Assembly (NCBI RefSeq): GCF_008710285.1
Contig: NZ_VYQF01000001.1
Location: 1,435,501-1,499,500 of the forward strand
Source of the DNA: Ginsengibacter hankyongi
GTDB taxonomy: Bacteria > Bacteroidota > Bacteroidia > Chitinophagales > Chitinophagaceae
Reading direction: 5' to 3'
DNA length: 64,000 nucleotides
Shown here: positions 1-64,000 of the stretch, piece after piece
Layout: every line of letters begins with the position of its first letter
Position numbering within the stretch: the stretch's first letter is position 1
Notes under the pieces: generated by a model
What the model saw: the letters and a program-made list of their open reading frames with translations, nothing else
What the model was told of the DNA's origin: nothing
Database searches by the model: none
Translations under genes and position numbers: made by a program

Positions 1-657
1 CAGGCTTATGCAGACACTTTACTTGGTGTAGGTATGTTTACCGAAACCGGAATATTCCTGGTTTATGCAGCTATTGAGTGGGTAAAACCTCAAAGACATG
101 ATCATGCACCAGCAGCAGTAGAAACAGTAAAAGGTAATCCGGCTTTAGCATCAATGGATAAGATGCTGATGGAAGCCGATATTACCCCTGCAAATATGAA
201 AAAACTGGGTGATAATTTCCAAAAATTAGGTACTACCGTTTCCCATCTTGGAGAGGTTGGCGACGTTGTAAAATCAACAGGAGACTTTTCCGCCAAAACC
301 AAGGAAGCAACTTCTGCTCTTGGAATGATGAAAGATGCCTATGTAAATTCGGCAAATACTATGAGCAGTTTTAATAGCGCCGCTGATAGTGCTAAAGGAT
401 TCCACGATCAGGTTCAGGTACTTACTAAGAACCTTGGCTCATTAAATACTATTTATGAACTGGAGTTAAATGAAAGTAATAATCACCTGAAAACTTTAAA
501 CAGTTTCTATGGCAGAATGGCCCAGGCTAGTGAAGTAATGGTTTCAACCGTAGAAGATGCTCAATCTACAAAAGAACAAATAAGTGCGCTGGCAAATAAC
601 CTTCAAAAACTTAATAATGTTTATGGTAACATGTTAAGTGCAATGCAGGGTAGATAA
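1..657 (+). CDS. gldL: GldL, gliding/T9SS motor subunit (5' truncated by window edge)
   Basis: The frame is open from base 1, so the true start lies outside the window; 218 codons plus stop remain. GldL is the inner-membrane stator-like subunit that with GldM forms the proton-driven motor of type IX secretion and gliding. What remains begins in the second transmembrane helix (GVGMFTETGIFLVYAAIEWV), followed by a soluble, helix-rich cytoplasmic tail with many Ser/Asn/Met residues, as in the family. gldM follows after 47 nt and gldN after that, the canonical gldKLMN order, so gldK is expected just upstream. The first ATG inside the window (34) is an internal methionine. Identification rests on the membrane helix, tail style and the unmistakable gldM and gldN neighbours. 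Confidence 0.93.
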   Translation, partial: QAYADTLLGVGMFTETGIFLVYAAIEWVKPQRHDHAPAAVETVKGNPALASMDKMLMEADITPANMKKLGDNFQKLGTTVSHLGEVGDVVKSTGDFSAKTKEATSALGMMKDAYVNSANTMSSFNSAADSAKGFHDQVQVLTKNLGSLNTIYELELNESNNHLKTLNSFYGRMAQASEVMVSTVEDAQSTKEQISALANNLQKLNNVYGNMLSAMQGR

Positions 658-704
658 TTAATAATAATCCAATTTCAAAAAACCCAAAGTAAAAATTAAA
701 TACC

Positions 705-2240
705 ATGGCATTACCCAGAGAACCGCGGCAAAAGATGATCAACGTTATGTACTTAGTACTTACGGCGATTCTCGCCCTGAATGTATCTAACGAGGTAATT
801 AATGCATTTAAAGTTGTGAATACAAGTTTAATGACTTCTAATGCTAATATTACAACTTCAAACAATACACTATATAAATCTCTTGAAGAAAAATTGAGTA
901 AGCCTGAATCGCATGACAAAGCTGTAATTTGGGAGCCTAAGGCAATGAAGGCCAAGCAACTTTCAGGTGATATGATGACTTATATTGATAGTTTAAAAAC
1001 TGCTTTATTGAACGCAGCAGACCTTAGGATGAAATGGGATGATAAATTAAAAGATAGCGTGCAGGATTATCGGGCTGACAATCTTGATGCCTCTACCCGT
1101 TTATTTGAAACCAAAGGTAAAGGGCCGGAATTAAAAGCGCGGCTTGATCAATATAAAGATGAAATGTTGAACATTGACCCTTCTATAAAAAAAGAATTTG
1201 AGAATATTTTTCCTGTAAATACCGTACCTCCAAAATCACAGGAAGGAAAAAACAAAGATTTTACCCAGACTTTCTTTCACATGACCCCAACGGTTGCAGC
1301 ATTAACTATACTTAGTAAATTTCAGAATAATATTAAGAATGCTGAAAATATGGTAGTTACTTATTGCCATAATCAAATTGGCGCTGTTGAGGTTCACATG
1401 GATAAAACAGGTGTTCTGGTAGGGACGAATTCAACTTACCTGATGCCGGGCCAACAGTTGGAAATTACGGCAGGTGTAGGTGCTTATAGTTCTGCTGCAG
1501 CTCCAACCATATCTATTAATGGTAGTAATGTGCCTGTAACAAATGGCCAGGGTAAATACACTACTGCTGTTAGCGGAGCTGGCGAACATACCGTGAACGT
1601 GAACGTTTCTTACAGGGATGAAAATAATAAAATTCAAACACAATCAGTACCGGTTAAATATGTGGTAGGTACTCCTGGCGGAGCAGCAGTTATGCTTGAT
1701 AAAATGAATGTATTTTATATAGGGGTTCCTAATCCTGTAACAATTAATTCGGGAACAGGTTGGGATAAAACACATGTATCTATATCTTCCGGTAGTTTGA
1801 CTCCTTCAGGTACTCCCGGTAAGTTCACAGTTAATGTAAAAGAAGTAGGAAAAACAACAATTAATATAAATGCTGATGGAAAAAACAGTTCTTATGATTT
1901 CAGGATAAAAAGAATTCCTGATCCCATACTTAAAGTTGGCCCAAATGCTGGCGGAAGAATGCAATCAGTGGTTTTTAAAAATCAACAATTTTGCAGGGCT
2001 GATTTAGAGAATTTTGATTTTGATGCAAGATTTAATGTGTTAAGTGCTACTGTTTATTTTTCGGGTGCAAACTTTCCAAGTGTAACAACTGCAACAATTA
2101 GCGGTGGAAGCCTTGCTGGCCTGTCGGCACAGTTGGCAAAATGTATTCCCGGAACTTCAATTAATTTTGATAACGTTCGAGTTCAGGGACCTGATGGAAC
2201 AGTAAGAACAATTCCGGGACCCGGTTTCATATTATACTAA
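705..2240 (+). CDS. gldM: GldM, T9SS/gliding motor protein
   Basis: 511 aa, the usual length for GldM. The N-terminus (MALPREPRQKMINVMYLVLT) leads into one transmembrane helix at about residues 11-31 carrying the motor-type helix; the rest is a long periplasmic region of helical and Ig-like beta domains that reaches toward the GldKN ring at the outer membrane. GldM with GldL converts proton-motive force into movement that powers T9SS and adhesin transport. The ATG at 705 is preceded by an A-rich leader without Shine-Dalgarno, normal for this phylum. It sits 47 nt after gldL and 19 nt before gldN in one operon. Confidence 0.97.
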   Translation: MALPREPRQKMINVMYLVLTAILALNVSNEVINAFKVVNTSLMTSNANITTSNNTLYKSLEEKLSKPESHDKAVIWEPKAMKAKQLSGDMMTYIDSLKTALLNAADLRMKWDDKLKDSVQDYRADNLDASTRLFETKGKGPELKARLDQYKDEMLNIDPSIKKEFENIFPVNTVPPKSQEGKNKDFTQTFFHMTPTVAALTILSKFQNNIKNAENMVVTYCHNQIGAVEVHMDKTGVLVGTNSTYLMPGQQLEITAGVGAYSSAAAPTISINGSNVPVTNGQGKYTTAVSGAGEHTVNVNVSYRDENNKIQTQSVPVKYVVGTPGGAAVMLDKMNVFYIGVPNPVTINSGTGWDKTHVSISSGSLTPSGTPGKFTVNVKEVGKTTININADGKNSSYDFRIKRIPDPILKVGPNAGGRMQSVVFKNQQFCRADLENFDFDARFNVLSATVYFSGANFPSVTTATISGGSLAGLSAQLAKCIPGTSINFDNVRVQGPDGTVRTIPGPGFILY

Positions 2241-2259
2241 AGAATAAATATAAAAGGTT

Positions 2260-3309
2260 ATGAAAACTATTATGGTAAAATGCTTAGCACTTGTTCTTTG
2301 TTTAGGCATTATTAGCAATGTTGCAGAAGCACAGGCGAAGAAAAAGAAACCCGTGCATAAAACACGTACTGTAAAAAAACGTACAACGGCTAAGCGGACT
2401 ACCAATTCAAAAACAAAAGCTGATATTAATCCAAGTGCTAAGGTGGATACCGCCGTTGTAATTGCACCTCCAAAAATTGATAGCTTGCCTATTACTTTTG
2501 TGAAACCATCATTGCGCCCGGATGATGCCATAGAACGTAACCTGGTAAAAGACAGGACACCTCTGCCTTATGAATATTTGCGCGAAGACGATGCTGTTTA
2601 CCGTGAAAAAGTATGGCGTGAAATTGACACACGTGAAAAAATGAATTTGCCTTTTCGTTATTCGGCAAATGAAGATAACGGTAACCAACGTTTTATTTCT
2701 ATTTTGTTTAAAGCGATACAGGATGGTCCTGATAATGGTGGTGTAACTGTTTTCAATCCGTCTGATGATAGGTTTACAACTCCTATGACGGTGGCGGAAG
2801 TTGCCAAAATGGTTGCCGGTGAGCCAGTATCTGTTCCCATGTATGACTCGCTGGGAAATGTTACAGGATACAAACAAACAACACCTGAAGTAAACCTGGA
2901 TTCATTTTATAAATTTGAAATTAAGGAAGAAGTAATTTTTGATAAAGAAAGTTCGAGATTATTCTGGAGAATTTTAGGAATTGCTCCATTAAAAAATGTA
3001 ATCACTTCACAGGGTATAAACCTTGGCGAAGCCCCGCTTTTCTGGGTATATTATCCTGACATGAGGCCAATCTTCGCCAAGTATGAAGTATATAACGGAA
3101 AAAATTATGGAGCCCGTATGAGTTGGGAAGAGCTTTTTGAAAGCCGCATGTTTTATGGCCGCATCATTAAGAGTACGCTTAACAATCCGTTTGATGAGAT
3201 GTTATCTCAACAACAAGGATTAAAACAAAATCGAATCTTACAACTGCTTGAAGGCGAAAATATTCAAAACAAAATCTTTGATTACGAACAGAATCTGTGG
3301 AGTTATTAA
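2260..3309 (+). CDS. gldN: GldN, T9SS/gliding periplasmic ring protein
   Basis: 349 aa. Residues 1 to about 25 form a signal peptide ending AEAQA, followed by a very Lys/Thr-rich segment (about 27-55) and then the conserved GldN/PorN domain. GldN forms, with the lipoprotein GldK, the periplasmic ring beneath the outer membrane that the GldLM motor is thought to drive. The protein starts 19 nt after gldM and ends the operon; a strong intrinsic terminator follows at 3331-3362. Length and order match gldKLMN of other gliding or T9SS-bearing Bacteroidota. No defect is seen. Confidence 0.96.
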   Translation: MKTIMVKCLALVLCLGIISNVAEAQAKKKKPVHKTRTVKKRTTAKRTTNSKTKADINPSAKVDTAVVIAPPKIDSLPITFVKPSLRPDDAIERNLVKDRTPLPYEYLREDDAVYREKVWREIDTREKMNLPFRYSANEDNGNQRFISILFKAIQDGPDNGGVTVFNPSDDRFTTPMTVAEVAKMVAGEPVSVPMYDSLGNVTGYKQTTPEVNLDSFYKFEIKEEVIFDKESSRLFWRILGIAPLKNVITSQGINLGEAPLFWVYYPDMRPIFAKYEVYNGKNYGARMSWEELFESRMFYGRIIKSTLNNPFDEMLSQQQGLKQNRILQLLEGENIQNKIFDYEQNLWSY

Positions 3310-3330
3310 ATAAATTTTTATGTAAACAAA

Positions 3331-3362
3331 AAAAGGGGAAGCAGTTATGCTTCCTTTTTTAT
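3331..3362 (+). terminator. Intrinsic terminator after gldN
   Basis: A 7-bp perfect stem GGAAGCA (3337-3343) / TGCTTCC (3348-3354) with loop GTTA, extended by two G-T pairs and an A-run/T-run, followed by TTTTTT at 3355-3360. It lies 21 nt past the gldN stop and should end the gldLMN transcript. Confidence 0.88.
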
Positions 3363-3611
3363 GCCACATAATTGCTACACCAGCAACAATCAACAACTAG
3401 TCCCAAATGAATTTAAAAAAAGGGCGAACCATGATGAAATGAAGCCGATTATTTTTCATAGCAAGGATGGTTGAGAAAAACAATCACTACAAAACCAATT
3501 CGTGAGGTTGAAAGTGATTATAAAAAGTTGCAGTGTTTTTGCTTGCTTTAGCGATTCTTTTAATGTGTATAAAAACATTTCACTCAACCGTTTAATTCAT
3601 TTTTTTCCTCT
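3363..3611. other. Gene-poor stretch between gldN terminator and small-RNA promoter
   Basis: About 250 nt with no convincing coding sequence. A plus-strand open frame at 3502-3732 (76 codons, GTG-type start region) runs through the promoter, the conserved element and its terminator and overlaps the end of uvrC, so I do not call it. A weak inverted pair, AATCACT near 3481 and AGTGATT near 3513, is the only structure I noticed. Confidence 0.5.
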
Positions 3612-3619
3612 TACTTTTA
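3612..3619 (+). promoter_or_regulatory. Putative -7 box of small RNA copy 1
   Basis: TACTTTTA lies exactly 4 nt before the conserved core (GG at 3624). It differs from the Bacteroidetes -7 consensus TAnnTTTG only at the last base. A T-rich stretch near 3591-3593 is in a plausible -33 position but lacks the G. The same box-to-core spacing occurs at the second copy, which is the main reason to believe it. Confidence 0.5.
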
Positions 3620-3623
3620 TAAC

Positions 3624-3682
3624 GGTTTTTCATAGGATATTGGATTTTAAACGGGGCTGGATTTTTATCCGGGCCCTTTTTA
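3624..3682 (+). ncRNA. Candidate small RNA, copy 1 (conserved core plus terminator)
   Basis: The core, from CGGTTTTTCATAGG through ATTGGATTTTAAA (3623-3651), is identical to a minus-strand copy at about 32397-32369. It is followed by a hairpin: outer stem GGGGC (3653-3657) with GCCCT (3673-3677), a T/GG internal loop, inner stem GGAT (3659-3662) / ATCC (3667-3670), a TTTT loop, and a T-run at 3677-3681. Copy 2 has GGGAC/GTCCC and AGAT/ATCT instead, so two base pairs covary. Promoter box and terminator define a predicted transcript of about 59 nt. It ends just before the converging uvrC stop (3689). The function and any known family name are not visible to me. Confidence 0.7.
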
Positions 3683-3688
3683 TTTATA

Positions 3689-5524
3689 CTATTGGTAGGA
3701 TGTTTCACCTACTTCATCCTGAAAAGAATTAAAGTAATTAATAATAATTTCGGCTTTTGAATTGCCAACCACTGTTGCAAGTTGTTCCAGCGAGAGTTCC
3801 CTTATTTTTTTCACTGATCTGAATTTCTTTAACAGAATATCGGCCGTATTTTTTCCGATTCCCTTTATCATCTCCAATTCATTCACAAATGTTCCCCGGC
3901 TGCGTTGGTTGCGGTGAAAATTAATTCCAAAGCGATGAACTTCATCTCTTATTCGTCTTATAAGTTTAAGGCTTTCGCTATCCCACGGCAGTTTTATTGA
4001 TTGCTGATCGCCGGGAAAAAAGATTTCTTCCTCATTTTTTGCAAGGCCAATAATTGTAGTTTTTCCTATTAGATCCAGTTCTGTCAACCCTTCAACAGCT
4101 GCATTTAATTGTCCTTTTCCGCCATCTATAATTATAAGTTGGGGGAACGAGGTGTTTTCATTTTTTAATCTCTTATACCTCCGGCTCACAACTTCCTTCA
4201 TGCTGGCAAAGTCATTTATGCCCGAAACTGTTTTAATATTGAATTTCCGGTATTGACTTTTATCAGGAACACCGTTATTAAAATATACCATTGCCGCTAC
4301 AGGGTAGCTTCCCTGGAAATTAGAGTTATCAAAACATTCAATATGTACAGGTACGTTAGGTAAATGAAGATCCTTTTGCAACTGCAATAACGCCCTATGC
4401 TTTTCTTTATCGGATTTACCCTCAAGCTGAAGCATTTTTTTGCGGTTCAATTCTTCAATAAAATAATTGACGTTTTTTTCAGAAAGCTCTAATAGTTTTT
4501 TCTTGTCGCCCGCTTTAGGAACAGTTAGTGTGATGCCTTCTTCCGGATATTCTAACGCAAATGGGAGAATAATTTCTTTTGCTTCGCTTGTGAAAGTATT
4601 TCGAAGATAGCCAATGGCAAATAGTAAAACTTCCTGGTCAGTTTCTTCAAGCTTTTGCTCGAGCACAATTGTTTTGGTAAGAACAATAGTGCCTTCATTT
4701 ACCATCAAATAATTTACATAGGCAATATCTCCTTCTTTTAAAATTGAGAAAACATCCATAGTCCCTAAATTCTCATTTACTACTTTAGATTTAGCTTTAT
4801 AATTTTGGAGGTGCTCAATTTTTTTTCTTATAAGTTCTGCTTTTTCAAATTCCATATCTGCCGCACATTGCTCCATTTCATTTTTAAAATGATGGATCAC
4901 CGGGTTCAGATTTCCTTTCATAAGATTTTTAAGTCTTGCAAGCCCATCGGCATAATCCTCTGATGATTGTAATCCTTCACACGGACCTTTACAATTTCCC
5001 AGGTGATATTCGAGGCAAACTTTAAATTTACCTTTGCGTATATTCTGCTCCGTTAGGTTTAACTTACAGGTTCGCAATTGCACATTTTGTTTTATAAATA
5101 AAAGCAATTCCCTCACTTTACCAACAGAAGTAAACGGCCCAAGGTATTGAGAGCCATCATTAATTTTTGACCTTGTGAGAAAAACTCTTGGAAAGGGCTC
5201 GCTTTTTATTACAAGATATGGGTAAGACTTGTCATCTTTTAGGTTAATATTAAACTTTGGCTGAAACTGTTTTATTAAAGAATTTTCAAGCAAAAAAGCA
5301 TCCTGTTCGTTGTCAACAATGGTAAATTCTATTCTTGCAATTCTTTTTACAAGCTCATAAGTTTTATAACCGGTAAATGTTTTGGTAAAATAGGAACTGA
5401 CTCGCTTACGAATACTTTTGGCTTTGCCAACGTATATTAATTCGCTTTTATTATCGTAATACTTATAAATTCCAGGCTCAACTGGTAGTGTTTTTAATAT
5501 AGTCTGGAATACTTCCGGTGTCAT
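3689..5524 (-). CDS. uvrC: UvrC, excinuclease ABC subunit C
   Basis: 611 aa, standard length. UvrC makes the two incisions around a lesion in nucleotide excision repair after UvrAB loading. Visible parts: N-terminal GIY-YIG nuclease (GIY at 18-20, YVG at 31-33) for the 3' cut; a cysteine cluster at about 155-183 matching the Fe-S ligand region of the family; a UVR/UvrB-binding helix pair at about 205-240; the RNase H-like nuclease with ECFDNSN and IIDGGKGQ for the 5' cut; and a C-terminal helix-hairpin-helix region (IKGIGKNTADILLKKF). It follows the lipoprotein gene by 36 nt and is probably co-transcribed with it. Uses ATG at 5524. Confidence 0.97.
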   Translation of the reverse strand: MTPEVFQTILKTLPVEPGIYKYYDNKSELIYVGKAKSIRKRVSSYFTKTFTGYKTYELVKRIARIEFTIVDNEQDAFLLENSLIKQFQPKFNINLKDDKSYPYLVIKSEPFPRVFLTRSKINDGSQYLGPFTSVGKVRELLLFIKQNVQLRTCKLNLTEQNIRKGKFKVCLEYHLGNCKGPCEGLQSSEDYADGLARLKNLMKGNLNPVIHHFKNEMEQCAADMEFEKAELIRKKIEHLQNYKAKSKVVNENLGTMDVFSILKEGDIAYVNYLMVNEGTIVLTKTIVLEQKLEETDQEVLLFAIGYLRNTFTSEAKEIILPFALEYPEEGITLTVPKAGDKKKLLELSEKNVNYFIEELNRKKMLQLEGKSDKEKHRALLQLQKDLHLPNVPVHIECFDNSNFQGSYPVAAMVYFNNGVPDKSQYRKFNIKTVSGINDFASMKEVVSRRYKRLKNENTSFPQLIIIDGGKGQLNAAVEGLTELDLIGKTTIIGLAKNEEEIFFPGDQQSIKLPWDSESLKLIRRIRDEVHRFGINFHRNQRSRGTFVNELEMIKGIGKNTADILLKKFRSVKKIRELSLEQLATVVGNSKAEIIINYFNSFQDEVGETSYQ

Positions 5525-5560
5525 AGTAATTCATTAAAGGCTTAAAAAATTCAGAAGGAG

Positions 5561-6160
5561 TTAATCATCTAGATCCCATTTCACAATTTCACTTCTCACT
5601 TCGGGAGCCATTTTAGGCTGTTGTTTAATAGTCGTAATACTACAAGACTTACCTGCTTTCCATGTTAAGTGGGTGGTTATTGTTGTTCCATTAATATTTT
5701 CTTCTTTAACCATATAAACGCGTTGAACGGTATTTTTTTGAGGATCAATATATACATCCCAATGATTTAATTGAATAGAATCAGGCAGTTTTTTTACCGG
5801 GTCGTATGAAAGAGTAACAGCATTTATAGTTTGATCCAAAAACGATTTCTCTACAAAATAACTTTGCATAGTATTAGAATCAATTACGGGGCTAAGAAAA
5901 GGTTTTGCAAATCTTCTGACGTCAGACCTTTTCAACCATATAGAATCCCGAATATCGTTATCAGTTATTATTTTAAGTGGCGTGACCGGCAGGCTATCAA
6001 TTTCTCTCAACTGTCCTAAGAGAAATTCAGTTACCGGGAAAAAAAATTGCGGCTCATCATTATTATTAATAACAGCCTCCACTTGCTTGTTATCTTTGGT
6101 ATGACATGAACACAAAAAGAATAACGGTATTATATAAATTGCCCTGAAAAGTTTTTGCAT
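5561..6160 (-). CDS. Lipoprotein of unknown function
   Basis: 199 aa from the ATG at 6160; a TTG two codons upstream is possible but overlaps a promoter-like box. The N-terminus MQKLFRAIYIIPLFFLCSC is a signal peptide with a lipobox ending in Cys, so the product should be lipid-anchored. The rest is soluble with a beta-rich pattern and threonine/aspartate-rich segments; I recognise no catalytic motif. It lies immediately upstream of uvrC in the same direction, which is probably an operon of convenience. A TAATTTTG box at 6171-6164 sits 3 nt before the ATG and may be its promoter, giving an essentially leaderless mRNA. Homologues appear to be restricted to related bacteria, but that is an inference. 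Confidence 0.75.
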   Translation of the reverse strand: MQKLFRAIYIIPLFFLCSCHTKDNKQVEAVINNNDEPQFFFPVTEFLLGQLREIDSLPVTPLKIITDNDIRDSIWLKRSDVRRFAKPFLSPVIDSNTMQSYFVEKSFLDQTINAVTLSYDPVKKLPDSIQLNHWDVYIDPQKNTVQRVYMVKEENINGTTITTHLTWKAGKSCSITTIKQQPKMAPEVRSEIVKWDLDD

Positions 6161-6247
6161 CTTCAAAATTACTAATAAAAAAGAGCCGCAACATTATGTG
6201 AAGCAGCTCCATTTTATAATAGAAGTTAAATTGAAATTAATAGGGAA

Positions 6248-7759
6248 TTATTTTCTAATTGGAGAAATTCCAATCCGTATACCATAATCAATTAAATGTT
6301 CTTGTATTGAATAATCTTTTTTATATGTTGAAAGCCACTGATAGCGTACATTGGGTCCTATTTGCCAATTAAATTTCGAAGAAACAAATGAAACAAATAA
6401 ACCAAAATTACTGCTCATATTTATTTTTCTTAATAATTCAGGATCGCTTACATAGTTTCTTCCGTCAGAAGAAAGCATATAAGCATTGCTTTTAACAACC
6501 AAGGAAGGCTCAAAATCTGCAGCAGCATTGAGATGCACCTTGTCGCTTCCCAATAACGTATATTGCAAGCCTATGGGTATTGACACCTGCAAATTATAGT
6601 TGCGGATTGAAACACCTGTTTGTCCTGTTCCATCACCATAATGCGTGATATAGCTTTTTGAATATACATTACCCGTTGACGGATCTTTCAACAGTAAGTT
6701 TGCAAACGTTGGATGAACTTCATTTGAAATAATATTATAACCAGAATAAGTAATGTGAAACCCTGAAGTAAAACTCAATTTTTTAATTAATGAATAATTC
6801 ATTTGGACGCCTGCTTCAAAACCAAATGCGGAATTGTGCAATACTTTATAATTTCTTTGATTTATAGCAACGGAAGGGGGATTAGCGGCATTCATCAATG
6901 GTGATGGCCGAATAGGTTCTCCACCAAATGATACAATATTAACCTCGGGTGCCGCAAAATAAACCCAGCTTATTTTAGCATTCTTTTTTCGCTTTACAAC
7001 GGTTGGTTTTTTATGTAACTCACCAGGTTTATTGGTTGTTGTTATTTCGTTTTCCGGATTCTTATTGCTTACAAATTTTACATCCTTTAAACTACTCCTG
7101 CCAAAAGTAATTTGTTGGACCGGCTTCAAATTATCCGAATTATTTAAGGGAATTATCCCCTTCATGATTTCGTTCGTTGCAATATTATTTATTGATTGAT
7201 TATTTTGAGTATTACCAACTTTAGAAGGATTATCCTTTATTTCAGAAAGAAGTACACTATTATTTTCAAATTCTTCGGAACTTGATTGGGGAGCAAGTTT
7301 TATATTATTTTGAGCACTATTTTGGGTCAATAGTACATTAGTTGCTAACTCATTATTTGATGGATAGTTCTTAGTAATTGTTTTCGAGTTCGATTTCAAA
7401 TTACCGGGTTGGGATGACGTTGGATTAACGCCACTGGGCCTGGAAGAAATATTTTTTTGCGGAATAGCTCTTTGAACAGCCTTTGAAATTTCAATAGGTT
7501 TCAAACTACCCAACATATCTTTTGGGCTAATAAGAACTTTTGCACTATTGGATTGTGTTCCGGTATGTGTATTAAGATGACCGATAACTACAAGCGTAAA
7601 TATCAGCAAAAATGACATTGAAATAGAAGGCCACCTTCTTCCGGGATGCAAGTCATTATAAATGCCGTGCCAAACTCTCTTTGAAGGAATCATTTTAAAT
7701 TCATCAGCCTGTTCCTTCAACGATTGCTCAAAATCATTCATCGAAAATCTGCGTTCCAT
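6248..7759 (-). CDS. Putative anti-sigma/beta-barrel fusion protein
   Basis: 503 aa. Residues 1-44 are hydrophilic and predicted cytoplasmic (FEQSLKEQADEFKMIPSKRV, then VWHGIYNDL), residues about 46-62 are one strong membrane helix, residues about 63-255 are a low-complexity Asn/Ser/Lys/Pro-rich linker, and residues about 265-503 alternate in the way of an outer-membrane beta-barrel (porin-like family common in Bacteroidota). It starts 55 nt after the ECF sigma factor gene and is likely co-transcribed. By position and the short cytoplasmic head I infer an anti-sigma or sigma-controlling role. It lacks the FecR domain and the zinc-type anti-sigma motif, so the role is not proven by motif. The C-terminus (GISPIRK) does not end in the aromatic residue typical of barrels. 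Confidence 0.7.
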   Translation of the reverse strand: MERRFSMNDFEQSLKEQADEFKMIPSKRVWHGIYNDLHPGRRWPSISMSFLLIFTLVVIGHLNTHTGTQSNSAKVLISPKDMLGSLKPIEISKAVQRAIPQKNISSRPSGVNPTSSQPGNLKSNSKTITKNYPSNNELATNVLLTQNSAQNNIKLAPQSSSEEFENNSVLLSEIKDNPSKVGNTQNNQSINNIATNEIMKGIIPLNNSDNLKPVQQITFGRSSLKDVKFVSNKNPENEITTTNKPGELHKKPTVVKRKKNAKISWVYFAAPEVNIVSFGGEPIRPSPLMNAANPPSVAINQRNYKVLHNSAFGFEAGVQMNYSLIKKLSFTSGFHITYSGYNIISNEVHPTFANLLLKDPSTGNVYSKSYITHYGDGTGQTGVSIRNYNLQVSIPIGLQYTLLGSDKVHLNAAADFEPSLVVKSNAYMLSSDGRNYVSDPELLRKINMSSNFGLFVSFVSSKFNWQIGPNVRYQWLSTYKKDYSIQEHLIDYGIRIGISPIRK

Positions 7760-7814
7760 CGGTCACATAATTTCAGTTGTTGGTAATATAGGTTACATTA
7801 TTTTCATAGTAAAA

Positions 7815-8390
7815 CTAAGTAGTTCCCGAAACCATTCTTATCTTCTCTCTTGGTTGTTGAATAATTTTCTTTTTCAAAAGAATATCTTCAAGCATCGATT
7901 TTGCCCGCGTGTATTGGGACCTGCTGGTACTTTCTTCAATATCAAGAATAGAAGCAATCTCTTTATGTGAATAGCCCTCAATTGCATAAAGATTTAATAC
8001 TGTTTTATAGCCAACCGGTAATAATCTTATACACTCCACCACCTGTTTTGCCTGCAATATTGACGGAATATTGTCTTCATTCAGGTAAATACTGCTGGCA
8101 TGAAAAAGATCCACACTATCAGTAAATTTTTTATTCTTCTTCAATACATTTATACAAGTATGTACTATAATTCTTCTTATCCACCCTTCAAGTGCACCTT
8201 GGTTTCTAAATTGGTGAATTTGCGAAAATACTTTTATAAACCCTTCCTGCATCATATCTTCCGCATCTTCCCTGTTTCGTGCAAACCTGTAGCAAACGCC
8301 CAACATCCGTGGGCTAAAACGATTGTACAAAGCCTCCTGCGCAGGAGCCATGTTATCAAGACAACCTTGAATCATTAGCTCTTCTGTCAT
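7815..8390 (-). CDS. ECF-type RNA polymerase sigma factor
   Basis: 191 aa, sigma-70 family, ECF group. Region 2 is seen at about 20-90 (RFARNREDAEDMMQEGFIKV, then the EGWIRRIIVHTCIN segment), and region 4 helix-turn-helix at about 125-175 (YKTVLNLYAIEGYSHKEIA, IEESTSRSQYTRAKSML). Such factors direct polymerase to a small regulon, often for envelope stress or nutrient uptake. The next gene downstream (55 nt) encodes a membrane protein with a short cytoplasmic head that probably controls it. The C-terminal tail after region 4 is basic and Ile-rich. No nearby susC/susD pair is present, so this is not a typical FecI of a TonB uptake locus. Confidence 0.93.
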   Translation of the reverse strand: MTEELMIQGCLDNMAPAQEALYNRFSPRMLGVCYRFARNREDAEDMMQEGFIKVFSQIHQFRNQGALEGWIRRIIVHTCINVLKKNKKFTDSVDLFHASSIYLNEDNIPSILQAKQVVECIRLLPVGYKTVLNLYAIEGYSHKEIASILDIEESTSRSQYTRAKSMLEDILLKKKIIQQPREKIRMVSGTT

Positions 8391-8658
8391 AGTTTTTGAA
8401 TGGTTTAACCCTACTAAGATATGACAAAATATAGGTATAAATGCTGCATGGTATGGAAAAATTATGCGTAGGCATTTGCATTAACCCATTAATTTGTCCT
8501 CTAAAGGGCCGCAAATTAAGCGTTGACCGGAACGAATCTGTAGGTTACCTAAATAATTTTTAAGGAAATTGCAATTTTGAGTGTTAGCAATTAATCTTTC
8601 AACCACCTTTGATAAAACTTTCAGGCGGTAATTACTTAAAATTTGCCTTCTTGTTTTG
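8391..8658 (-). promoter_or_regulatory. Upstream region of the ECF sigma gene
   Basis: 268 nt between the gpmI stop and the sigma gene start. TATATTTTG at about 8429-8437 (minus strand) resembles the -7 box but has one base too many. I see no open frame and no clear terminator for gpmI. The promoter is presumably here. Confidence 0.35.
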
Positions 8659-10179
8659 CTAGGAATTAATTAGTATCTCACCAGTCATTTTCGGCGGAAT
8701 GGGAAGCTGCATCATCTTCAAAATAGTGGGTGCCAGGTCACCCAGCTTTCCACTTTTTATTTCGCCCTTCCAATCTTTATCAATAATAAAAAAAGGAACA
8801 GGGTTTTGCGTATGCGCCGTATTAGGAGTTCCGTCTTCATTAATCAAATAATCTGCATTTCCATGATCGGCTGTTAAAAATATTGTGTAGCCATTTTCGA
8901 GACCTGCAGTTACTACCTTTTCTACACATTTATCTACTGTTTCCACCGCCTTAATAACGGCGTTCCAAATTCCTGTATGCCCTACCATATCTGCATTTGC
9001 ATAATTCAGGCAAATAAAATCCGCTGTTTTGTTTTTTATTTCAGGCAATAATGCCTCTGTCACTTCATTCGCACTCATTTCCGGTTTAAGGTCGTACGTT
9101 GCAACCTTGGGTGATGGAATCATAATCCTTTTTTCTCCTTCAAATGGCACCTCACGTCCGCCGCTGAAAAAGAATGTTACATGTGGATACTTTTCTGTTT
9201 CAGCAATCCGGATTTGCTTTTTATTATTGGCAGCCAATATTTCTCCCAAAGTACTTGATAAATCATCCTTTTCAAAAATTACATGGATATTTTTATAAGT
9301 ATGATTATACATGGTCATTGTAGTATAATCAAGGTTAAGCGGATGCATGTTATACTCCTGGAAAGCAGTTTGAGTAAGCGCTTCAGTAATTTCGCGACAC
9401 CTGTCAGTTCTAAAATTGAAACATATAACGGCATCGCCATCCTTGATACCCGAACCGGGAGTATCCGAATTAATTACGGGTAATAAAAATTCATCAGTGA
9501 TGTCTTTTTCATAAGATGAACTTATAGCCGAGAAAATATTACCAGTTTCCCGACCTGTACGATGTACCAATGCATCATAAGCAATTTTAACCCGCTCCCA
9601 TCTTTTATCCCTATCCATAGCATAATAGCGGCCAGTGATAGTTGCAATTTTACCGGTTGTTTGTTCAAGATGCTTTTGTAAATCTTCTAAAAAAAACAAT
9701 CCGCTTTTGGGATCCGTATCACGGCCATCTGTAAACGCATGTATGTATACGTTTTCAATATTCTTTTCTTTACAAAGTGATGTAATAGCTTTTAGATGAT
9801 TAATGTGTGAATGAACACCACCATCGCTTACCAGCCCCATCAGGTGCAACGATTTATTATTATCCTTTGCATAATTAAAGCTATCGAGTAAAATTTTATT
9901 CTTTTGAAATTCGCCGTTTCTTACAGCAACATTTATTCTTTCCAACTCCTGGTAAACGATGCGACCTGCGCCTAAATTCAAATGGCCCACTTCGCTATTG
10001 CCCATTTGACCCGCAGGTAAACCAACGGCTTCGCCACAGGTTACCAACGTTGTATTTGGGTATTTTTTATATAAAGAACTTACAAAAGGAACATTTGCAT
10101 TTTTTATTGCATCACTTTCCTTCTTCTTTCCAAGCCCCCAACCATCCATAATTATTAAAATCACTTTTTTTGCTTCCAT
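8659..10179 (-). CDS. gpmI: Cofactor-independent phosphoglycerate mutase
   Basis: 506 aa, typical length. It interconverts 3- and 2-phosphoglycerate in glycolysis and gluconeogenesis without 2,3-bisphosphoglycerate, using two Mn ions. The alkaline-phosphatase-fold metal ligands are visible: Asp12 in MDGWGLG, the catalytic Ser62 in MGNSEVGHLN, the DGRDTDP motif of the inserted phosphotransferase domain, and TADHGNAD near residue 455. It stands alone on the minus strand. A perfect -7 box (TAGCTTTG, 10191-10184) ends 4 nt before the ATG, so its mRNA is predicted to be leaderless or nearly so. Confidence 0.97.
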   Translation of the reverse strand: MEAKKVILIIMDGWGLGKKKESDAIKNANVPFVSSLYKKYPNTTLVTCGEAVGLPAGQMGNSEVGHLNLGAGRIVYQELERINVAVRNGEFQKNKILLDSFNYAKDNNKSLHLMGLVSDGGVHSHINHLKAITSLCKEKNIENVYIHAFTDGRDTDPKSGLFFLEDLQKHLEQTTGKIATITGRYYAMDRDKRWERVKIAYDALVHRTGRETGNIFSAISSSYEKDITDEFLLPVINSDTPGSGIKDGDAVICFNFRTDRCREITEALTQTAFQEYNMHPLNLDYTTMTMYNHTYKNIHVIFEKDDLSSTLGEILAANNKKQIRIAETEKYPHVTFFFSGGREVPFEGEKRIMIPSPKVATYDLKPEMSANEVTEALLPEIKNKTADFICLNYANADMVGHTGIWNAVIKAVETVDKCVEKVVTAGLENGYTIFLTADHGNADYLINEDGTPNTAHTQNPVPFFIIDKDWKGEIKSGKLGDLAPTILKMMQLPIPPKMTGEILINS

Positions 10180-10183
10180 TTTT

Positions 10184-10191
10184 CAAAGCTA
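10184..10191 (-). promoter_or_regulatory. -7 box of gpmI
   Basis: TAGCTTTG on the minus strand is an exact match to TAnnTTTG and ends 4 nt before the gpmI ATG at 10179. A TTTG at 10210-10207 is 15 nt upstream, shorter than the usual spacing, so the -33 element is uncertain. Confidence 0.5.
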
Positions 10192-10276
10192 ATTATTCAA
10201 TCTTAACAAACCGTAAATTGTTTAATTTTATAGGAGAATATTATCATTATTTTTTAATTAAGAAATATTTTTTATG

Positions 10277-10293
10277 TTGGCACGTTTTTAGAC
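10277..10293 (+). promoter_or_regulatory. Sigma-54-like site before DUF4783 gene
   Basis: TTGGCACG (10277-10284) is a perfect -24 half of a sigma-54 promoter. The -12 half, at the correct distance, reads TTAGAC instead of TTGCA: the G is kept but the following C is not. It lies 29 nt before the ATG at 10322. No activator gene is nearby. Confidence 0.35.
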
Positions 10294-10321
10294 AAGCATA
10301 TATTAACCAATAAATTTTATT

Positions 10322-10696
10322 ATGAAAAATTTTTTACTTTCTGTGGCTTTATTGGTAAGTATCAGTTCTTTTATATCGCCATCGTTTGATGATGTTGTAA
10401 AAGCCTTAAAAGCGGGAGACGCTTCTCATCTTGCTACATATTTCGACAATACGATAGAAATTACGCTTCCCGGAAAAAGCAATTCATACAGCAAGAGCCA
10501 GGCAGAATTGGTGTTGCACGATTTCTTTGCTTCGAATACTGTAAAAGATTTTGAAATTCTTCATAAAAGTGACAATTCGGGATCTCAATATTGTATCGGA
10601 AATTTGAAAACAATCAATGGCACTTTTCGTACAACAGTTTTTATGAAGCAAAAAGGTACTACAGAAGTTTTACAAGAACTGCGCTTCGAAAAATAA
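10322..10696 (+). CDS. DUF4783 family exported protein
   Basis: 124 aa. Residues 1-20 form a signal peptide (MKNFLLSVALLVSISSF); the mature part is a compact NTF2/SnoaL-like alpha+beta domain (FDDVVKALKAGDASHLATYF near residues 23-42, then strand pairs to the end). This matches the DUF4783 family found beside nadC in many Bacteroidota. The biochemical role is unknown; the fold suggests a small-ligand or protein-binding pocket in the periplasm. It precedes nadC by 96 nt, and both a weak terminator-like hairpin and a nadC promoter lie between them, so they may not share a transcript. Confidence 0.85.
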   Translation: MKNFLLSVALLVSISSFISPSFDDVVKALKAGDASHLATYFDNTIEITLPGKSNSYSKSQAELVLHDFFASNTVKDFEILHKSDNSGSQYCIGNLKTINGTFRTTVFMKQKGTTEVLQELRFEK

Positions 10697-10717
10697 AAAG
10701 TTAATTTAATAGATCAT

Positions 10718-10750
10718 AATGAACCTGACAATCGCCGGGGTTTTCATTTT
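10718..10750 (+). terminator. Possible weak terminator after DUF4783 gene
   Basis: AATGAACC (10718-10725) can pair with GGTTTTCATT (10739-10748) if two T residues bulge, and TTTT follows. The stem is imperfect, so this is only a suggestion. Confidence 0.3.
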
Positions 10751-10779
10751 ACGACCGTTCAGCTTTCAACTGCATGTTA

Positions 10780-10787
10780 TACTTTTG
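10780..10787 (+). promoter_or_regulatory. -7 box of nadC
   Basis: TACTTTTG matches TAnnTTTG exactly and is identical to the box in front of tRNA-Leu. It ends 5 nt before the nadC ATG (10793), predicting a leaderless or near-leaderless mRNA. GTT at 10757-10759 is a weak -33 candidate at 20 nt. Confidence 0.55.
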
Positions 10788-10792
10788 TTTTT

Positions 10793-11659
10793 ATGAATCA
10801 CCCTGAGACTTTTGGAGAAAAACTCCACCAGCTTATTGAAAATGCGTTAGCAGAAGATATTGGAGACGGCGATCATACTACGCTTGCATGCATTGATCCC
10901 AAAGCAAAAGGAAAAGCAATTCTAAAAATAAAAGATAACGGGATATTAGCCGGCATAGACGTAGCGGAGAAAATATTTTCTTATTCGGATTCAACTTCAA
11001 TTTTAAAAAAATTTAAACAGGATGGTGATGAAATCCAGCCAGATGAAATTGGATTTGAAATAGAAGCAAAAATTTATACCATACTTACCTGTGAGCGCCT
11101 TGTTCTTAATTGCATGCAACGCATGAGCGGTATTGCTACACTTACAAAAAAATATACCGATAAATTAAAAGGGTATCACACCAAATTACTGGATACAAGA
11201 AAGACAACTCCCAACTTCAGGCTATTAGAAAAAGAAGCAGTAAGAATTGGCGGCGGTTATAATCACAGGTTTGGGCTTTATGATATGATTATGCTAAAAG
11301 ATAACCATATAGATTATTGTGGTGGCCTTGAACCCGCTATTACAAAAGCATGGCGGTACGTCCAGGAAAAAAAACCGGGATTAAAAATAGAAGTTGAAAC
11401 CCGCAGTATTGAAGATGTAAAAAAAGTTATACGCATAGGAAAGGTTGATAGAATTATGTTAGATAATTTTTCTGTTAATGAAATTAAAGAAGCGCTTACT
11501 TTAATTGATGGCGCTTACGAAACAGAAGCAAGTGGCGGAATTAATTTCCAAAACATAGAATCGTATGCTGCTACGGGCGTCGACTTTATTTCAAGCGGTG
11601 CAATTATACATCAGGCTAAAAGTTTAGACTTAAGTTTAAAAGCAGATATAATACAATAA
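10793..11659 (+). CDS. nadC: Quinolinate phosphoribosyltransferase (nicotinate-nucleotide pyrophosphorylase)
   Basis: 288 aa, usual length. It converts quinolinate and PRPP to nicotinate mononucleotide, the entry to NAD from the de novo route. Family motifs are clear: EDIGDGDHT near residue 20, the DTRKTTPNFRLLEKEAVRIG quinolinate/PRPP-binding segment, GGGYNHRFGLYDMIMLKDNH, EVETRS, and the ASGGI phosphate-binding loop near 243. It stands in a run nadC, SUI1-like, apaG. The other NAD gene here, nadE, lies 2 kb downstream on its own promoter; nadA and nadB are not in the window. Confidence 0.97.
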   Translation: MNHPETFGEKLHQLIENALAEDIGDGDHTTLACIDPKAKGKAILKIKDNGILAGIDVAEKIFSYSDSTSILKKFKQDGDEIQPDEIGFEIEAKIYTILTCERLVLNCMQRMSGIATLTKKYTDKLKGYHTKLLDTRKTTPNFRLLEKEAVRIGGGYNHRFGLYDMIMLKDNHIDYCGGLEPAITKAWRYVQEKKPGLKIEVETRSIEDVKKVIRIGKVDRIMLDNFSVNEIKEALTLIDGAYETEASGGINFQNIESYAATGVDFISSGAIIHQAKSLDLSLKADIIQ

Positions 11660-11660
11660 T

Positions 11661-11999
11661 ATGACGAAGAAAAAGTTATATAATATGGATAGCATCGTTT
11701 ATTCTACCGACACAAATTTTAAGCCGGGAGAAAAAACCGAAGATGAGACTCTACCCGTGAATGAGCAATTGCTGAAAGTGAGACTGGACGCCAAACACCG
11801 CGGAGGAAAGCTGGTTACCTTAATTGAAGGATTTTCAGGGAAAGAAGCTGACCTGGAAAAATTGGGCAAACAATTAAAATCTTTTTGCGCCACCGGCGGC
11901 TCAGTAAAAAACAGCGAAATAATTATTCAGGGCGATAACAGGGAAAAGATTTTACAATGGCTGATTAAAGCAGGATATAGGAAAACAAAAAGATTATAA
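11661..11999 (+). CDS. SUI1/eIF1-like translation factor (YciH family)
   Basis: 112 aa. The C-terminal two thirds is the SUI1 domain (RLDAKHRGGKLVTLIEGF, then LKSFCATGGSVKNSEIIIQG and a final basic KAGYRKTKRL). Bacterial YciH homologues bind the small ribosomal subunit and influence start-codon selection under stress. The gene starts 1 nt after the nadC stop, so translation is probably coupled. A start at the internal Met (MDSIVYSTD, 11685) is equally compatible with the family. Bacteroidota with A/T-rich, non-Shine-Dalgarno starts commonly carry this gene; a functional link is an inference. Confidence 0.88.
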   Translation: MTKKKLYNMDSIVYSTDTNFKPGEKTEDETLPVNEQLLKVRLDAKHRGGKLVTLIEGFSGKEADLEKLGKQLKSFCATGGSVKNSEIIIQGDNREKILQWLIKAGYRKTKRL

Positions 12000-12090
12000 A
12001 TCCTGCTATTGAACTATTAAAAAAATAACGTGAGAAATATCTTTAGTATATTTTACCGAGTTTTGATAACTTTATAATCAACCACCAGAT

Positions 12091-12477
12091 ATGATTTCCA
12101 AAATATCAGAGGGCGTTAAAATAAGTGTTGAAACATTTTATCAGCCTGAGTATAGCAATCCTGTTACAAACGAATTTATGTTCGCTTACCGGATTACCAT
12201 AGAAAATAATAATCCCTTTCCGGTGCAATTATTAAGAAGGCATTGGTATATTTTCGACAGTAATGCCGAACATCGCGAGGTGGAAGGTGAAGGTGTTATT
12301 GGAGTACAGCCTCATATAAATCCGTCTGAAAAATACCAGTATGTGAGTGGCTGTAATTTAAGAAGTGAAATAGGTAAAATGCATGGCATCTATTTTATGG
12401 AAAACAGCAATAACAAAAAAACATTTCTTGTCAATATTCCCGCTTTTGAAATGATAGTTCCTCTAAAATTGAATTAA
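12091..12477 (+). CDS. apaG: ApaG-domain protein
   Basis: 128 aa, the length of stand-alone ApaG. The fibronectin-III-like fold is recognised by VETFYQPEYSNP near the start, YRITIENNNPFPVQLLRRHW, the VEGEGVIGVQP loop, and YVSGCNL. ApaG was linked to Co/Mg resistance and to Ap4A metabolism in Enterobacteria, but its molecular role is unsettled. It overlaps the 3' end of the convergent gldB by 4 nt (12474-12477). It lies 91 nt after the SUI1-like gene and may have its own promoter. Confidence 0.92.
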   Translation: MISKISEGVKISVETFYQPEYSNPVTNEFMFAYRITIENNNPFPVQLLRRHWYIFDSNAEHREVEGEGVIGVQPHINPSEKYQYVSGCNLRSEIGKMHGIYFMENSNNKKTFLVNIPAFEMIVPLKLN

Positions 12478-13526
12478 CTCCTCGGCTTGTATTTTGCTTT
12501 GGTATAAATTTCGCTTGCATCAGTTTTCATAATATCCTGCAAAGTGGTTTCAGGAAATTTTTCCAAATATCGTTTCACAATTTGCATCCCGGTAAACGTT
12601 CCTATGTTGCCCGGCGAGTCTTCTCCAAGTTCTTGTGTTTTTGGGCTTTCACCAATATAATTTTTTATGATGTTTTGTTCTGCATTATTCAGCAGGTCAT
12701 TGTTTAAAAAGAAATCCCAAATTACGGCCTCATTTTTATAACAGTCCTTTAGTTGTTTTTCAGTATAACCAAAACAAATGTATTCGGGTGTATTGGGCAA
12801 AAATTTAGTGAGCAGATAAATCCTTTTTCCCTTTTCAACCATCTGTTCAATCAGGGGCTTGCCGTTTGTATTATCCGGATATAAATCGTCGATGATATTT
12901 CGCATACAGTTAACCGTTATATGTTTCTCATCAAAATTGTTGGCAAGGTAATCCGGGTATTGCTCCTCTCCTTCCCGACTCTTATATAGTGAATAATTTT
13001 TACCCATGTGAAGTTGCAAACCTATTCCAAGCCCTTCCGAAGTAAGCACATCACCTTGCGTTCCAAAAGATGTTTCAAAATTTGCATTGATGGGGCCAAT
13101 AAAAGTTATTAAAAACTGCGGCAATTTATATTGAGGGAAATAATATTTTACAAACTGCAATGCATTTTTTATCTCACTGGTTTCTTTACTGAAATCTTTA
13201 TACATCAAATCTGATGAATCTTTGACGGGCCTGTAATCGTGAATAAATAAACGAATGGCACTGTCTTGTTCATTTCCCGGAATTAATAAACTATCCATAT
13301 CGAGGCCAAGAATATTCTCAACAAAATCAGGGGTAAACTTGGGATATTTTTGTAGCAGCGAGTTCATAGATGCCGCAATGTTCAAAGTATCTATTGAAAA
13401 AAAATCCCGTTCATATCTTTTAGTTTCAAGGTTTACTTTTATACCAGATACATCAGGAATATTTTTATTGCTTCTGCAGGATAAACAAAAAATAACACAA
13501 GACAGTAGGATGAATAATCTCTTCAT
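12474..13526 (-). CDS. gldB: GldB, gliding motility lipoprotein
   Basis: 350 aa. The N-terminus MKRLFILLSCVIFCLSC is a signal peptide with lipobox ending at Cys17. The mature region matches GldB: VNLETKRYERDFFSID, NILGLDMDSL, and a C-terminal helix region ending GTFTGMQIVKRYLEK. GldB is required for gliding in Flavobacterium johnsoniae; it is a membrane lipoprotein with a metalloprotease-like fold but unknown activity. It is transcribed divergently from nadE with only 81 nt between them and ends in a 4-nt overlap with apaG. It is not part of a gld operon here, as usual for gldB. Confidence 0.93.
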   Translation of the reverse strand: MKRLFILLSCVIFCLSCRSNKNIPDVSGIKVNLETKRYERDFFSIDTLNIAASMNSLLQKYPKFTPDFVENILGLDMDSLLIPGNEQDSAIRLFIHDYRPVKDSSDLMYKDFSKETSEIKNALQFVKYYFPQYKLPQFLITFIGPINANFETSFGTQGDVLTSEGLGIGLQLHMGKNYSLYKSREGEEQYPDYLANNFDEKHITVNCMRNIIDDLYPDNTNGKPLIEQMVEKGKRIYLLTKFLPNTPEYICFGYTEKQLKDCYKNEAVIWDFFLNNDLLNNAEQNIIKNYIGESPKTQELGEDSPGNIGTFTGMQIVKRYLEKFPETTLQDIMKTDASEIYTKAKYKPRS

Positions 13527-13595
13527 TCAACAAATAAAAGAAAAAAAATTGTAGAGCATATGTTAATTGAAAAAACCTTTGAAATTTTATTCTGC

Positions 13596-13603
13596 TAATT
13601 TTG
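13596..13603 (+). promoter_or_regulatory. -7 box of nadE
   Basis: TAATTTTG is an exact match to TAnnTTTG and ends 4 nt (CAAT) before the nadE ATG at 13608. TTTG at 13578-13581 is 14 nt upstream, closer than usual for -33. Confidence 0.5.
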
Positions 13604-13607
13604 CAAT

Positions 13608-15290
13608 ATGAAAATTATTCTTTCGCAGCAAAATTATCACATCGGCAATTTCGAAAGTAATACTCATAAAATTATTGAAGCCATAAAATCGGCAAAAACG
13701 AAAAATGCTGATCTTATTGTTTTCAGCGAAATGAGTATCTGCGGCTATCCCGCAAGAGACTTTGTTGACTTCTCTGATTTTATAAATAAATGCTATCAGA
13801 GCATTGATGTTATTAAAGAATATGCTGATGATATTGCGGTAATAGTTGGCGCTCCCGATCGCAACCCTGTAAAAGAAGGTAAAGATCTTTTTAATGCAGC
13901 CTTTTTTCTTTATAACAAACAAATACAAAACGTCGCTCACAAAACTTGTCTGCCTACTTATGATGTGTTTGATGAGTATCGTTATTTTGAGCCAGCCTAT
14001 AACTGGAATGTAATAGAATTTAAAGGGAAAAAAATTGCACTCACTATTTGCGAAGATATTTGGAACCTTGGTGATAATCCGTTGTACCGTATTTGTCCAA
14101 TGGATATTTTAATGAGCCAGCAGCCCGATGTTATGATAAACATTTCTGCATCGCCTTTTGATTATACTCATATTGAAGACCGCAAAGCTGTTATTAAGGC
14201 CAATGTTTTAAAATATAAACTTCCACTTATTTATTGCAATGCAGTCGGCAGCCAAACTGAAATTGTATTTGATGGCGCATCCTTGGTTTTCGACAAAGAC
14301 GCCAATTTGTGTCACCAGCTTCCTCAATTCAAAGAAGACATTGCCGAAGTAATTCTTAATGATAATGGAACGATAGAATCTGCCGTCATTGAACCTGCGC
14401 TGACAGGCCCCGTAGAGCAACTGGATACTTTATATTATGTGCCGTCTCTTAATATTTCACAAGTGCATGATGCAATTATTTTAGGCATCCGCGACTATTT
14501 TTTTAAAATGAAATTTACCAAAGCTATTATTGGAAGTAGTGGCGGGATCGACAGCGCAGTAACGCTTGCGCTTGCGTGCAAGGCATTAGGTAAAGAAAAC
14601 GTGAGAGCAATTTTAATGCCTTCTGAATTTTCAACTTCTCATTCAGTGAAGGATGCTGAACAGCTAAGTAAAAATCTGGGCAATCCCTATGATATCATTT
14701 CTATAAAAAATATTTACGATCAGTTTATACAAGACCTTGAACCTTACTTTAAAAACTTGCCATTTAGCATTGCTGAAGAAAATATTCAAAGCCGCACAAG
14801 AGGAAATTTATTAATGGCACTTGCCAATAAGTTCGGATATATTTTATTAAACACTTCCAATAAAAGTGAACTGGCAACGGGTTATGGAACGTTATATGGC
14901 GATATGGCCGGGGGGCTTGGCGTAATTGGCGATTGTTATAAAACACAAGTGTATGAGCTTGCAAAATTTATTAATATTGAAAAAGAAATAATTCCATTAA
15001 ACATCATCACAAAGGCACCTTCTGCAGAATTGAGGCATGAACAAAAAGACAGCGACAGTTTACCGGAATATGATATCCTCGATAAAATTTTATACCAGTA
15101 CATTGAAAAAGTGAAAGGCCCCAATGAAATAAAAGCTCAGGGTTTTGATGCGGCTCTTGTTGACAGGATTTTAAGCATGGTAAATAAGAATGAATATAAA
15201 AGAAACCAATTTTGTCCAATCATTCGTGTTTCTCCAAAAGCTTTTGGAGTAGGAAGAAGAGTGCCGATTGTTGCTAATTATTTAAATTGA
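13608..15290 (+). CDS. nadE: Glutamine-dependent NAD synthetase
   Basis: 560 aa two-domain enzyme. The N-terminal nitrilase-like glutaminase has a complete catalytic triad: Glu41 (FSEMS), Lys112 (AHKTCLP) and Cys148 (TICEDIW). The C-terminal synthetase has the ATP-pyrophosphatase P-loop SSGGIDSAV at about 309-317 and the family segments NTSNKSELATGYGTLYGDMA and KAPSAEL. It amidates nicotinic acid adenine dinucleotide to NAD with glutamine as nitrogen source. Transcribed divergently from gldB. Its promoter box nearly touches the ATG. Length and active-site residues indicate a functional enzyme. Confidence 0.97.
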   Translation: MKIILSQQNYHIGNFESNTHKIIEAIKSAKTKNADLIVFSEMSICGYPARDFVDFSDFINKCYQSIDVIKEYADDIAVIVGAPDRNPVKEGKDLFNAAFFLYNKQIQNVAHKTCLPTYDVFDEYRYFEPAYNWNVIEFKGKKIALTICEDIWNLGDNPLYRICPMDILMSQQPDVMINISASPFDYTHIEDRKAVIKANVLKYKLPLIYCNAVGSQTEIVFDGASLVFDKDANLCHQLPQFKEDIAEVILNDNGTIESAVIEPALTGPVEQLDTLYYVPSLNISQVHDAIILGIRDYFFKMKFTKAIIGSSGGIDSAVTLALACKALGKENVRAILMPSEFSTSHSVKDAEQLSKNLGNPYDIISIKNIYDQFIQDLEPYFKNLPFSIAEENIQSRTRGNLLMALANKFGYILLNTSNKSELATGYGTLYGDMAGGLGVIGDCYKTQVYELAKFINIEKEIIPLNIITKAPSAELRHEQKDSDSLPEYDILDKILYQYIEKVKGPNEIKAQGFDAALVDRILSMVNKNEYKRNQFCPIIRVSPKAFGVGRRVPIVANYLN

Positions 15291-15400
15291 TTTTTAATAA
15301 TACCAGGGATGCAAACATTTATTTAAACATTTCTTTTTGCGAGATAAGAATTAATTTGCTTCACACTTTTATCAGTAAACAGAGAACAACAAAAAAATTT

Positions 15401-16573
15401 ATGGAAGCATATATCATAGCAGGTTACAGAACAGCAGTCACCAAATCAAAAAAAGGTGGTTTCAGATTTTATCGCCCTGATGATTTAGCAGTTGATGTTA
15501 TTAAGGGCTTACTGGCAAGCGTACCCGAACTAGATAGTAAAAAAGTAGATGATCTTATTGTAGGTAACGCTGTACCTGAAGCTGAGCAAGGCTTACAAGT
15601 TGGCAGAATGATAAGCGTAAGAGCGCTGGGAATAGAAGTTCCGGGCATGACAGTTAACCGTTATTGTGCAAGCGGATTAGAAACGATTGCTATCGCTACA
15701 GCAAAAATAAGAACCGGAATGGCAGATTGCATTATTGCTGGCGGAACAGAAAGCATGACTATGGTTCCTACCTCGGGATGGAAAACGGTTCCTGCTTATT
15801 CTGTGGCATCAGAAACCCCTGATTATTATTTAGGAATGGGATTAACTGCTGAAGCAGTTTCAAAAGAATACCATGTAAGCCGTGAACAACAGGATGAATT
15901 CAGTCTGCATTCGCATCAAAAAGCCATGAATGCAATTACTAACGGTTATTTTAAAAGTGGTATTCTTCCGATGCCTGTTGAAGAAATTTATGTTGATCAA
16001 AATAATAAGAAACAAAAGAGAACTTTCGTTGTAGATACTGATGAAGGCGTGCGTGCAGATACATCAATGGAAGCGCTTGCAAAACTAAAACCTGCATTTG
16101 CTTTGGGTGGCACTGTTACCGCAGGTAATTCTTCACAAACCAGCGATGGCGCAGCTTTTGTAATTGTAATGAGTGAAAAAATGATGAATGAATTAAAATT
16201 GAAACCAATTGCACGTTTGGTACAATGTGTAAGTGCAGGAGTTCATCCACGTGTTATGGGCATCGGCCCTGTAGAAGCTGTCCCAAAAGTTTTGAAGCGT
16301 GCCGGAATGAATTTATCTCAAATAGATTTAATAGAATTGAACGAGGCTTTTGCTTCACAAGCGTTAGCAGTTATTAAAACATTAGAACTTGATCCGGCCA
16401 AAGTAAATATCAACGGTGGTGCAATTGCTTTAGGGCACCCGCTTGGATGCACCGGCGCAAAACTAACGGTACAAATTATTAATGACATGAAACGTCTTGA
16501 TAAGAAATATGGAATTGTAACTGCATGTGTTGGCGGCGGCCAGGGCATTGCGGGGATTATTGAAAATTTGTAA
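15401..16573 (+). CDS. Acetyl-CoA C-acyltransferase (thiolase)
   Basis: 390 aa from the ATG at 15401; an open 38-codon extension upstream (from 15287, overlapping nadE) has no family similarity and is excluded. The nucleophile Cys89 is in NRYCASGLE, His346 in LGHPLGCTGAK, and the acid/base Cys376 in TACVGGGQG. Thiolases of this kind perform the last step of beta-oxidation (or condense acetyl-CoA). MGIGPVEAVPK is the typical fatty-acid oxidation thiolase loop, so a FadA-like role is more likely than PhaA; the substrate chain length cannot be read from sequence. The acyl-CoA dehydrogenase 1.6 kb away on the other strand fits beta-oxidation. Confidence 0.94.
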   Translation: MEAYIIAGYRTAVTKSKKGGFRFYRPDDLAVDVIKGLLASVPELDSKKVDDLIVGNAVPEAEQGLQVGRMISVRALGIEVPGMTVNRYCASGLETIAIATAKIRTGMADCIIAGGTESMTMVPTSGWKTVPAYSVASETPDYYLGMGLTAEAVSKEYHVSREQQDEFSLHSHQKAMNAITNGYFKSGILPMPVEEIYVDQNNKKQKRTFVVDTDEGVRADTSMEALAKLKPAFALGGTVTAGNSSQTSDGAAFVIVMSEKMMNELKLKPIARLVQCVSAGVHPRVMGIGPVEAVPKVLKRAGMNLSQIDLIELNEAFASQALAVIKTLELDPAKVNINGGAIALGHPLGCTGAKLTVQIINDMKRLDKKYGIVTACVGGGQGIAGIIENL

Positions 16574-16622
16574 AAAGACCTATCCCAACACTTTCCTCAA
16601 AGGAGAAGGAACTTATCTAAGA

Positions 16623-17576
16623 TTATAACTTCACACCCAATCCAGCTGCCAATAGTGACTTTAACTGTAAAGCAGGAGAATCATGATTTGGACCAAATAG
16701 TTTTACATCATCATCGTAGATTAAACTAAGGCTAAGGCTTGCCGTTAGTAATCTAGAAAGTTTAGCCGTGAATATATTGTTCATCATCACATCGACCTTC
16801 TGTGGATTATGCTCATAATTTGAAAACAGATCAAGCCTTCCATTGTAAGTAATGGTTTTATTCAGATCAGTTAAATAAGTCATACTCGCAAATGCACCAA
16901 GTACATTTTTAACTTTTTTGCCGGGAGTTACACCATATGTTCCTTTGGCAGACAAAGTATCATTGTTTACAATCGTCCATCGTGATGTAACAGGCGATAC
17001 GAAAATGGACAATCCTTTAACAGGTTTATAATTTAATCCAAAGCTCACTAGAAGGTAAGCCGGCGCAAGAAAGTCAGATAAAAGATCTTTAGTGCCATCG
17101 CTTTTGTAATTGTAGCCTTTTGAAAATTGAGAATGGAAATTAAATAATGCTGCTGCATCTAATTTTGGGCTCAATGCATATCCAAATTTTGATAACAAAT
17201 CTATCCGGTCATCATTTTTTCTGGTGCCAAGACTTGTTGTGTTTACCAAACCATAATTAAAATCTATTGTATTATCCCAACTGTACTTGTCTTTTTTATA
17301 AAATGAATAGAAACCAAGATAAGAAGCTATGGATAAAGAAAAATCATCTCCGCCGGCAGCCCAGTTACTTTGGCTTCCCTGACCTAAATTCAGATTGAAG
17401 AGTCCCCCGGTTTTCCATGCTTTCCCACTGTCAATTTTTTCCTTTTTAATTTCTTTCATCGCTTTGGCCAGCATGTCTTTTACAGTTTGATCCTGCGCTG
17501 AGACATTGTTATAAATTACTACAGTAAATACGATTAAAAAAGTTTTGCAAAACCAAAAACAATAATTTTTTTTCAT
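16623..17576 (-). CDS. DUF3078 family outer-membrane-like protein
   Basis: 317 aa with a signal peptide (about 1-28, ending NVSAQ). The mature protein starts with a Lys-rich helix and then the DUF3078 pattern: WKTGGLFNLNLGQGSQSNWA, alternating hydrophobic strands with many aromatic girdle residues, and a C-terminal barrel-like strand ending in GLGVKL. This predicts a beta-barrel in the outer membrane; function is unknown in the family. It is single on the minus strand and divergent from a small gene at 17745. The gap to the thiolase stop is only about 50 nt, and the two genes converge. Confidence 0.85.
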   Translation of the reverse strand: MKKNYCFWFCKTFLIVFTVVIYNNVSAQDQTVKDMLAKAMKEIKKEKIDSGKAWKTGGLFNLNLGQGSQSNWAAGGDDFSLSIASYLGFYSFYKKDKYSWDNTIDFNYGLVNTTSLGTRKNDDRIDLLSKFGYALSPKLDAAALFNFHSQFSKGYNYKSDGTKDLLSDFLAPAYLLVSFGLNYKPVKGLSIFVSPVTSRWTIVNNDTLSAKGTYGVTPGKKVKNVLGAFASMTYLTDLNKTITYNGRLDLFSNYEHNPQKVDVMMNNIFTAKLSRLLTASLSLSLIYDDDVKLFGPNHDSPALQLKSLLAAGLGVKL

Positions 17577-17744
17577 GAGGATTACGGATAGTTATTGATA
17601 AGTATACGAAAACAAAAATAGCCAACTATTTCTTTTTATATTTTTCGGTTTCAATAAATAGTAATGTTAATACTCGCTGAATGTTTTAACATAAAATACA
17701 TATTTTGTGGTACAAATAATTTAATAATAATTAAAAAATTAATC

Positions 17745-18056
17745 ATGGAAGAGTTAATCCAAAAATTACAGAGTATACATGGTCTTACTGCGGAGCAATC
17801 CCACAGCATTCTAGGAACCATAGCGGGATATATAAAAGAAAAATTTCCAATGGTGGCCGGAGCAATAGACAATATTATTCCTACCGGAAATGCTACTACG
17901 GCTAACACGCAGGCGACGTCCACCGCCACTACCCAAGACAGCGGGGATCTTTTAGATAAAATTTCAGACTTTATTCCAGGAGCAACCGGCGAAAAGATTG
18001 AAGAATTTGCAAAGGATAAATTAGGAGGTTTTTTCGGAGGGAATAAAGCGGTATGA
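17745..18056 (+). CDS. Small protein of unknown function
   Basis: 103 aa from the ATG at 17745; a longer frame from 17664 adds a hydrophobic, unlikely N-terminus. It has three parts: an N-terminal helical half (MEELIQKLQSIHGLTAEQSH, then GTIAGYIKEKFP), a Thr/Ala/Asn-rich linker (about 48-68), and a C-terminal amphipathic segment with GEKIEEFAKDKLGGFFGG. No signal peptide or membrane helix. The layout resembles small DUF2267/DUF2780-like helical proteins, but I do not assign a family. It is followed by a clear terminator, so it is a single-gene transcript. Confidence 0.75.
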   Translation: MEELIQKLQSIHGLTAEQSHSILGTIAGYIKEKFPMVAGAIDNIIPTGNATTANTQATSTATTQDSGDLLDKISDFIPGATGEKIEEFAKDKLGGFFGGNKAV

Positions 18057-18077
18057 CTATAAAACTTTTAAGTACCA

Positions 18078-18104
18078 AAGCCGGAAATAAAATTCCGGTT
18101 TTTT
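18078..18104 (+). terminator. Intrinsic terminator after the 103-aa protein gene
   Basis: Perfect stem CCGGAA (18081-18086) / TTCCGG (18093-18098), loop ATAAAA, extended by AAG with the T-run, followed by six T residues (18099-18104). It also sits between this gene and the converging acyl-CoA dehydrogenase gene. Confidence 0.88.
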
Positions 18105-18125
18105 ATTTTCATCCACTCTTAAAAG

Positions 18126-19265
18126 TCATTTTAAAGTTTCTCTTGCTATAACTATTTTTTGTATTTCGCTCGTTCCTTCCCCAATGGTACATAATTTACT
18201 ATCGCGATAAAACTTTTCGACTGGGAAATCTTTGGTATAACCATAACCGCCAAAAATCTGAACGGCGTCGGTTGCAACTTTCACAGCAATCTCACTGGAA
18301 TAATATTTTGCCATTGCTGCTTCTTTGGTAACATTTTCCTTATCCATCTTGAGTTCACAAGCGTGATTAATTAATAACTCTGCGGCCATAATTTCAGTAG
18401 CCATATCTGCAAGCTTAAAAGAAATTGCCTGGAACTCGGAAATTGGTTTTCCAAACTGGTGCCGCTCTTTTGCATATTGCACGGAAGCTTCATAAGCTCC
18501 TTTGGCAATTCCTAAACCAAGTGATGCTATTGAAATACGTCCGCCATCGAGCACATACATTGCCTGTTTAAAGCCGTCGCCAATATTTCCCATCCTTGCC
18601 GAATCAGGAATGCGGCAATCAGTAAAAATCATTTCTGCAGTTTCACTTGCACGCATTCCCAATTTATTTTCCTTCTTGCCTCCGGCTAAACCTTTTGTCT
18701 CACGGGGTACTATAAACGCAGTCGAATTATCTCTCGTATGTGGTTCTCCTGTTCTGCAAATAACTACTGCAACATCGCCGCTTTTACCATGCGTAATCCA
18801 GTTCTTTGTCCCATTAATGAGCCATTCATCCCCATCTTTTTGTGCAACACATTGCATGTTGCCCGCGTCGCTTCCAGTATTTGGCTCAGTTAATCCCCAT
18901 GCACCAATATACTCGGCTGTTGCCAACTTAGGCAAATAGTTTCTTTTTTGTTCTTCATTAGCAAAAGAAAGTATGTGGCCCGTGCATAACGAATTATGTG
19001 CGGCCAGCGACAAACCAATAGAACCGCAAACTTTGGCAATTTCCTGGATAACATTACTATATTCAATATAACCTAAACCGGCCCCACCGTATTCTTCCGG
19101 CACCAGCACACCCATCATTCCAAGCTTTCCCAGTTCTTTAAATATATGAACAGGAAATTCCTGGGATTCATCCCATTCCATTACATGCGGTTTAATATAT
19201 TGTTGGGCAAAATTTCTCGCTGTATGTACAACCTGTTCCGTAAGTTCGGTATGTTTGAAATCCAT
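18126..19265 (-). CDS. Acyl-CoA dehydrogenase
   Basis: 379 aa, usual length. It oxidises an acyl-CoA thioester to the enoyl-CoA with FAD, passing electrons to ETF. Seen: N-terminal helical domain; GAWGLTEPNTGSDAGNMQ, the FAD/substrate-contacting middle strand region with NGTKNWITHG; the ERHQFGKPISEFQAISFKLA helix; and the C-terminal QIFGGYGYTKDFPVEKFYRD and IGEGTSEIQ segment with the catalytic glutamate of the short/branched-chain group (about residue 366). Substrate is not readable from sequence; short-chain or butyryl-CoA is likely. It is on its own between two convergent or tandem neighbours. Confidence 0.95.
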   Translation of the reverse strand: MDFKHTELTEQVVHTARNFAQQYIKPHVMEWDESQEFPVHIFKELGKLGMMGVLVPEEYGGAGLGYIEYSNVIQEIAKVCGSIGLSLAAHNSLCTGHILSFANEEQKRNYLPKLATAEYIGAWGLTEPNTGSDAGNMQCVAQKDGDEWLINGTKNWITHGKSGDVAVVICRTGEPHTRDNSTAFIVPRETKGLAGGKKENKLGMRASETAEMIFTDCRIPDSARMGNIGDGFKQAMYVLDGGRISIASLGLGIAKGAYEASVQYAKERHQFGKPISEFQAISFKLADMATEIMAAELLINHACELKMDKENVTKEAAMAKYYSSEIAVKVATDAVQIFGGYGYTKDFPVEKFYRDSKLCTIGEGTSEIQKIVIARETLK

Positions 19266-19342
19266 TTTCTTAATTTAATGAGTTGCAAGATAAATTAAAT
19301 AAACAAATACTAACAGTTGTTAGTTTTACAAAAACAAAGGAT

Positions 19343-20296
19343 CTATTGAACTGTTAAATAAGGCTGAATCTTATTAAATATTTCTTCGGTAACCAACATT
19401 ATTTTTCGAATTTCTTCAACAGATTTAAAATTTCCATGTTGTTGCCGGTATTGATAAATTGCGTTGGCTATATTATACCTCAGGTACGGTTGAGCTTTCA
19501 TTTCATCTACAGAAGCTGTATTGATGTTTATTTGTTTAACAGGATTGCTACCTATTACCAACCTCGGCTTAATCTTTTGGAAAGTGGAATCAGGAAGAAG
19601 GTAAGTTTCTGCAACCTGGTCAACGGAATAGAATCCACCGAGTTTATTTCGGAAAGCAATAATTCTCTGAGCTAATTTACTTCCTATTCCCGGAAGGCTA
19701 ATAAGTGCGGTTGTATCGGCAACGTTTATATCAATAAGCAAGGTTGATTTCGCAGAAAAAGATTTACTTGCCGGATATTCTGCTTTTTCAAAAGTATATT
19801 TTTTATTAGTATTTTTAATACTAACGTATGGGATTAAACGCTGTGCATCATTTGGAGATAAACCCCATATCTTTTTAATATCTTCTGGTTTATAAAATTT
19901 GCCCCCTTTTGAGATATAATTTTGAATAGTATGAATTGTTTTTTCTCTTATACCTAATCTCTTCCAATCATCCTGCGATGCAGTATTAGGATCAAAATAA
20001 AAAGTCTCGGTCTTTGTTACTGCATATTTTTTTTCTTCGGATAACGAATGATCATCATTAAATTGGTCATCAAAATTTCTTGCATACATCTTATCTTTTA
20101 CAGAATCATTTTTTGTAGAATTTAGCCGGGCAATTTCATTTTTATAATCACTATAATTATATTGGTTTTGAGGTATAACCATGGAATACAAGAAAGGAAC
20201 TAATGCAAAGAATAAAATCAGCGTAACTATAATTATGGTTCCCCTTCTTTCCTTTCTGGTAAAAATGAAGTAGTTATTTAGAAACTGTTTCCACAT
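19343..20296 (-). CDS. Helix-hairpin-helix (ComEA-like) membrane protein
   Basis: 317 aa. An N-terminal membrane helix (about 21-40, IIIVTLILFFALVPFLYSMV) anchors the protein with the remainder outside the cytoplasm. Three to four HhH units follow: WKRLGIREKTIHTIQNYISK (about 115-160), LISLPGIGSKLAQRIIAF (about 200-235), and ININTASVDEMKAQPYLRYN (about 270-315). HhH pairs bind DNA backbones; ComEA uses them to hold incoming DNA during transformation. Bacteroidota proteins of this long type are widespread and not proven to act in DNA uptake. No competence genes are adjacent. Confidence 0.87.
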   Translation of the reverse strand: MWKQFLNNYFIFTRKERRGTIIIVTLILFFALVPFLYSMVIPQNQYNYSDYKNEIARLNSTKNDSVKDKMYARNFDDQFNDDHSLSEEKKYAVTKTETFYFDPNTASQDDWKRLGIREKTIHTIQNYISKGGKFYKPEDIKKIWGLSPNDAQRLIPYVSIKNTNKKYTFEKAEYPASKSFSAKSTLLIDINVADTTALISLPGIGSKLAQRIIAFRNKLGGFYSVDQVAETYLLPDSTFQKIKPRLVIGSNPVKQININTASVDEMKAQPYLRYNIANAIYQYRQQHGNFKSVEEIRKIMLVTEEIFNKIQPYLTVQ

Positions 20297-20383
20297 TTAA
20301 TTTTTTAAGGTAAAATACTCAATTAAATGAATTAATCAAATGTCGAAAGCAGGGAGCAGAAATTATAAAATTAAGATTCAACA

Positions 20384-21160
20384 TTAAAATTGGAGTTGCA
20401 ATCCATCGTATGCCAATTGCCTGTGAGGCTTAAGTTCGTAATTGATCTCTTCGTGTGTGCCAAGCTGGTGGCTTATATGCGTGAAATAAACATTGGGTAT
20501 CTCCATTTCATCTACAAGCTCCACTGCCTCCTGTAAATTAAAATGCGAAATATGTGAATCCTTCCGAAGCGCATTTATAACAACCGTATCGCTTCCAATA
20601 ATTTTTTGTTTTTCTTCATCGTCAATTCTGTTGGCATCAGTAATGTAAGCAAACTTACCAAATCTGAACCCAAGAACCGGCATCTGCAAATGATAAACAA
20701 GAATGGGCGTAACAGGAATATCACCCACTATAAAAGTTTTATCAGTTATCGTATGCATCGTTACACTTGGAACACCGGGATATCTTTTATCCGCAAAAAT
20801 GTAGCTGAATTCTCTTTTCAATGCTTCCTGGGTTAATTCATTTGCATAAATATCCATTGGTTTATTTTGAAAATAATTAAAGGCTTTTACATCATCGAGC
20901 CCTGCTATATGATCCTTATGCGGATGGGTAAAAATAACGGCGTCCAACTTTCTTACATTCGCCCTAAGCATTTGTGTACGAAAGTCCGGCGTGGTATCAA
21001 CTACCAAAGTTGTTCTGCTGCTCTGAACCAAAATGCTGCTTCGTAAACGCTTGTCTTTTTCATCAGGAGAGGAACAAACATAACAACCACAAGCTATCAT
21101 AGGAACTCCGCCACTGGTGCCTGTACCGAGGAATGTAATTTTTATTTCAGGATAATTCAC
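20384..21160 (-). CDS. MBL-fold phosphodiesterase, PhnP/RNase Z-like
   Basis: 258 aa. It begins with the beta-strand FLGTGTSGGVPMIAC, has the metal-binding motif THPHKDHIAGLDD near residue 77, and a downstream His pair (ISHFNLQEA, YFTHISHQLG). A cysteine pair near residue 25 (CGCYVCSSPDEKDKRLRSS) matches the PhnP-type zinc-bound insert. PhnP-like enzymes open cyclic phosphates, but no phn genes are here, so the physiological substrate is unknown. It precedes, by 44 nt in chromosome order, the 91-aa gene on the same strand. Confidence 0.9.
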   Translation of the reverse strand: MNYPEIKITFLGTGTSGGVPMIACGCYVCSSPDEKDKRLRSSILVQSSRTTLVVDTTPDFRTQMLRANVRKLDAVIFTHPHKDHIAGLDDVKAFNYFQNKPMDIYANELTQEALKREFSYIFADKRYPGVPSVTMHTITDKTFIVGDIPVTPILVYHLQMPVLGFRFGKFAYITDANRIDDEEKQKIIGSDTVVINALRKDSHISHFNLQEAVELVDEMEIPNVYFTHISHQLGTHEEINYELKPHRQLAYDGLQLQF

Positions 21161-21204
21161 GTACCCAAAGCTAAAAAATATAAAGAGAATTTTAGGAAAG
21201 ATGT

Positions 21205-21480
21205 TTACTTCTCCAATGTTTCGTTTTTCAGAATGACTTCATCATACATTTTTTGAGAGTCTTTTGTAAGCATGTCGTAGTTTACATTTAAAGATGGGAT
21301 AAGATCCATCAAAGTATTTATTCTTCCTTCAGGATTTAAAAATTTATTGAGCACAACTACCTTTTTATCTTCAAGAATACAATAACCACTTTGGAAAGAG
21401 CCGCGTTCGTAACGAACAATGTAGCCGCATTCATCCAAAATATTTTCTAATTTTTTTAATGTAGTTTGATTGTATTTCAT
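21205..21480 (-). CDS. Conserved small protein of unknown function
   Basis: 91 aa, soluble, no signal peptide. Its sequence is compact: an N-terminal helix (TLKKLENILDECGY), a beta pair (VRYERGSFQSGYCIL, KKVVVLNKFLN), and a C-terminal helix ending DEVILKNETLEK. This length and pattern is recurrent in Bacteroidota beside porX, but I know no function. It sits 52 nt after the porX stop and 44 nt before the MBL gene, all on the minus strand, so it is probably in the porX transcript. Confidence 0.78.
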   Translation of the reverse strand: MKYNQTTLKKLENILDECGYIVRYERGSFQSGYCILEDKKVVVLNKFLNPEGRINTLMDLIPSLNVNYDMLTKDSQKMYDEVILKNETLEK

Positions 21481-21532
21481 GTAAGCAAATCTAATAAATT
21501 AAACCGTTTTATTTTTCCTTCGCGGTTAAGGG

Positions 21533-23095
21533 CTACACTTTGGTAGTCATTCGTATTACAGGTATTATCATTTCTTCAAGACTTACACCACCATGTTGAA
21601 AAGTATTGCGGTAATAATTTGCAAAATGATTGTAATTGTTAGGATAACATAAATATCCATCCTGCTTTGCAAAAATGAAAGATGAATTTACATTCGGAAC
21701 AGGCAAACCAGCTTGCCGTGGGTCGCGAAAGGCCAATACTTCTTTTGCTTCGTAGTTTAAGTTACGGCCATGTTTGTAGCGAAGATTAGCGGTGGTTTGT
21801 TTATCACCCACAACTTTTTGAGGAGAATTTACTCGTACACTTCCATGATCGGTGGCAACAATTAAATTCAATTTTTTATCAGCGATTTTCTTTAATGCCT
21901 GGTGCAATGGCGAATGCTCAAACCATGATGCAGTAAGGCTTCTGTAACTCACTTCATCTGCAGCAAGTTCCTTTAATACTTCCATTTCCGTACGGGCATG
22001 ACTAAGCATATCAACAAAATTGTAAACAATAATACTTATGTCATTACTCAATAGATTGTGCACGTTATCTACTAATTTTTGCGCATCCTGGTGGTTAGTT
22101 ATTTTAGTGTAAGAATATTTGAGGTCATCTTTACGAAGCTTTTTTAACTGGGCCTTGAAAAAATCCTGTTCAAATAAATTTTTGCCTCCTTCTTCATCAT
22201 CATTCTTCCATTCAGTTGGAAATTGTTTTTCAATATCTATTGGAAGCATGCCCGCAAAAATTGCGTTGCGACTGTATTGTGTTGCTGTAGGTAAAATTGA
22301 ATAAAAAGTTTCTTCTTCGTGTATGCGAAAGTTTTCCGAAAAGATTGGCTGGATAGCTTTCCATTGATCGAAGCGAAGATTATCTATTAACAAAAAAATG
22401 GTAGGAACGCCGCTTTTTTCAACATGAGGAAACACTTTATACTTCATCAATGTGTGGCTCATTATCGGCGACTGAGCTGCAGGATTGGTTACCCAGTCAG
22501 AATAATTTTTTGAAATGAATTTAAAAAATTCAGTATTGGCTTCATTTTTTTGCGATTGAAAAACTTCCTGCATTTCCGGACTATCGCTTTTTTTCATTTC
22601 CAGCTCCCAATACACAAGCTTTTTATAAATATCCATCCATCCGTTATAATCAGGATTATCATTAAGCGCCATAAATAAATCCCTGAATTGCCTTTGATAT
22701 GCCGACGTTGTTTTTTCTGCTACCAACCTCCTGTTGTCAACTATTTTTTTTAGCGAAAGCCATACCTGGTTTGGATTTACCGGCTTTATTAAATAATCAG
22801 TTATTTGCGAACCAATGGCTTCGTCCATTAAGTTTTCTGTTTCATTTTTAGTTATCAGAACTATGGGGACCTGGGAGTTTATCTCTTTTATTTTTTGCAA
22901 AGTTTCCAGGCCGGTAATACCCGGCATGCTTTCATCCAACAATACCACATCTACAATATTGTCTTTCACATAATCAATTGCATCGAATCCATTACTCAAC
23001 GATTTTACTTCGTAGCCTTTATTTTCCAAAAACATAATTTGAGATTTCAGGCTTTCCATCTCATCATCTACCCATAAAATTTTTGCTGCACTCAT
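21533..23095 (-). CDS. porX: PorX, T9SS response regulator with PglZ phosphatase domain
   Basis: 520 aa. Residues 1-120 are a CheY-like receiver (acidic pair D10/D11, phospho-acceptor D54 in VVLLDESMPG, K104 in YLIKPV). There is no DNA-binding domain; a helical linker leads to a PglZ/alkaline-phosphatase-like domain (about 200-520) with LLIDNLRFDQW, IFAGMLPID, YNFVDMLSHAR and VATDHGSVRV as metal-site segments. In Porphyromonas PorX acts with the kinase PorY and sigma factor SigP in control of T9SS genes, and the domain cleaves linear oligonucleotides. Gene neighbours on the other strand are the HD/lpx cluster. porY is not in the window. Confidence 0.95.
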   Translation of the reverse strand: MSAAKILWVDDEMESLKSQIMFLENKGYEVKSLSNGFDAIDYVKDNIVDVVLLDESMPGITGLETLQKIKEINSQVPIVLITKNETENLMDEAIGSQITDYLIKPVNPNQVWLSLKKIVDNRRLVAEKTTSAYQRQFRDLFMALNDNPDYNGWMDIYKKLVYWELEMKKSDSPEMQEVFQSQKNEANTEFFKFISKNYSDWVTNPAAQSPIMSHTLMKYKVFPHVEKSGVPTIFLLIDNLRFDQWKAIQPIFSENFRIHEEETFYSILPTATQYSRNAIFAGMLPIDIEKQFPTEWKNDDEEGGKNLFEQDFFKAQLKKLRKDDLKYSYTKITNHQDAQKLVDNVHNLLSNDISIIVYNFVDMLSHARTEMEVLKELAADEVSYRSLTASWFEHSPLHQALKKIADKKLNLIVATDHGSVRVNSPQKVVGDKQTTANLRYKHGRNLNYEAKEVLAFRDPRQAGLPVPNVNSSFIFAKQDGYLCYPNNYNHFANYYRNTFQHGGVSLEEMIIPVIRMTTKV

Positions 23096-23207
23096 TTATA
23101 ATTTTTTACCAGATATTGTATAATAAACTTTTTTCGCACTGATAAATCATCACTGAACATACCAGGGCGCGATTCTTACAAATGTAATTTATTCCCTCCC
23201 CAAAAAT

Positions 23208-23215
23208 TACCTTTG
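23208..23215 (+). promoter_or_regulatory. -7 box of the HD-lpx operon
   Basis: TACCTTTG matches TAnnTTTG exactly and lies 36 nt before the ATG of the HD-domain gene. No clear -33 TTTG is present at the right distance (TGTAATTT lies there). Confidence 0.5.
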
Positions 23216-23251
23216 CAAATTCGCATTATCATTTTAACAATTTAAAAATAG

Positions 23252-24460
23252 ATGGCGTACAGAAAAATAATCAATGACCCGGTTTATGGTTTTATAACTG
23301 TTGACGACGAGTTGGTTTATACAATTATATCGCATCCTTATTATCAACGTTTGCGGCGCATTCACCAAATGGCCATGGCTCAATTGGTTTATCCCGGGGC
23401 TGTTCATACGCGTCTGCATCATTCTTTGGGCGCTTATCATTTAATGTGTAACGCCATAAAAGAACTCAAAGGAAAAGGATTTTCAATTTCGGCAGAGGAA
23501 GAGCAGGCCGCAAAAATTGCAATTCTTCTTCACGACATTGGCCATGGGCCTTACTCGCATGCACTAGAACAGGTTTTGATAAAAAACGTAAGCCACGAAA
23601 AAATATCGTTGATGCTGATGGAGAAAATGAATGCAGAATTATCTGGCAAATTGGAAATGGCTATAGATATTTTTAAAGATGATTATCCTAAAAAATTTCT
23701 TCACCAGTTAGTAAGCGGCCAATTAGATGTTGACCGCATGGATTATTTAATTCGGGATAGTTTTTTTACGGGTGTAAGTGAAGGTGTTATTGGTTACGAC
23801 CGCATAATTAAAATGCTTACCGTGCATGATGGCGAGTTAATGATAGAGGAAAAGGGGATTTATTCCATAGAAAAATTCTTAGTATCACGCAGGCTTATGT
23901 ATTGGCAGGTTTACCTGCATAAAACAGTATTATGTGCAGAAAAGATGTTGGTTAATATTATCAAAAGGGCAAGAATTGTAAACGCCCAGGCGCTTTCAGG
24001 AGCTTTTAATAATTTTTTGCACAAAGAATTTAAAGAGGAAGAAATTGAAAACCACCTGGACGATTTTTGCATGGTTGATGATTACGATGTTCTTTCTGCA
24101 ATAAAAAGCTGGGCACTTCATCCTGACAAAATTTTATCCGTTCTTTGCAAGGGAATTATCAATCGAAGGCTTCTTAAAATAAAATATTCTGGAACTATAA
24201 TTGATGATAATGTGGTAAAAGAAAAAACAGAATTAGCAATCCAGTACTTTAAGATTAGTAATGACGAGGCCCGGTATCTAGTATTTACTGGCGAAACCGG
24301 GAACAAGACTTATAGCAACAAGGACGAGCATATAAATATTTTATTTAAAGATGGAACAATTAAAGATATTTCAGAAGTGGATAATGCTCTAATAAATCAA
24401 ACATTATTTGGCACGGTAAAAAAATTTTACATTTGTTTTCCAAATATGGAATTATTGTAG
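23252..24460 (+). CDS. HD-domain phosphohydrolase
   Basis: 402 aa. The metal-binding HD motif is complete: RLHHSLGAYHL (about residue 54) gives the first His, IAILLHDIGHGPYSH (about 93) the HD pair, and QLDVDRMDYLIRDS (about 160) the last Asp. The relation is to SamHD1/dGTPase-like HD proteins (COG1078). Substrate cannot be read; dNTP or nucleotide hydrolysis is the family expectation. It begins an operon of lpxD, lpxC-fabZ, lpxA and an ABC ATPase, with 47 nt to lpxD; this pairing is common in Bacteroidota and may reflect only ancestry. Confidence 0.93.
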   Translation: MAYRKIINDPVYGFITVDDELVYTIISHPYYQRLRRIHQMAMAQLVYPGAVHTRLHHSLGAYHLMCNAIKELKGKGFSISAEEEQAAKIAILLHDIGHGPYSHALEQVLIKNVSHEKISLMLMEKMNAELSGKLEMAIDIFKDDYPKKFLHQLVSGQLDVDRMDYLIRDSFFTGVSEGVIGYDRIIKMLTVHDGELMIEEKGIYSIEKFLVSRRLMYWQVYLHKTVLCAEKMLVNIIKRARIVNAQALSGAFNNFLHKEFKEEEIENHLDDFCMVDDYDVLSAIKSWALHPDKILSVLCKGIINRRLLKIKYSGTIIDDNVVKEKTELAIQYFKISNDEARYLVFTGETGNKTYSNKDEHINILFKDGTIKDISEVDNALINQTLFGTVKKFYICFPNMELL

Positions 24461-24507
24461 TTTAACCTTTAAATAAATTGATCGTCTGTATAGATAGATA
24501 AAGAATT

Positions 24508-25560
24508 ATGGAGTTTACCGCAAAGCAAATATCTTCCCTTATAAATGGGGAAATTGAAGGCGATCCTGTTGTTACAGTTTCATCTTTTGGGAAACTTGAA
24601 GGTGCAGAGCCGGGGCAGCTTGCATTTCTTGCCAATCCCAAATACGAAGAATTTTTGTACTCCACAAAAGCGTCTATCATAATTATTAATAACACACAGC
24701 AGGTAGAAAAAAAAGTGAATGCTACGCTCATTCGCGTACCTGATGCGTATTCAGCTTTCGCAATTATTTTAAGTGCTTACGAACAAATGGCCAAAGCCAA
24801 TCTTACAGGAATTCAACAACCCGTCTATATTTCAGATACTGCAAGTTTGGGTGAAAATATTTTTATTGGGGCATTTACCTATATCGGAAATAATGTAAGA
24901 ATCGGCAATAATGTAAAGCTTTTTCCGCAAGTTTATATCGGAGATAATGTTACTATTGACGATGATTCCATTTTGTTTCCTGGAGTAAAAATTCAACATG
25001 ATTGTGTAATAGGAAAAAATGTAACCATCCACGCCGGCTCTGTTATTGGCGGAGATGGATTTGGTTTTGCACCACAGCAAGACGGAAGCTTTAAAAAAGT
25101 TCCACAAATAGGAAATGTTATAGTAGAAGATAATGTTGAAATAGGCGCCAATGCTACAATTGACCGGGCAACCATTGGTTCTACTTTAATAAAATCAGGA
25201 GCCAAGCTTGATAACCTTATACAAATTGCCCATAACGTTGAAGTAGGCAACAATACTGTAATAGCGGCCCAATCGGGTATTAGTGGAAGCACTAAAATAG
25301 GTAACAATGTAATGATAGGGGGACAGGCAGGAATTGTAGGGCATTTGCAAATTGCAGACGGAAGCAAAATAAATGCGCAAAGTGGCGTAAGCAAATCTAT
25401 TAAAACACCCAATACAGCCGTTACTGGATCTCCGGCTTTTGATTATTCCCATGCTCTCCGCAGCCAGATATTAAATCGTAATCTTCCAGAGTTGGAAAAA
25501 AGAATTAAAGAATTGGAGCAAATTGTAGAACGCCTTAGTAATGAGAAGGTGACAGAATAA
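24508..25560 (+). CDS. lpxD: UDP-3-O-acylglucosamine N-acyltransferase
   Basis: 350 aa, normal length. LpxD adds the N-linked hydroxyacyl chain to UDP-3-O-acyl-glucosamine in lipid A synthesis, in the cytoplasm. An N-terminal uridine-binding domain (about 1-100) is followed by a left-handed beta-helix of hexapeptide repeats (IGNNVRIGNNVKLFPQVYIG and so on, about 110-300), with catalytic His in QIAHNVEVG and HAGSVIGGDGFGFA. A C-terminal helix ends the protein. lpxC-fabZ follows after 82 nt with its own -7 box. Confidence 0.97.
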   Translation: MEFTAKQISSLINGEIEGDPVVTVSSFGKLEGAEPGQLAFLANPKYEEFLYSTKASIIIINNTQQVEKKVNATLIRVPDAYSAFAIILSAYEQMAKANLTGIQQPVYISDTASLGENIFIGAFTYIGNNVRIGNNVKLFPQVYIGDNVTIDDDSILFPGVKIQHDCVIGKNVTIHAGSVIGGDGFGFAPQQDGSFKKVPQIGNVIVEDNVEIGANATIDRATIGSTLIKSGAKLDNLIQIAHNVEVGNNTVIAAQSGISGSTKIGNNVMIGGQAGIVGHLQIADGSKINAQSGVSKSIKTPNTAVTGSPAFDYSHALRSQILNRNLPELEKRIKELEQIVERLSNEKVTE

Positions 25561-25629
25561 GAAATTTTTTTTAAACAAAATTTTAAAGTCCCGCTTTAGG
25601 CCGGTAATTTTTAAAAGCAATAGTTTTCA

Positions 25630-25637
25630 TACTTTCG
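25630..25637 (+). promoter_or_regulatory. -7 box of lpxC-fabZ
   Basis: TACTTTCG (TAnnTTYG) ends 5 nt before the ATG at 25643. A T-run at 25608-25610 is at the -33 distance. This would allow lpxC-fabZ to be transcribed separately from lpxD, as a leaderless message. Confidence 0.48.
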
Positions 25638-25642
25638 TATCC

Positions 25643-27061
25643 ATGGAATCATCGAATCCTAAAGAGGAATATTTTCAGCATACTATAAAAGAAGAAGTCG
25701 TTATTTCAGGTGCCGGTATTCACACGGGGCAGTCTGTAACAATGCGCATAAAGCCTGCAGCAGCTAATACCGGGATTAATTTTCAAAGAACAGACCTTCC
25801 GGGCAAACCAGTTGTAAAGGCTGATGTTGATAATGTAATAGAAACCAACCGTAGCACAACTATAGAAAGTAACGGGGCAAGAGTGGGAACAATCGAGCAC
25901 CTGATGGCAGCTCTTACCGGGATGCTTATTGATAACGTGCTTATAGAAATTGATGGGGAAGAAGTACCTATTCTTGATGGTAGCTCACAGCTTTTCATTG
26001 AATATCTGTCCGAAGCAGGTATTCAAAAACAAAACGCACAAAAAATCTATTATAACATTCAGCATAACATAAATTTTGTTGATGATGACAAAAAAGTAGA
26101 GATGGTAGCGTTACCTTATGATGGATACCGCATCAATACTCTTATCGATTTTAATTCACCGGTTTTGGGGACACAACATGCCGATCTAAAAAATATCGGA
26201 GATTTCAAAAAAGAAATTGCGCCCAGCAGAACTTTTTGTTTTTTTCATGAACTCGAACTTCTTATTGCCAATGACCTTATAAAAGGTGGCGATATTAATA
26301 ATGCAATAGTGGTGGTTGACAAACCAGTAACTGGCGACCAGGTTGATCGCATATCGAAAATATTTCATAAAAACGATGTAAAGGTTAGTGAAGCCGGCAT
26401 CTTAAACAATCTTACTTTGCGTTTTCCCAATGAACCCGCAAGGCATAAGTTGCTCGATGTTGTTGGCGACCTGGCTCTCGTTGGCTATCCGTTTAAGGCA
26501 CACATTATCGCAAACAGGCCCGGTCATTCTTCAAATATTAAGTTTGCTAAAAAAATAAAAGAACATATAAAGAAGTATAAGCATAGGCAGGATATTCCCA
26601 AATACGATCCCAATCTGCCACCGTTACTTGACATCCAGGAAATAGAAAGAACTCTTCCACACAGGTATCCTTTTTTAATGGTTGATAAAATAATTGAACT
26701 CACCGAAACTCATGTGGTCGCAATAAAAAATGTAACTTATAATGAGCCTTTTTTCCAGGGACATTTTCCCGGCAATTCTGTAATGCCTGGTGTATTGCTG
26801 GCAGAAGCTCTTGCACAGGCAGGAGGATTTATAGCAATTCCCAGGAATTCTCCTGATAAATATGATACTTATTTTCTTAAAATTGATAATTGCAAATTCA
26901 AACAAAAAGTAGTTCCCGGTGATACACTAATTTTAAAAATGGAATTACTACATCCGATAAGAAGAGGGATTTGCGAAATGAGAGGAACAGTATATGTTGG
27001 AGATAAAGTAGTTACTGAAGCCATTTTAATTGCTCAAATAGTAAAAAGACCCAAAGCCTGA
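25643..27061 (+). CDS. lpxC/fabZ: Bifunctional LpxC deacetylase / FabZ dehydratase
   Basis: 472 aa fusion. Residues about 10-310 are LpxC: GAGIHTGQSVTMRIKPA, Zn-ligand His86 in GTIEHLMAAL, DGSSQLF, and the NEPARHKLLDVVGDLAL segment that supplies the remaining Zn and catalytic residues. Residues about 325-472 are FabZ: PHRYPFLMVDKI with the active His, then FQGHFPGNSVMPGVLLAEAL with the catalytic Glu. LpxC commits UDP-GlcNAc to lipid A; FabZ dehydrates hydroxyacyl-ACP and competes for the same precursor. The fusion is a known Bacteroidota trait and fixes their ratio. lpxA starts 3 nt after the stop. Confidence 0.97.
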   Translation: MESSNPKEEYFQHTIKEEVVISGAGIHTGQSVTMRIKPAAANTGINFQRTDLPGKPVVKADVDNVIETNRSTTIESNGARVGTIEHLMAALTGMLIDNVLIEIDGEEVPILDGSSQLFIEYLSEAGIQKQNAQKIYYNIQHNINFVDDDKKVEMVALPYDGYRINTLIDFNSPVLGTQHADLKNIGDFKKEIAPSRTFCFFHELELLIANDLIKGGDINNAIVVVDKPVTGDQVDRISKIFHKNDVKVSEAGILNNLTLRFPNEPARHKLLDVVGDLALVGYPFKAHIIANRPGHSSNIKFAKKIKEHIKKYKHRQDIPKYDPNLPPLLDIQEIERTLPHRYPFLMVDKIIELTETHVVAIKNVTYNEPFFQGHFPGNSVMPGVLLAEALAQAGGFIAIPRNSPDKYDTYFLKIDNCKFKQKVVPGDTLILKMELLHPIRRGICEMRGTVYVGDKVVTEAILIAQIVKRPKA

Positions 27062-27064
27062 TTT

Positions 27065-27862
27065 ATGATTAGTCCTCTTGCTCATATTCATCCTGCAGCG
27101 CAGATAGGTAATAATGTAAAGATTGATCCTTTTGTAGTTATAGAAGAAGGAGTGGCAATTGGTGAAGGTACCCACATAATGGCTCATGCAGTTATTATGA
27201 AAAATACTATTGTAGGAAAATCATGTAGTATTTTTCCCGGAGCTGTTCTGGGCGCTATTCCGCAAGACTTAAAATTTGACGGAGAAGAAACATTTGTTGA
27301 AATTGGAGACAATACAACCATCAGGGAATGTGTAACTGTAAATCGCGGTACAAAAGATAAATGGAAAACCAAGGTTGGCAGTAATTGTTTATTGATGGCC
27401 TATTGCCATATAGCTCACGATTGCGTTTTGGGAGATCATGTGATCATCGCTAACTCTGTACAACTCGCTGGCCACGTAGAAATAGGAGACTATGCTATAA
27501 TTGGTGGTATGGCGGCCGCAATTCAATTTTCAAAAATAGGTGCCCATTGTTACATCGCAGGCGGCACTGAAGTAATAAAAGACGTTCCACCTTATATTAA
27601 AGCAGGGCGTTCACCACTAAGTTACGTTGGCGTAAATTCTGTTGGGCTACAAAGGAGAGGGTTTAATTCAGAAAAAATAAACAGCATACTTGAAATTTAT
27701 CGCAACATTTATATGCGTGGATTAAATATTACTCAGGCAACTGAGTTTATCGAAAAAGAACTACCGGATTCGGAGGAAAAGACCGAAATTTTGAAATTTA
27801 TAAGAGACAGTAAACGAGGCATCCTAAAAGTGTCTTCGAAAGAAATTATTGATGAAAATTAG
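27065..27862 (+). CDS. lpxA: UDP-N-acetylglucosamine acyltransferase
   Basis: 265 aa. LpxA transfers a 3-hydroxyacyl chain from ACP to UDP-GlcNAc, the first lipid A step. The left-handed beta-helix repeats run from residue 5 to about 185 (IGNNVKIDPFVVIEEGVAIG), with catalytic His in CHIAHDCVLGDHV, and a C-terminal helical bundle (about 195-265, RRGFNSEKINSILEIYRNIY). The gene order lpxD, lpxC-fabZ, lpxA is unbroken. The stop overlaps the start of the ABC ATPase gene by 11 nt, so those two are translationally coupled. Confidence 0.97.
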   Translation: MISPLAHIHPAAQIGNNVKIDPFVVIEEGVAIGEGTHIMAHAVIMKNTIVGKSCSIFPGAVLGAIPQDLKFDGEETFVEIGDNTTIRECVTVNRGTKDKWKTKVGSNCLLMAYCHIAHDCVLGDHVIIANSVQLAGHVEIGDYAIIGGMAAAIQFSKIGAHCYIAGGTEVIKDVPPYIKAGRSPLSYVGVNSVGLQRRGFNSEKINSILEIYRNIYMRGLNITQATEFIEKELPDSEEKTEILKFIRDSKRGILKVSSKEIIDEN

Positions 27863-28469
27863 CCTGAACAATCTCGGCAAGCGCTATAACAGGGACTGGA
27901 TTTTCCGCAATCTTAGTTTTCAATTTGATAATAACAAACATTATGCAATTACCGGACCTAACGGTTCAGGTAAATCAACATTGCTTCAGATTATTGGCGG
28001 TTCAACTATTCATAATGAAGGAGAAATATTCTACCAGCAATCCGATAAAAATATTAAACCGGAAAAAATATTTAAAAAAATTTCTTTTGCTGCGCCTTAC
28101 CTTGAAGTAGTAGAAGAAATGACGCTTACAGAGTTCTTCACCTTCCACCAAAAGATGAAAGGATGCATTTCTTCAATTGATACAAAGGAAATTATTTTTG
28201 CCCTCGGCCTTGAAAAATCTTCGCATAAGCAAATACGTTATTACAGCAGCGGAATGAAACAAAGAGTAAAACTTGCCCAGGCAATTTTTAGCGATGTAGC
28301 TGCAGTATTATTGGATGAACCACTTACTAACCTGGATAATGAAGGAATTTTATTGTATCATTCGCTGATAAAAAATTATTGCAATAATCGCCTGGTAATT
28401 GTTAGCAGCAATGACAAAAATGAATACAGCTTTTGTGAAGAAACGATCGATATGCTAAGTTATAAATAG
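27852..28469 (+). CDS. ABC transporter ATP-binding protein
   Basis: 205 aa from the ATG at 27852 (a TTG directly upstream is possible). Single nucleotide-binding domain: Walker A GPNGSGKST near residue 37, Q-loop region, signature YYSSGMKQRVKLAQ near 130, Walker B AVLLDEPLTNLD near 152. No membrane segments. It lacks its own permease gene here; the partner must be elsewhere or the protein works with another transporter. It overlaps lpxA, and this lpx-ABC arrangement is common in Bacteroidota, so a link to lipid A or envelope export is tempting but unproven. Confidence 0.92.
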   Translation: MKISLNNLGKRYNRDWIFRNLSFQFDNNKHYAITGPNGSGKSTLLQIIGGSTIHNEGEIFYQQSDKNIKPEKIFKKISFAAPYLEVVEEMTLTEFFTFHQKMKGCISSIDTKEIIFALGLEKSSHKQIRYYSSGMKQRVKLAQAIFSDVAAVLLDEPLTNLDNEGILLYHSLIKNYCNNRLVIVSSNDKNEYSFCEETIDMLSYK

Positions 28470-28470
28470 C

Positions 28471-29685
28471 TTACCTGCTGCTGGCAATCAATAAATTCAA
28501 GTCAGTAAATTTCAAATCAAAACGTTCACTGAGTTGAAAATTGGTAAGTGCTCCCCTGAATAAATATATTCCACTCCTGATATTTATTTTATACCAAACC
28601 AGGTTTTCAACTCCGCCTTCATCAGCCATTTCCAACAACAATGTCATTAAAACATTGCTTATAGATTGTGAAGCTGTGCGTGCAAAACCGCTTGGAATAT
28701 TTGGAACACAATAATGAATTACGTCATATTTTCTAAATACAGGATCTTTATGAGAAGTAATAGACGAAGTCTCGAAACAGCCGCCATGATCAATACATAC
28801 ATCTACAATTACACTCCCCGGGCGCATTCTGCTTACCATTTCTTCAGTAACAACAAGAGGTGTCCGTCCTCCGTAAGAAGATAAAGCGCCCACCGCAACA
28901 TCGCAGGTTTTCAATTGCTTTGCCAAAATTCCAGGTTCTATAACGGAAGTATATAAGCGCACTCCTATATTATTTTGCAATCGTTTTAAACGATAAATAC
29001 TATTGTCAAAAACCTTTACACTTGCTCCCATTGCCAGCGCTGTTCGTGCAGCCTGCTCTCCTACAATACCTGCACCTATAATAATAACTTTGGTTGGAGG
29101 GATACCCGAAATTCCGCCAACAAGCACTCCTTTACCATTATTTGCATTGCTAAGGTATTGGCCGGCGATCAACATAACTGCGCTGCCCGCAATTTCACTC
29201 ATGCTACGAACAATTGGGTTGTGGCCACTGTCATCTTTTAAATTCTCAAAGCTTAAGGCAGTAATTTTTTTGTTCATCATCTCTGCAAGAATATGCTGTT
29301 TCATCGCTGCGAGATGGATTGGAGATATTATAAACTGATGAGGCTTTAACAAGTTCAGTTCATCTTCGCCAACAGGTGCACTTTTTACAAGGATATCGCA
29401 TTCAAAAACCTCCTTTTTGCTTTTAGCAATTTTAGCTCCTGCTTCGCTATAATCCCTGTCTGAGTAACTGGCTCCTTCCCCTGCTTTACTTTCCATAACA
29501 ACGCGATGGCCATTGGCAACCAATACACTTACTGCTTCGGGAGTAAGCGCAATTCGGTTTTCCTGGAACGAAGTTTCTTTAGGAATACCTATAAATAATT
29601 CAACTCCTTTCGGCTTCACATCCAGCGTCTCTTCCAGGGTTTCATATTTAAAGGAGGGTGAAACAAAAGGTTTTGATGTTGCCAT
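28471..29685 (-). CDS. ald: Alanine dehydrogenase/transhydrogenase-like protein
   Basis: 404 aa. Family signatures: IGIPKETSFQENRIALTPEA near the N-terminus (about 32-50), ESKAGEGASYSDRDYSEAGA, and the NAD-binding Rossmann motif IIGAGIVGEQAARTALAMGA at about 200. Ald interconverts L-alanine and pyruvate with NAD. In Bacteroidota this roughly 400-aa version, with a 30-residue N-terminal extension, is more distant from Bacillus Ald, so a related substrate cannot be excluded. It ends 2 nt from the stop of the convergent ABC gene, and tsaE lies 37 nt upstream on the same strand. Confidence 0.87.
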   Translation of the reverse strand: MATSKPFVSPSFKYETLEETLDVKPKGVELFIGIPKETSFQENRIALTPEAVSVLVANGHRVVMESKAGEGASYSDRDYSEAGAKIAKSKKEVFECDILVKSAPVGEDELNLLKPHQFIISPIHLAAMKQHILAEMMNKKITALSFENLKDDSGHNPIVRSMSEIAGSAVMLIAGQYLSNANNGKGVLVGGISGIPPTKVIIIGAGIVGEQAARTALAMGASVKVFDNSIYRLKRLQNNIGVRLYTSVIEPGILAKQLKTCDVAVGALSSYGGRTPLVVTEEMVSRMRPGSVIVDVCIDHGGCFETSSITSHKDPVFRKYDVIHYCVPNIPSGFARTASQSISNVLMTLLLEMADEGGVENLVWYKINIRSGIYLFRGALTNFQLSERFDLKFTDLNLLIASSR

Positions 29686-29722
29686 TTTTGATTTCTATTA
29701 AAGAGAATATAAAAATAATTTT

Positions 29723-30139
29723 TTATTGGGGAAGTTGAACAATCAATTTTCTAACGCTATTAGAAACTGTTTTTAACGATGCATAAACAGTTTCGCCGGG
29801 AAATAGTGACATCGCTTTCTCAGGCCATTCAACCAGGCATAAATTTTTACTCTGCAAACAGTCTTCTATTCCTGCTTCAATAGCTTCTTCAATACTTTTA
29901 ATGCGGTAAAGATCCATGTGGTAAATAATGATGCTGTCAGAATAATATTCCTGGATTATAGAGTACGTAGGACTTGTAACGCTTTCATTTACCCCAAGTT
30001 GTTTGCATATTGCATTAATAAGTGTGGTTTTGCCTGCACCCAGTTCCCCGCTAAATGCTATTATTTTATATTTATCAAATAAAGAAATAAAATTGTTTGC
30101 AATGGTTTGAATATTATTAAGATCAAAAATAAATTCCAT
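29723..30139 (-). CDS. tsaE: TsaE, tRNA threonylcarbamoyladenosine ATPase
   Basis: 138 aa from the ATG at 30139. P-loop GELGAGKTTL at 31-40, then SPTYSIIQEY (about 57) and HMDLYRIKSIEEA (about 77), and the WPEKA motif. TsaE is the ATPase that drives turnover of TsaB-TsaD in making t6A at position 37 of ANN-decoding tRNAs. It is followed by ald. A TACTTTTG box touches the ATG on its 5' side with no space, so the box is either fortuitous or the start of transcription is unusually close. Confidence 0.94.
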   Translation of the reverse strand: MEFIFDLNNIQTIANNFISLFDKYKIIAFSGELGAGKTTLINAICKQLGVNESVTSPTYSIIQEYYSDSIIIYHMDLYRIKSIEEAIEAGIEDCLQSKNLCLVEWPEKAMSLFPGETVYASLKTVSNSVRKLIVQLPQ

Positions 30140-30280
30140 CAAAAGTATTTTTGTAAAAATAATACTTAAGAAGAGAGCGATTTTTTAAAAATGCAATCAA
30201 TTTTAAATCTCCTTTATTTTCGACTGTATTTTTATAATATTAAATAAGTTACAAATCCTCAATATAGATTATAATAGTGT

Positions 30281-32194
30281 ATGGAAAATGCGGTTGAAAT
30301 TTTGAATAGATATTGGGGTTACGATACTTTCAGGCCTTTGCAGGATGAAATTATTAATTCGATCCTTACAGGACACGATACACTTGCATTAATGCCTACC
30401 GGTGGTGGAAAATCAATTTGTTTCCAGGTGCCCGCGATGATGAAGGAAGGATTGTGTTTGGTTATAAGTCCGCTGATCGCCTTAATGAAAGACCAGGTTG
30501 CAAACCTTAAACAAAAGGGTATTCCGGCGCTTTCAATTTACTCCGGGATGAGCTACGTAGAAGTTGTAAAAACACTTAAAAATGCGGCATATGGAAACTT
30601 TAAATTTTTATTTGTTTCACCGGAAAGGCTGGAAACAGAATTATTTCTTGAATATTTTTCTTCAATAAACATTAACCTAGTTGCGGTTGATGAAGCACAT
30701 TGCGTTTCCCAATGGGGATATGATTTCAGGCCACCTTATCTTCGTATAGCAGCGATACGTGATTCATTAAGAAATGTTCCTGTTTTAGCGCTTACAGCGT
30801 CTGCAACAATTGAAGTGCAGAATGATATTTGCGACAAACTTAATTTTAAAAATAAATACAACAGGTTTCAGCAATCTTTTGAAAGAAGCAATCTTTCGTA
30901 TAGTGTTTTTAATCCTTCTTCAAAACAAAATAAATTAATTGAAATCTTAAAAAAGGTTAAGGGCAGTGGCATTGTTTATTGCAAGACCCGCAGAAGAACC
31001 CGGGAAATTGAAGAACTGCTTAATACAAATGGCATAAAGGCAAGCCATTACCACGCAGGTCTTTCTAATGATTTACGCAACATAAGGCAGGAAGAATGGA
31101 TCAATAATAAAACACGCATTATGGCTTGCACCAATGCTTTCGGAATGGGCATTGATAAACCAGACGTAAGAACAGTGATTCATTATGACGTGCCCGATGC
31201 TCTTGAAAATTATTACCAAGAAGCCGGACGGGCTGGAAGAGACGGCAAAAAGGCGTATGCAGTCTTACTTTTTAACCAACAGGAAATTAGTGATTTAAAA
31301 AAACAATCATCTATAAGATTTCCAGATATACCTACCATAAAAAATGTATATGCAGCTTTGGTTAATTATTTTCAATTGCCTTCAGGAAGTGGAGAAGACT
31401 TATCATTTGACTTTGATATAAATGACTTTGTAAAAAAATTTAACCTGAATGCCTTCACCGTAAATAATGTATTAAAAATTCTGGAGCAGGAAGAATTGAT
31501 AAGTTATAGCGATCAGTTTTTTTTACCATCAACGGTTGTTTTTACAACGGAAAAGGCGGAGTTGGAATTGTTTGAAAAAACATATCCGCAATACGATCCT
31601 GTGATAAAAGGGCTTCTCAGGTCTTATGAAGGAATATTTGATTATCCATCGCCCGTTAATGAAACCAAGCTTGCAAAATTTATCTCTTTAAAAAAAGAAA
31701 AGGTTATTGCAGATCTTATTGAAATAAAAAAAATGGGTATAATAGATTATACTCCTCAAAAAGAAAATCCACAAATAAAATTTCTTCAAAACAGGGTTAA
31801 TACATCTGACCTTATAATCAATCAACAAAATATTCTAAAAAGAAAAGACGCCTTTGAAAAAAGGCTACAAGCTATTTTAAAATATGTAAGAGAACAACAT
31901 TCGTGCAGAAGTAAAATGCTTGCCGCTTACTTTAATGATTTAGATGTGAAGCGTTGTGGAATTTGCGACAATTGCCTGCATGAAAAAAATCCCGCGATTT
32001 CAAAAGAAGAATTTGAAAAGATAAAAGAGGGAATCAAGAATTCGATCACAGAGAAACCTTCGAGCTCAAAAGAATTGCTGCGTCAAATGCATGGCTTTAA
32101 TCAAAATAAAATTCTTAAAGTTTTAAATTTTTTGCAGGAAGAAAATATAGTATCAATTACAGGGGATGGTTTTATTATAATGAAGCCCAATTAG
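30281..32194 (+). CDS. recQ: RecQ-family ATP-dependent DNA helicase
   Basis: 637 aa. Helicase core about 1-340: Walker A PTGGGKSICFQ at 40-50, DEAH box VDEAHCVSQWG near 135, YCKTRRRTREIEE, and GMGIDKPDVRTVIHYDVP with QEAGRAGRDG (motif VI). A zinc-binding region has Cys residues in SCRSKMLAAYF and RCGICDNC near 540-565, followed by a winged-helix-like tail (NKILKVLNFLQEENI). I see no HRDC domain, so this is the short Bacteroidota type. RecQ unwinds DNA 3' to 5' in recombination repair. Single gene, followed by a 417-nt gap. Confidence 0.94.
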   Translation: MENAVEILNRYWGYDTFRPLQDEIINSILTGHDTLALMPTGGGKSICFQVPAMMKEGLCLVISPLIALMKDQVANLKQKGIPALSIYSGMSYVEVVKTLKNAAYGNFKFLFVSPERLETELFLEYFSSININLVAVDEAHCVSQWGYDFRPPYLRIAAIRDSLRNVPVLALTASATIEVQNDICDKLNFKNKYNRFQQSFERSNLSYSVFNPSSKQNKLIEILKKVKGSGIVYCKTRRRTREIEELLNTNGIKASHYHAGLSNDLRNIRQEEWINNKTRIMACTNAFGMGIDKPDVRTVIHYDVPDALENYYQEAGRAGRDGKKAYAVLLFNQQEISDLKKQSSIRFPDIPTIKNVYAALVNYFQLPSGSGEDLSFDFDINDFVKKFNLNAFTVNNVLKILEQEELISYSDQFFLPSTVVFTTEKAELELFEKTYPQYDPVIKGLLRSYEGIFDYPSPVNETKLAKFISLKKEKVIADLIEIKKMGIIDYTPQKENPQIKFLQNRVNTSDLIINQQNILKRKDAFEKRLQAILKYVREQHSCRSKMLAAYFNDLDVKRCGICDNCLHEKNPAISKEEFEKIKEGIKNSITEKPSSSKELLRQMHGFNQNKILKVLNFLQEENIVSITGDGFIIMKPN

Positions 32195-32330
32195 CATTTA
32201 CAAAAAGAAGCGAGGTACAAATCTAATCCTACTCTTGAAATGTAATATTCACAAAAAAACACGCGAGCTTGCGATAATGATCTTTAATGAGAAAAAAGGT
32301 AGAAGCCTTATCCCCGCAGAGATGCCCTAT
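32195..32330. other. Gap after recQ, no gene seen
   Basis: 136 nt between the recQ stop and the minus-strand small-RNA terminator. No open frame of note and no clear plus-strand terminator with a T-run for recQ. Confidence 0.4.
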
Positions 32331-32333
32331 AAA

Positions 32334-32396
32334 ATAAAAAAGGGACCCAGATAGAAATCTAGTCCCGCTTTAAAATCCAATATCCTATGAAAAACC
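32334..32396 (-). ncRNA. Candidate small RNA, copy 2
   Basis: On the minus strand the core GGTTTTTCATAGG (starting 32396) through ATTGGATTTTAAA is identical to copy 1 at 3624. A hairpin follows: outer GGGAC (32366-32362) / GTCCC (32346-32342), a T/GG internal loop, inner AGAT/ATCT, and a TTCT loop, then a T-run TTTTTT at 32341-32336. Two stem pairs differ from copy 1 by compensated changes (G-C there, A-T here). A promoter with both boxes lies directly in front. The predicted length is about 63 nt. It runs from the HerA-like gene toward the 3' end of recQ. Target and function are unknown. Confidence 0.75.
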
Positions 32397-32400
32397 GAGA

Positions 32401-32431
32401 CGAAGATAGTATGGAAAATACTATTAAGCAA
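32401..32431 (-). promoter_or_regulatory. Promoter of small RNA copy 2
   Basis: Minus-strand TTG (32431-32429), 20 nt spacer, TATCTTCG (32408-32401), then 4 nt before the conserved core. Both elements and their spacing fit the Bacteroidetes primary-sigma promoter (TTTG and TAnnTTTG). Confidence 0.65.
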
Positions 32432-32558
32432 GATTTTTTAAGAGTATTTTTTAAAAATAAGGGTTTCTACTTTATAAACTTATTTAATGGTAGTTTTTGT
32501 TGAGTACTAGGCCAATACGAAATGATTTACTTAAATACGTTTAAATAAACCGTTAGGA

Positions 32559-32593
32559 GGTTGCATGGCCCTGCGACCTTGTTCTTATGCAAC
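32559..32593. repeat. Alternative hairpins downstream of the HerA-like gene
   Basis: GTTGCAT (32560-32566) can pair with ATGCAAC (32587-32593), a perfect 7-bp stem, or GGTTGCA (32559-32565) can pair with TGCGACC (32572-32578) with one mismatch. The two stems share the left arm and exclude each other. They lie 18 to 52 nt after the minus-strand stop at 32612. No T-run follows on either strand. Confidence 0.5.
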
Positions 32594-32611
32594 TCGGGTT
32601 TAAATCTCCAA

Positions 32612-34162
32612 TTAAAACCAACTTTTTGATGAGCTTCTGGTTCGTCCGCCAAGGCCCAGGGAACCCAATAAACTTCTGACAATTGTTGTCCCGGCTGTTC
32701 TCATCATGCTTTTTACTATTGTATTATTGGCCACTTTCTCCAAGGTGCTTTCTTCAGGCTTAGCTTGTTTCAATGAAGCAGTAGCATTAGCCTGGGTATT
32801 CGCAGCGGCCTGCTGTAATTTAGCCGTTAGCATTTCGTAGGCGCTACTGGTATTAATTACCTGGTTGTATTTTGCCACTAACTTGGAATGATTCACTATA
32901 CCATCAATTTCCGCGTCTGTGAGCACATCCATTCTACTTCTAGGTGTACACATCATTACATGCGCCAAGGGTGTAGGAATTCCTTTTTCATTTAAAATTG
33001 TAACTAACGCTTCACCAATTCCCAACTGGGTAATCAGGTCTTCCGTTTTATAAAAAGTTGTCTCAGGATAATTTTGAGCAGTTTGTTTTATTACGGTTCT
33101 GTCCGCTGCCGTAAAGGCTCTTAAAGCATGTTGTATTTTTAAGCCTAACTGGCCCAGCACACTCGCAGGTACATCCATTGGGTTCTGCGTACAAAAATAG
33201 ATTCCTATTCCTTTGGACCGTATCAACTTAATGATCGTATCAATTTCTTCCAGCAAAGCTTTACTGGCTTCCTGGAAAATAAGATGTGCTTCATCAATGA
33301 AAATAATGAGCTTGGGTTTATCAAGATCACCTTCTTCAGGGCAAACGGCATATAGCTCGGCAAGCATTTGCAGCATAAAGGTTGAAAACAACTTAGGCCT
33401 GTCCTGAAGATCAGTCACCCTTAAAACACTAATCATACCGCGGCCATCATCGCTAATGCGCATTAAATCTTCTACTTCAAAACTTTTCTCTCCAAAAAAA
33501 ACATCAGCTCCCTGTTGTTGCAATTCAATCACTTTGCGTAAAATTGTTCCGGTAGATGTTGTTGAAATATTTCCATATGTAGCCTGCAATTCTGCTTTTC
33601 CTTCGTTGCCTACATATTGCAACACTTTAATAAAATCTTTCAAATCTAGTAGTGGAAGTTTATGGTCATCGCAATACTTAAATATCATGGCAACCACACC
33701 ACCTTGCGTGTCGTTCAATCCTAAAATTTTAGTAAGAAGTACCGGGCCAAATTCAGAAACTGTAGCTCTTAGCCTTACGCCTTTTTGCTGACTTAGCGTT
33801 AGTAAGTCAACAGGAAAAGTACAGGGCTTATATTCCATCTTTAAGCTTTGATAACGTGCTGTAATTTTATCATTGATGGTTCCGGCAGCAGCAATCCCGC
33901 TTAGATCTCCCTTAATATCCATCAATAACACAGGAACACTTGCATCACTTAACCCTTCTGCAATCATTTGGAAAGATTTTGTCTTTCCACCACCTGTTGC
34001 ACCCGCTACAAGCCCATGCCGATTCATTGTTTTCAGTGGCAGAAATATTTCCGCTTCCGGTATAACCTCACCATCAAGCATAGCCGCACCAATTTTTATA
34101 GTTTCCCCTTTAAACGTGTACCCGTTTTTAATCGCGGTAATAAATGCATCTTTATTTGACAT
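32612..34162 (-). CDS. HerA-like/DUF853 ATPase
   Basis: 516 aa from the ATG at 34162; a 38-codon upstream extension is hydrophobic and unlike the family. Walker A GATGGGKTKS at 54-63, LLMDIKGDLSG (about 85), Walker B LIIFIDEAHLIF near 290, and sensor-like CTQNPMDVP near 330. This is the DUF853 (YjgR-like) branch of the HerA/FtsK superfamily, a hexameric ATPase whose role in bacteria is unknown; archaeal HerA works with NurA in end resection. No NurA gene is beside it. An Ala/Gln-rich stretch (about 460-480) precedes a basic tail. A minus-strand transcript ends either at the hairpins near 32560 or at the terminator near 32340. Confidence 0.9.
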   Translation of the reverse strand: MSNKDAFITAIKNGYTFKGETIKIGAAMLDGEVIPEAEIFLPLKTMNRHGLVAGATGGGKTKSFQMIAEGLSDASVPVLLMDIKGDLSGIAAAGTINDKITARYQSLKMEYKPCTFPVDLLTLSQQKGVRLRATVSEFGPVLLTKILGLNDTQGGVVAMIFKYCDDHKLPLLDLKDFIKVLQYVGNEGKAELQATYGNISTTSTGTILRKVIELQQQGADVFFGEKSFEVEDLMRISDDGRGMISVLRVTDLQDRPKLFSTFMLQMLAELYAVCPEEGDLDKPKLIIFIDEAHLIFQEASKALLEEIDTIIKLIRSKGIGIYFCTQNPMDVPASVLGQLGLKIQHALRAFTAADRTVIKQTAQNYPETTFYKTEDLITQLGIGEALVTILNEKGIPTPLAHVMMCTPRSRMDVLTDAEIDGIVNHSKLVAKYNQVINTSSAYEMLTAKLQQAAANTQANATASLKQAKPEESTLEKVANNTIVKSMMRTAGTTIVRSLLGSLGLGGRTRSSSKSWF

Positions 34163-34320
34163 TTGATAATCTTTTTTGAAAGTTACAAACTCAAAATGAA
34201 AATGATAAGAATGTTTTAACTTTTTAAGTAACCAATTTGCTGTAATTAGCAGTCGTATATAAATTATGTAAATCAATTTAACAAAAACTAAATACCTTTA
34301 TTAAGAATAAAAAAATGATT

Positions 34321-35019
34321 ATGGAGAGTAAAAAACCTAAAATTCTAATTTGTGAAGACGATCCAAATCTTGGAATGGTCTTAAAAAATTACCTTGAACT
34401 TAATGACTATGATGTTGTATTGGAAAGAGATGGAAGGCTTGGTCTTGCTGCCTTTCAACGTGAAAAGTTTGATATATGTCTGCTCGATGTTATGATGCCA
34501 AATATGGATGGCTTTACAGTTGCAGAAGAAATAAGGAATGTTGATCCTGATATGCCTTTGTTCTTTTTATCTGCAAAAACGATGAAGGATGACATTATTA
34601 AAGGATATAAACTTGGAGCAGATGATTATATAACAAAGCCGTTTGACAGTGATGTACTCTTACATAAGATAAAAGCGATTTTAAAACGTAACGAAGAATT
34701 GCATCGCGAAGAAGCCAATGCAGAGTATGATTTGGGACAATATCATTTTAATCCAAGGTTGCGCCAGTTAGGCGTTGGTAAAGATGTTCAGACATTATCG
34801 CCAAAAGAAAATGAATTGCTGAAAATGCTCTGTGAATATAAAAATGATTTGTTACCCAGGGAAACAGCTCTTAAAAAAATATGGGGAAGTGATACTTATT
34901 TTAACGGGCGTAGCATGGATGTTTATATTGCCAAACTTCGCAAATATTTAAAAAATGACCCGAGCATTGAAATTGTAAATATTCACGGAAACGGATTCAG
35001 GCTCGTTGTACAAGAGTAA
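34321..35019 (+). CDS. Two-component response regulator, OmpR/PhoB type
   Basis: 232 aa from ATG at 34321 (an ATG two codons earlier at 34315 is also possible). Receiver domain 1-120 with acidic pair at 12-14, phospho-acceptor Asp56 (CLLDVMMPNMDG) and Lys106 (YITKPFDSD). A winged-helix DNA-binding domain covers about 135-232 (LSPKENELLKMLCEY, RSMDVYIAKLRKYLKNDPSI, NIHGNGFRLV). This resembles the RprY-type regulators of Bacteroidota. No histidine kinase gene is adjacent in the window, so the partner is unknown. The gene is followed by convergent rsmE with 13 nt between. Confidence 0.93.
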   Translation: MESKKPKILICEDDPNLGMVLKNYLELNDYDVVLERDGRLGLAAFQREKFDICLLDVMMPNMDGFTVAEEIRNVDPDMPLFFLSAKTMKDDIIKGYKLGADDYITKPFDSDVLLHKIKAILKRNEELHREEANAEYDLGQYHFNPRLRQLGVGKDVQTLSPKENELLKMLCEYKNDLLPRETALKKIWGSDTYFNGRSMDVYIAKLRKYLKNDPSIEIVNIHGNGFRLVVQE

Positions 35020-35032
35020 TACAACTTACAAA

Positions 35033-35734
35033 TTATCTATTTAAAAGCAAGACCGCAGCAACGATGCCTGCGGTCTCTGTTCTTAATCTCGTTTCTCCAA
35101 GGCTAACGGGGATATAATTATTTTGGATTGCATTCGAAATCTCATCTGCCGTAAAATCCCCTTCCGGGCCAATTAAAATTAATTGATCTTCCTTTGAAAC
35201 CACTCTATCACTGAAACGTTGTTTTCCATCATCAACACAATGTGCAATAAATTTATTTTGATGACGGGTATCATTTATTATCGTATTAAACTTTACAGGT
35301 TCATGCAATACGGGTAGCCAAGCCTGTTGCGACTGTAACATTGCACTTACAATAATATTCTTCATTCTATCGTATCTGAGATGCTGCTTTTCCGTGCGTT
35401 CGCAAATAAGTGGAATAATTTCAGATACGCCGATTTCAGTAGCCTTTTCTAAAAACCATTCAAAACGATTTGTATTTTTTATGAGTGAAATTCCTATACT
35501 CACTCTGGCACTGTGTTTTGGTCTATCAGCTTTGTTTATAATTTGTACTTCGGCATTTTTTTTATTGGCATTTATTACAGTGGCAGTAAGCAGTTGTCCT
35601 TTACCGTTAGTAATAAGAAGATTTTCATTTTCGTGCATACGCAATACCTGCACAATGTGTTTTGAAGTCTCTTCTTTCAATATGAAATTTCCTTCAACAG
35701 GCAGATTTTCTTCAAAAAAAAATGGCAATTCCAT
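35033..35734 (-). CDS. rsmE: 16S rRNA (uracil1498-N3)-methyltransferase
   Basis: 233 aa. RsmE methylates U1498 of 16S rRNA near the decoding site. SPOUT-fold features: N-terminal PUA-like barrel (about 1-70, KHIVQVLRMHENENLLI, LITNGKGQLLTATV), and the knotted C-terminal half with LIKNTNRFEWFLEKATEIGV, LICERTEKQ, and ILIGPEGDFTADEI near 185 followed by VSLGETRLRTETAGIVA, which is the SAM-binding trefoil knot signature. It lies between a response regulator and dnaB, both close by. Confidence 0.95.
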   Translation of the reverse strand: MELPFFFEENLPVEGNFILKEETSKHIVQVLRMHENENLLITNGKGQLLTATVINANKKNAEVQIINKADRPKHSARVSIGISLIKNTNRFEWFLEKATEIGVSEIIPLICERTEKQHLRYDRMKNIIVSAMLQSQQAWLPVLHEPVKFNTIINDTRHQNKFIAHCVDDGKQRFSDRVVSKEDQLILIGPEGDFTADEISNAIQNNYIPVSLGETRLRTETAGIVAAVLLLNR

Positions 35735-35776
35735 CGCAATAAGATATTATTGAAAACCGGGGTAGCATTGTTGTTC

Positions 35777-37336
35777 TTAAAATGGTGTTTCGTCATCAAA
35801 TTCACCATCATTCATTTTGCTTCCTTTTTGTATATACAATTTTGCTCCGTCGCCGTCTATATCCTTTACCGGCTTCCAGTTTCCTCCCTGGGGCAGGCTT
35901 TTACTAAAATCATCGCTGTCGTCTTCAACAAATTTTTGGATGTGCAGTAATGCTTTTAGTTTTATGGTTTCAAGTTGCCCGTTTCGATGTTTTGCAATTC
36001 GCACATGGGTTTCGCCCTTATTACTTTCTCCTAATTCATTTGAAGTAATATCGTAATATTCCGGCCGGTATAAAAACATTACTAAATCCGCATCTTGTTC
36101 AATAGCGCCCGACTCTCTCAAATCACTTAATTGCGGCATTTTATTGCCTTCTTTTCTTTTTTCAACTTCGCGGCTTAATTGACTTAAGGCGACAATAGGA
36201 ACCTGCAATTCCTTTGCAAGTCCCTTAAGATCTCTTGAAATTCTACTTATTTCCTGCTCACGGTTGCTATTTCTATTTTCCCCCGCCCCACTCATGAGTT
36301 GCAAATAATCGATAATAATTAGCCCAACATTATGTTTATTTTTTAAACGGCGGCACTTAGCCCGCAATTCAAAAATATTTAGCGCTGCAGTATCATCAAT
36401 ATGTATTGGCGCAGAGGCAAGCCTTTCAATTCCTTTCTTGTAGAGTTGCTTCATCTCATGTTCTTCAAGTCTTCCCCGGGCAATTTTTTCAAGCCATATT
36501 TCGCTCTCGGCACTAAGAATTCTTTGCACCAATTGTCCTGCACTCATTTCAAGGGAAAAAAAGCCTACTGCTGTTGGTTTAGTTGGATGCAATGCAGCAT
36601 TACGGGCAAGGTTAAGCGCAAATGCCGTTTTACCAACAGAAGGACGTGCTGCAAGTATAATTAAGTCAGATGGTTGCCAGCCATATGTTAAGTGGTCGAG
36701 AATAGCGAAGCCGGTTGGCACGCCTGTAATTTCATCCTGCCGAGTGCGCAAATCTTCTATCCGTTGAATAGTTTTTACCAATACCGTATCAATGCTGGCG
36801 TAATCTTTTCTAAGGTGATTATTTGTAATTTCAAAAAGCTTTGTTTCCGCATCGTCCAGGAGATCAAATACATCAGTACTATCTTCATATGCGTCGCCAA
36901 TAATTTCACCGCTTATACGAATTAATTCTCTCTGGATAAATTTTTGCAAAACGATTCTGGCGTGGGCATCAATATTAGCAGAAGATACTACAGCGTTGGT
37001 AAGTTTTGTTACATAATAAGGACCACCAACAAGGTCAATTTCTTCTCTCAACCTTAATTCCTCCACCACCGTAAGCAAATCGATTGGCGAATTTTTCTGC
37101 TGAAGCCCCTGCATAGCCCTGAAAATACGCTGATTGGCTTCTACATAAAAACATTCAGGTTTTAAAATTTCGATTACAACATCGAATGCATTTTTTTCAA
37201 TCATTATAGCGCCAAGTACGGCCTCTTCCAGATCTTTTGCCTGTGGTGGAACTTTACCGAACATCATTGTTCCAAGTTCCAACGAACCATTTTTTCGTCT
37301 TGATTTTCTCTCTTTATTAAGGTTAGTAAGATCCAT
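35777..37336 (-). CDS. dnaB: Replicative DNA helicase DnaB
   Basis: 519 aa. DnaB is the hexameric 5'-3' helicase of the replication fork. The N-terminal helical domain (about 30-140) begins with AKDLEEAVLGAIMIEKNAFD. The RecA-like domain has Walker A ARPSVGKTAFALN near 228, VGFFSLEMSAGQLVQRIL, VGLIIIDYLQLMSG (Walker B), and NGQLETIKL near the end of the fold. The C-terminal tail is acidic and disordered (FVEDDSDDFSKS and INDGEFDDETPF-like). The start is ATG at 37336. It is divergent from pheT across a 457-nt gap. Confidence 0.96.
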   Translation of the reverse strand: MDLTNLNKERKSRRKNGSLELGTMMFGKVPPQAKDLEEAVLGAIMIEKNAFDVVIEILKPECFYVEANQRIFRAMQGLQQKNSPIDLLTVVEELRLREEIDLVGGPYYVTKLTNAVVSSANIDAHARIVLQKFIQRELIRISGEIIGDAYEDSTDVFDLLDDAETKLFEITNNHLRKDYASIDTVLVKTIQRIEDLRTRQDEITGVPTGFAILDHLTYGWQPSDLIILAARPSVGKTAFALNLARNAALHPTKPTAVGFFSLEMSAGQLVQRILSAESEIWLEKIARGRLEEHEMKQLYKKGIERLASAPIHIDDTAALNIFELRAKCRRLKNKHNVGLIIIDYLQLMSGAGENRNSNREQEISRISRDLKGLAKELQVPIVALSQLSREVEKRKEGNKMPQLSDLRESGAIEQDADLVMFLYRPEYYDITSNELGESNKGETHVRIAKHRNGQLETIKLKALLHIQKFVEDDSDDFSKSLPQGGNWKPVKDIDGDGAKLYIQKGSKMNDGEFDDETPF

Positions 37337-37568
37337 GTTATATAAAAAGGTGCTGATTAGTAAGGTTAATTAATAAATGAAATTAGTTTAAAATTTTTAG
37401 TGGGGCGGCTAAGTTAAAGTACAATAACCTATTTAAAGAAATTGTTAAGCCTTAATTTTTATACCACACCAATTAACATTCAACTCACAAAAAAATTTCT
37501 GTTATCAACGAAATAAAGGCTGTAATCCACAAAACAATTTATTTTTCCGTTTAAAAGCTCTCTTAATT

Positions 37569-37582
37569 CACACGCCCGTGTG
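37569..37582. repeat. Perfect short palindrome between dnaB and pheT
   Basis: CACACG / CGTGTG arms of 6 bp separated by CC. It could be a regulator-binding site or simply chance. No second copy is seen nearby. Confidence 0.35.
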
Positions 37583-37745
37583 CAGAAAAGAAATGCCAAA
37601 TTTTTGCAAATTTTACAAATAAATTTCCTAATTACTGGTAGCAAAAATTGCTTTTTTTCGTAACAAAATTTCATCTTTTACCTGGAACCCGCCCTGCAAA
37701 AGCATTTTAAAAATTCATAAGCCGTTTTCTTACCTCCTTCTTTCT

Positions 37746-37753
37746 TATTTTTG
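37746..37753 (+). promoter_or_regulatory. -7 box of pheT operon
   Basis: TATTTTTG matches TAnnTTTG exactly, 40 nt before the pheT ATG (37794). A T-run at 37725-37728 is a weak -33 candidate. Confidence 0.48.
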
Positions 37754-37793
37754 AATTTCGAAAGAAAAAAGACGATCATTCTTAAATATATAC

Positions 37794-40247
37794 ATGAAAA
37801 TTAGTTACAGTTGGCTCAGGGATTATTTGCCGGAGGAAATAACTTCAAAACTGATCAAAAGCCCCCAGAAAGTTTCTGAAATTTTAACATCAGTGGGCCT
37901 TGAAGTGGAAAATCTTGAGTATTATGAAGAAATAAAAAGTTCACTGGCAGGTTTAGTAGTAGGGGAAATTCTTACCTGCGAAAAACATCCGGATGCTGAT
38001 AAATTAAAAATCACAACCGTTAATAACGGTAAAGGTGAAACGCTGCAAATAGTTTGTGGCGCAAATAATGTTGCCGCTGGGCAGAAAGTAATTATTGCGC
38101 CATCTGGAACAACTCTATATCCAATTAATGGAGAACCCTTAATTATAAAAAAAACTAAAATACGGGGAATTGAAAGTAACGGAATGATATGCGCCGAAGA
38201 TGAAATTGGTATTGGCGAAAGCCACCGGGGGATTATTGTACTGCCTGATGATGTTGAACCAGGAACCGAAGCAAGTGATTTCTTTAAACCATATAATGAT
38301 TGGATATTTGAAATAGGCCTGACGCCTAACCGTATGGATGCTATGAGCCACCTGGGAGTTGCCAAAGATGTATGCGCTTACCTGAGCCATCACAACAGGG
38401 CCGATATAAAAATAAATTCGCCATTTAACACCAACTTTAAGAATGATAATACATCCCAAAAAATCAATGTTATTATAGAGAATAAGGAAGGGTGCAGCAG
38501 GTATGCCGGCGTAAGCATTTCAGGAATTAGGATCAATACCTCACCCGCATGGTTACAAAACAGGCTTAAAAGTATTGGCGTTCGGCCAATTAATAATATT
38601 GTAGATATTACCAATTTCATTCTTCACGAGACAGGCCAGCCATTGCACGCATTTGATGCCGACGAAATAAAAGGGAATTCAATAATTGTAAAAACCCTGC
38701 CTGAAGGCACAAAATTTATTACGCTGGATGAAAAGACCCGTTCCGTTAACCGGGAAGATATCATGATATGTAACGGTGAAGGAGAACCTATGTGCTTTGG
38801 TGGTGTTTTTGGGGGACTGGAAAGCGGAGTTACAAACAATACGGTAAATATTTTTTTAGAAAGTGCATGGTTTAACCCCGCATATATCAGGAAAACATCT
38901 TTCCGGCATAATTTAAGAACTGAGGCGGCCACACGGTTTGAGAAAGGAGTTGATATAAGTAATACCGTAAATGTTTTGAAAAGAGCGGCACAGCTCATTA
39001 AGGATATTTGTGGCGGAAAGATTTCATCAGAAATTATTGACATATATCCTGTTCCTAAAAAACAAAACGAGATTAGTTTACAAAATCATTACCTTAAAAA
39101 AATTAGTGGCAAAAACTATCACCAGGATACGGTAAAAAATATTTTAAAGAGTTTAAATTTTTCAATACTAAAAGAAGGTATAGACGAAATAAGAATAGCA
39201 GCGCCATTTAGCAATCCCGATATAACACTTCCCGCTGATGTTATCGAAGAAATTATGCGTATAGACGGGCTAGATAATATAGAAATTCCTGCAACTATTA
39301 AAATGGCTCCTGCAATTGAAACCGGCGCTGATGAAGCATCTTTAAAAGAAAAAATAGCAGGGTGGCTAACAGGAAACGGGTTTTCTGAAATTTTTACTAA
39401 CTCAATTACAAACAGCAAATATTTCGATGAACAGGTGCTGTCAAAAACTGTGATAATTATAAACAGTCTAAGCGAAGAACTGAATGTTATGCGTCCCTCA
39501 ATGATGCCAACAGGGTTGGAAAGTATCGCATACAACATCAACAGGAAAAATGCCGACTTACTATTTTTTGAATTTGGAAAAATATATGCTAAGACCGAGC
39601 AGGAAAAGTATGTTGAAACCGAAAGCCTCGCTATTTATTTTACCGGAAACAAAAAAGAAAACGACTGGAAAAATAAAGGTGAAAAAACAGGCATCTATTT
39701 TGCGAAAGGTGTTTGTGAAATTATTTTCAAATTGGCAGGAGTAACTGAATATAAGTTTTCAAACAGTCATGATGATTTCTTGAATGATTGTATCATGGCT
39801 GCAATTAAAACAAATTCAATTGCAAAAATGGGAAGCATAAAAAATAGCGTCCTGGAAAAATTTTCGATAAAGCAACCTGTATTTTATTTGTATTTAAATT
39901 GGCAGCAATTACTGTCAACAATAAAAGTAAACCAAATATCTTTTGAAGAAATTCCTAAGTTTCCACAGGTACAAAGGGATCTTTCAATTATAGTTGATAA
40001 ATCAGCTTCTTATCAAGCGCTTGAGGAATCAATAAAAACATTAAAGATTTCCAAACTGAAAGAGTTTAAATTGTTTGATGTATTCGAAAGTGAAAAGTTA
40101 GGGGCAAACAAAAAGTCTATGGCTATTAGTTTTACATTTTCTGATAAAGAAAAAACATTAACAGATAATGAAACGGATGCTATGATGAATAAGATCATCA
40201 ATTCAATAGAAAAAAATATGGAAGCAGAAATAAGAAGAAATAGCTAA
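37794..40247 (+). CDS. pheT: Phenylalanyl-tRNA synthetase beta subunit
   Basis: 817 aa, standard length. PheT is the tRNA-binding subunit of the alpha2-beta2 synthetase. N-terminal B1 and EMAP-like tRNA-binding domain (about 40-150, VGEILTCEKHPDADKLKITT), B3/B4 editing domain with GLTPNRMDAMSHLG, QPLHAFDADEIKG and the catalytic-core-like fold (RTEAATRFEKGVD), and the C-terminal ferredoxin-fold anticodon-binding domain (PKFPQVQRDLSIIVDKSASY). It begins an operon with the coiled-coil protein (1-nt overlap at 40247), zapA and probably rny. pheS is not in the window. Confidence 0.96.
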   Translation: MKISYSWLRDYLPEEITSKLIKSPQKVSEILTSVGLEVENLEYYEEIKSSLAGLVVGEILTCEKHPDADKLKITTVNNGKGETLQIVCGANNVAAGQKVIIAPSGTTLYPINGEPLIIKKTKIRGIESNGMICAEDEIGIGESHRGIIVLPDDVEPGTEASDFFKPYNDWIFEIGLTPNRMDAMSHLGVAKDVCAYLSHHNRADIKINSPFNTNFKNDNTSQKINVIIENKEGCSRYAGVSISGIRINTSPAWLQNRLKSIGVRPINNIVDITNFILHETGQPLHAFDADEIKGNSIIVKTLPEGTKFITLDEKTRSVNREDIMICNGEGEPMCFGGVFGGLESGVTNNTVNIFLESAWFNPAYIRKTSFRHNLRTEAATRFEKGVDISNTVNVLKRAAQLIKDICGGKISSEIIDIYPVPKKQNEISLQNHYLKKISGKNYHQDTVKNILKSLNFSILKEGIDEIRIAAPFSNPDITLPADVIEEIMRIDGLDNIEIPATIKMAPAIETGADEASLKEKIAGWLTGNGFSEIFTNSITNSKYFDEQVLSKTVIIINSLSEELNVMRPSMMPTGLESIAYNINRKNADLLFFEFGKIYAKTEQEKYVETESLAIYFTGNKKENDWKNKGEKTGIYFAKGVCEIIFKLAGVTEYKFSNSHDDFLNDCIMAAIKTNSIAKMGSIKNSVLEKFSIKQPVFYLYLNWQQLLSTIKVNQISFEEIPKFPQVQRDLSIIVDKSASYQALEESIKTLKISKLKEFKLFDVFESEKLGANKKSMAISFTFSDKEKTLTDNETDAMMNKIINSIEKNMEAEIRRNS

Positions 40248-40534
40248 TGAGTGCAATTGAAGAACATATTAATTCTATCAACGCCAAGGTGCAGCTACTG
40301 CTAAAAAAATATGCTGCACTTCAAAAAGAGAATTTAAACCTCAGTAACGAAATTGAAACCTTTCGGAAAAATGAAAAAGAATATCTAGAAAAAATAAATT
40401 CTCTTGAAATACAAACTGGTATTCTTAAAGCTTCCGCAGGAAAATTAAACGACAAAGAAAAACATGACATTGAGAAAAAAATCAATCAGTACATAAAAGA
40501 TCTTGATAAATGCATGGCAATGCTAAATAACTAA
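40247..40534 (+). CDS. Small coiled-coil protein, ZapB-like
   Basis: 95 aa. Nearly the whole protein is heptad-rich coiled coil (INAKVQLLLKKYAALQKENL, ETFRKNEKEYLEKI), charged, with no membrane segment. It begins at the A of the pheT stop (overlap 40247) and ends 1 nt before zapA. In size and pattern it resembles ZapB-like division proteins, and its position next to zapA supports a role at the FtsZ ring, but similarity between short coiled coils is poor evidence. I treat the division link as inference. Confidence 0.78.
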   Translation: MSAIEEHINSINAKVQLLLKKYAALQKENLNLSNEIETFRKNEKEYLEKINSLEIQTGILKASAGKLNDKEKHDIEKKINQYIKDLDKCMAMLNN

Positions 40535-40535
40535 T

Positions 40536-40823
40536 ATGGCAGCAGAACTTATTCCGGCTAATATTGTGATTGGTGACAGAATCTATCGTATTAAAGTACT
40601 TCCTTCAGATGAAGAGGTGGTAAGAAAAACATTGAAAATTATCAATGATAAAATAATGGAATTCCGCACTCAGTTTGCAGGAAAAGACATGCAGGATTAT
40701 ATTTCGATGGTTTTGATTTGGTATGCAACACAGCCACAGTCTGCCTCAGGCAGCGATGCTACAAATAAAGAATTTATCGAAACCCTTGAGAAGATAAATA
40801 AACAACTTGATGTGGTTATATAA
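40536..40823 (+). CDS. zapA: Cell division protein ZapA
   Basis: 95 aa. The N-terminal globular head has the ZapA beta-strand pattern (PANIVIGDRIYRIKVLPSDE, VVRKTLKIINDKIMEFR) and the C-terminal half is the helical coiled coil (ATNKEFIETLEKINKQLDVV). ZapA crosslinks FtsZ filaments at the division site. It follows the coiled-coil protein directly. The gene order pheT, coiled coil, zapA, rny is the usual Bacteroidota order, and that context makes the assignment firm. Confidence 0.92.
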   Translation: MAAELIPANIVIGDRIYRIKVLPSDEEVVRKTLKIINDKIMEFRTQFAGKDMQDYISMVLIWYATQPQSASGSDATNKEFIETLEKINKQLDVVI

Positions 40824-40933
40824 ATGTACCAATGTTTATAAAGCACGGTTAAACAAATGAATACTAAGGTACTTTGTACGTTTTAGAATATTTCTTCCAG
40901 GCTCGCGTCAATACTTTTTCCGCACAATTTTGC

Positions 40934-40941
40934 TATCTTCG
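40934..40941 (+). promoter_or_regulatory. -7 box before rny
   Basis: TATCTTCG (TAnnTTYG) in the zapA-rny gap, 84 nt before the rny ATG; identical to the box of small RNA copy 2. Predicted transcript starts near 40948. Confidence 0.45.
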
Positions 40942-41025
40942 TCTATTCGCACATTTCTCATTATGAAATAGGCACAGGAAGAGGACAAACGATTATGAAA
41001 CGCATTAAAAAATCATTAAAAAACA

Positions 41026-42588
41026 ATGGAACAACTACTCCCAATAATAATTGGTGCTATCGCTTTAATTGTGGGCATCGTTCTGGGTAAAATTTTATTT
41101 GCCAAAAACACAAAAAAACAAGTAGAAACTGCAGAACAACAAGCTCAAAAAATTATTTCCGACGCTCAAATTCAGGCTGAGACCATTAAGAAAGAAAAGC
41201 AACTGGAAGCCAAAGAAAGGTTTGTACAGCTAAAGTCAGAACATGACAAAGAGGTTTTTCAGCGGAATCAAAAAATTAGTGACGCTGAAAACCGTATTAA
41301 ACAGAAAGAGCAGGCTATTAATCAAAAAGACCAGAACGTTGAACGCATCATTAAAGAAAATGAGGCAATAAAAGAAACGCTCAACCGGCAGATTGAGGTA
41401 GTGAATATTAAACGAACCGAACTGGAAAAACACCAGGAAGAGCATATTCGTCGCCTCGAGAAAGTTGCAGAGCTTTCCGCCGAGGATGCCAAAGCGCAAC
41501 TCATAGATACATTACGCCAGGAGGCAAATTCCCAGGCGCTTATTATTCAACAGGAAATAGTAGATGACGCAAGGCTGCGAGCTAATAAAGAGGCCCGCAA
41601 AATTATTATTCAAACCATTCAACGTACGGCTGCAGAACAAGCAATTGAAAACGCTATTACGGTTTTTAATCTTGAAAGCGATGAAATAAAAGGCTCTATA
41701 ATTGGTCGCGAAGGTAGAAACATCAGGGCGATAGAAGCCGCTACAGGAGTTGATTTGATAGTTGATGATACACCTGAGGCGATTATACTTTCTTCATTTG
41801 ATCCTTTGCGTCGTGAAATTGCCCGCTTATCACTTCAACGCTTAGTTGCAGATGGGCGTATTCATCCTGCCCGCATCGAAGAGGTTGTTGAAAAAACAAG
41901 AAAGCAACTGGAAGAACAAATTATCGAAATTGGCGAAAGAACTGTGATTGAACTTGGTATCCATGGCCTCCATAAAGAATTAGTAAGAATTGTTGGCAAA
42001 ATGCGATTCCGTTCTTCCTACGGTCAGAACTTATTAATGCACAGCCGTGAGGTAGCTAATCTTTGTGGCGTAATGGCAGCAGAATTAGGCATGAATGTTA
42101 AGTTGGCTAAACGTGCAGGTTTATTACATGATATAGGTAAAGTTCCGGATGATGAAACTGAACTAAGTCACGCACTTCTTGGAATGAAACTGGCCGAGAA
42201 ATATGGCGAAAATCCTGCAGTATGCAATGCTATTGGCGCCCATCACGATGAAGTGGAAATGCAATATGTTATTTCGCCGGTAGTTCAGGCCTGTGACTCA
42301 ATGAGTGGCGCAAGGCCGGGTGCAAGGCGCGAAATTATGCAACAGTATCTTCAGCGCATAAAAGATCTTGAAAACCTGGCTCTTGCTTATCAGGGAGTTG
42401 AAAAGGCTTACGCAATACAAGCAGGGCGTGAACTTAGGGTTATTGTTGAAGCAGATAAAGTAAGCGACGGAGAAAGCGACAAGTTAAGTTTTGAAATAGC
42501 CCAGAAAATACAGACCGAAATGACGTATCCCGGACAAATAAAGGTTACAGTAATCAGGGAAAAAAGGGCAGTAAATGTGGCGAGGTAA
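41026..42588 (+). CDS. rny: Ribonuclease Y
   Basis: 520 aa, usual length. RNase Y is a membrane-anchored endoribonuclease that begins mRNA decay. N-terminal helix (about 5-25, [20 protein letters not shown]), a long coiled coil (about 30-200, rich in K/E/Q), a KH domain ([20 protein letters not shown], about 225-245), and a metal-dependent HD domain with [24 protein letters not shown] and GAHHDEVEM (about 340-415). Three features lie upstream: a -7 box, a two-codon uORF, and a 31-codon frame that overlaps its start. Confidence 0.97.
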
Positions 42589-42683
42589 AGCTTAACAATT
42601 AACTTATTAGTTTCCCCTGTTTTAGATTTTTAGCTCAAATTGATTTTATCAGGAAAATCGTTATCCAAATAAAAAAATTCACT

Positions 42684-42691
42684 TACCTTCG
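42684..42691 (+). promoter_or_regulatory. -7 box of rplS
   Basis: TACCTTCG (TAnnTTYG), 20 nt before the rplS ATG at 42712; predicted leader about 14 nt. No clear -33. Confidence 0.48.
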
Positions 42692-42711
42692 CACTCCTAA
42701 AATAAAAAGCC

Positions 42712-43062
42712 ATGAATGCAATAGCATTTATACACGAACAATTAACTCAGAAAAAAGAACTTCCGCAATTTAAGGCTGGTGATAATATTACCGTGAACTA
42801 TAAAATTCAGGAAGGTAATAAAGAGCGCATCCAAAGCTTCAAAGGCGATGTGATTAAGCGCCAGGGCGAAGGCGGTACAGCTACTTTCACAGTAAGAAAA
42901 ATAAGTGATGGCGTTGGAGTTGAACGTTTGTTTCCGCTTTTTTCTCCCAATATCGATAGTATTAAATTACACAAAATAGGTAAGGTGCGCCGTTCCAAAC
43001 TGTATTATCTTCGTGAAAGAAGTGGTAAAAGTGCCCGTATCCAGGAAAAAAGGATGAAATAA
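42712..43062 (+). CDS. rplS: 50S ribosomal protein L19
   Basis: 116 aa. L19 sits at the 30S-50S interface. Family motifs include [15 protein letters not shown] near residue 20, the [20 protein letters not shown] segment, [20 protein letters not shown], and [20 protein letters not shown] near the C-terminus. A strong terminator follows 18 nt after the stop, and a -7 box 20 nt upstream makes it a single-gene transcript. Confidence 0.98.
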
Positions 43063-43077
43063 TTATAAATTTTTTTA

Positions 43078-43113
43078 ATAAAACCGGGAAAACATTGTTT
43101 CCCGGTTTTTTAT
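43078..43113 (+). terminator. Intrinsic terminator after rplS
   Basis: Perfect 11-bp stem AAACCGGGAAA (43081-43091) / TTTCCCGGTTT (43098-43108), loop ACATTG, followed by TTTT and more T-rich sequence. One of the strongest terminators in the window. Confidence 0.93.
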
Positions 43114-43179
43114 TTTATATACTTGCATTCCTTTAAACTTGTGAATGATATAACCTGTACCTCACTATTATTTATTGAA

Positions 43180-43299
43180 ATGAAAAAAGTTTGTATTATC
43201 GCTGTTGTCCTTTCTGTAATATTTGCTTCCTGCGCACGTGGCATTTCTCCTTATGAAGCTGCAAATGGAAAAGCAAAATGTGGCCGCTACATTAAATAA
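43180..43299 (+). CDS. 39-aa putative lipoprotein
   Basis: ATG at 43180, TAA at 43297-43299; too short for ordinary gene finders. The N-terminus MKKVCIIAVVLSVIFASC is a complete signal peptide with lipobox FASC, so the mature peptide of about 22 residues would start at Cys18: it contains ISPYEAANGKAKCG. It lies between the rplS terminator and a tatA promoter, so it needs its own promoter. The lipobox and the conserved-looking mature part argue for a real gene, but I cannot show expression. Function unknown. Confidence 0.65.
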   Translation: MKKVCIIAVVLSVIFASCARGISPYEAANGKAKCGRYIK

Positions 43300-43325
43300 A
43301 TTATAATTTAACTGTTAAACAAATT

Positions 43326-43348
43326 TGAAATAAGATTTGCTTATTTCA
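43326..43348. repeat. Perfect A/T-rich hairpin after the 39-aa gene
   Basis: TGAAATAAG (43326-43334) / CTTATTTCA (43340-43348) 9-bp perfect stem, loop ATTTG. No T-run directly follows, so it is a weak terminator at best; it might instead protect the 3' end. Confidence 0.5.
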
Positions 43349-43365
43349 CATTGTTATTATTAATG

Positions 43366-43373
43366 TATCTTTG
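43366..43373 (+). promoter_or_regulatory. -7 box of tatA
   Basis: TATCTTTG is an exact TAnnTTTG match, 20 nt before the tatA ATG (43394). Confidence 0.5.
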
Positions 43374-43393
43374 ATTCTCTAATTATTTAACAA

Positions 43394-43672
43394 ATGACAA
43401 TTAACTTATTAAAACCTGTATTGTTACTATCCATGCCTGGTGGATCTGAGTGGATTTTAATTCTTCTTGTGGTACTGCTTTTTTTCGGAGGTAAAAAAAT
43501 TCCGGATCTTATGAGAGGAATCGGAAAAGGCGTTAGAGAATTCAATGACGCCAAAGAACACGTTAAGAATGAAATTGATGCCGGAATGCGTGAAAAGGAT
43601 AACACTCCTCCACCGGTTCAAAGGCAGGACGTTTCGCGTCAGGAAGTTGTAAGAGAAACCAAGGCCTCTTAA
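43394..43672 (+). CDS. tatA: TatA/E family twin-arginine translocase subunit
   Basis: 92 aa. One N-terminal helix (about 18-35, [20 protein letters not shown]) runs into the amphipathic helix ([20 protein letters not shown]) and an acidic/Pro-rich, disordered tail. The FFGGKKIP hinge is the TatA signature. TatA oligomers form the transient pore for folded, cofactor-bearing proteins. tatC is not in the window. A strong terminator follows 26 nt after the stop. Confidence 0.93.
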
Positions 43673-43697
43673 GAAACAAATTACAGAATAGATTTTT

Positions 43698-43749
43698 ACG
43701 GCTCAGGTGTGGTTGCGTTTTTAAAACAACTACGCCTTAGCCGTTTTTA
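43698..43749 (+). terminator. Intrinsic terminator-like hairpin between tatA and gatA
   Basis: Long imperfect stem: ACGGCT (43698-43703) / AGCCGT (43739-43744), AGG (43705-43707) / CCT (43735-43737), GTTG (43712-43715) / CAAC (43727-43730), then a T-run TTTTT at 43744-43748. It ends only 15 nt before the TTG start of gatA, so read-through or a promoter inside must feed gatA. Confidence 0.8.
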
Positions 43750-43763
43750 ATAAATTACATTCC

Positions 43764-45200
43764 TTGTTTTCATATAGTACCATATCCATTTACCAGGATC
43801 AAGTTTTCAAAGGCGAAACGACCTGCCTCGAAGCAACTAATTATTATCTTGAAAAAATTAATATAACCGGGAAGCTCAATGCATTTGTGGAAGTGTATGC
43901 ATCAGAAAGTATTGAAAGGGCAAAACATCTTGATGAAAAAAGGATAAGCGGGAAGCCTTGTGGCAAGCTGCACGGCGTTATAATAGCAATAAAAGATGTT
44001 ATCTGCTATAAAGATCATACAGTAACTGCCTCCTCCGGCATCTTAAAAAACTTTGTTTCAGTTTATAATTCAACTGTTGTAGAAAACTTATTAAAAGAAG
44101 ATGCAATTATTATCGGTAGTTGTAATTGCGATGAATTTGCGATGGGAAGTACCAATGAAAATTCAGTGTATGGACGGGTTTTAAACGCTTTGGATAAAAG
44201 TAAAGTTCCCGGTGGTTCCTCCGGAGGTTCTGCCGTAGCGGTGCAAGCTGGCCTTTGCATGGTTAGCCTTGGGAGCGATACGGGTGGTTCAGTGAGGCAA
44301 CCTGCCGATTTCTGCGGAATAACGGGAATTAAGCCATCTTATGGTTGTATATCCAGAAATGGGCTCATAGCCTACGCTTCTTCTTTTGACCAGGTTGGAA
44401 TTTTTTCAAATAATGTAGAAGATGCAGCAATAGTTTTGGAAGTTATTAATGGCCCTGATGAATATGACAGCACTGTAAACCAGCAAAAACAAAAGGAATT
44501 TCAAATCTCTCATCAACCAAAAAAATATAAGATTGCTTTATTAAAAAATGCACTGGGGCATAGAAGCTTAGACCAGGAAATAAAAAAAAATATTTATGAT
44601 TTGGCAGAACAACTAAGGGAAGATGGTAATGAAATAGAGGAAATTGATTTCGATCTTATAGATTTTATTGTGCCTGCTTATTATGTACTCACCACCGCAG
44701 AAGCTTCGAGTAACCTGTCACGTTATGATGGAGTGAGGTATGGTTTTCGCCATCAAAATGATGCTGAAGACCTTGCGCAATTTTATAAGAAAACACGAAG
44801 TGAAGGTTTTGGCAAAGAAGTAAAAAGGCGCATCATGCTTGGCACTTTTGTTTTAAGTGAAGGTTATTATGATGCTTATTTTACAAAGGCACAGCAGATA
44901 AGAAGGTTACTTGTAAACCAGACAGAAGAAATTTTCAAAAGTTTTGATGCTTTAATAATGCCAACAGTACCTTCAACTGCATTTGAAGCAGGAAGTATGC
45001 AAAAGGATCCAATTGCAATATACCTCGCCGATATATACACGGTGTATGCGAATCTTACCGGCACTCCTGCAATTTCGTTGCCATTATTTAAACATTCTAA
45101 TGGAATGCCTTTCGGCCTGCAGGTTATAACCAATAAACACAATGAATTGACTTTGCTCGAACTATCTGATAAGCTTATGAAAAATTACAAAAGGTATTAG
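43764..45200 (+). CDS. gatA: Asp-tRNA(Asn)/Glu-tRNA(Gln) amidotransferase subunit A
   Basis: 478 aa. Amidase-signature enzyme that provides ammonia to GatBC for transamidation of mischarged tRNA. The Ser-cisSer-Lys triad is present: Lys in GVIIAIKDVICY (about 76), GGSSGGSAVAV with the cis-Ser (about 150), and the nucleophile in GSDTGGSVRQPADFCG (about 175). The start must be TTG at 43764 (no ATG or GTG is in frame upstream or near downstream), and the N-terminus fits homologues. The gene begins immediately after a terminator hairpin, an odd arrangement discussed in findings. gatB and gatC are not in the window. Confidence 0.95.
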   Translation: MFSYSTISIYQDQVFKGETTCLEATNYYLEKINITGKLNAFVEVYASESIERAKHLDEKRISGKPCGKLHGVIIAIKDVICYKDHTVTASSGILKNFVSVYNSTVVENLLKEDAIIIGSCNCDEFAMGSTNENSVYGRVLNALDKSKVPGGSSGGSAVAVQAGLCMVSLGSDTGGSVRQPADFCGITGIKPSYGCISRNGLIAYASSFDQVGIFSNNVEDAAIVLEVINGPDEYDSTVNQQKQKEFQISHQPKKYKIALLKNALGHRSLDQEIKKNIYDLAEQLREDGNEIEEIDFDLIDFIVPAYYVLTTAEASSNLSRYDGVRYGFRHQNDAEDLAQFYKKTRSEGFGKEVKRRIMLGTFVLSEGYYDAYFTKAQQIRRLLVNQTEEIFKSFDALIMPTVPSTAFEAGSMQKDPIAIYLADIYTVYANLTGTPAISLPLFKHSNGMPFGLQVITNKHNELTLLELSDKLMKNYKRY

Positions 45201-45203
45201 ATA

Positions 45204-46343
45204 ATGAAGAAGATTTTAATCATATCAATTTTATTTTTTGTTTTACAAATTGCATTTACAAATTGCTCGTTTGCCGGAAATAAATTTTATCGGCAAAATA
45301 TTGCGGATACTGTAATTCCGGAAAACATTAAAATAGAAGATAAGGCAATAGATGAAGTGATCAAATCTTCTACTCCTCCTAAACAGGAAAAGGTGAAATA
45401 TGTAAGCCAGGTTACCAAATATGGTTTTAAAGATCTGTTCAAAAATTATTCTTATAATCCTTCTATTCCTTATACCGCCCAGGTAAATCCCCACGCGGAG
45501 ACTTATATGCAGGATTACCTGCAGGCTCATGGAAAATACCTGGAGCATATGAAAGCGACTGCTCTGCCTTATTTTAATCTAATTGATGGCATTCTTACTC
45601 AATATGGTTTGCCAAAGGAATTGAAATACCTGGCTGTTATTGAGAGTGATTTAAAATCAAATGCCCTCTCAATTGCCGGTGCCCGTGGACCCTGGCAACT
45701 TATGCCCTATACGGCTGAAGGTTATGGCCTGAAAGTTAATCAAAACGTTGATGACCGAACAGACTATACGAAAAGCACGAATGCCGCTGCCAAATACTTA
45801 TTGAGCCTTTACAAGAATTTTAATGATTGGCTTCTCGTGATAGCTGCTTACAACGGAGGGCCAGGAAGAGTGTATACTGCGATAAATAAAAGTGGTAGCC
45901 GTAATTTCTGGAAACTTCAATATTACCTTCCGGAAGAATCACGTAACCACGTAAAGAAGTTTATTGCCACCCATTTTATAATGGAAACGTCAACAAATAA
46001 TAATTTCGATTATACTAGTTTAAATGGAGTGGGAGGTGTTTTAAAACCAGACATGTCAGAAGAAGAATCTGCGAATTCTGACAGTATGAAAGTTTCCGGA
46101 AGATATATCGCATCAATAATTGCAAAAAATATTGACATGGATATTAACGATTTTAATCGTTATAACCCTGGATTTGATAACACGATGGCATCCGGGGACA
46201 CCGTTAATATGCGATTGCCGAATGCTAAAATGCCTCTTTTTATCACTAATAAATATGGCATCCTTAATGAATGTGTGCAACACCTGTTAGGAGAGGCAAA
46301 CTTTGACACGAAAACAATTTATAAGAAGAAAGCATCAAAATAA
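45204..46343 (+). CDS. Lytic transglycosylase, MltD-like
   Basis: 379 aa. N-terminal signal peptide (about 1-24). The SLT domain (about 120-260) has the catalytic Glu in LAVIESDLKSNALS, then GARGPWQLMPYTAEGYGL, DDRTDYTKSTNAAAKYL and VIAAYNGGPGRV, all MltD/Slt70-type motifs. A C-terminal LysM-like stretch (about 300-345, DINDFNRYNPGFDNTMASGD) may help bind peptidoglycan. It cleaves the glycan strand to anhydromuropeptides at the cell wall. It starts 3 nt after gatA and ends 7 nt before convergent pabB. Confidence 0.92.
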   Translation: MKKILIISILFFVLQIAFTNCSFAGNKFYRQNIADTVIPENIKIEDKAIDEVIKSSTPPKQEKVKYVSQVTKYGFKDLFKNYSYNPSIPYTAQVNPHAETYMQDYLQAHGKYLEHMKATALPYFNLIDGILTQYGLPKELKYLAVIESDLKSNALSIAGARGPWQLMPYTAEGYGLKVNQNVDDRTDYTKSTNAAAKYLLSLYKNFNDWLLVIAAYNGGPGRVYTAINKSGSRNFWKLQYYLPEESRNHVKKFIATHFIMETSTNNNFDYTSLNGVGGVLKPDMSEEESANSDSMKVSGRYIASIIAKNIDMDINDFNRYNPGFDNTMASGDTVNMRLPNAKMPLFITNKYGILNECVQHLLGEANFDTKTIYKKKASK

Positions 46344-46350
46344 AAACCAA

Positions 46351-47646
46351 TTATTCAAGGGCTTTTTTCATAGCGGATATTTTTAATAAACATTCTTCAT
46401 ATTCATGCTCCGGCTCGCTTTTAGCTGTTATAGCCGAACCCGCCTGAATAGACAGATAGGAATTTGATTTATTGTAAAGGATACTTCTAATTACCACATT
46501 AAAATCAAAATCTCCTTCCGGCGTTATATAGCCTACAGTGCCTGAGAACAAACCCCGGCTTGTCCTTTCATATTTTTCAATTAATTCCATTACTCTTTTT
46601 TTAGGAGCCCCTGTCATAGATCCCATCGGAAACGTTGCGTAAAAAATATCGGCTAATGAAATATTTTCTTTTACATTTCCGGTAATGGTAGAGATCATTT
46701 GATGTACTTGTGGAAATGAATAAATAGCCAGGAATTCACTCACCACTACCGAACCTTGAGTACATATTTTGGCAAGGTCGTTCCTAACAAGGTCTACAAT
46801 CATTATGTTCTCCGAACGCTCTTTATCACTATTTAGCAAATCATCTTTGCGTTGTTGATCAACCTTCGAATCATTCATAATACGTTTCCCAGTACCTTTT
46901 ATAGGCTGGGCAATAATTGTAGCTCCTGTTTTCTTTAGAAACCGCTCCGGGCTGGAGCAAATGAGATATTTATCGTGGTACTTATAAAAAGCTGAAAAAG
47001 GATTTGGCGATAGTGTATTTAATTTTCTGTAAACTGAAAGCGGATCAATCATTATATCATCCGCGTAAAATTCCTGGCAAAAATTTATTTCATAGCAATC
47101 ACCTCTTAATATATGTCGCTGTAACTTTTCAACGGTTTCTATATATTCTATTTTAGTAAACCTCGACTTTAATAACGGAGAGGGGTAATCGATAATTTTT
47201 ACAGGTTCCGATGAGATAATTTCCTCAAAAATTTCCTGCGCATTTAGTGAACTATAAACTCCTATTCTTATTTCATTTCCGGACAAAATAAATACAATTT
47301 CGGGAACAAAGAAAAGGAAGCCAGGAAAACCAATACTGTCCGGATTTGAGGATTGAAGATTTTCAATTTCATTTTTTACATCGTAAGCGACGTGGCCAAA
47401 AATCCAATCATCGGAATCCCTTTTAATTCGATCAAAATCTTTTAAACTATTAATACCGTTAGAAACCAAAGAGCGCAACATGCCGACTCCTGCAATACAT
47501 TCGTACGATTTATGAAAGTTATAATCGTTATTGTCTAAGAAACAAAAAATGCTAAACTTCTTTATAAAGTTTAGCATTTGAAATTTAAAAGTTGATAAAT
47601 CTTCTATGAAATATGATGAGAATTGTCTTTTCAAAATTATGATCAA
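46351..47646 (-). CDS. pabB: Para-aminobenzoate/anthranilate synthase component I (PabB-like)
   Basis: 431 aa from a TTG at 47646; an ATG at 47577 (408 aa) is possible but loses the segment with Bacteroidota homology (YFIEDLSTFKFQM). The chorismate-binding fold is seen in GDCYEINFCQEF, SPNPFSAFYKYHDKYLICSS, PIKGTGKRIM, ENIMIVDLVRNDLAKIC, and GSMTGAPKKRVMELI with FSGTVGYI. PabB aminates chorismate for folate; TrpE-type specificity cannot be fully excluded. A perfect 9-bp hairpin overlies codons near 24-32. It is convergent to the transglycosylase gene. Confidence 0.9.
   Translation of the reverse strand: MIIILKRQFSSYFIEDLSTFKFQMLNFIKKFSIFCFLDNNDYNFHKSYECIAGVGMLRSLVSNGINSLKDFDRIKRDSDDWIFGHVAYDVKNEIENLQSSNPDSIGFPGFLFFVPEIVFILSGNEIRIGVYSSLNAQEIFEEIISSEPVKIIDYPSPLLKSRFTKIEYIETVEKLQRHILRGDCYEINFCQEFYADDIMIDPLSVYRKLNTLSPNPFSAFYKYHDKYLICSSPERFLKKTGATIIAQPIKGTGKRIMNDSKVDQQRKDDLLNSDKERSENIMIVDLVRNDLAKICTQGSVVVSEFLAIYSFPQVHQMISTITGNVKENISLADIFYATFPMGSMTGAPKKRVMELIEKYERTSRGLFSGTVGYITPEGDFDFNVVIRSILYNKSNSYLSIQAGSAITAKSEPEHEYEECLLKISAMKKALE
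47551..47575 (-). repeat. Hairpin within the 5' part of pabB
   Basis: Plus-strand GCTAAACTT (47551-47559) and AAGTTTAGC (47567-47575) form a perfect 9-bp stem with a 7-nt loop. On the minus strand it is followed by ATTTTTT and covers the internal ATG at 47577 to 47575, so it could act on translation or as an early terminator. Confidence 0.55.
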
Positions 47647-47673
47647 CAGCGGGAAAGTTAATAAATATCGCTG

Positions 47674-48084
47674 CTAAAAATCATCATCTTCATCATCATC
47701 CACCCCATCATTAAAAAGATCAAGGTCTTTAAAGTCATCATCAAGGTCAAAATCATCGTCGGCTTTGCCCTTTTTCCCGGGAGCTTTTTTAATCTTTGAC
47801 TTTGGTATATCAAACTCTTCAAAGTCAGGATCGAAGTCATCTGCGTCATCAGTTTTTTCCCAATCATCATCAATTTCCACATCGTCGTCGTCATCGTCAT
47901 CATCATCTGTACCTTTCTTTTTTGATGAAGAAGTTTTTGATTTTTTCACGGGTATGTCGTCATCAACTAAATCGTCATCATCATCGTCCAAATCATCCTC
48001 CTTTTTCTTTGATGTGGTCTTAGAAGTACTTGCCGCCGGTTTTTTTTCAGGAAATTTTTTTTCCTTCTCAGATTTTGCTTTCAT
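47674..48084 (-). CDS. Extremely acidic low-complexity protein
   Basis: 136 aa. The N-terminus is Lys-rich (MKAKSEKEKKFPEKKPAAST) and the rest is Asp-rich with a run of nine Asp (around residues 60-68), tracts of D/E, and a final VDDDEDDDF. No signal peptide, no membrane helix; disorder throughout is predicted by composition. It has its own start 97 nt from the pabB region and lies between pabB and purA on one strand. A second frame covering the same bases is a shadow with Met/Thr repeats. I know no function; charged, disordered proteins of this type can bind basic proteins, but that is only inference. Confidence 0.7.
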   Translation of the reverse strand: MKAKSEKEKKFPEKKPAASTSKTTSKKKEDDLDDDDDDLVDDDIPVKKSKTSSSKKKGTDDDDDDDDDVEIDDDWEKTDDADDFDPDFEEFDIPKSKIKKAPGKKGKADDDFDLDDDFKDLDLFNDGVDDDEDDDF

Positions 48085-48169
48085 AATTTTCTTAAAGGAT
48101 TAATTATGTAAAATTTCAATTAGATTTTTAATTTGCCAAAAATTATTTAATATTTTTTTAGAGCAACAA

Positions 48170-49447
<1,278 letters not shown>

Positions 49448-49619
49448 TTATTAAATGAAGCACAAAATATCTTAATCAATAAGCATTCGGGTAAAAATAA
49501 AATGAAATAAACAAATGAAGATTATAATTTCAATTTTGTTTAAAATTAGTGGAAAAGAAACTTAAGAATGAAGTTTTTAAAATAAAATTCCCGAAACTTT
49601 AATTGGAAACAACTCTTTA

Positions 49620-50858
49620 TTATGCAACTTTCAACATACTAAGCTTGCTTATTTTAAATTTATGCTGAGCATAGTCCATTGTGAGTGTAAAAGTTTTTAC
49701 TTTTTGAGATGGCAATTCATACATTGCATCGGTTAATATACTCTCGCAAATACTTCTAAGGCCGCGGGCTCCCAATTTATATTCCATAGCCTTGTCAACC
49801 ATAAAATCGTAGACTTCATTTTCAATTACAAGGTCAATCCCTTCCAGCTCAAATAATTTCTTATATTGCTTGATAAGAGAATTTTTGGGTTCGGTTAAAA
49901 TATTTCTTAGGGTAATTTTATCCAACGGATTAAGGAAAGTTACCACCGGAAGCCTTCCCAGTAATTCAGGGATAAGTCCAAATGATTTTAGATCCTGCGC
50001 ATTTACAAATTGTAACAGATTCTTCCGTTGAAAATCCTGGAGTTCTTTGTTTACGTTAAAACCAATTGCATTAGTATTAATTCTTCTTGCAATAAGCCTG
50101 TCAACACCATCAAAAGCTCCTCCGCAAATAAAAAGTATATTACTCGTATTTAATTTTATCAGTTTCTGTTCAGGATGTTTGCGTCCTCCCTGCGGTGGTA
50201 CCAATACTTCTGTTCCCTCCAGCAGTTTGAGCAATCCTTGTTGTACTCCTTCGCCGCTTACATCACGTGTAATACTTGGATTATCGCTTTTACGGGCAAT
50301 CTTATCTATTTCATCAATATAAACTATTCCCTTTTGAGCCGCATTCACATCAAAATTGCAAACCTGTAATAATCTGCTTAAAATACTTTCAACATCTTCA
50401 CCAACATAACCTGCTTCGGTAAAAACAGTTGCGTCAACAATGGCAAACGGCACGTTGAGTACACGTGCAATTGTTTTAGCAAGCAGCGTTTTACCGGTAC
50501 CGGTTTCTCCTACCATTATAATGTTACTTTTTTCTATTTCAACATCGCTGTCTACTTTTTGATTCAAGCGTTTATAATGATTGTAAACCGCAACGGCCAA
50601 TACCTTTTTTGCATCATCCTGCCCAATTACATATTCATCAAGGAATTTTTTTAGCTCAATCGGCTTCTTTACGGATAGTTTGTATGCTGATGACTGGCTA
50701 TTTTTTTCCGGCATCGGAAAAATTTCCTGTGTGATAATTTCTTGCGCATGTTCTACACAATTCTCACAAATATGGCCTTCCTGTCCTGCGATAAGAATTT
50801 TAACTTCATCACGACTTCTTCCGCAAAAAGAACAATGTAAGGTTTGTTGTTTCGCCAT
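49620..50858 (-). CDS. clpX: ClpX, ATP-dependent Clp protease unfoldase
   Basis: 412 aa. The N-terminal zinc-binding domain has four Cys (CSFCGRS and HICENCV). AAA+ core: Walker [10 protein letters not shown] at about 122, [11 protein letters not shown] Walker B at about 185, [20 protein letters not shown], and the pore-loop/sensor segments [13 protein letters not shown] and [16 protein letters not shown]. The IGF loop region for ClpP docking is present near [12 protein letters not shown]. ClpX unfolds substrates and threads them into ClpP. It is the last gene of the tig-clpP-clpP-clpX cluster. Confidence 0.97.
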
Positions 50859-50981
50859 TTGGCTATTTGTTTATATAAATTTTATATCAACCTTGTTTAA
50901 ATTACGATTTTAAATGATCTTTTTCGAGTTTCTGCAAAAAAGGATCTTTTAAATGACAATCAAATAACGCAGAAAGTTGCT

Positions 50982-51608
50982 TTATAGTTTGTTTAAAATC
51001 CCATCAACTATGCCATACTTCTTACTTTCAGTGGCATCCATCCAGTAATCCCTGTCGAAATCTTCCATCACTTTATCATAAGTCTGGCCGCAATTTTCAG
51101 CAAGAATTTTAGCGCCTAATTGTTTTGCCTTTAAAATTTGTACCGCAATAATTTCAAGATCTGCACTGGTTCCTTGTCCCCCGCCGCTGGGCTGGTGTAT
51201 CATCACTTCTCCATGAGGGAAAATAAAGCGTTTTCCTTTTTCTCCCCCACTCAATAAAATGCTGCCCATACTGGCTGCCATTCCCATACAAACAGTGCTT
51301 ACGGGAGATTTGATCATTTTCATGGTATCGTAAATAACCATACCGCTTGTAATAACGCCACCCGGGCTATTTATGTAAAATGTTATTTCTTTTCCCGGGT
51401 CCATTGCATCAAGATATAATAGTCGGTTGGTAATATCTTTTGCACTTTTATCATCTACAACACCCCAAAGAAAAATTTTCCTTTGCTCAATAAATTTTTT
51501 ATCGAACATCATTCCGCCCATCATTTTCTCCATAGGATTTTCCGGCACTGATTTTTCCGGCTCTTCCTCTTCTTCAAAACGTGTTGAATTTATTTTATAA
51601 AGATTCAT
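50982..51608 (-). CDS. clpP: ClpP protease subunit, copy 2 (208 aa)
   Basis: 208 aa. Serine protease subunit that forms a barrel with ClpX. Catalytic Ser in [16 protein letters not shown], His in [13 protein letters not shown], and Asp in [18 protein letters not shown] are all present. It has an N-terminal extension with EEEEEPEKS and a Met-rich GGMMFDKK that the upstream ClpP lacks. Two clpP genes in tandem (25 nt apart) imply either a hetero-oligomer or two specialised barrels. It precedes clpX by 123 nt in the same direction. Confidence 0.95.
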
Positions 51609-51632
51609 TTGCTTGTATTTTATTTTGAATAT

Positions 51633-52322
51633 CTATTTTTTTGCCTTTTTGGAATTGATCAATAAAACTTCATCAATTAAGCCATATTCTTTCGCTTCAG
51701 GTGCTGTCATCCAGAAATCCCTATTGCTATCTTTGGTTACTTTTTCCATAGTTTGACCGGCATGATCGCTAAGAATTTCATAAAGCTCATGCTTCACTTT
51801 TCTAACTTCGTTTACAGTAATCTCAACATCAGATGCCTGGCCTGCAGCGCCTCCGCTTGGTTGGTGCATCATTATCCTTGCATGTTTTAACGCACTTCGT
51901 TTACCCGCAGCTCCAGCTGCCATTAATACTGCTGCCATACTTGCCGCCATACCTGTACAAATTGTAGCTATGTCGGGTGTAACAAACTGCATGGTATCAT
52001 AAAGACCTAAACCTGCATATACTGCTCCACCGGGAGAATTAATATACAATTGAATATCCCTTGTTCTGTCAGTGCTTTCCAAAAAAAGCAATTGGGCAGT
52101 AATAATATTTGCTACTTCATCATTTACAGGATACCCTAAAAAAATAATCCTGTCCATCATGAGGCGGCTGTAAACGTCCATTACTGCTACGTTCATAGGA
52201 CGTTCTTCTATAATATTCGGAGTAAGATTAGTAATATTATGATTGATATATCCATGCAGCGTATTACTGCTAATGCCTTTATGCTTAACAGCATATTTTT
52301 CAAATTCTTTTCCTGTATTCAT
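51633..52322 (-). CDS. clpP: ClpP protease subunit, copy 1 (229 aa)
   Basis: 229 aa. Catalytic Ser in CTGMAASMAAVLMAAG, His in ARIMMHQPSGGAAGQAS, and Asp in KDSNRDFWMTAPEAKEYG are all present, so both copies should be active. Its N-terminus (about 1-45) contains the processed leader segment found in many Bacteroidota ClpP1 (RPMNVAVMDVYSRLMMDRI). It is first in the clpP-clpP-clpX part and is probably driven by a promoter at 52366-52398 as well as by the upstream tig transcript. Confidence 0.95.
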   Translation of the reverse strand: MNTGKEFEKYAVKHKGISSNTLHGYINHNITNLTPNIIEERPMNVAVMDVYSRLMMDRIIFLGYPVNDEVANIITAQLLFLESTDRTRDIQLYINSPGGAVYAGLGLYDTMQFVTPDIATICTGMAASMAAVLMAAGAAGKRSALKHARIMMHQPSGGAAGQASDVEITVNEVRKVKHELYEILSDHAGQTMEKVTKDSNRDFWMTAPEAKEYGLIDEVLLINSKKAKK

Positions 52323-52365
52323 AAATTAAGTTTAATAAAAAAGCAATTTACAGCTATGAAGTTCC

Positions 52366-52398
52366 CAAATATTATGCTAACAAAAAAAAGAGACAAAA
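52366..52398 (-). promoter_or_regulatory. Promoter in front of the clpP genes
   Basis: On the minus strand: TTTTG (52398-52394), 19-nt spacer, TAATATTTG (52374-52366), one base longer than the usual box. It lies 44 nt before the clpP ATG and separates the clp genes from tig. Confidence 0.45.
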
Positions 52399-52485
52399 GG
52401 ACAGAGGAGTAAGTACCTGTTTATTACTATTAGAAGACTATTGTTAAAAAGTCAATTAGCTCGTTGTTGGTCGTCGACTTTTCAA

Positions 52486-53850
52486 TTAATGATGATGGTG
52501 ATGCTGCATTGCTAACAACTCCTCGGGCGACGATTGTTTTTCCTCCGGTGTAACCTGCGTTTCAATAAAGTTGAATAGTTTTTCGGTAAGTATTTTTCTA
52601 TAACTGCTATCAACCTGCTTTTCATCTTTCATCATCCTGTCAATATAACTATCTATCCATTCGCTATTGTCGCCCATATTCATTTGTCCGAAATAACGCA
52701 TAACTTCTTCTTTCATATAATTTCTCAATTCCTCTTCAGAAACATCAATCTTATTCTCGCTGATTATTTTATCGCTTATCAACGTCCATTTTAACTGGTT
52801 GGTAAATGAAGGATATTCCGCTTCAACTTCTTCCGGGGTTTTCTTTTTTTCGCCACCTATAGCAATCCATCTTTTTAAAAATTCATCGGGTAAAGCAAGA
52901 CGTGTTTCCAATAAAATATGGTACAGCTGATCATGCATCTGACTTTTGCTTGCAGCATCCCATTGTTGCTGCAATTCTTCTTTCATTGCTTCGCGGAATG
53001 CCTCTTCTGTTTTTATTTCTTTACCCGGGAAAATCAGGCTAAAAAAATCTTCGTTGAGTTGTTTTTTTTCAACCAAACCTATTTTCGTTATGGTCATTTT
53101 AAAATACTTCTCTCCTGAAGAAGAATCATTCTTATCAAGTCCTAAATCAGATAAAATCCATTCTCTTTCTTTTTCAGGAAATGCATTTTTTAATTGTAAT
53201 ACAACAGACTCATCTTTACTTTTGCCATATAAATGAGGGCGAAAATCTTCAGCAAAATATTTTACCAAAATAGAATTATCTTTTGAGAGTGCTTCTGGCA
53301 AAGGGTTTCCTTCTGCATCACTTTCTTCAAATAAAACATTCAAAACATTTTCAGGGCCGGTAACCGTTTCAGCATCCTTCATATTTCCATGCTTGGTAAC
53401 TAATTTTTCTATCTCTTCGTCTACCATCTCGTTAGTTACTTTCACTTTATACAAATACGGCTTTGCTTTTGATAAAACATCCACTGAAACTTCCGGCTTA
53501 AGGCCTATTTCAAAAGGGAATTCATAATCGGTAGGATTTGACATATCAAGGTTCCTCATGTCACTTTCCATGGGTAACGGCTGAGCAAAAATCACAGGTT
53601 TTTCTTTAGTAAGATATTCCTGGATTTCTTTTTCTACCGCCTTGATAACTTCATCATAAAAAATAGAGGCGCCATACATTTTTTTAACCATACCCGTTGG
53701 CACCATACCTTTTCTAAAACCGGGAATATTTGCTTTTTTGCTATAATCTTTTATAGCTTTTTCAAATGATGGATAATAATCTTCTTTAGAAACTTTTACT
53801 GTCAGTTTATCATGAAGATTGCCAATACTTTCTTTTGTTACGTTTGCCAT
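52486..53850 (-). CDS. tig: Trigger factor, ribosome-associated chaperone
   Basis: 454 aa. N-terminal ribosome-binding tail with IPGFRKGMVPTGMVKK (FRxGxxP motif, about 39-54), a long helical C-terminal domain (about 270-430), and a degenerate PPIase region (about 150-260), as often seen in Bacteroidota. It meets nascent chains at the exit tunnel. The last residues are MQ followed by five His, an odd natural tail with mixed His codons. It is the first gene of tig-clpP-clpP-clpX, 163 nt before the first clpP. tRNA-Leu lies 70 nt upstream in the same direction. Confidence 0.95.
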   Translation of the reverse strand: MANVTKESIGNLHDKLTVKVSKEDYYPSFEKAIKDYSKKANIPGFRKGMVPTGMVKKMYGASIFYDEVIKAVEKEIQEYLTKEKPVIFAQPLPMESDMRNLDMSNPTDYEFPFEIGLKPEVSVDVLSKAKPYLYKVKVTNEMVDEEIEKLVTKHGNMKDAETVTGPENVLNVLFEESDAEGNPLPEALSKDNSILVKYFAEDFRPHLYGKSKDESVVLQLKNAFPEKEREWILSDLGLDKNDSSSGEKYFKMTITKIGLVEKKQLNEDFFSLIFPGKEIKTEEAFREAMKEELQQQWDAASKSQMHDQLYHILLETRLALPDEFLKRWIAIGGEKKKTPEEVEAEYPSFTNQLKWTLISDKIISENKIDVSEEELRNYMKEEVMRYFGQMNMGDNSEWIDSYIDRMMKDEKQVDSSYRKILTEKLFNFIETQVTPEEKQSSPEELLAMQHHHHH

Positions 53851-53866
53851 TAATTAAATTTTATCG

Positions 53867-53910
53867 ACCGTAAGAAACGGTGTTTATAATTTTCCTTCGG
53901 AGAAAATTAT
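53867..53910 (-). repeat. Two hairpins between tRNA-Leu and tig
   Basis: Hairpin A: ATAATTTTC (53886-53894) / GAAAATTAT (53902-53910), perfect 9 bp with a TTCG-containing loop. Hairpin B: ACCGT (53867-53871) / ACGGT (53877-53881), 5 bp, loop AAGAA, 16 nt before the tig ATG. On the minus strand they lie in order after the tRNA; A may mark the tRNA 3' end or terminator, B is in the tig leader. Confidence 0.6.
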
Positions 53911-53920
53911 GTTGGAGAAG

Positions 53921-54002
53921 TGCGCATGGAGGGACTCGAACCCCCACACCTTGCGGCATCAGATCCTAAGTCTGACGTGTCTACCAATTTCACCACATGC
54001 GC
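53921..54002 (-). tRNA. tRNA-Leu (anticodon UAG)
   Basis: The minus-strand sequence folds as a class II tRNA: acceptor GCGCATG / CATGCGC with A discriminator at 53921, a D-arm with GGTGAAATTGGTAGACAC, anticodon stem CAGA / TCTG with loop CTTAGGA (anticodon TAG, reading CUA and perhaps all CUN), a variable arm GATGCCGCAAGGTGT, and T-arm GGGGGTTCGAGTCCCTC. The CCA end is not encoded (next bases CTT). A matching promoter box lies at 54021-54014. Confidence 0.97.
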
Positions 54003-54013
54003 TTTTGGGGCGG

Positions 54014-54021
54014 CAAAAGTA
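54014..54021 (-). promoter_or_regulatory. -7 box of tRNA-Leu
   Basis: TACTTTTG on the minus strand, an exact TAnnTTTG match, 11 nt before the mature tRNA 5' end. A run of eight T upstream (54042-54035) provides a -33-like T stretch at suitable spacing. Confidence 0.62.
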
Positions 54022-54153
54022 AATGATTTAGGTTAAAAAAAATGCATGTAACTAAGAATTATGGATTTTAATAAAATGCGAATTATAATTTTAAAAAAAT
54101 TATAAATAAAAATCGAAAATTTCTAATGTAAATACCATCAGCTTATTTCTATG

Positions 54154-54161
54154 TAAATTCG
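54154..54161 (+). promoter_or_regulatory. -7 box of relA/spoT
   Basis: TAAATTCG (TAnnTTYG) ends 6 nt (TATTGT) before the ATG at 54168, which places the transcription start on the start codon. Confidence 0.48.
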
Positions 54162-54167
54162 TATTGT

Positions 54168-56399
54168 ATGGAAACTACACTTGACGTCCCCAAATATTCA
54201 TTAAATGAAGAAGAGGAAAAAAAAGAAATCCTTCGACATTACCGTGCTTTACTAAGGGCTTTAAAGCCGAAATTAAAACCAGGAGATAAAGAACTGGTAC
54301 GCCAGGCTTTTGAAATAGCAGTTGAAGCACACAAGACTATGCGGCGAAAAAGCGGTGAACCTTACATTTTACATCCTTTGGCTGTTGCAATGATATGTGT
54401 AGAAGAAATCGGGCTTGGTGTTCGCAGTACTATTTGCGCATTAATTCACGATACTGTTGAAGACACCGATGTAACACTCGAAGATATTCAAAGGGAATTT
54501 GGAAGCGAGATTACAAAGATTGTAGATGGTCTCACAAAAATTTCAAATGTACTGGATGCCAATACATCGCAACAGGCAGAGAATTTTAAAAAGATTTTAC
54601 TCACAGTAACAGACGACCCGCGGGTTATTTTGATTAAGCTGGCAGACAGGCTTCATAACATGCGCACACTCGACAGCATGAAGCGTGAAAAGCAACTGAA
54701 AATTGCATCTGAAACAGTGTATGTGTATGCGCCTCTTGCCCACCGGATGGGGCTCTACAATATAAAAACCGAAATGGAAGACCTGGCTATGAAATATATG
54801 GAGCCAGATAGTTACAAGTACATTGCCAAAAAACTGGATAATACCAAAAGGGAACGCACCCGTTACATTAATGAATTTATAAAACCAATAAAAGAAAAAT
54901 TACAACAAAGCCATTTCAATTTTGAAATTTATGGCAGACCAAAGAGTATTCATTCGATATGGAATAAAATGAAAAAGAAAGGCGTGTCATTTGATGAAGT
55001 GTATGATCTCTTTGCCATACGGATTATTTTAAATTCTCCTCCTGAAAAAGAAAAGGAAGATTGCTGGAAAGTGTACAGCCTGGTTACAGATGAATATACT
55101 CCGGCACCCGAAAGATTAAGAGATTGGCTTAGTAACCCAAAAAGTAATGGGTATGAAGCTTTGCACACAACCGTAATGGGAGCCCAGGGCAAATGGGTTG
55201 AAGTGCAGATAAGAACCAAAAGGATGAATGACATTGCAGAAAAAGGACTTGCTGCGCACTGGAAATACAAAGAGGGCACTGATGAAGAAAACCGTTTTGA
55301 TAAATGGTTTCAGCAAATAAGAGATATGCTGAGTAGCCACGATACTAATTCAATTGATTTTCTACAGGACTTTAAAGTTTCATTTTTAGCAGAAGAAATT
55401 TATGTATACACGCCAAAAGGGGATGTTAAAATGTTGCCCATTGGTGCATCCGCACTTGATTTTGCATTTTCAGTTCATACTGCAATTGGAGAAAGATGTA
55501 TTGGGGCAAAAGTTAATCATAAGCTTGTTCCCATAAGCCATAAACTTCGCAGCGGAGACCAGATAGAAATTATCACTTCAACAAAACAAAAGCCCAACAG
55601 CGAATGGCTCAAATTTGTTGTAACGCCAAAGGCAAAAACCAAGATAAAAGATTCACTTAAAGAAGAGAAAAGAAAAATAGGTGAAGAGGGAAAATATATT
55701 CTTCAAAGAAAGCTTGAAAACATGGGCGCCGCTATGAATCCACCCAATATAGAAGAGCTTACGAGTTTTTATAAACTTCAATCCTCGCTTGATTTGTTTT
55801 ATGAAATTTCTTTAAAAAAAATTGATCTTAAAGAACTCAAAGAGTTTAATGTAATTGGCGATAAAATTTTTGCGCCAAAAGTTCATAAGCCAGCGCATGA
55901 AGAAAAAAGTGAAATTGAAAACAGGAATTACAATAAAAAAGATGCAGAACTTATCATCTTCGGCGAAAGCAGCGATAGAATTATGTACACGCTTGCCAAT
56001 TGCTGCAAGCCAATTCCCGGCGATGATGTTTTTGGATTTGTAACACAAGGTGAAGGACTTAAAATTCACCGTACTACCTGCCCGAATGCAGCAAGATTAT
56101 TGTCGAATTATGGACACAGAGTTGTGAAAACAAAATGGGTTAAAAACAAAGAGATTTCATTCTTAACAGGTATTAAAATTGTCGGATTGGACGACGTTGG
56201 CGTTATAAATAAAATAACTAATCTCATAAGCGGTACTTTAAAAATTAATATTAATGCACTCACCATCGAAGCAAAAGAAGGTCTTTTTGAAGGTAACATA
56301 AAAGTATATGTGCACGATAAAGATGAACTGGAAGATCTTGTCGAGCATTTAAAAAATCTTCCGGGAATAGAAAGTGTTGATCGCTATGACACCGAATAG
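54168..56399 (+). CDS. (p)ppGpp synthetase/hydrolase, RelA/SpoT family
   Basis: 743 aa. Domains in order: HD hydrolase (about 50-200, YILHPLAVAMICVEEIGLGV, ALIHDTVEDTD with the HD pair), synthetase (about 240-350, YGRPKSIHSIWNKMKKK, DLFAIRIILNSP), TGS (about 400-460, YVYTPKGDVKMLPIGASALD), helical region, zinc-finger-like CCKPIPGDDVFGFV (about 615), and a C-terminal ACT domain (GIKIVGLDDVGVINKITNLI, about 665-740). HD and synthetase motifs are both complete, so it should be bifunctional, matching Bacteroidota Rel. It senses amino-acid starvation at the ribosome. It has its own promoter. Confidence 0.96.
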   Translation: METTLDVPKYSLNEEEEKKEILRHYRALLRALKPKLKPGDKELVRQAFEIAVEAHKTMRRKSGEPYILHPLAVAMICVEEIGLGVRSTICALIHDTVEDTDVTLEDIQREFGSEITKIVDGLTKISNVLDANTSQQAENFKKILLTVTDDPRVILIKLADRLHNMRTLDSMKREKQLKIASETVYVYAPLAHRMGLYNIKTEMEDLAMKYMEPDSYKYIAKKLDNTKRERTRYINEFIKPIKEKLQQSHFNFEIYGRPKSIHSIWNKMKKKGVSFDEVYDLFAIRIILNSPPEKEKEDCWKVYSLVTDEYTPAPERLRDWLSNPKSNGYEALHTTVMGAQGKWVEVQIRTKRMNDIAEKGLAAHWKYKEGTDEENRFDKWFQQIRDMLSSHDTNSIDFLQDFKVSFLAEEIYVYTPKGDVKMLPIGASALDFAFSVHTAIGERCIGAKVNHKLVPISHKLRSGDQIEIITSTKQKPNSEWLKFVVTPKAKTKIKDSLKEEKRKIGEEGKYILQRKLENMGAAMNPPNIEELTSFYKLQSSLDLFYEISLKKIDLKELKEFNVIGDKIFAPKVHKPAHEEKSEIENRNYNKKDAELIIFGESSDRIMYTLANCCKPIPGDDVFGFVTQGEGLKIHRTTCPNAARLLSNYGHRVVKTKWVKNKEISFLTGIKIVGLDDVGVINKITNLISGTLKININALTIEAKEGLFEGNIKVYVHDKDELEDLVEHLKNLPGIESVDRYDTE

Positions 56400-56476
56400 T
56401 ACAGTGATTGATCAATAAACAACGGGCAATAGGCAATTGAACGTACATCGTACATCAATACGTCTCACATCGTAAA
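56400..56476. other. Low-complexity spacer before pyrD
   Basis: Contains short related units: CAACGGGCAATAGGCAATTGAA, and the repeated ACATCGTACATC with CACATCGTA further on. These simple units recur within about 60 nt, resembling degenerate intergenic repeats. No gene is present. Confidence 0.4.
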
Positions 56477-56487
56477 TTGTATCTTCT

Positions 56488-56495
56488 TATCTTCG
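56488..56495 (+). promoter_or_regulatory. -7 box of pyrD
   Basis: TATCTTCG (TAnnTTYG) ends 8 nt before the pyrD ATG at 56504, predicting a leader of only one or two nucleotides. Confidence 0.48.
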
Positions 56496-56503
56496 CCGCC
56501 ATC

Positions 56504-57553
56504 ATGTATAAGCTGGTGCGAAATATTTTATTCTGGTTCGATGCCGAAAAAGTGCATTATTTTTCAATGAACCTGCTGAAGTTTGCCTGCAAGTTTTCTT
56601 TTATAAAAATTTTTCTTCGGAAAAAATTCAGCATCAATTCAACCGCGTTAGAACGAAATTATTTTGGGCTTGTATTTCCAAACCCTGTAGGGCTTGCTGC
56701 AGGCTTCGATAAAAATGCAAAGTACCTTAATGAACTAATGACATTGGGTTTCGGTTTTGTTGAAATAGGAACCGTAACACCTGTGCCCCAGGATGGAAAT
56801 CCCAAACCAAGATTATTTCGATTGCCAAAAGATAAGGCAATTGTAAACCGCATGGGCTTTAATAATGATGGAGTTGTTGTAGTTGCAGAACGTTTATATA
56901 AATTTATAAACAGTGCGGCTTATTTAAATGAAAAGAAAAAAATAATTATCGGTGGAAATATTGGCAAAAATAAAAACACACCGAATGAAGATGCCTGGAA
57001 AGATTATGAGACCTGTTTTAGTCTTTTGCATAATGTCGTGGATTATTTTGTGGTAAATGTAAGTTCACCCAACACACCAGGATTAAGAGATCTTCAGCAA
57101 AAAGATTCTTTAAAAAAAATTCTTTTGCATTTACAAAGTTTAAATAAAACGAAAAAAACTCAGAAGCCTTTACTGCTAAAAATTTCTCCTGATCTTTCAA
57201 CAGATGAACTGGATGATATTATTGATTTAGCAATGGAAATAAAGCTGGATGGGCTTGTTGCCGCTAATACCACAATAAAAAGGATTAATTTAAATTCATC
57301 TAAAAAAATAATTGATAAAGCAGGAGCAGGTGGTTTAAGCGGGAAGCCTCTTATGGCGGAATCTACTGAGATTACTCATTTAATTTTAAAAAAAACAAAA
57401 GGAAAAATTCCTGTAATAAGCAGCGGCGGAATTTTTACACCCGCTGATGCCGATGAAAAATTTATAGCAGGTGCGGCACTGGTACAGGTATGGACTGGCT
57501 TTATTTATGAAGGTCCCTGCATTGCAAAAAAAATTTGCAGGTCTTTAATTTAA
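56504..57553 (+). CDS. pyrD: Dihydroorotate dehydrogenase (quinone), class 2
   Basis: 349 aa from the ATG at 56504 (nine codons inside a longer frame that begins with TTG). It oxidises dihydroorotate to orotate with FMN and quinone in pyrimidine synthesis. The N-terminal membrane-binding helices (RNILFWFDAEKVHYFSMNLL) are typical of class 2. Conserved segments include NPVGLAAGFDKNAKYLNEL, GTVTPVPQDGNPKPRLFRLP, NRMGFNNDG, VVNVSSPNTPGLRDLQ with the catalytic Ser, NTTIKR, and AGAGGLSGKPL with SSGGIF. It follows spoT; terC follows 21 nt after the stop. Confidence 0.95.
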   Translation: MYKLVRNILFWFDAEKVHYFSMNLLKFACKFSFIKIFLRKKFSINSTALERNYFGLVFPNPVGLAAGFDKNAKYLNELMTLGFGFVEIGTVTPVPQDGNPKPRLFRLPKDKAIVNRMGFNNDGVVVVAERLYKFINSAAYLNEKKKIIIGGNIGKNKNTPNEDAWKDYETCFSLLHNVVDYFVVNVSSPNTPGLRDLQQKDSLKKILLHLQSLNKTKKTQKPLLLKISPDLSTDELDDIIDLAMEIKLDGLVAANTTIKRINLNSSKKIIDKAGAGGLSGKPLMAESTEITHLILKKTKGKIPVISSGGIFTPADADEKFIAGAALVQVWTGFIYEGPCIAKKICRSLI

Positions 57554-57574
57554 ATTACATTTTAATTCTAATAC

Positions 57575-58375
57575 ATGAGTTATTTATTCACCAGTGAAAG
57601 TATTATAAGTTTTATTATTCTTGTAATACTCGAGATAGTTTTAGGTATTGACAATGTAATTTTTGTAAGTATAATTATTAACCGGCTTCCAAAAGATAAA
57701 CATAAAAAGGCCCGGCTGTTCTGGATTGTGCAAGGTATGATTGTAAGAAGTATAATGCTGCTGGGACTGGGATGGCTGTTATCACAAAAGGGTAAATCAG
57801 TTATTACACTATTTGAAAAAGGATTTGATTTGGCAAGTTTAGTAATGCTTGCAGGCGGTATTTTTCTTATTTATAAATCTGTTCATGAAATTCATCAAAA
57901 GCTGGAAGGAGAAGATATGAGTATCCTAAAGGGGAAGGTAAAATTTTTGAGTTTCACTAAAGCCGTAGTTCAAATAATTTTAATTGATATGGTGTTTTCA
58001 TTTGACAGCATCATTACTGCGGGCGGCACTGCAAAGCATGTCGAGATTATGATTGCTGCCGTAGTTATAGCTCTTACAATAATGTTTTTATTTAGCCCAA
58101 AAATCGCAGCCTTTATTCACAAGCATCCAACATTTAAAATGCTTGCCCTTTCATTTCTTGTTATGATTGGGTTAAGCCTTGTAATTGAAGGCTGGGATAC
58201 CGAAAAAGCCGAGGACCTTCATTTAAAAAATTATATCTATTTCGGCATGGCATTTTCATTTATGGTTGAGTTATTAAATATGAGAGTAAGAAATAAGCAA
58301 ACCAGAAGGCTGGTGGAACTGAATGAACCTCGTTATAATGAAAATGAATCTAATGAAAGTGACATGGCAAAATAA
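57575..58375 (+). CDS. TerC-family membrane protein
   Basis: 266 aa with about seven transmembrane helices. The first region has the family acidic motif LEIVLGIDNVIFVSIIINRL, and later FSFDSIITAGG repeats the D-containing motif. TerC/Alx proteins are linked to metal ion (Mn) efflux or tellurite resistance. The C-terminus is a short hydrophilic tail (NEPRYNENESNESDMAK). It lies directly after pyrD in the same direction, probably as a convenience operon. The transported ion is not readable. Confidence 0.92.
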   Translation: MSYLFTSESIISFIILVILEIVLGIDNVIFVSIIINRLPKDKHKKARLFWIVQGMIVRSIMLLGLGWLLSQKGKSVITLFEKGFDLASLVMLAGGIFLIYKSVHEIHQKLEGEDMSILKGKVKFLSFTKAVVQIILIDMVFSFDSIITAGGTAKHVEIMIAAVVIALTIMFLFSPKIAAFIHKHPTFKMLALSFLVMIGLSLVIEGWDTEKAEDLHLKNYIYFGMAFSFMVELLNMRVRNKQTRRLVELNEPRYNENESNESDMAK

Positions 58376-58593
58376 AGTGTACTAACGCGATATCTTTAGC
58401 TTCACTAACGGTATAGATAAAACGCAATTCCCTGTAAGCGTTTCTATTTAATTTTCTTCCGAACAAAAAAATATTTTAAAAAAGATATAATCTAATCCTA
58501 AACAATTTATTTAAAAACTGTGTTTTTATAAATCGTAAAATTGCTGCATAAAAGAAGTTGTAAATTGGGCCGTAATTTGATAAAAAAATTTTT
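58376..58593. other. terC-bshA intergenic region
   Basis: 218 nt with A-rich sequence and no convincing gene. A TAATTTG motif (58573-58579) near the bshA ATG is one T short of a full -7 box. No clear terminator for the pyrD-terC transcript. Confidence 0.4.
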
Positions 58594-59718
58594 ATGAATA
58601 TAGGAATCGTTTGTTATCCTACCTATGGTGGAAGCGGGGTATTGGCAACAGAACTTGGTAAGGCGCTTGCAGATAAAGGCCACAATATACACTTCATTAC
58701 CTATCAACAACCGGTAAGATTAAATGCTTTTCACGCCAATATTTTTTATCATGAAGTGAGCGTTCCTACTTATCCATTATTTGATTATCCCCCTTACGAA
58801 ACCGCGTTGGCAAGCAAAATGGTGGATGTTATTATTAATAACGACGTACAGCTTTTGCATGTTCATTATGCTATTCCACATGCGTCTGCGGCATATATGG
58901 CAAAGCAGATTTTGAAGAAAGAAGGAATACAAATTCCGGTGATAACTACGTTGCATGGCACTGATATTACTTTGGTAGGAAAGGATAAAACTTATTCGCC
59001 GGTTGTTACATTTTCTATGAATGAGAGCGACGCGATTACAGCGGTTTCTAAAAATCTTCGTGATGAAACTTATAGAAATTTCAAGATGGAAAAAGATATC
59101 GAAGTCATCTATAACTTTGTAGACATAAAACGTTTTGAACGTACGCCCGTGCAGGCTTTCAGGCAAATTATTGCACCAAAGAATGAACGGATTTTATTAC
59201 ATGCCTCCAATTTCAGAAGAGTAAAAAGAGTAGACGACGTGGTAAATGTATTTAAAGAAGTAAATAAGCAAATTCCTTCGAAACTTTTATTTGTGGGTGA
59301 TGGTCCGGAACGTACGCACATTGAGGGATTATGCCGGCAAATGGACGCCCATGCTGATGTAAAATTCCTCGGCCGCCAGGAACAAATGGAAGATATACTT
59401 GCAATCACTGATCTTTTCATTTTGCCAAGTGAATATGAAAGTTTTGGATTGGTAGCATTAGAAGCGATGGCTGCCGGTGTTCCTGTAATATCAACCAACG
59501 TAGGAGGGCTTCCTGAAATAAACATAGAAGGAGTTACCGGTTTTTTAAGTAATGTAGGAGATGTGGAAAATATGAGCAAGAATATCACTCACATTTTTTC
59601 TGATGATATTGCCTTTAAAGAAATGAAAAAAAATGCCCTGGAGCAGGCGCAAAAATTTGATATTTCCACCATAGTTCCCGTTTATGAAAATCTTTATAAA
59701 AAAGTTTTAGGAGAATAA
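58594..59718 (+). CDS. bshA: BshA, N-acetyl-alpha-D-glucosaminyl L-malate synthase
   Basis: 374 aa GT4 glycosyltransferase. It joins GlcNAc (from UDP-GlcNAc) to malate, the first step of bacillithiol synthesis. The N-terminal Rossmann domain starts IGIVCYPTYGGSGVLATELG, which is the BshA signature, then HVHYAIPHASAAY and TTLHGTDITLVGKD. The C-terminal domain has FRRVKRVDDVVNVF, LLFVGDGPER, and ILPSEYESFGLVALEAMAAG, with the EX7E-type catalytic motif. bshB and bshC are not in the window. The gene is single, ending close to the convergent envC-like gene. Confidence 0.95.
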   Translation: MNIGIVCYPTYGGSGVLATELGKALADKGHNIHFITYQQPVRLNAFHANIFYHEVSVPTYPLFDYPPYETALASKMVDVIINNDVQLLHVHYAIPHASAAYMAKQILKKEGIQIPVITTLHGTDITLVGKDKTYSPVVTFSMNESDAITAVSKNLRDETYRNFKMEKDIEVIYNFVDIKRFERTPVQAFRQIIAPKNERILLHASNFRRVKRVDDVVNVFKEVNKQIPSKLLFVGDGPERTHIEGLCRQMDAHADVKFLGRQEQMEDILAITDLFILPSEYESFGLVALEAMAAGVPVISTNVGGLPEINIEGVTGFLSNVGDVENMSKNITHIFSDDIAFKEMKKNALEQAQKFDISTIVPVYENLYKKVLGE

Positions 59719-59748
59719 GTACTTTAGTCTGCCCGGTGCCCGGTCGCA

Positions 59749-61053
59749 TTAATGCCTAAGCCATTGCTCAGGATTTACGTTGGTAGTTTCCTGCATTATA
59801 ATAAAGTCAACTTCACCCTGTCCTTCATCATTTTCTCCTGTTTTACCTATCACTTGCCCGGTTTTCACCTCGTCTCCTCTTTGCACATTTGCCGAAGCTA
59901 GATTGCTATATACCGTAAAGTATTTACCGTGCTTTATAAATACGGCCAGTTTATCTTCCATATAACTCACGAGTGTTACCTGCCCTTCAAAAACGGCTTT
60001 AACAGGCTCGCCTATTTTGGCGCCGATAGTTACTCCGGGATTATCGTAAATTACTCCCCCAGGTAATTTGTTAGGCCCATAATGTTCTGTAATATAGCCT
60101 GACACAGGCCATGGAAGTATTCCGCGATTTTTGTAAAAATTTGCATCCAATGCTTTATCCGCTTCTGAACTTACTAATACACTTCCTGTAGGTTTAGAGT
60201 TAGCTGAGGGATTTGTAGTTTTAGTTATATTACTATTGGCAACTGTATTTTTAGAATTAGCATTATTTTTTTTCAATTCCGCCAGGCGTGCCTTTTCTCT
60301 TTTAGCAGCCTCATTTCTCGCAATCTCCACTTCACGTCTAATCATGGCCGTTATCATATTTTTCAGCTTGGCATCCTGCTTTCGTTTTGCGTTTACCTGT
60401 GCTGTTAATTCTTTTTGCTGGCTTTTTAATTTATTAACAATAGATTTTTTTTCTTCCTGTTGTTTTTCAAGCTGTGTCATTGCTCTATCCTGCTCTTTCA
60501 ACGCAAAGTTCTTTTTAATTTTTGTTCCGGATAAAACCTTTATGCGATCGGCCAGCATATCTTGCGTTCTCAAAATATTTTCCGCCTGCATTTCGCGATA
60601 ACTTCTGTAAGACTTTAAATAGGCTACCCTTTTTATTGCATCATTAAAACTCGAAGCAGAAAAAATAAAATTTAAGAAATTATAATTACTCCGGCTTTTA
60701 TATGCATATACCATGCTGTTGGAATATTCCTGTTTAAGCGTGTCTAAAATGCGAGACATTTTATTAACTTCTTTTTGAGCGAGGTAAATATTATTATTAA
60801 GATTTTTTATTTCGCTGCTAATATTGTCAATTACGTTTCCCTGCAGGTCAAGCTTTTTATTGATGAGGGAAAGCTGACCGATATTTACTTTTGCAGTTTT
60901 CCTGGTTTCATTTAGCGCTTTCTCAGTTTCTGCAATTTCTCTTCTTAATTGTTCCCGCTGTTGTTGTAATGCATCTTTATCATCAGTTTGTTGCGCTGTC
61001 GCCTTGATAAAAAATAAAAGAAAAGTTATCGCTAATACAATTGTCTTTCGCAT
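59749..61053 (-). CDS. EnvC-like peptidoglycan hydrolase activator (degenerate LytM)
   Basis: 434 aa: signal peptide (about 1-20), two-part coiled coil (about 22-250), a Asn/Ser/Thr/Pro linker, and a C-terminal LytM/M23 fold (about 320-434). The metal ligands are missing: NPGVTIGAKIGEP where active M23 enzymes have HxGxDxxxxxGxP, YSNLASAN where they have a YxHL histidine, and EVDFIIMQ where the HxH motif is expected. As with E. coli EnvC, this argues for an amidase-activating role at the periplasmic face of the divisome rather than direct cutting. It is the last gene of the ispF-dut-DUF4292 run. Confidence 0.9.
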   Translation of the reverse strand: MRKTIVLAITFLLFFIKATAQQTDDKDALQQQREQLRREIAETEKALNETRKTAKVNIGQLSLINKKLDLQGNVIDNISSEIKNLNNNIYLAQKEVNKMSRILDTLKQEYSNSMVYAYKSRSNYNFLNFIFSASSFNDAIKRVAYLKSYRSYREMQAENILRTQDMLADRIKVLSGTKIKKNFALKEQDRAMTQLEKQQEEKKSIVNKLKSQQKELTAQVNAKRKQDAKLKNMITAMIRREVEIARNEAAKREKARLAELKKNNANSKNTVANSNITKTTNPSANSKPTGSVLVSSEADKALDANFYKNRGILPWPVSGYITEHYGPNKLPGGVIYDNPGVTIGAKIGEPVKAVFEGQVTLVSYMEDKLAVFIKHGKYFTVYSNLASANVQRGDEVKTGQVIGKTGENDEGQGEVDFIIMQETTNVNPEQWLRH

Positions 61054-61143
61054 GCCGGGAATTTTTTAATAAAATTAAATGAGTAATTATTTATGCAGAA
61101 AGCTATGAATTTACTACAGGAGTCTATATTTTAAAAGTAACGT

Positions 61144-61965
61144 TTATTTTGTTTTATAATTTCTTGGAATGCTGAATGGGAATGATAATTCCTTGTTAAA
61201 GTCATATTGCTTAAAATTAAGATTTATATCAACTTTTGTTTTTTCAGCAACAGTTATTTCACGATAGGTTGCAAAATAAAATCCATTATTTTTTTCATAT
61301 TCGCCATAACTGAGATCTGCGGTGCGGTTCTGCCCCACGTCAATGTCATCAAGCTTGCTTCGCTCAAGAAGATTATTATCTGCAGATATAGTTAACAGGT
61401 TTTTAAAAAACTCGCTTACGGTTCCCAATAACACATGATTTTCTGTTTGCCTGTATGAAACAATGCTGTCACTAACGTAAATAGGATTACCAATGATGAG
61501 GTCCTGGAGCGTAGCAAAAGTCAAAGGAATGTGCGCAATGTCTTCGATATAATTAAACGGATGATATTCTACCTGCTTATTCAATTTATTCAAAATAATT
61601 ATAGTGTCCTTTGTTATAAGAATTCTAAATGCCTCAATACTAAGAAACGTTGCATTAATGGAAACCCATAAAACACTGTCTTTATATAATCTTACAAATG
61701 CATTGAAGTCTGGTTGCTTCCCTTTATAATCTTCATATTGAACTTTTATCTTGGCGGAAAATGTGGTAAAATTTATCCTGTTTTTTTCAAGTGATTTTAA
61801 AATATCAAAAGCATTTTTTAAAGAGTCTGTTTTTACTGGCGTGGGCGATATCACTAACTGTGTGTCTTTTTTACTAATTGCTGTCTGCAATTTTTTTGTT
61901 GACCTGCAACTGCTTATTAAATAAATTATAAGCACGCAGGAAACAATCGTAATCAAATATTTCAT
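61144..61965 (-). CDS. DUF4292 lipoprotein
   Basis: 273 aa. N-terminal signal with lipobox (MKYLITIVSCVLIIYLISSC) places a lipid on Cys20. The body is beta-rich with features of the LolA/LolB-like fold (FTTFSAKIKVQYEDYKGKQP, VRLYKDSVLWVSIN, LTFATLQDLIIGNP), which is the DUF4292 family. That fold carries lipoproteins, so a periplasmic or outer-membrane transport role is possible but not shown. It lies between dut and the EnvC-like gene and is probably co-transcribed. Confidence 0.87.
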   Translation of the reverse strand: MKYLITIVSCVLIIYLISSCRSTKKLQTAISKKDTQLVISPTPVKTDSLKNAFDILKSLEKNRINFTTFSAKIKVQYEDYKGKQPDFNAFVRLYKDSVLWVSINATFLSIEAFRILITKDTIIILNKLNKQVEYHPFNYIEDIAHIPLTFATLQDLIIGNPIYVSDSIVSYRQTENHVLLGTVSEFFKNLLTISADNNLLERSKLDDIDVGQNRTADLSYGEYEKNNGFYFATYREITVAEKTKVDINLNFKQYDFNKELSFPFSIPRNYKTK

Positions 61966-61987
61966 TATTCACTTTACTTTTTAAAAA

Positions 61988-62431
61988 TTAAACCTTGCCA
62001 GTATGTCCGAAACCTCCTTCACCTCGTGAAGAAACTTCCAATTTTTCAACAGGTTGCAACAGTGCCCGCTCCACTTTCGATATAACGACCTGGGCTATAC
62101 GCTCTCCGTGGTTGATAATTTGTTCCTGCGATGATAAATTTATCAGGATAACTTTTAGTTCACCGCGGTAATCGCTGTCAATGGTACCCGGTGAATTTAA
62201 ACAGGTTATCCCTTGTTTATGTGCAAGGCCGCTTCGGGGGCGCATTTGAGCTTCATAACCATTTGGTATTTCTAAAAAAATTCCTGTAGGAATCATAGCT
62301 CGTTCCAAAGGTTGTAATATAACAGGATTTTGCAAATAAGCTCTTATATCCATACCTGCAGAACCTGCAGTTGAATATTCAGGTAAATCGTTTCCTGATG
62401 TGTTGATGATTTTTATTACCACTTCATGCAT
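61988..62431 (-). CDS. dut: dUTP pyrophosphatase
   Basis: 147 aa. dUTPase keeps uracil out of DNA and makes dUMP for thymidylate. All five trimeric motifs appear: AGMDIRAYL (1), PRSGLAHKQG (2), NSPGTIDSDYRGE (3), GERIAQVVI (4), and the C-terminal RGEGGFGHTG (5) that folds over the nucleotide. Full length. It is 45 nt downstream of ispF and 22 nt upstream of the DUF4292 gene in transcription order. Confidence 0.97.
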   Translation of the reverse strand: MHEVVIKIINTSGNDLPEYSTAGSAGMDIRAYLQNPVILQPLERAMIPTGIFLEIPNGYEAQMRPRSGLAHKQGITCLNSPGTIDSDYRGELKVILINLSSQEQIINHGERIAQVVISKVERALLQPVEKLEVSSRGEGGFGHTGKV

Positions 62432-62476
62432 TGCGACAAAGATAATGATGCATGAGTTTAAAAAAATAAAGTTGTG

Positions 62477-62962
62477 TCAATTATTAATCGAAATAAGCAA
62501 AGTTGTTGCATATGCTGCAACTCCTTCTTCCCTGCCAACAAATCCCATTTTTTCGGATGTGGTTGCTTTTATAGAAACTGCATTTTCATTTAATGAAAGA
62601 ATTGTTGAAATTACTTTTTGCATTTCGGGAATGTATTGTTTTATTTTAGGTTGTTCGAGGCAAACTGTTGAATCGATGTTTTCGATTTTATAACCAGCCT
62701 CGGCAATAAGCCTGTAAGTTTTTTGTAAAAGTATTTTACTGTCTATGTCTTTAAAATCCGCAGATGTATCGGGAAAATGAACACCAATATCCCCAAGGCA
62801 AGCTGCGCCAAGTAATGCATCGCAAATAGCATGAAGCAATACATCAGCATCGCTGTGCCCAAGAGCGCCTTTCACATGAGGAAGTTTTACGCCACCAATC
62901 CATAAATCTCTCCCAGCTACCAATTGGTGAAAATCAATTCCAAAACCTATTCTAAATGACAT
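62477..62962 (-). CDS. ispF: 2-C-methyl-D-erythritol 2,4-cyclodiphosphate synthase
   Basis: 161 aa. IspF forms the cyclic diphosphate in the non-mevalonate isoprenoid pathway. Visible: the Zn ligands in GIDFHQLVAG and GHSDADVLLHAICDALLGA, DIGVHFPDTSADFKDIDS, and C-terminal IKATTSEKMGFVGREEGVAA. All catalytic residues are present. It is followed by dut, DUF4292 and the EnvC-like gene on the minus strand. The rest of the pathway is outside the window. Confidence 0.97.
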   Translation of the reverse strand: MSFRIGFGIDFHQLVAGRDLWIGGVKLPHVKGALGHSDADVLLHAICDALLGAACLGDIGVHFPDTSADFKDIDSKILLQKTYRLIAEAGYKIENIDSTVCLEQPKIKQYIPEMQKVISTILSLNENAVSIKATTSEKMGFVGREEGVAAYATTLLISINN

Positions 62963-63092
62963 GTAATTTTTTTATGTATTCTACGCTTAATTTTTATTAC
63001 GGCAAATATAATTTGAATCTTACTAAAAGTTTATTAACACCGCAATAGCATTATTAAGATTGAGACTTTTAAAAATTTCCCGACATGGCAAT

Positions 63093-63122
63093 AATAAAAA
63101 AAGCCTCATAAATGAAGCTTTA
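63093..63122 (-). terminator. Intrinsic terminator after porV
   Basis: On the minus strand: AAGCTTCA / TGAGGCTT stem with one G-T pair, loop TTTA, followed by TTTTT. It lies 25-54 nt after the porV stop and separates porV from ispF. Confidence 0.82.
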
Positions 63123-63146
63123 AAATTTATTTTTTAAAAGATTAAA

Positions 63147-64000
63147 TTATTCTTGCGTAGTTCCGACTGCAGTCTCTTTGTCAAGATTAAAAATAATACT
63201 AAAACGGAGTGTATTCGACAATGGATTGCGGTTGATTCCGTTACCTGAAGGAACGAGGTAAGAAAAGTTCAATCCAAACATATTATAATTTAACCCAGCC
63301 CCAAGAGTAAAATATTTGCGGTCGCCCTTTGTAGGATTTTCATAAAAATAACCTGCCCTGAAAGCAAACTGGCTATTATAGGAATACTCAGCTCCAACAG
63401 ATATTTGAAATTCTTTTAATTCTTCCTTAAACCCGCCTGGTGCATCGCTGAATGAGCTAAACCAACTGCTTACAACACCTTTACTATGATAGGCCACAAG
63501 GCCCGCAGAATCGCCAACAAGTGGAGGAGTAGGAACCAATAGCTTATTCACATCTAATCCGAAAGTAACTTTATTACTTTCATCAAAAGCCTTTACGTAA
63601 GCAATTCCCAGCCCCATGTTGGCGGGAATAAAATCTTTTTCAGATGCATCATTCGTGTATGATATTTTTGAACCAAGGTTAGAAAGTGCTATACCCCAAT
63701 TAAGGCCTGAGCCGTCACTGCTATTTACCGTTCCATCGTGGAACAATGAAACATCGCCTGCTACCGCACTTCCTGTTTTATAAGTGGAGCCACTTGCGGA
63801 TTGTCCACTTGCCAAATTTGAATTAATATATCTGAGGGCAATTCCCAGTCCCAGGTTATCTGCAAGTTTAAGAGAATAACCTGCATCAAATGCAAACTCA
63901 CGGGGCCGGTATGTTTGTAGGTTATTACCAAGGTTATCGGTAAACTGTATGTTTCCAAGACTAAAATACCGGAGAGATGCTGAAATGGCCTGGCGATCAT
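63147..64000 (-). CDS. porV: PorV, T9SS outer-membrane shuttle protein (5' truncated by window edge)
   Basis: 284 codons including the stop in this window; the true start lies beyond base 64000. The frame is open to the edge and contains DRQAISASLRYFSLGNIQFT, YRPREFAFDAGYSLKL, and LGLGIALRYINSNLASGQ, which is the PorV pattern, before the SASGSTYKTG region. PorV (LptO) is a FadL-like 14-strand barrel that binds cargo emerging from the SprA pore and hands it to the PorU sortase. The end ETAVGTTQE is a short tail after the last strand. An internal TTG (63815) is not the start. A terminator follows. porU is probably upstream. Confidence 0.95.
   Translation of the reverse strand, partial: DRQAISASLRYFSLGNIQFTDNLGNNLQTYRPREFAFDAGYSLKLADNLGLGIALRYINSNLASGQSASGSTYKTGSAVAGDVSLFHDGTVNSSDGSGLNWGIALSNLGSKISYTNDASEKDFIPANMGLGIAYVKAFDESNKVTFGLDVNKLLVPTPPLVGDSAGLVAYHSKGVVSSWFSSFSDAPGGFKEELKEFQISVGAEYSYNSQFAFRAGYFYENPTKGDRKYFTLGAGLNYNMFGLNFSYLVPSGNGINRNPLSNTLRFSIIFNLDKETAVGTTQE

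Follow-up and report, generated by a model that had tools for sequence, protein, structure and literature searches.

The short repeated sequence between gldN and uvrC of Ginsengibacter hankyongi raises the question of whether it is the gene of a small RNA (sRNA) and, if so, to which family it belongs. In the window, that is, the whole stretch of 64,000 nucleotides analysed, the element is a unit of ~60 nt that comprises a Bacteroidota -7 box at constant spacing, a 5' block (GGUUUUUCAUAGGAUAUUGGAUU), a brief linker and a terminator hairpin. The features of its two copies and of the genes next to copy 1 are as follows.

2260-3309, plus strand: gldN, upstream of copy 1 (Pfam GldN, E 1.2e-67)
3612-3619, plus strand: -7 promoter box TACTTTTA of copy 1 (sequence; box-spacing count in 149 copies)
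3623-3687, plus strand: copy 1 of the sRNA, match to covariance model R2 (84.4 bits, E 8.3e-17 within the window)
About 3624-3681, plus strand: predicted transcript of copy 1 (from sequence)
3623-3651, plus strand: 29-nt core, or conserved 5' block, of copy 1 (identical to copy 2)
3653-3676, plus strand: terminator stem-loop of copy 1 (terminator scan, fold, covariation)
3677-3681, plus strand: terminator T run of copy 1 (sequence; terminator scan)
3689-5524, minus strand: uvrC, converging on copy 1 (Pfam UvrC domains)
32408-32401, minus strand: -7 promoter box TATCTTCG of copy 2 (sequence)
32397-32331, minus strand: copy 2 of the sRNA, match to R2 (77.8 bits, E 2.4e-15)
32397-32369, minus strand: core of copy 2 (identical to that of copy 1)
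32366-32342, minus strand: stem-loop of copy 2 (sequence)
32341-32336, minus strand: T run of copy 2 (sequence)

Anatomy of the element

A preliminary description of this DNA had put the identity of the two cores at 28-29 nt, and all 29 nt are indeed identical. A 20-mer of the core occurs twice in the window; with up to three mismatches allowed, the chance mean is 0.01, and two occurrences were reached in 0 of 100 shuffles. Model R2, searched over the window, found copies 1 and 2 and no further match below E 0.3. Copy 2 is flanked by recQ and the gene of a HerA-like ATPase. Copy 1, as had been proposed, lies past the terminator of gldN, a palindromic one at 3337-3354 that the scan assigned to the minus strand, and the element's own terminator is on the plus strand. 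Besides this terminator, the fold of copy 1 contains a weak helix of 4 pairs inside the 5' block (3623-3651), which we propose as a putative seed and protein-binding region.

The reported spacing of exactly 4 nt is that from the box to the first G; to the C of CGG it is 3 nt. The -7 box does keep a fixed distance: of 149 distinct exact-core copies, 94 have, 3 nt ahead of the core, a box that agrees with TAnnTTTG in 5 or more of its 6 letters, and any other gap accounts for at most 7. Since sigma-A boxes of Flavobacterium span -12 to -5, according to PMC9723704, the predicted +1 is G3624.

Copies in the genome and in relatives

When up to three mismatches were allowed, the core 20-mer gave 12 matches in the genome and its reversed control gave none. 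Covariance model R1, built from 11 of these 12, yields 13 genome copies, namely, the 11 core matches, a copy of a second type (C1:1662399) and one that has diverged (C31:16439), more than the two per genome that the preliminary description had set as the mark to exceed. The twelfth core match, L012, has no hairpin and is outside the 13. No ORF of at least 150 aa overlaps any of the 13, and a pair on C12 stands in tandem, 177 bases apart. Model R2 omits the doubtful L061, L071, L081 and L082.

Relatives carry further copies, as the preliminary description had foreseen. First, R1 matched 19 of 20 genomes of the same genus (our own counted), 13 of 16 from other genera of the family and 2 of 23 from the remaining order. 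Second, R2 matched 14 of 15 genomes of the window's family in a sample of the phylum and 19 of 22 in a sample of the order; elsewhere it matched 4 of 377 and 5 of 127, respectively, a scarcity outside the family to be read as a lower bound because the scan filters are strict. The four matches outside the family in the phylum sample proved, when read, to be terminators without the core. Copy number in the other matching family genomes ranges from 1 to 10. Third, the exact core GTTTTTCATAGGATATTNGATT occurs in at least 119 stretches of named genomes, and the 80 stretches listed for it hold 83 copies, 81 of them with hairpin and T run under the rule applied here. Nine genera checked among the matches listed are all Chitinophagaceae; many other titles read just Bacteroidetes or Sphingobacteriales bacterium.

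In a set of 84 distinct copies found with R1 and chosen for diversity, 53 have the exact 21-nt core GGTTTTTCATAGGATATTGGA and 13 a second type, CAGTTTTCATAGGGTACGGATTA. A second subfamily, CAGTTTTCATAGGGTACGGATTAAAA plus hairpin, is represented by L044 1000-1062 (G000:C1:1662399-1662461) and by 12 copies in relatives, usually one per genome in those read. A third seed variant, GGTTTTTCATAGGATATGGTTAA, occurs at L056, L057, L058, L059 and L060, in two genera of the family.

The position of copy 1 is retained across genera: 34 distinct copies occupy the gldN-uvrC site, with both neighbours seen in 25 and one in 9. The constancy of the core across these 34 arises in part because the core was used to find them. 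The paired replacements of G-C by A-U noted earlier between the stems of copies 1 and 2 are two in number if a G is allowed to bulge from the 3' arm of each copy; when the stems are aligned without a bulge, one replacement is clear and the other falls at an indel. Beyond this pair of copies, the view of a structured RNA with a covarying hairpin is upheld in all three sets: stem covariation was 0.384 against 0.192 after shuffling for 11 copies of the own genome and 0.546 against 0.225 for 61 copies, and in the 34 orthologous gldN-uvrC copies two-sided changes affected 4 pairs, compared with 0.9 in shuffles (reached in 0 of 500). A count of pair types in these 34 gave no excess over shuffles (330 of 500). 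In our judgement, this is a real, conserved multi-copy family of predicted sRNA genes, undescribed within the literature searched: the open-access papers of PMC gave no account of this sRNA family beyond Bacteroidaceae.

Relation to FopS

The preliminary description knew of no family with this core. This stands insofar as Rfam at its cut-off returned a tRNA and nothing else, and does not stand insofar as the 5' block aligns with that of FopS (RF04319) from Bacteroides. When E values as high as 10 were admitted over a stretch of 161 bases, Rfam gave 13 sub-threshold matches. Among them RF04319 scored 13.8 bits against a gathering cut-off of 56 (E 2.9 and 6.2) and aligned in register throughout, starting at base 1. 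Both ar15 (21.4 bits, E 0.013) and MicC had better E values, yet were rejected because they are proteobacterial families with an unlike 5' block; FopS is preferred because of its phylum and the 5' register, not its score. RF04319 did not match the own genome, and 0 of 198 genomes of the phylum exceeded its cut-off. The lone sub-threshold match in these 198, L013 1501-1569, lies opposite the start of a gene reading MKNTEYKDMFDFGA.

In B. thetaiotaomicron, FopS comprises 14 RNAs, ligands of the RRM protein RbpB, which act at the start codon to keep the mRNAs of SusC transporters from being translated (PMC11697453). Several traits are alike in the two families: a similar 5' block, GUUUUUCAURG..UAUUNGAUUU, with which the transcript opens (a predicted start here), a -7 box of the sigma-ABfr type closely upstream, found here at gap 3 in the proportion given above, one Rho-independent terminator hairpin after a single-stranded 5' stretch, a length of about 60-70 nt, and a paralogue number of 12 to 15 per Bacteroides genome compared with 13 here. 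In contrast to FopS, the Chitinophagaceae block has a 2-nt insertion (GGA), no AAGG after it, a shorter linker and another stem; it belongs to another bacterial family and scores far under the Rfam cut-off. GibS of B. thetaiotaomicron also has a conserved single-stranded 5' end that pairs around start codons, but it is about 145 nt long, a single gene, and has a second seed and another promoter motif (PMC7366714). LhrC1-7 and Qrr are also paralogous short sRNAs with a common single-stranded motif, although from other phyla and with other motifs; both are named in PMC11697453.

In an alignment of the two families, the cores read GUUUUUCAURG-(0 or 2 nt)-UAUUNGAUUU; the 5' blocks read GTTTTTCATAG--TATTAGATTT versus GTTTTTCATAGGATATTGGATTT, an anchored likeness reached in 0 of 5000 shuffles. 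Beyond TTTTTCAT the likeness is modest, since 73 of 5000 shuffles match it anchored and 465 of 5000 locally. Run on bacterial FopS loci, R2 hit 9 of 10 at the correct place, weakly (E 0.01 to 1.2), and missed L244; the hairpinless L238 (R2 E 0.0046) scores as well as these loci. The shared pattern GTTTTTCATRGN{0,3}TATTNGATT occurs in 20 of 392 genomes of the phylum, with a control of 0. In the window's family it is found in 12 of 15 genomes, always with the 2-nt insertion, and it is insertion-free in 4 of 4 genomes of one family and 1 of 1 of another, there in 4 to 9 copies with hairpin. Three single matches to it (L238-L240) have no hairpin. With a joint model, multiple copies were detected in two further families, along with ten single matches that are weak; the hairpin is absent from its matches L471-L475. 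On a single contig, G391:C112, of a genome of family f60, this model has six weaker matches.

Could sRNAs of the same build have originated independently, UUUUUCAU having arisen twice as the complement of the frequent start AUGAAAAA? This is possible but doubtful. The bases beyond TTTTTCAT are merely modestly alike, the joint model has no strong match in the sampled families between the two clades, and at viral loci 14 of 37 hairpinless matches open a frame of at least 50 aa, compared with 22 of 102 for any ATGAAAAAC. However, a start codon leaves the UAUUNGAUUU part unexplained, promoter register, length, copy number and terminator agree too, and phage copies with intermediate cores exist (see below). 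Descent from a common ancestor with FopS is thus likely although unproven, because the whole likeness is clear while that without TTTTTCAT is modest and R2 responds weakly. Most likely, the present family is a sister branch of FopS, which we keep out of RF04319.

Proposed mechanism and targets

Alongside the gene anatomy, copy number, synteny, stem covariation and FopS likeness evident in the DNA, we consider it probable that the copies form a paralogous family of trans-acting sRNAs related to FopS, each with its own promoter and terminator, whose 5' block obstructs the starts of envelope mRNAs. Transcription, target pairing, RRM binding and physiological role would then be as follows. Each copy would be transcribed from its own promoter of the sigma-ABfr type, with a transcript that begins at the GG of GGUUUUUCAUAGG or beside it and is ended after about 60 nt by its own intrinsic terminator. 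The invariant 5' block would be the working part: UUUUUCAU, which is complementary to AUGAAAAA, would pair with AUGAAAAA starts of mRNAs for secreted or outer-membrane proteins, helped by the following bases, and ribosome entry would be blocked. An RRM protein would probably handle the same 5' block.

By duplex energy, starts of SusC genes (30 of 40 genes, six starts having been picked by hand) pair slightly better with the seed than 476 other starts do, with p 0.012 and 5 of 100 shuffled seeds equal, and so do 146 secreted-like starts (p 0.008; 2 of 100 shuffled seeds equal). Over 628 gene starts there is no clear excess, as 4 to 13 of 60 shuffled seeds do equally well and mid-gene positions pair better; nor are long complementary sites enriched in the genome, with about 50 besides the copies versus 80 in the reversed control. 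Start-codon pairing by the seed is thus a best guess by analogy, weakly supported here. Among 20 sites read (L380-L399), one, L383 (G000:C12:627623-627639), coincides with the start, AAAATCCTATGAAAAAA, of an envelope gene of the CarboxypepD_reg-like type, with 13 contiguous bases complementary to the seed.

The genome encodes two RRM_1 proteins, a trait shared with FopS carriers, RbpB-type binding being putative here; a search of the genome for Hfq gave no match. The 5' block contains UAGGAUA, and an RbpB motif was reportedly described by Adams in 2021. Titration of an RRM protein, that is, a sponge or protein-binding RNA whose block is kept with no mRNA pairing, would fit a block conserved over a greater length than a short seed requires, the weak evidence for targets, and UAGGAUA itself, GUAGGAUA being cited as an RbpB probe in PMC12119571. 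We nevertheless hold this to be unlikely: a 7-of-8 match to the motif arises in 2 percent of shuffles, FopS, a proven RbpB ligand, matches 5 of 8, and FopS represses via pairing (PMC11697453). UAGGAUA was set aside as a weak candidate for an RRM site.

Alternatives to an sRNA gene

A bidirectional terminator between converging genes, with the 5' block as a leftover, would suit a hairpin that lies 12 bases beyond the uvrC stop and folds on the opposite strand too, and weak antisense matches to the model were found. This explanation is very improbable, as conservation, in keeping with what had been predicted, is not restricted to the hairpin: many contexts show both the 5' block and the fixed -7 box, neither of which a terminator requires. 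Less credible still is that the element is a mobile or REP-like repeat, or that the 76-aa ORF at 3502-3732 encodes a small protein. The copies, though dispersed and some in tandem, retain a position across genera with unlike flanks, and the ORF, though open in the window, meets upstream stops in most of 20 orthologous copies in the window frame, while 1-nt linker changes shift the frame past the 5' block.

Wider meaning and phage copies

FopS has been described to date from Bacteroidaceae and one phage. If the present reading is true, relatives at fixed sites in Chitinophagaceae would make start-codon control by sRNAs old in Bacteroidota and independent of gut life, and FopS-like control of nutrient-uptake proteins more widespread than described. 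The family is a comparison set for which seed bases matter, it may show the role of an RRM protein in a bacterium without detected Hfq, and it serves as a warning that a whole branch escapes the RF04319 model. Some host surface proteins are phage receptors. We may speculate, with little confidence, on a Bacteroidota-wide 'anti-start-codon' RNA, the common heritage of Chitinophagaceae and FopS carriers, that would work with RRM proteins rather than Hfq and set the amount of outer-membrane transporters, and whose phage copies (one on 236 kb) would tune host surface proteins.

In IMG/VR, 77 stretches match the shared pattern and 43 have hairpin and T run under the same rule as above; for insertions of zero, one, two and three bases, these are 40 of 58, 1 of 4, 2 of 9 and 0 of 6, respectively. 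First, L177 (5814-5876), on a 236-kb contig whose genes include those for a baseplate wedge and a ribonucleotide reductase, is a copy of the Chitinophagaceae type (75.1 bits). Second, L197 (5612-5676), on a 56-kb contig with a terminase gene, has a core intermediate between the two clades (58.0 bits), and L166 is a further phage copy with an intermediate core. Pattern matches without a terminator are not taken as sRNAs because a start region of Bacteroidota, when complemented, resembles the core; the hairpinless core matches L164, L172, L198, L204, L219, L238 and L240 are gene starts read backwards (MKN...).
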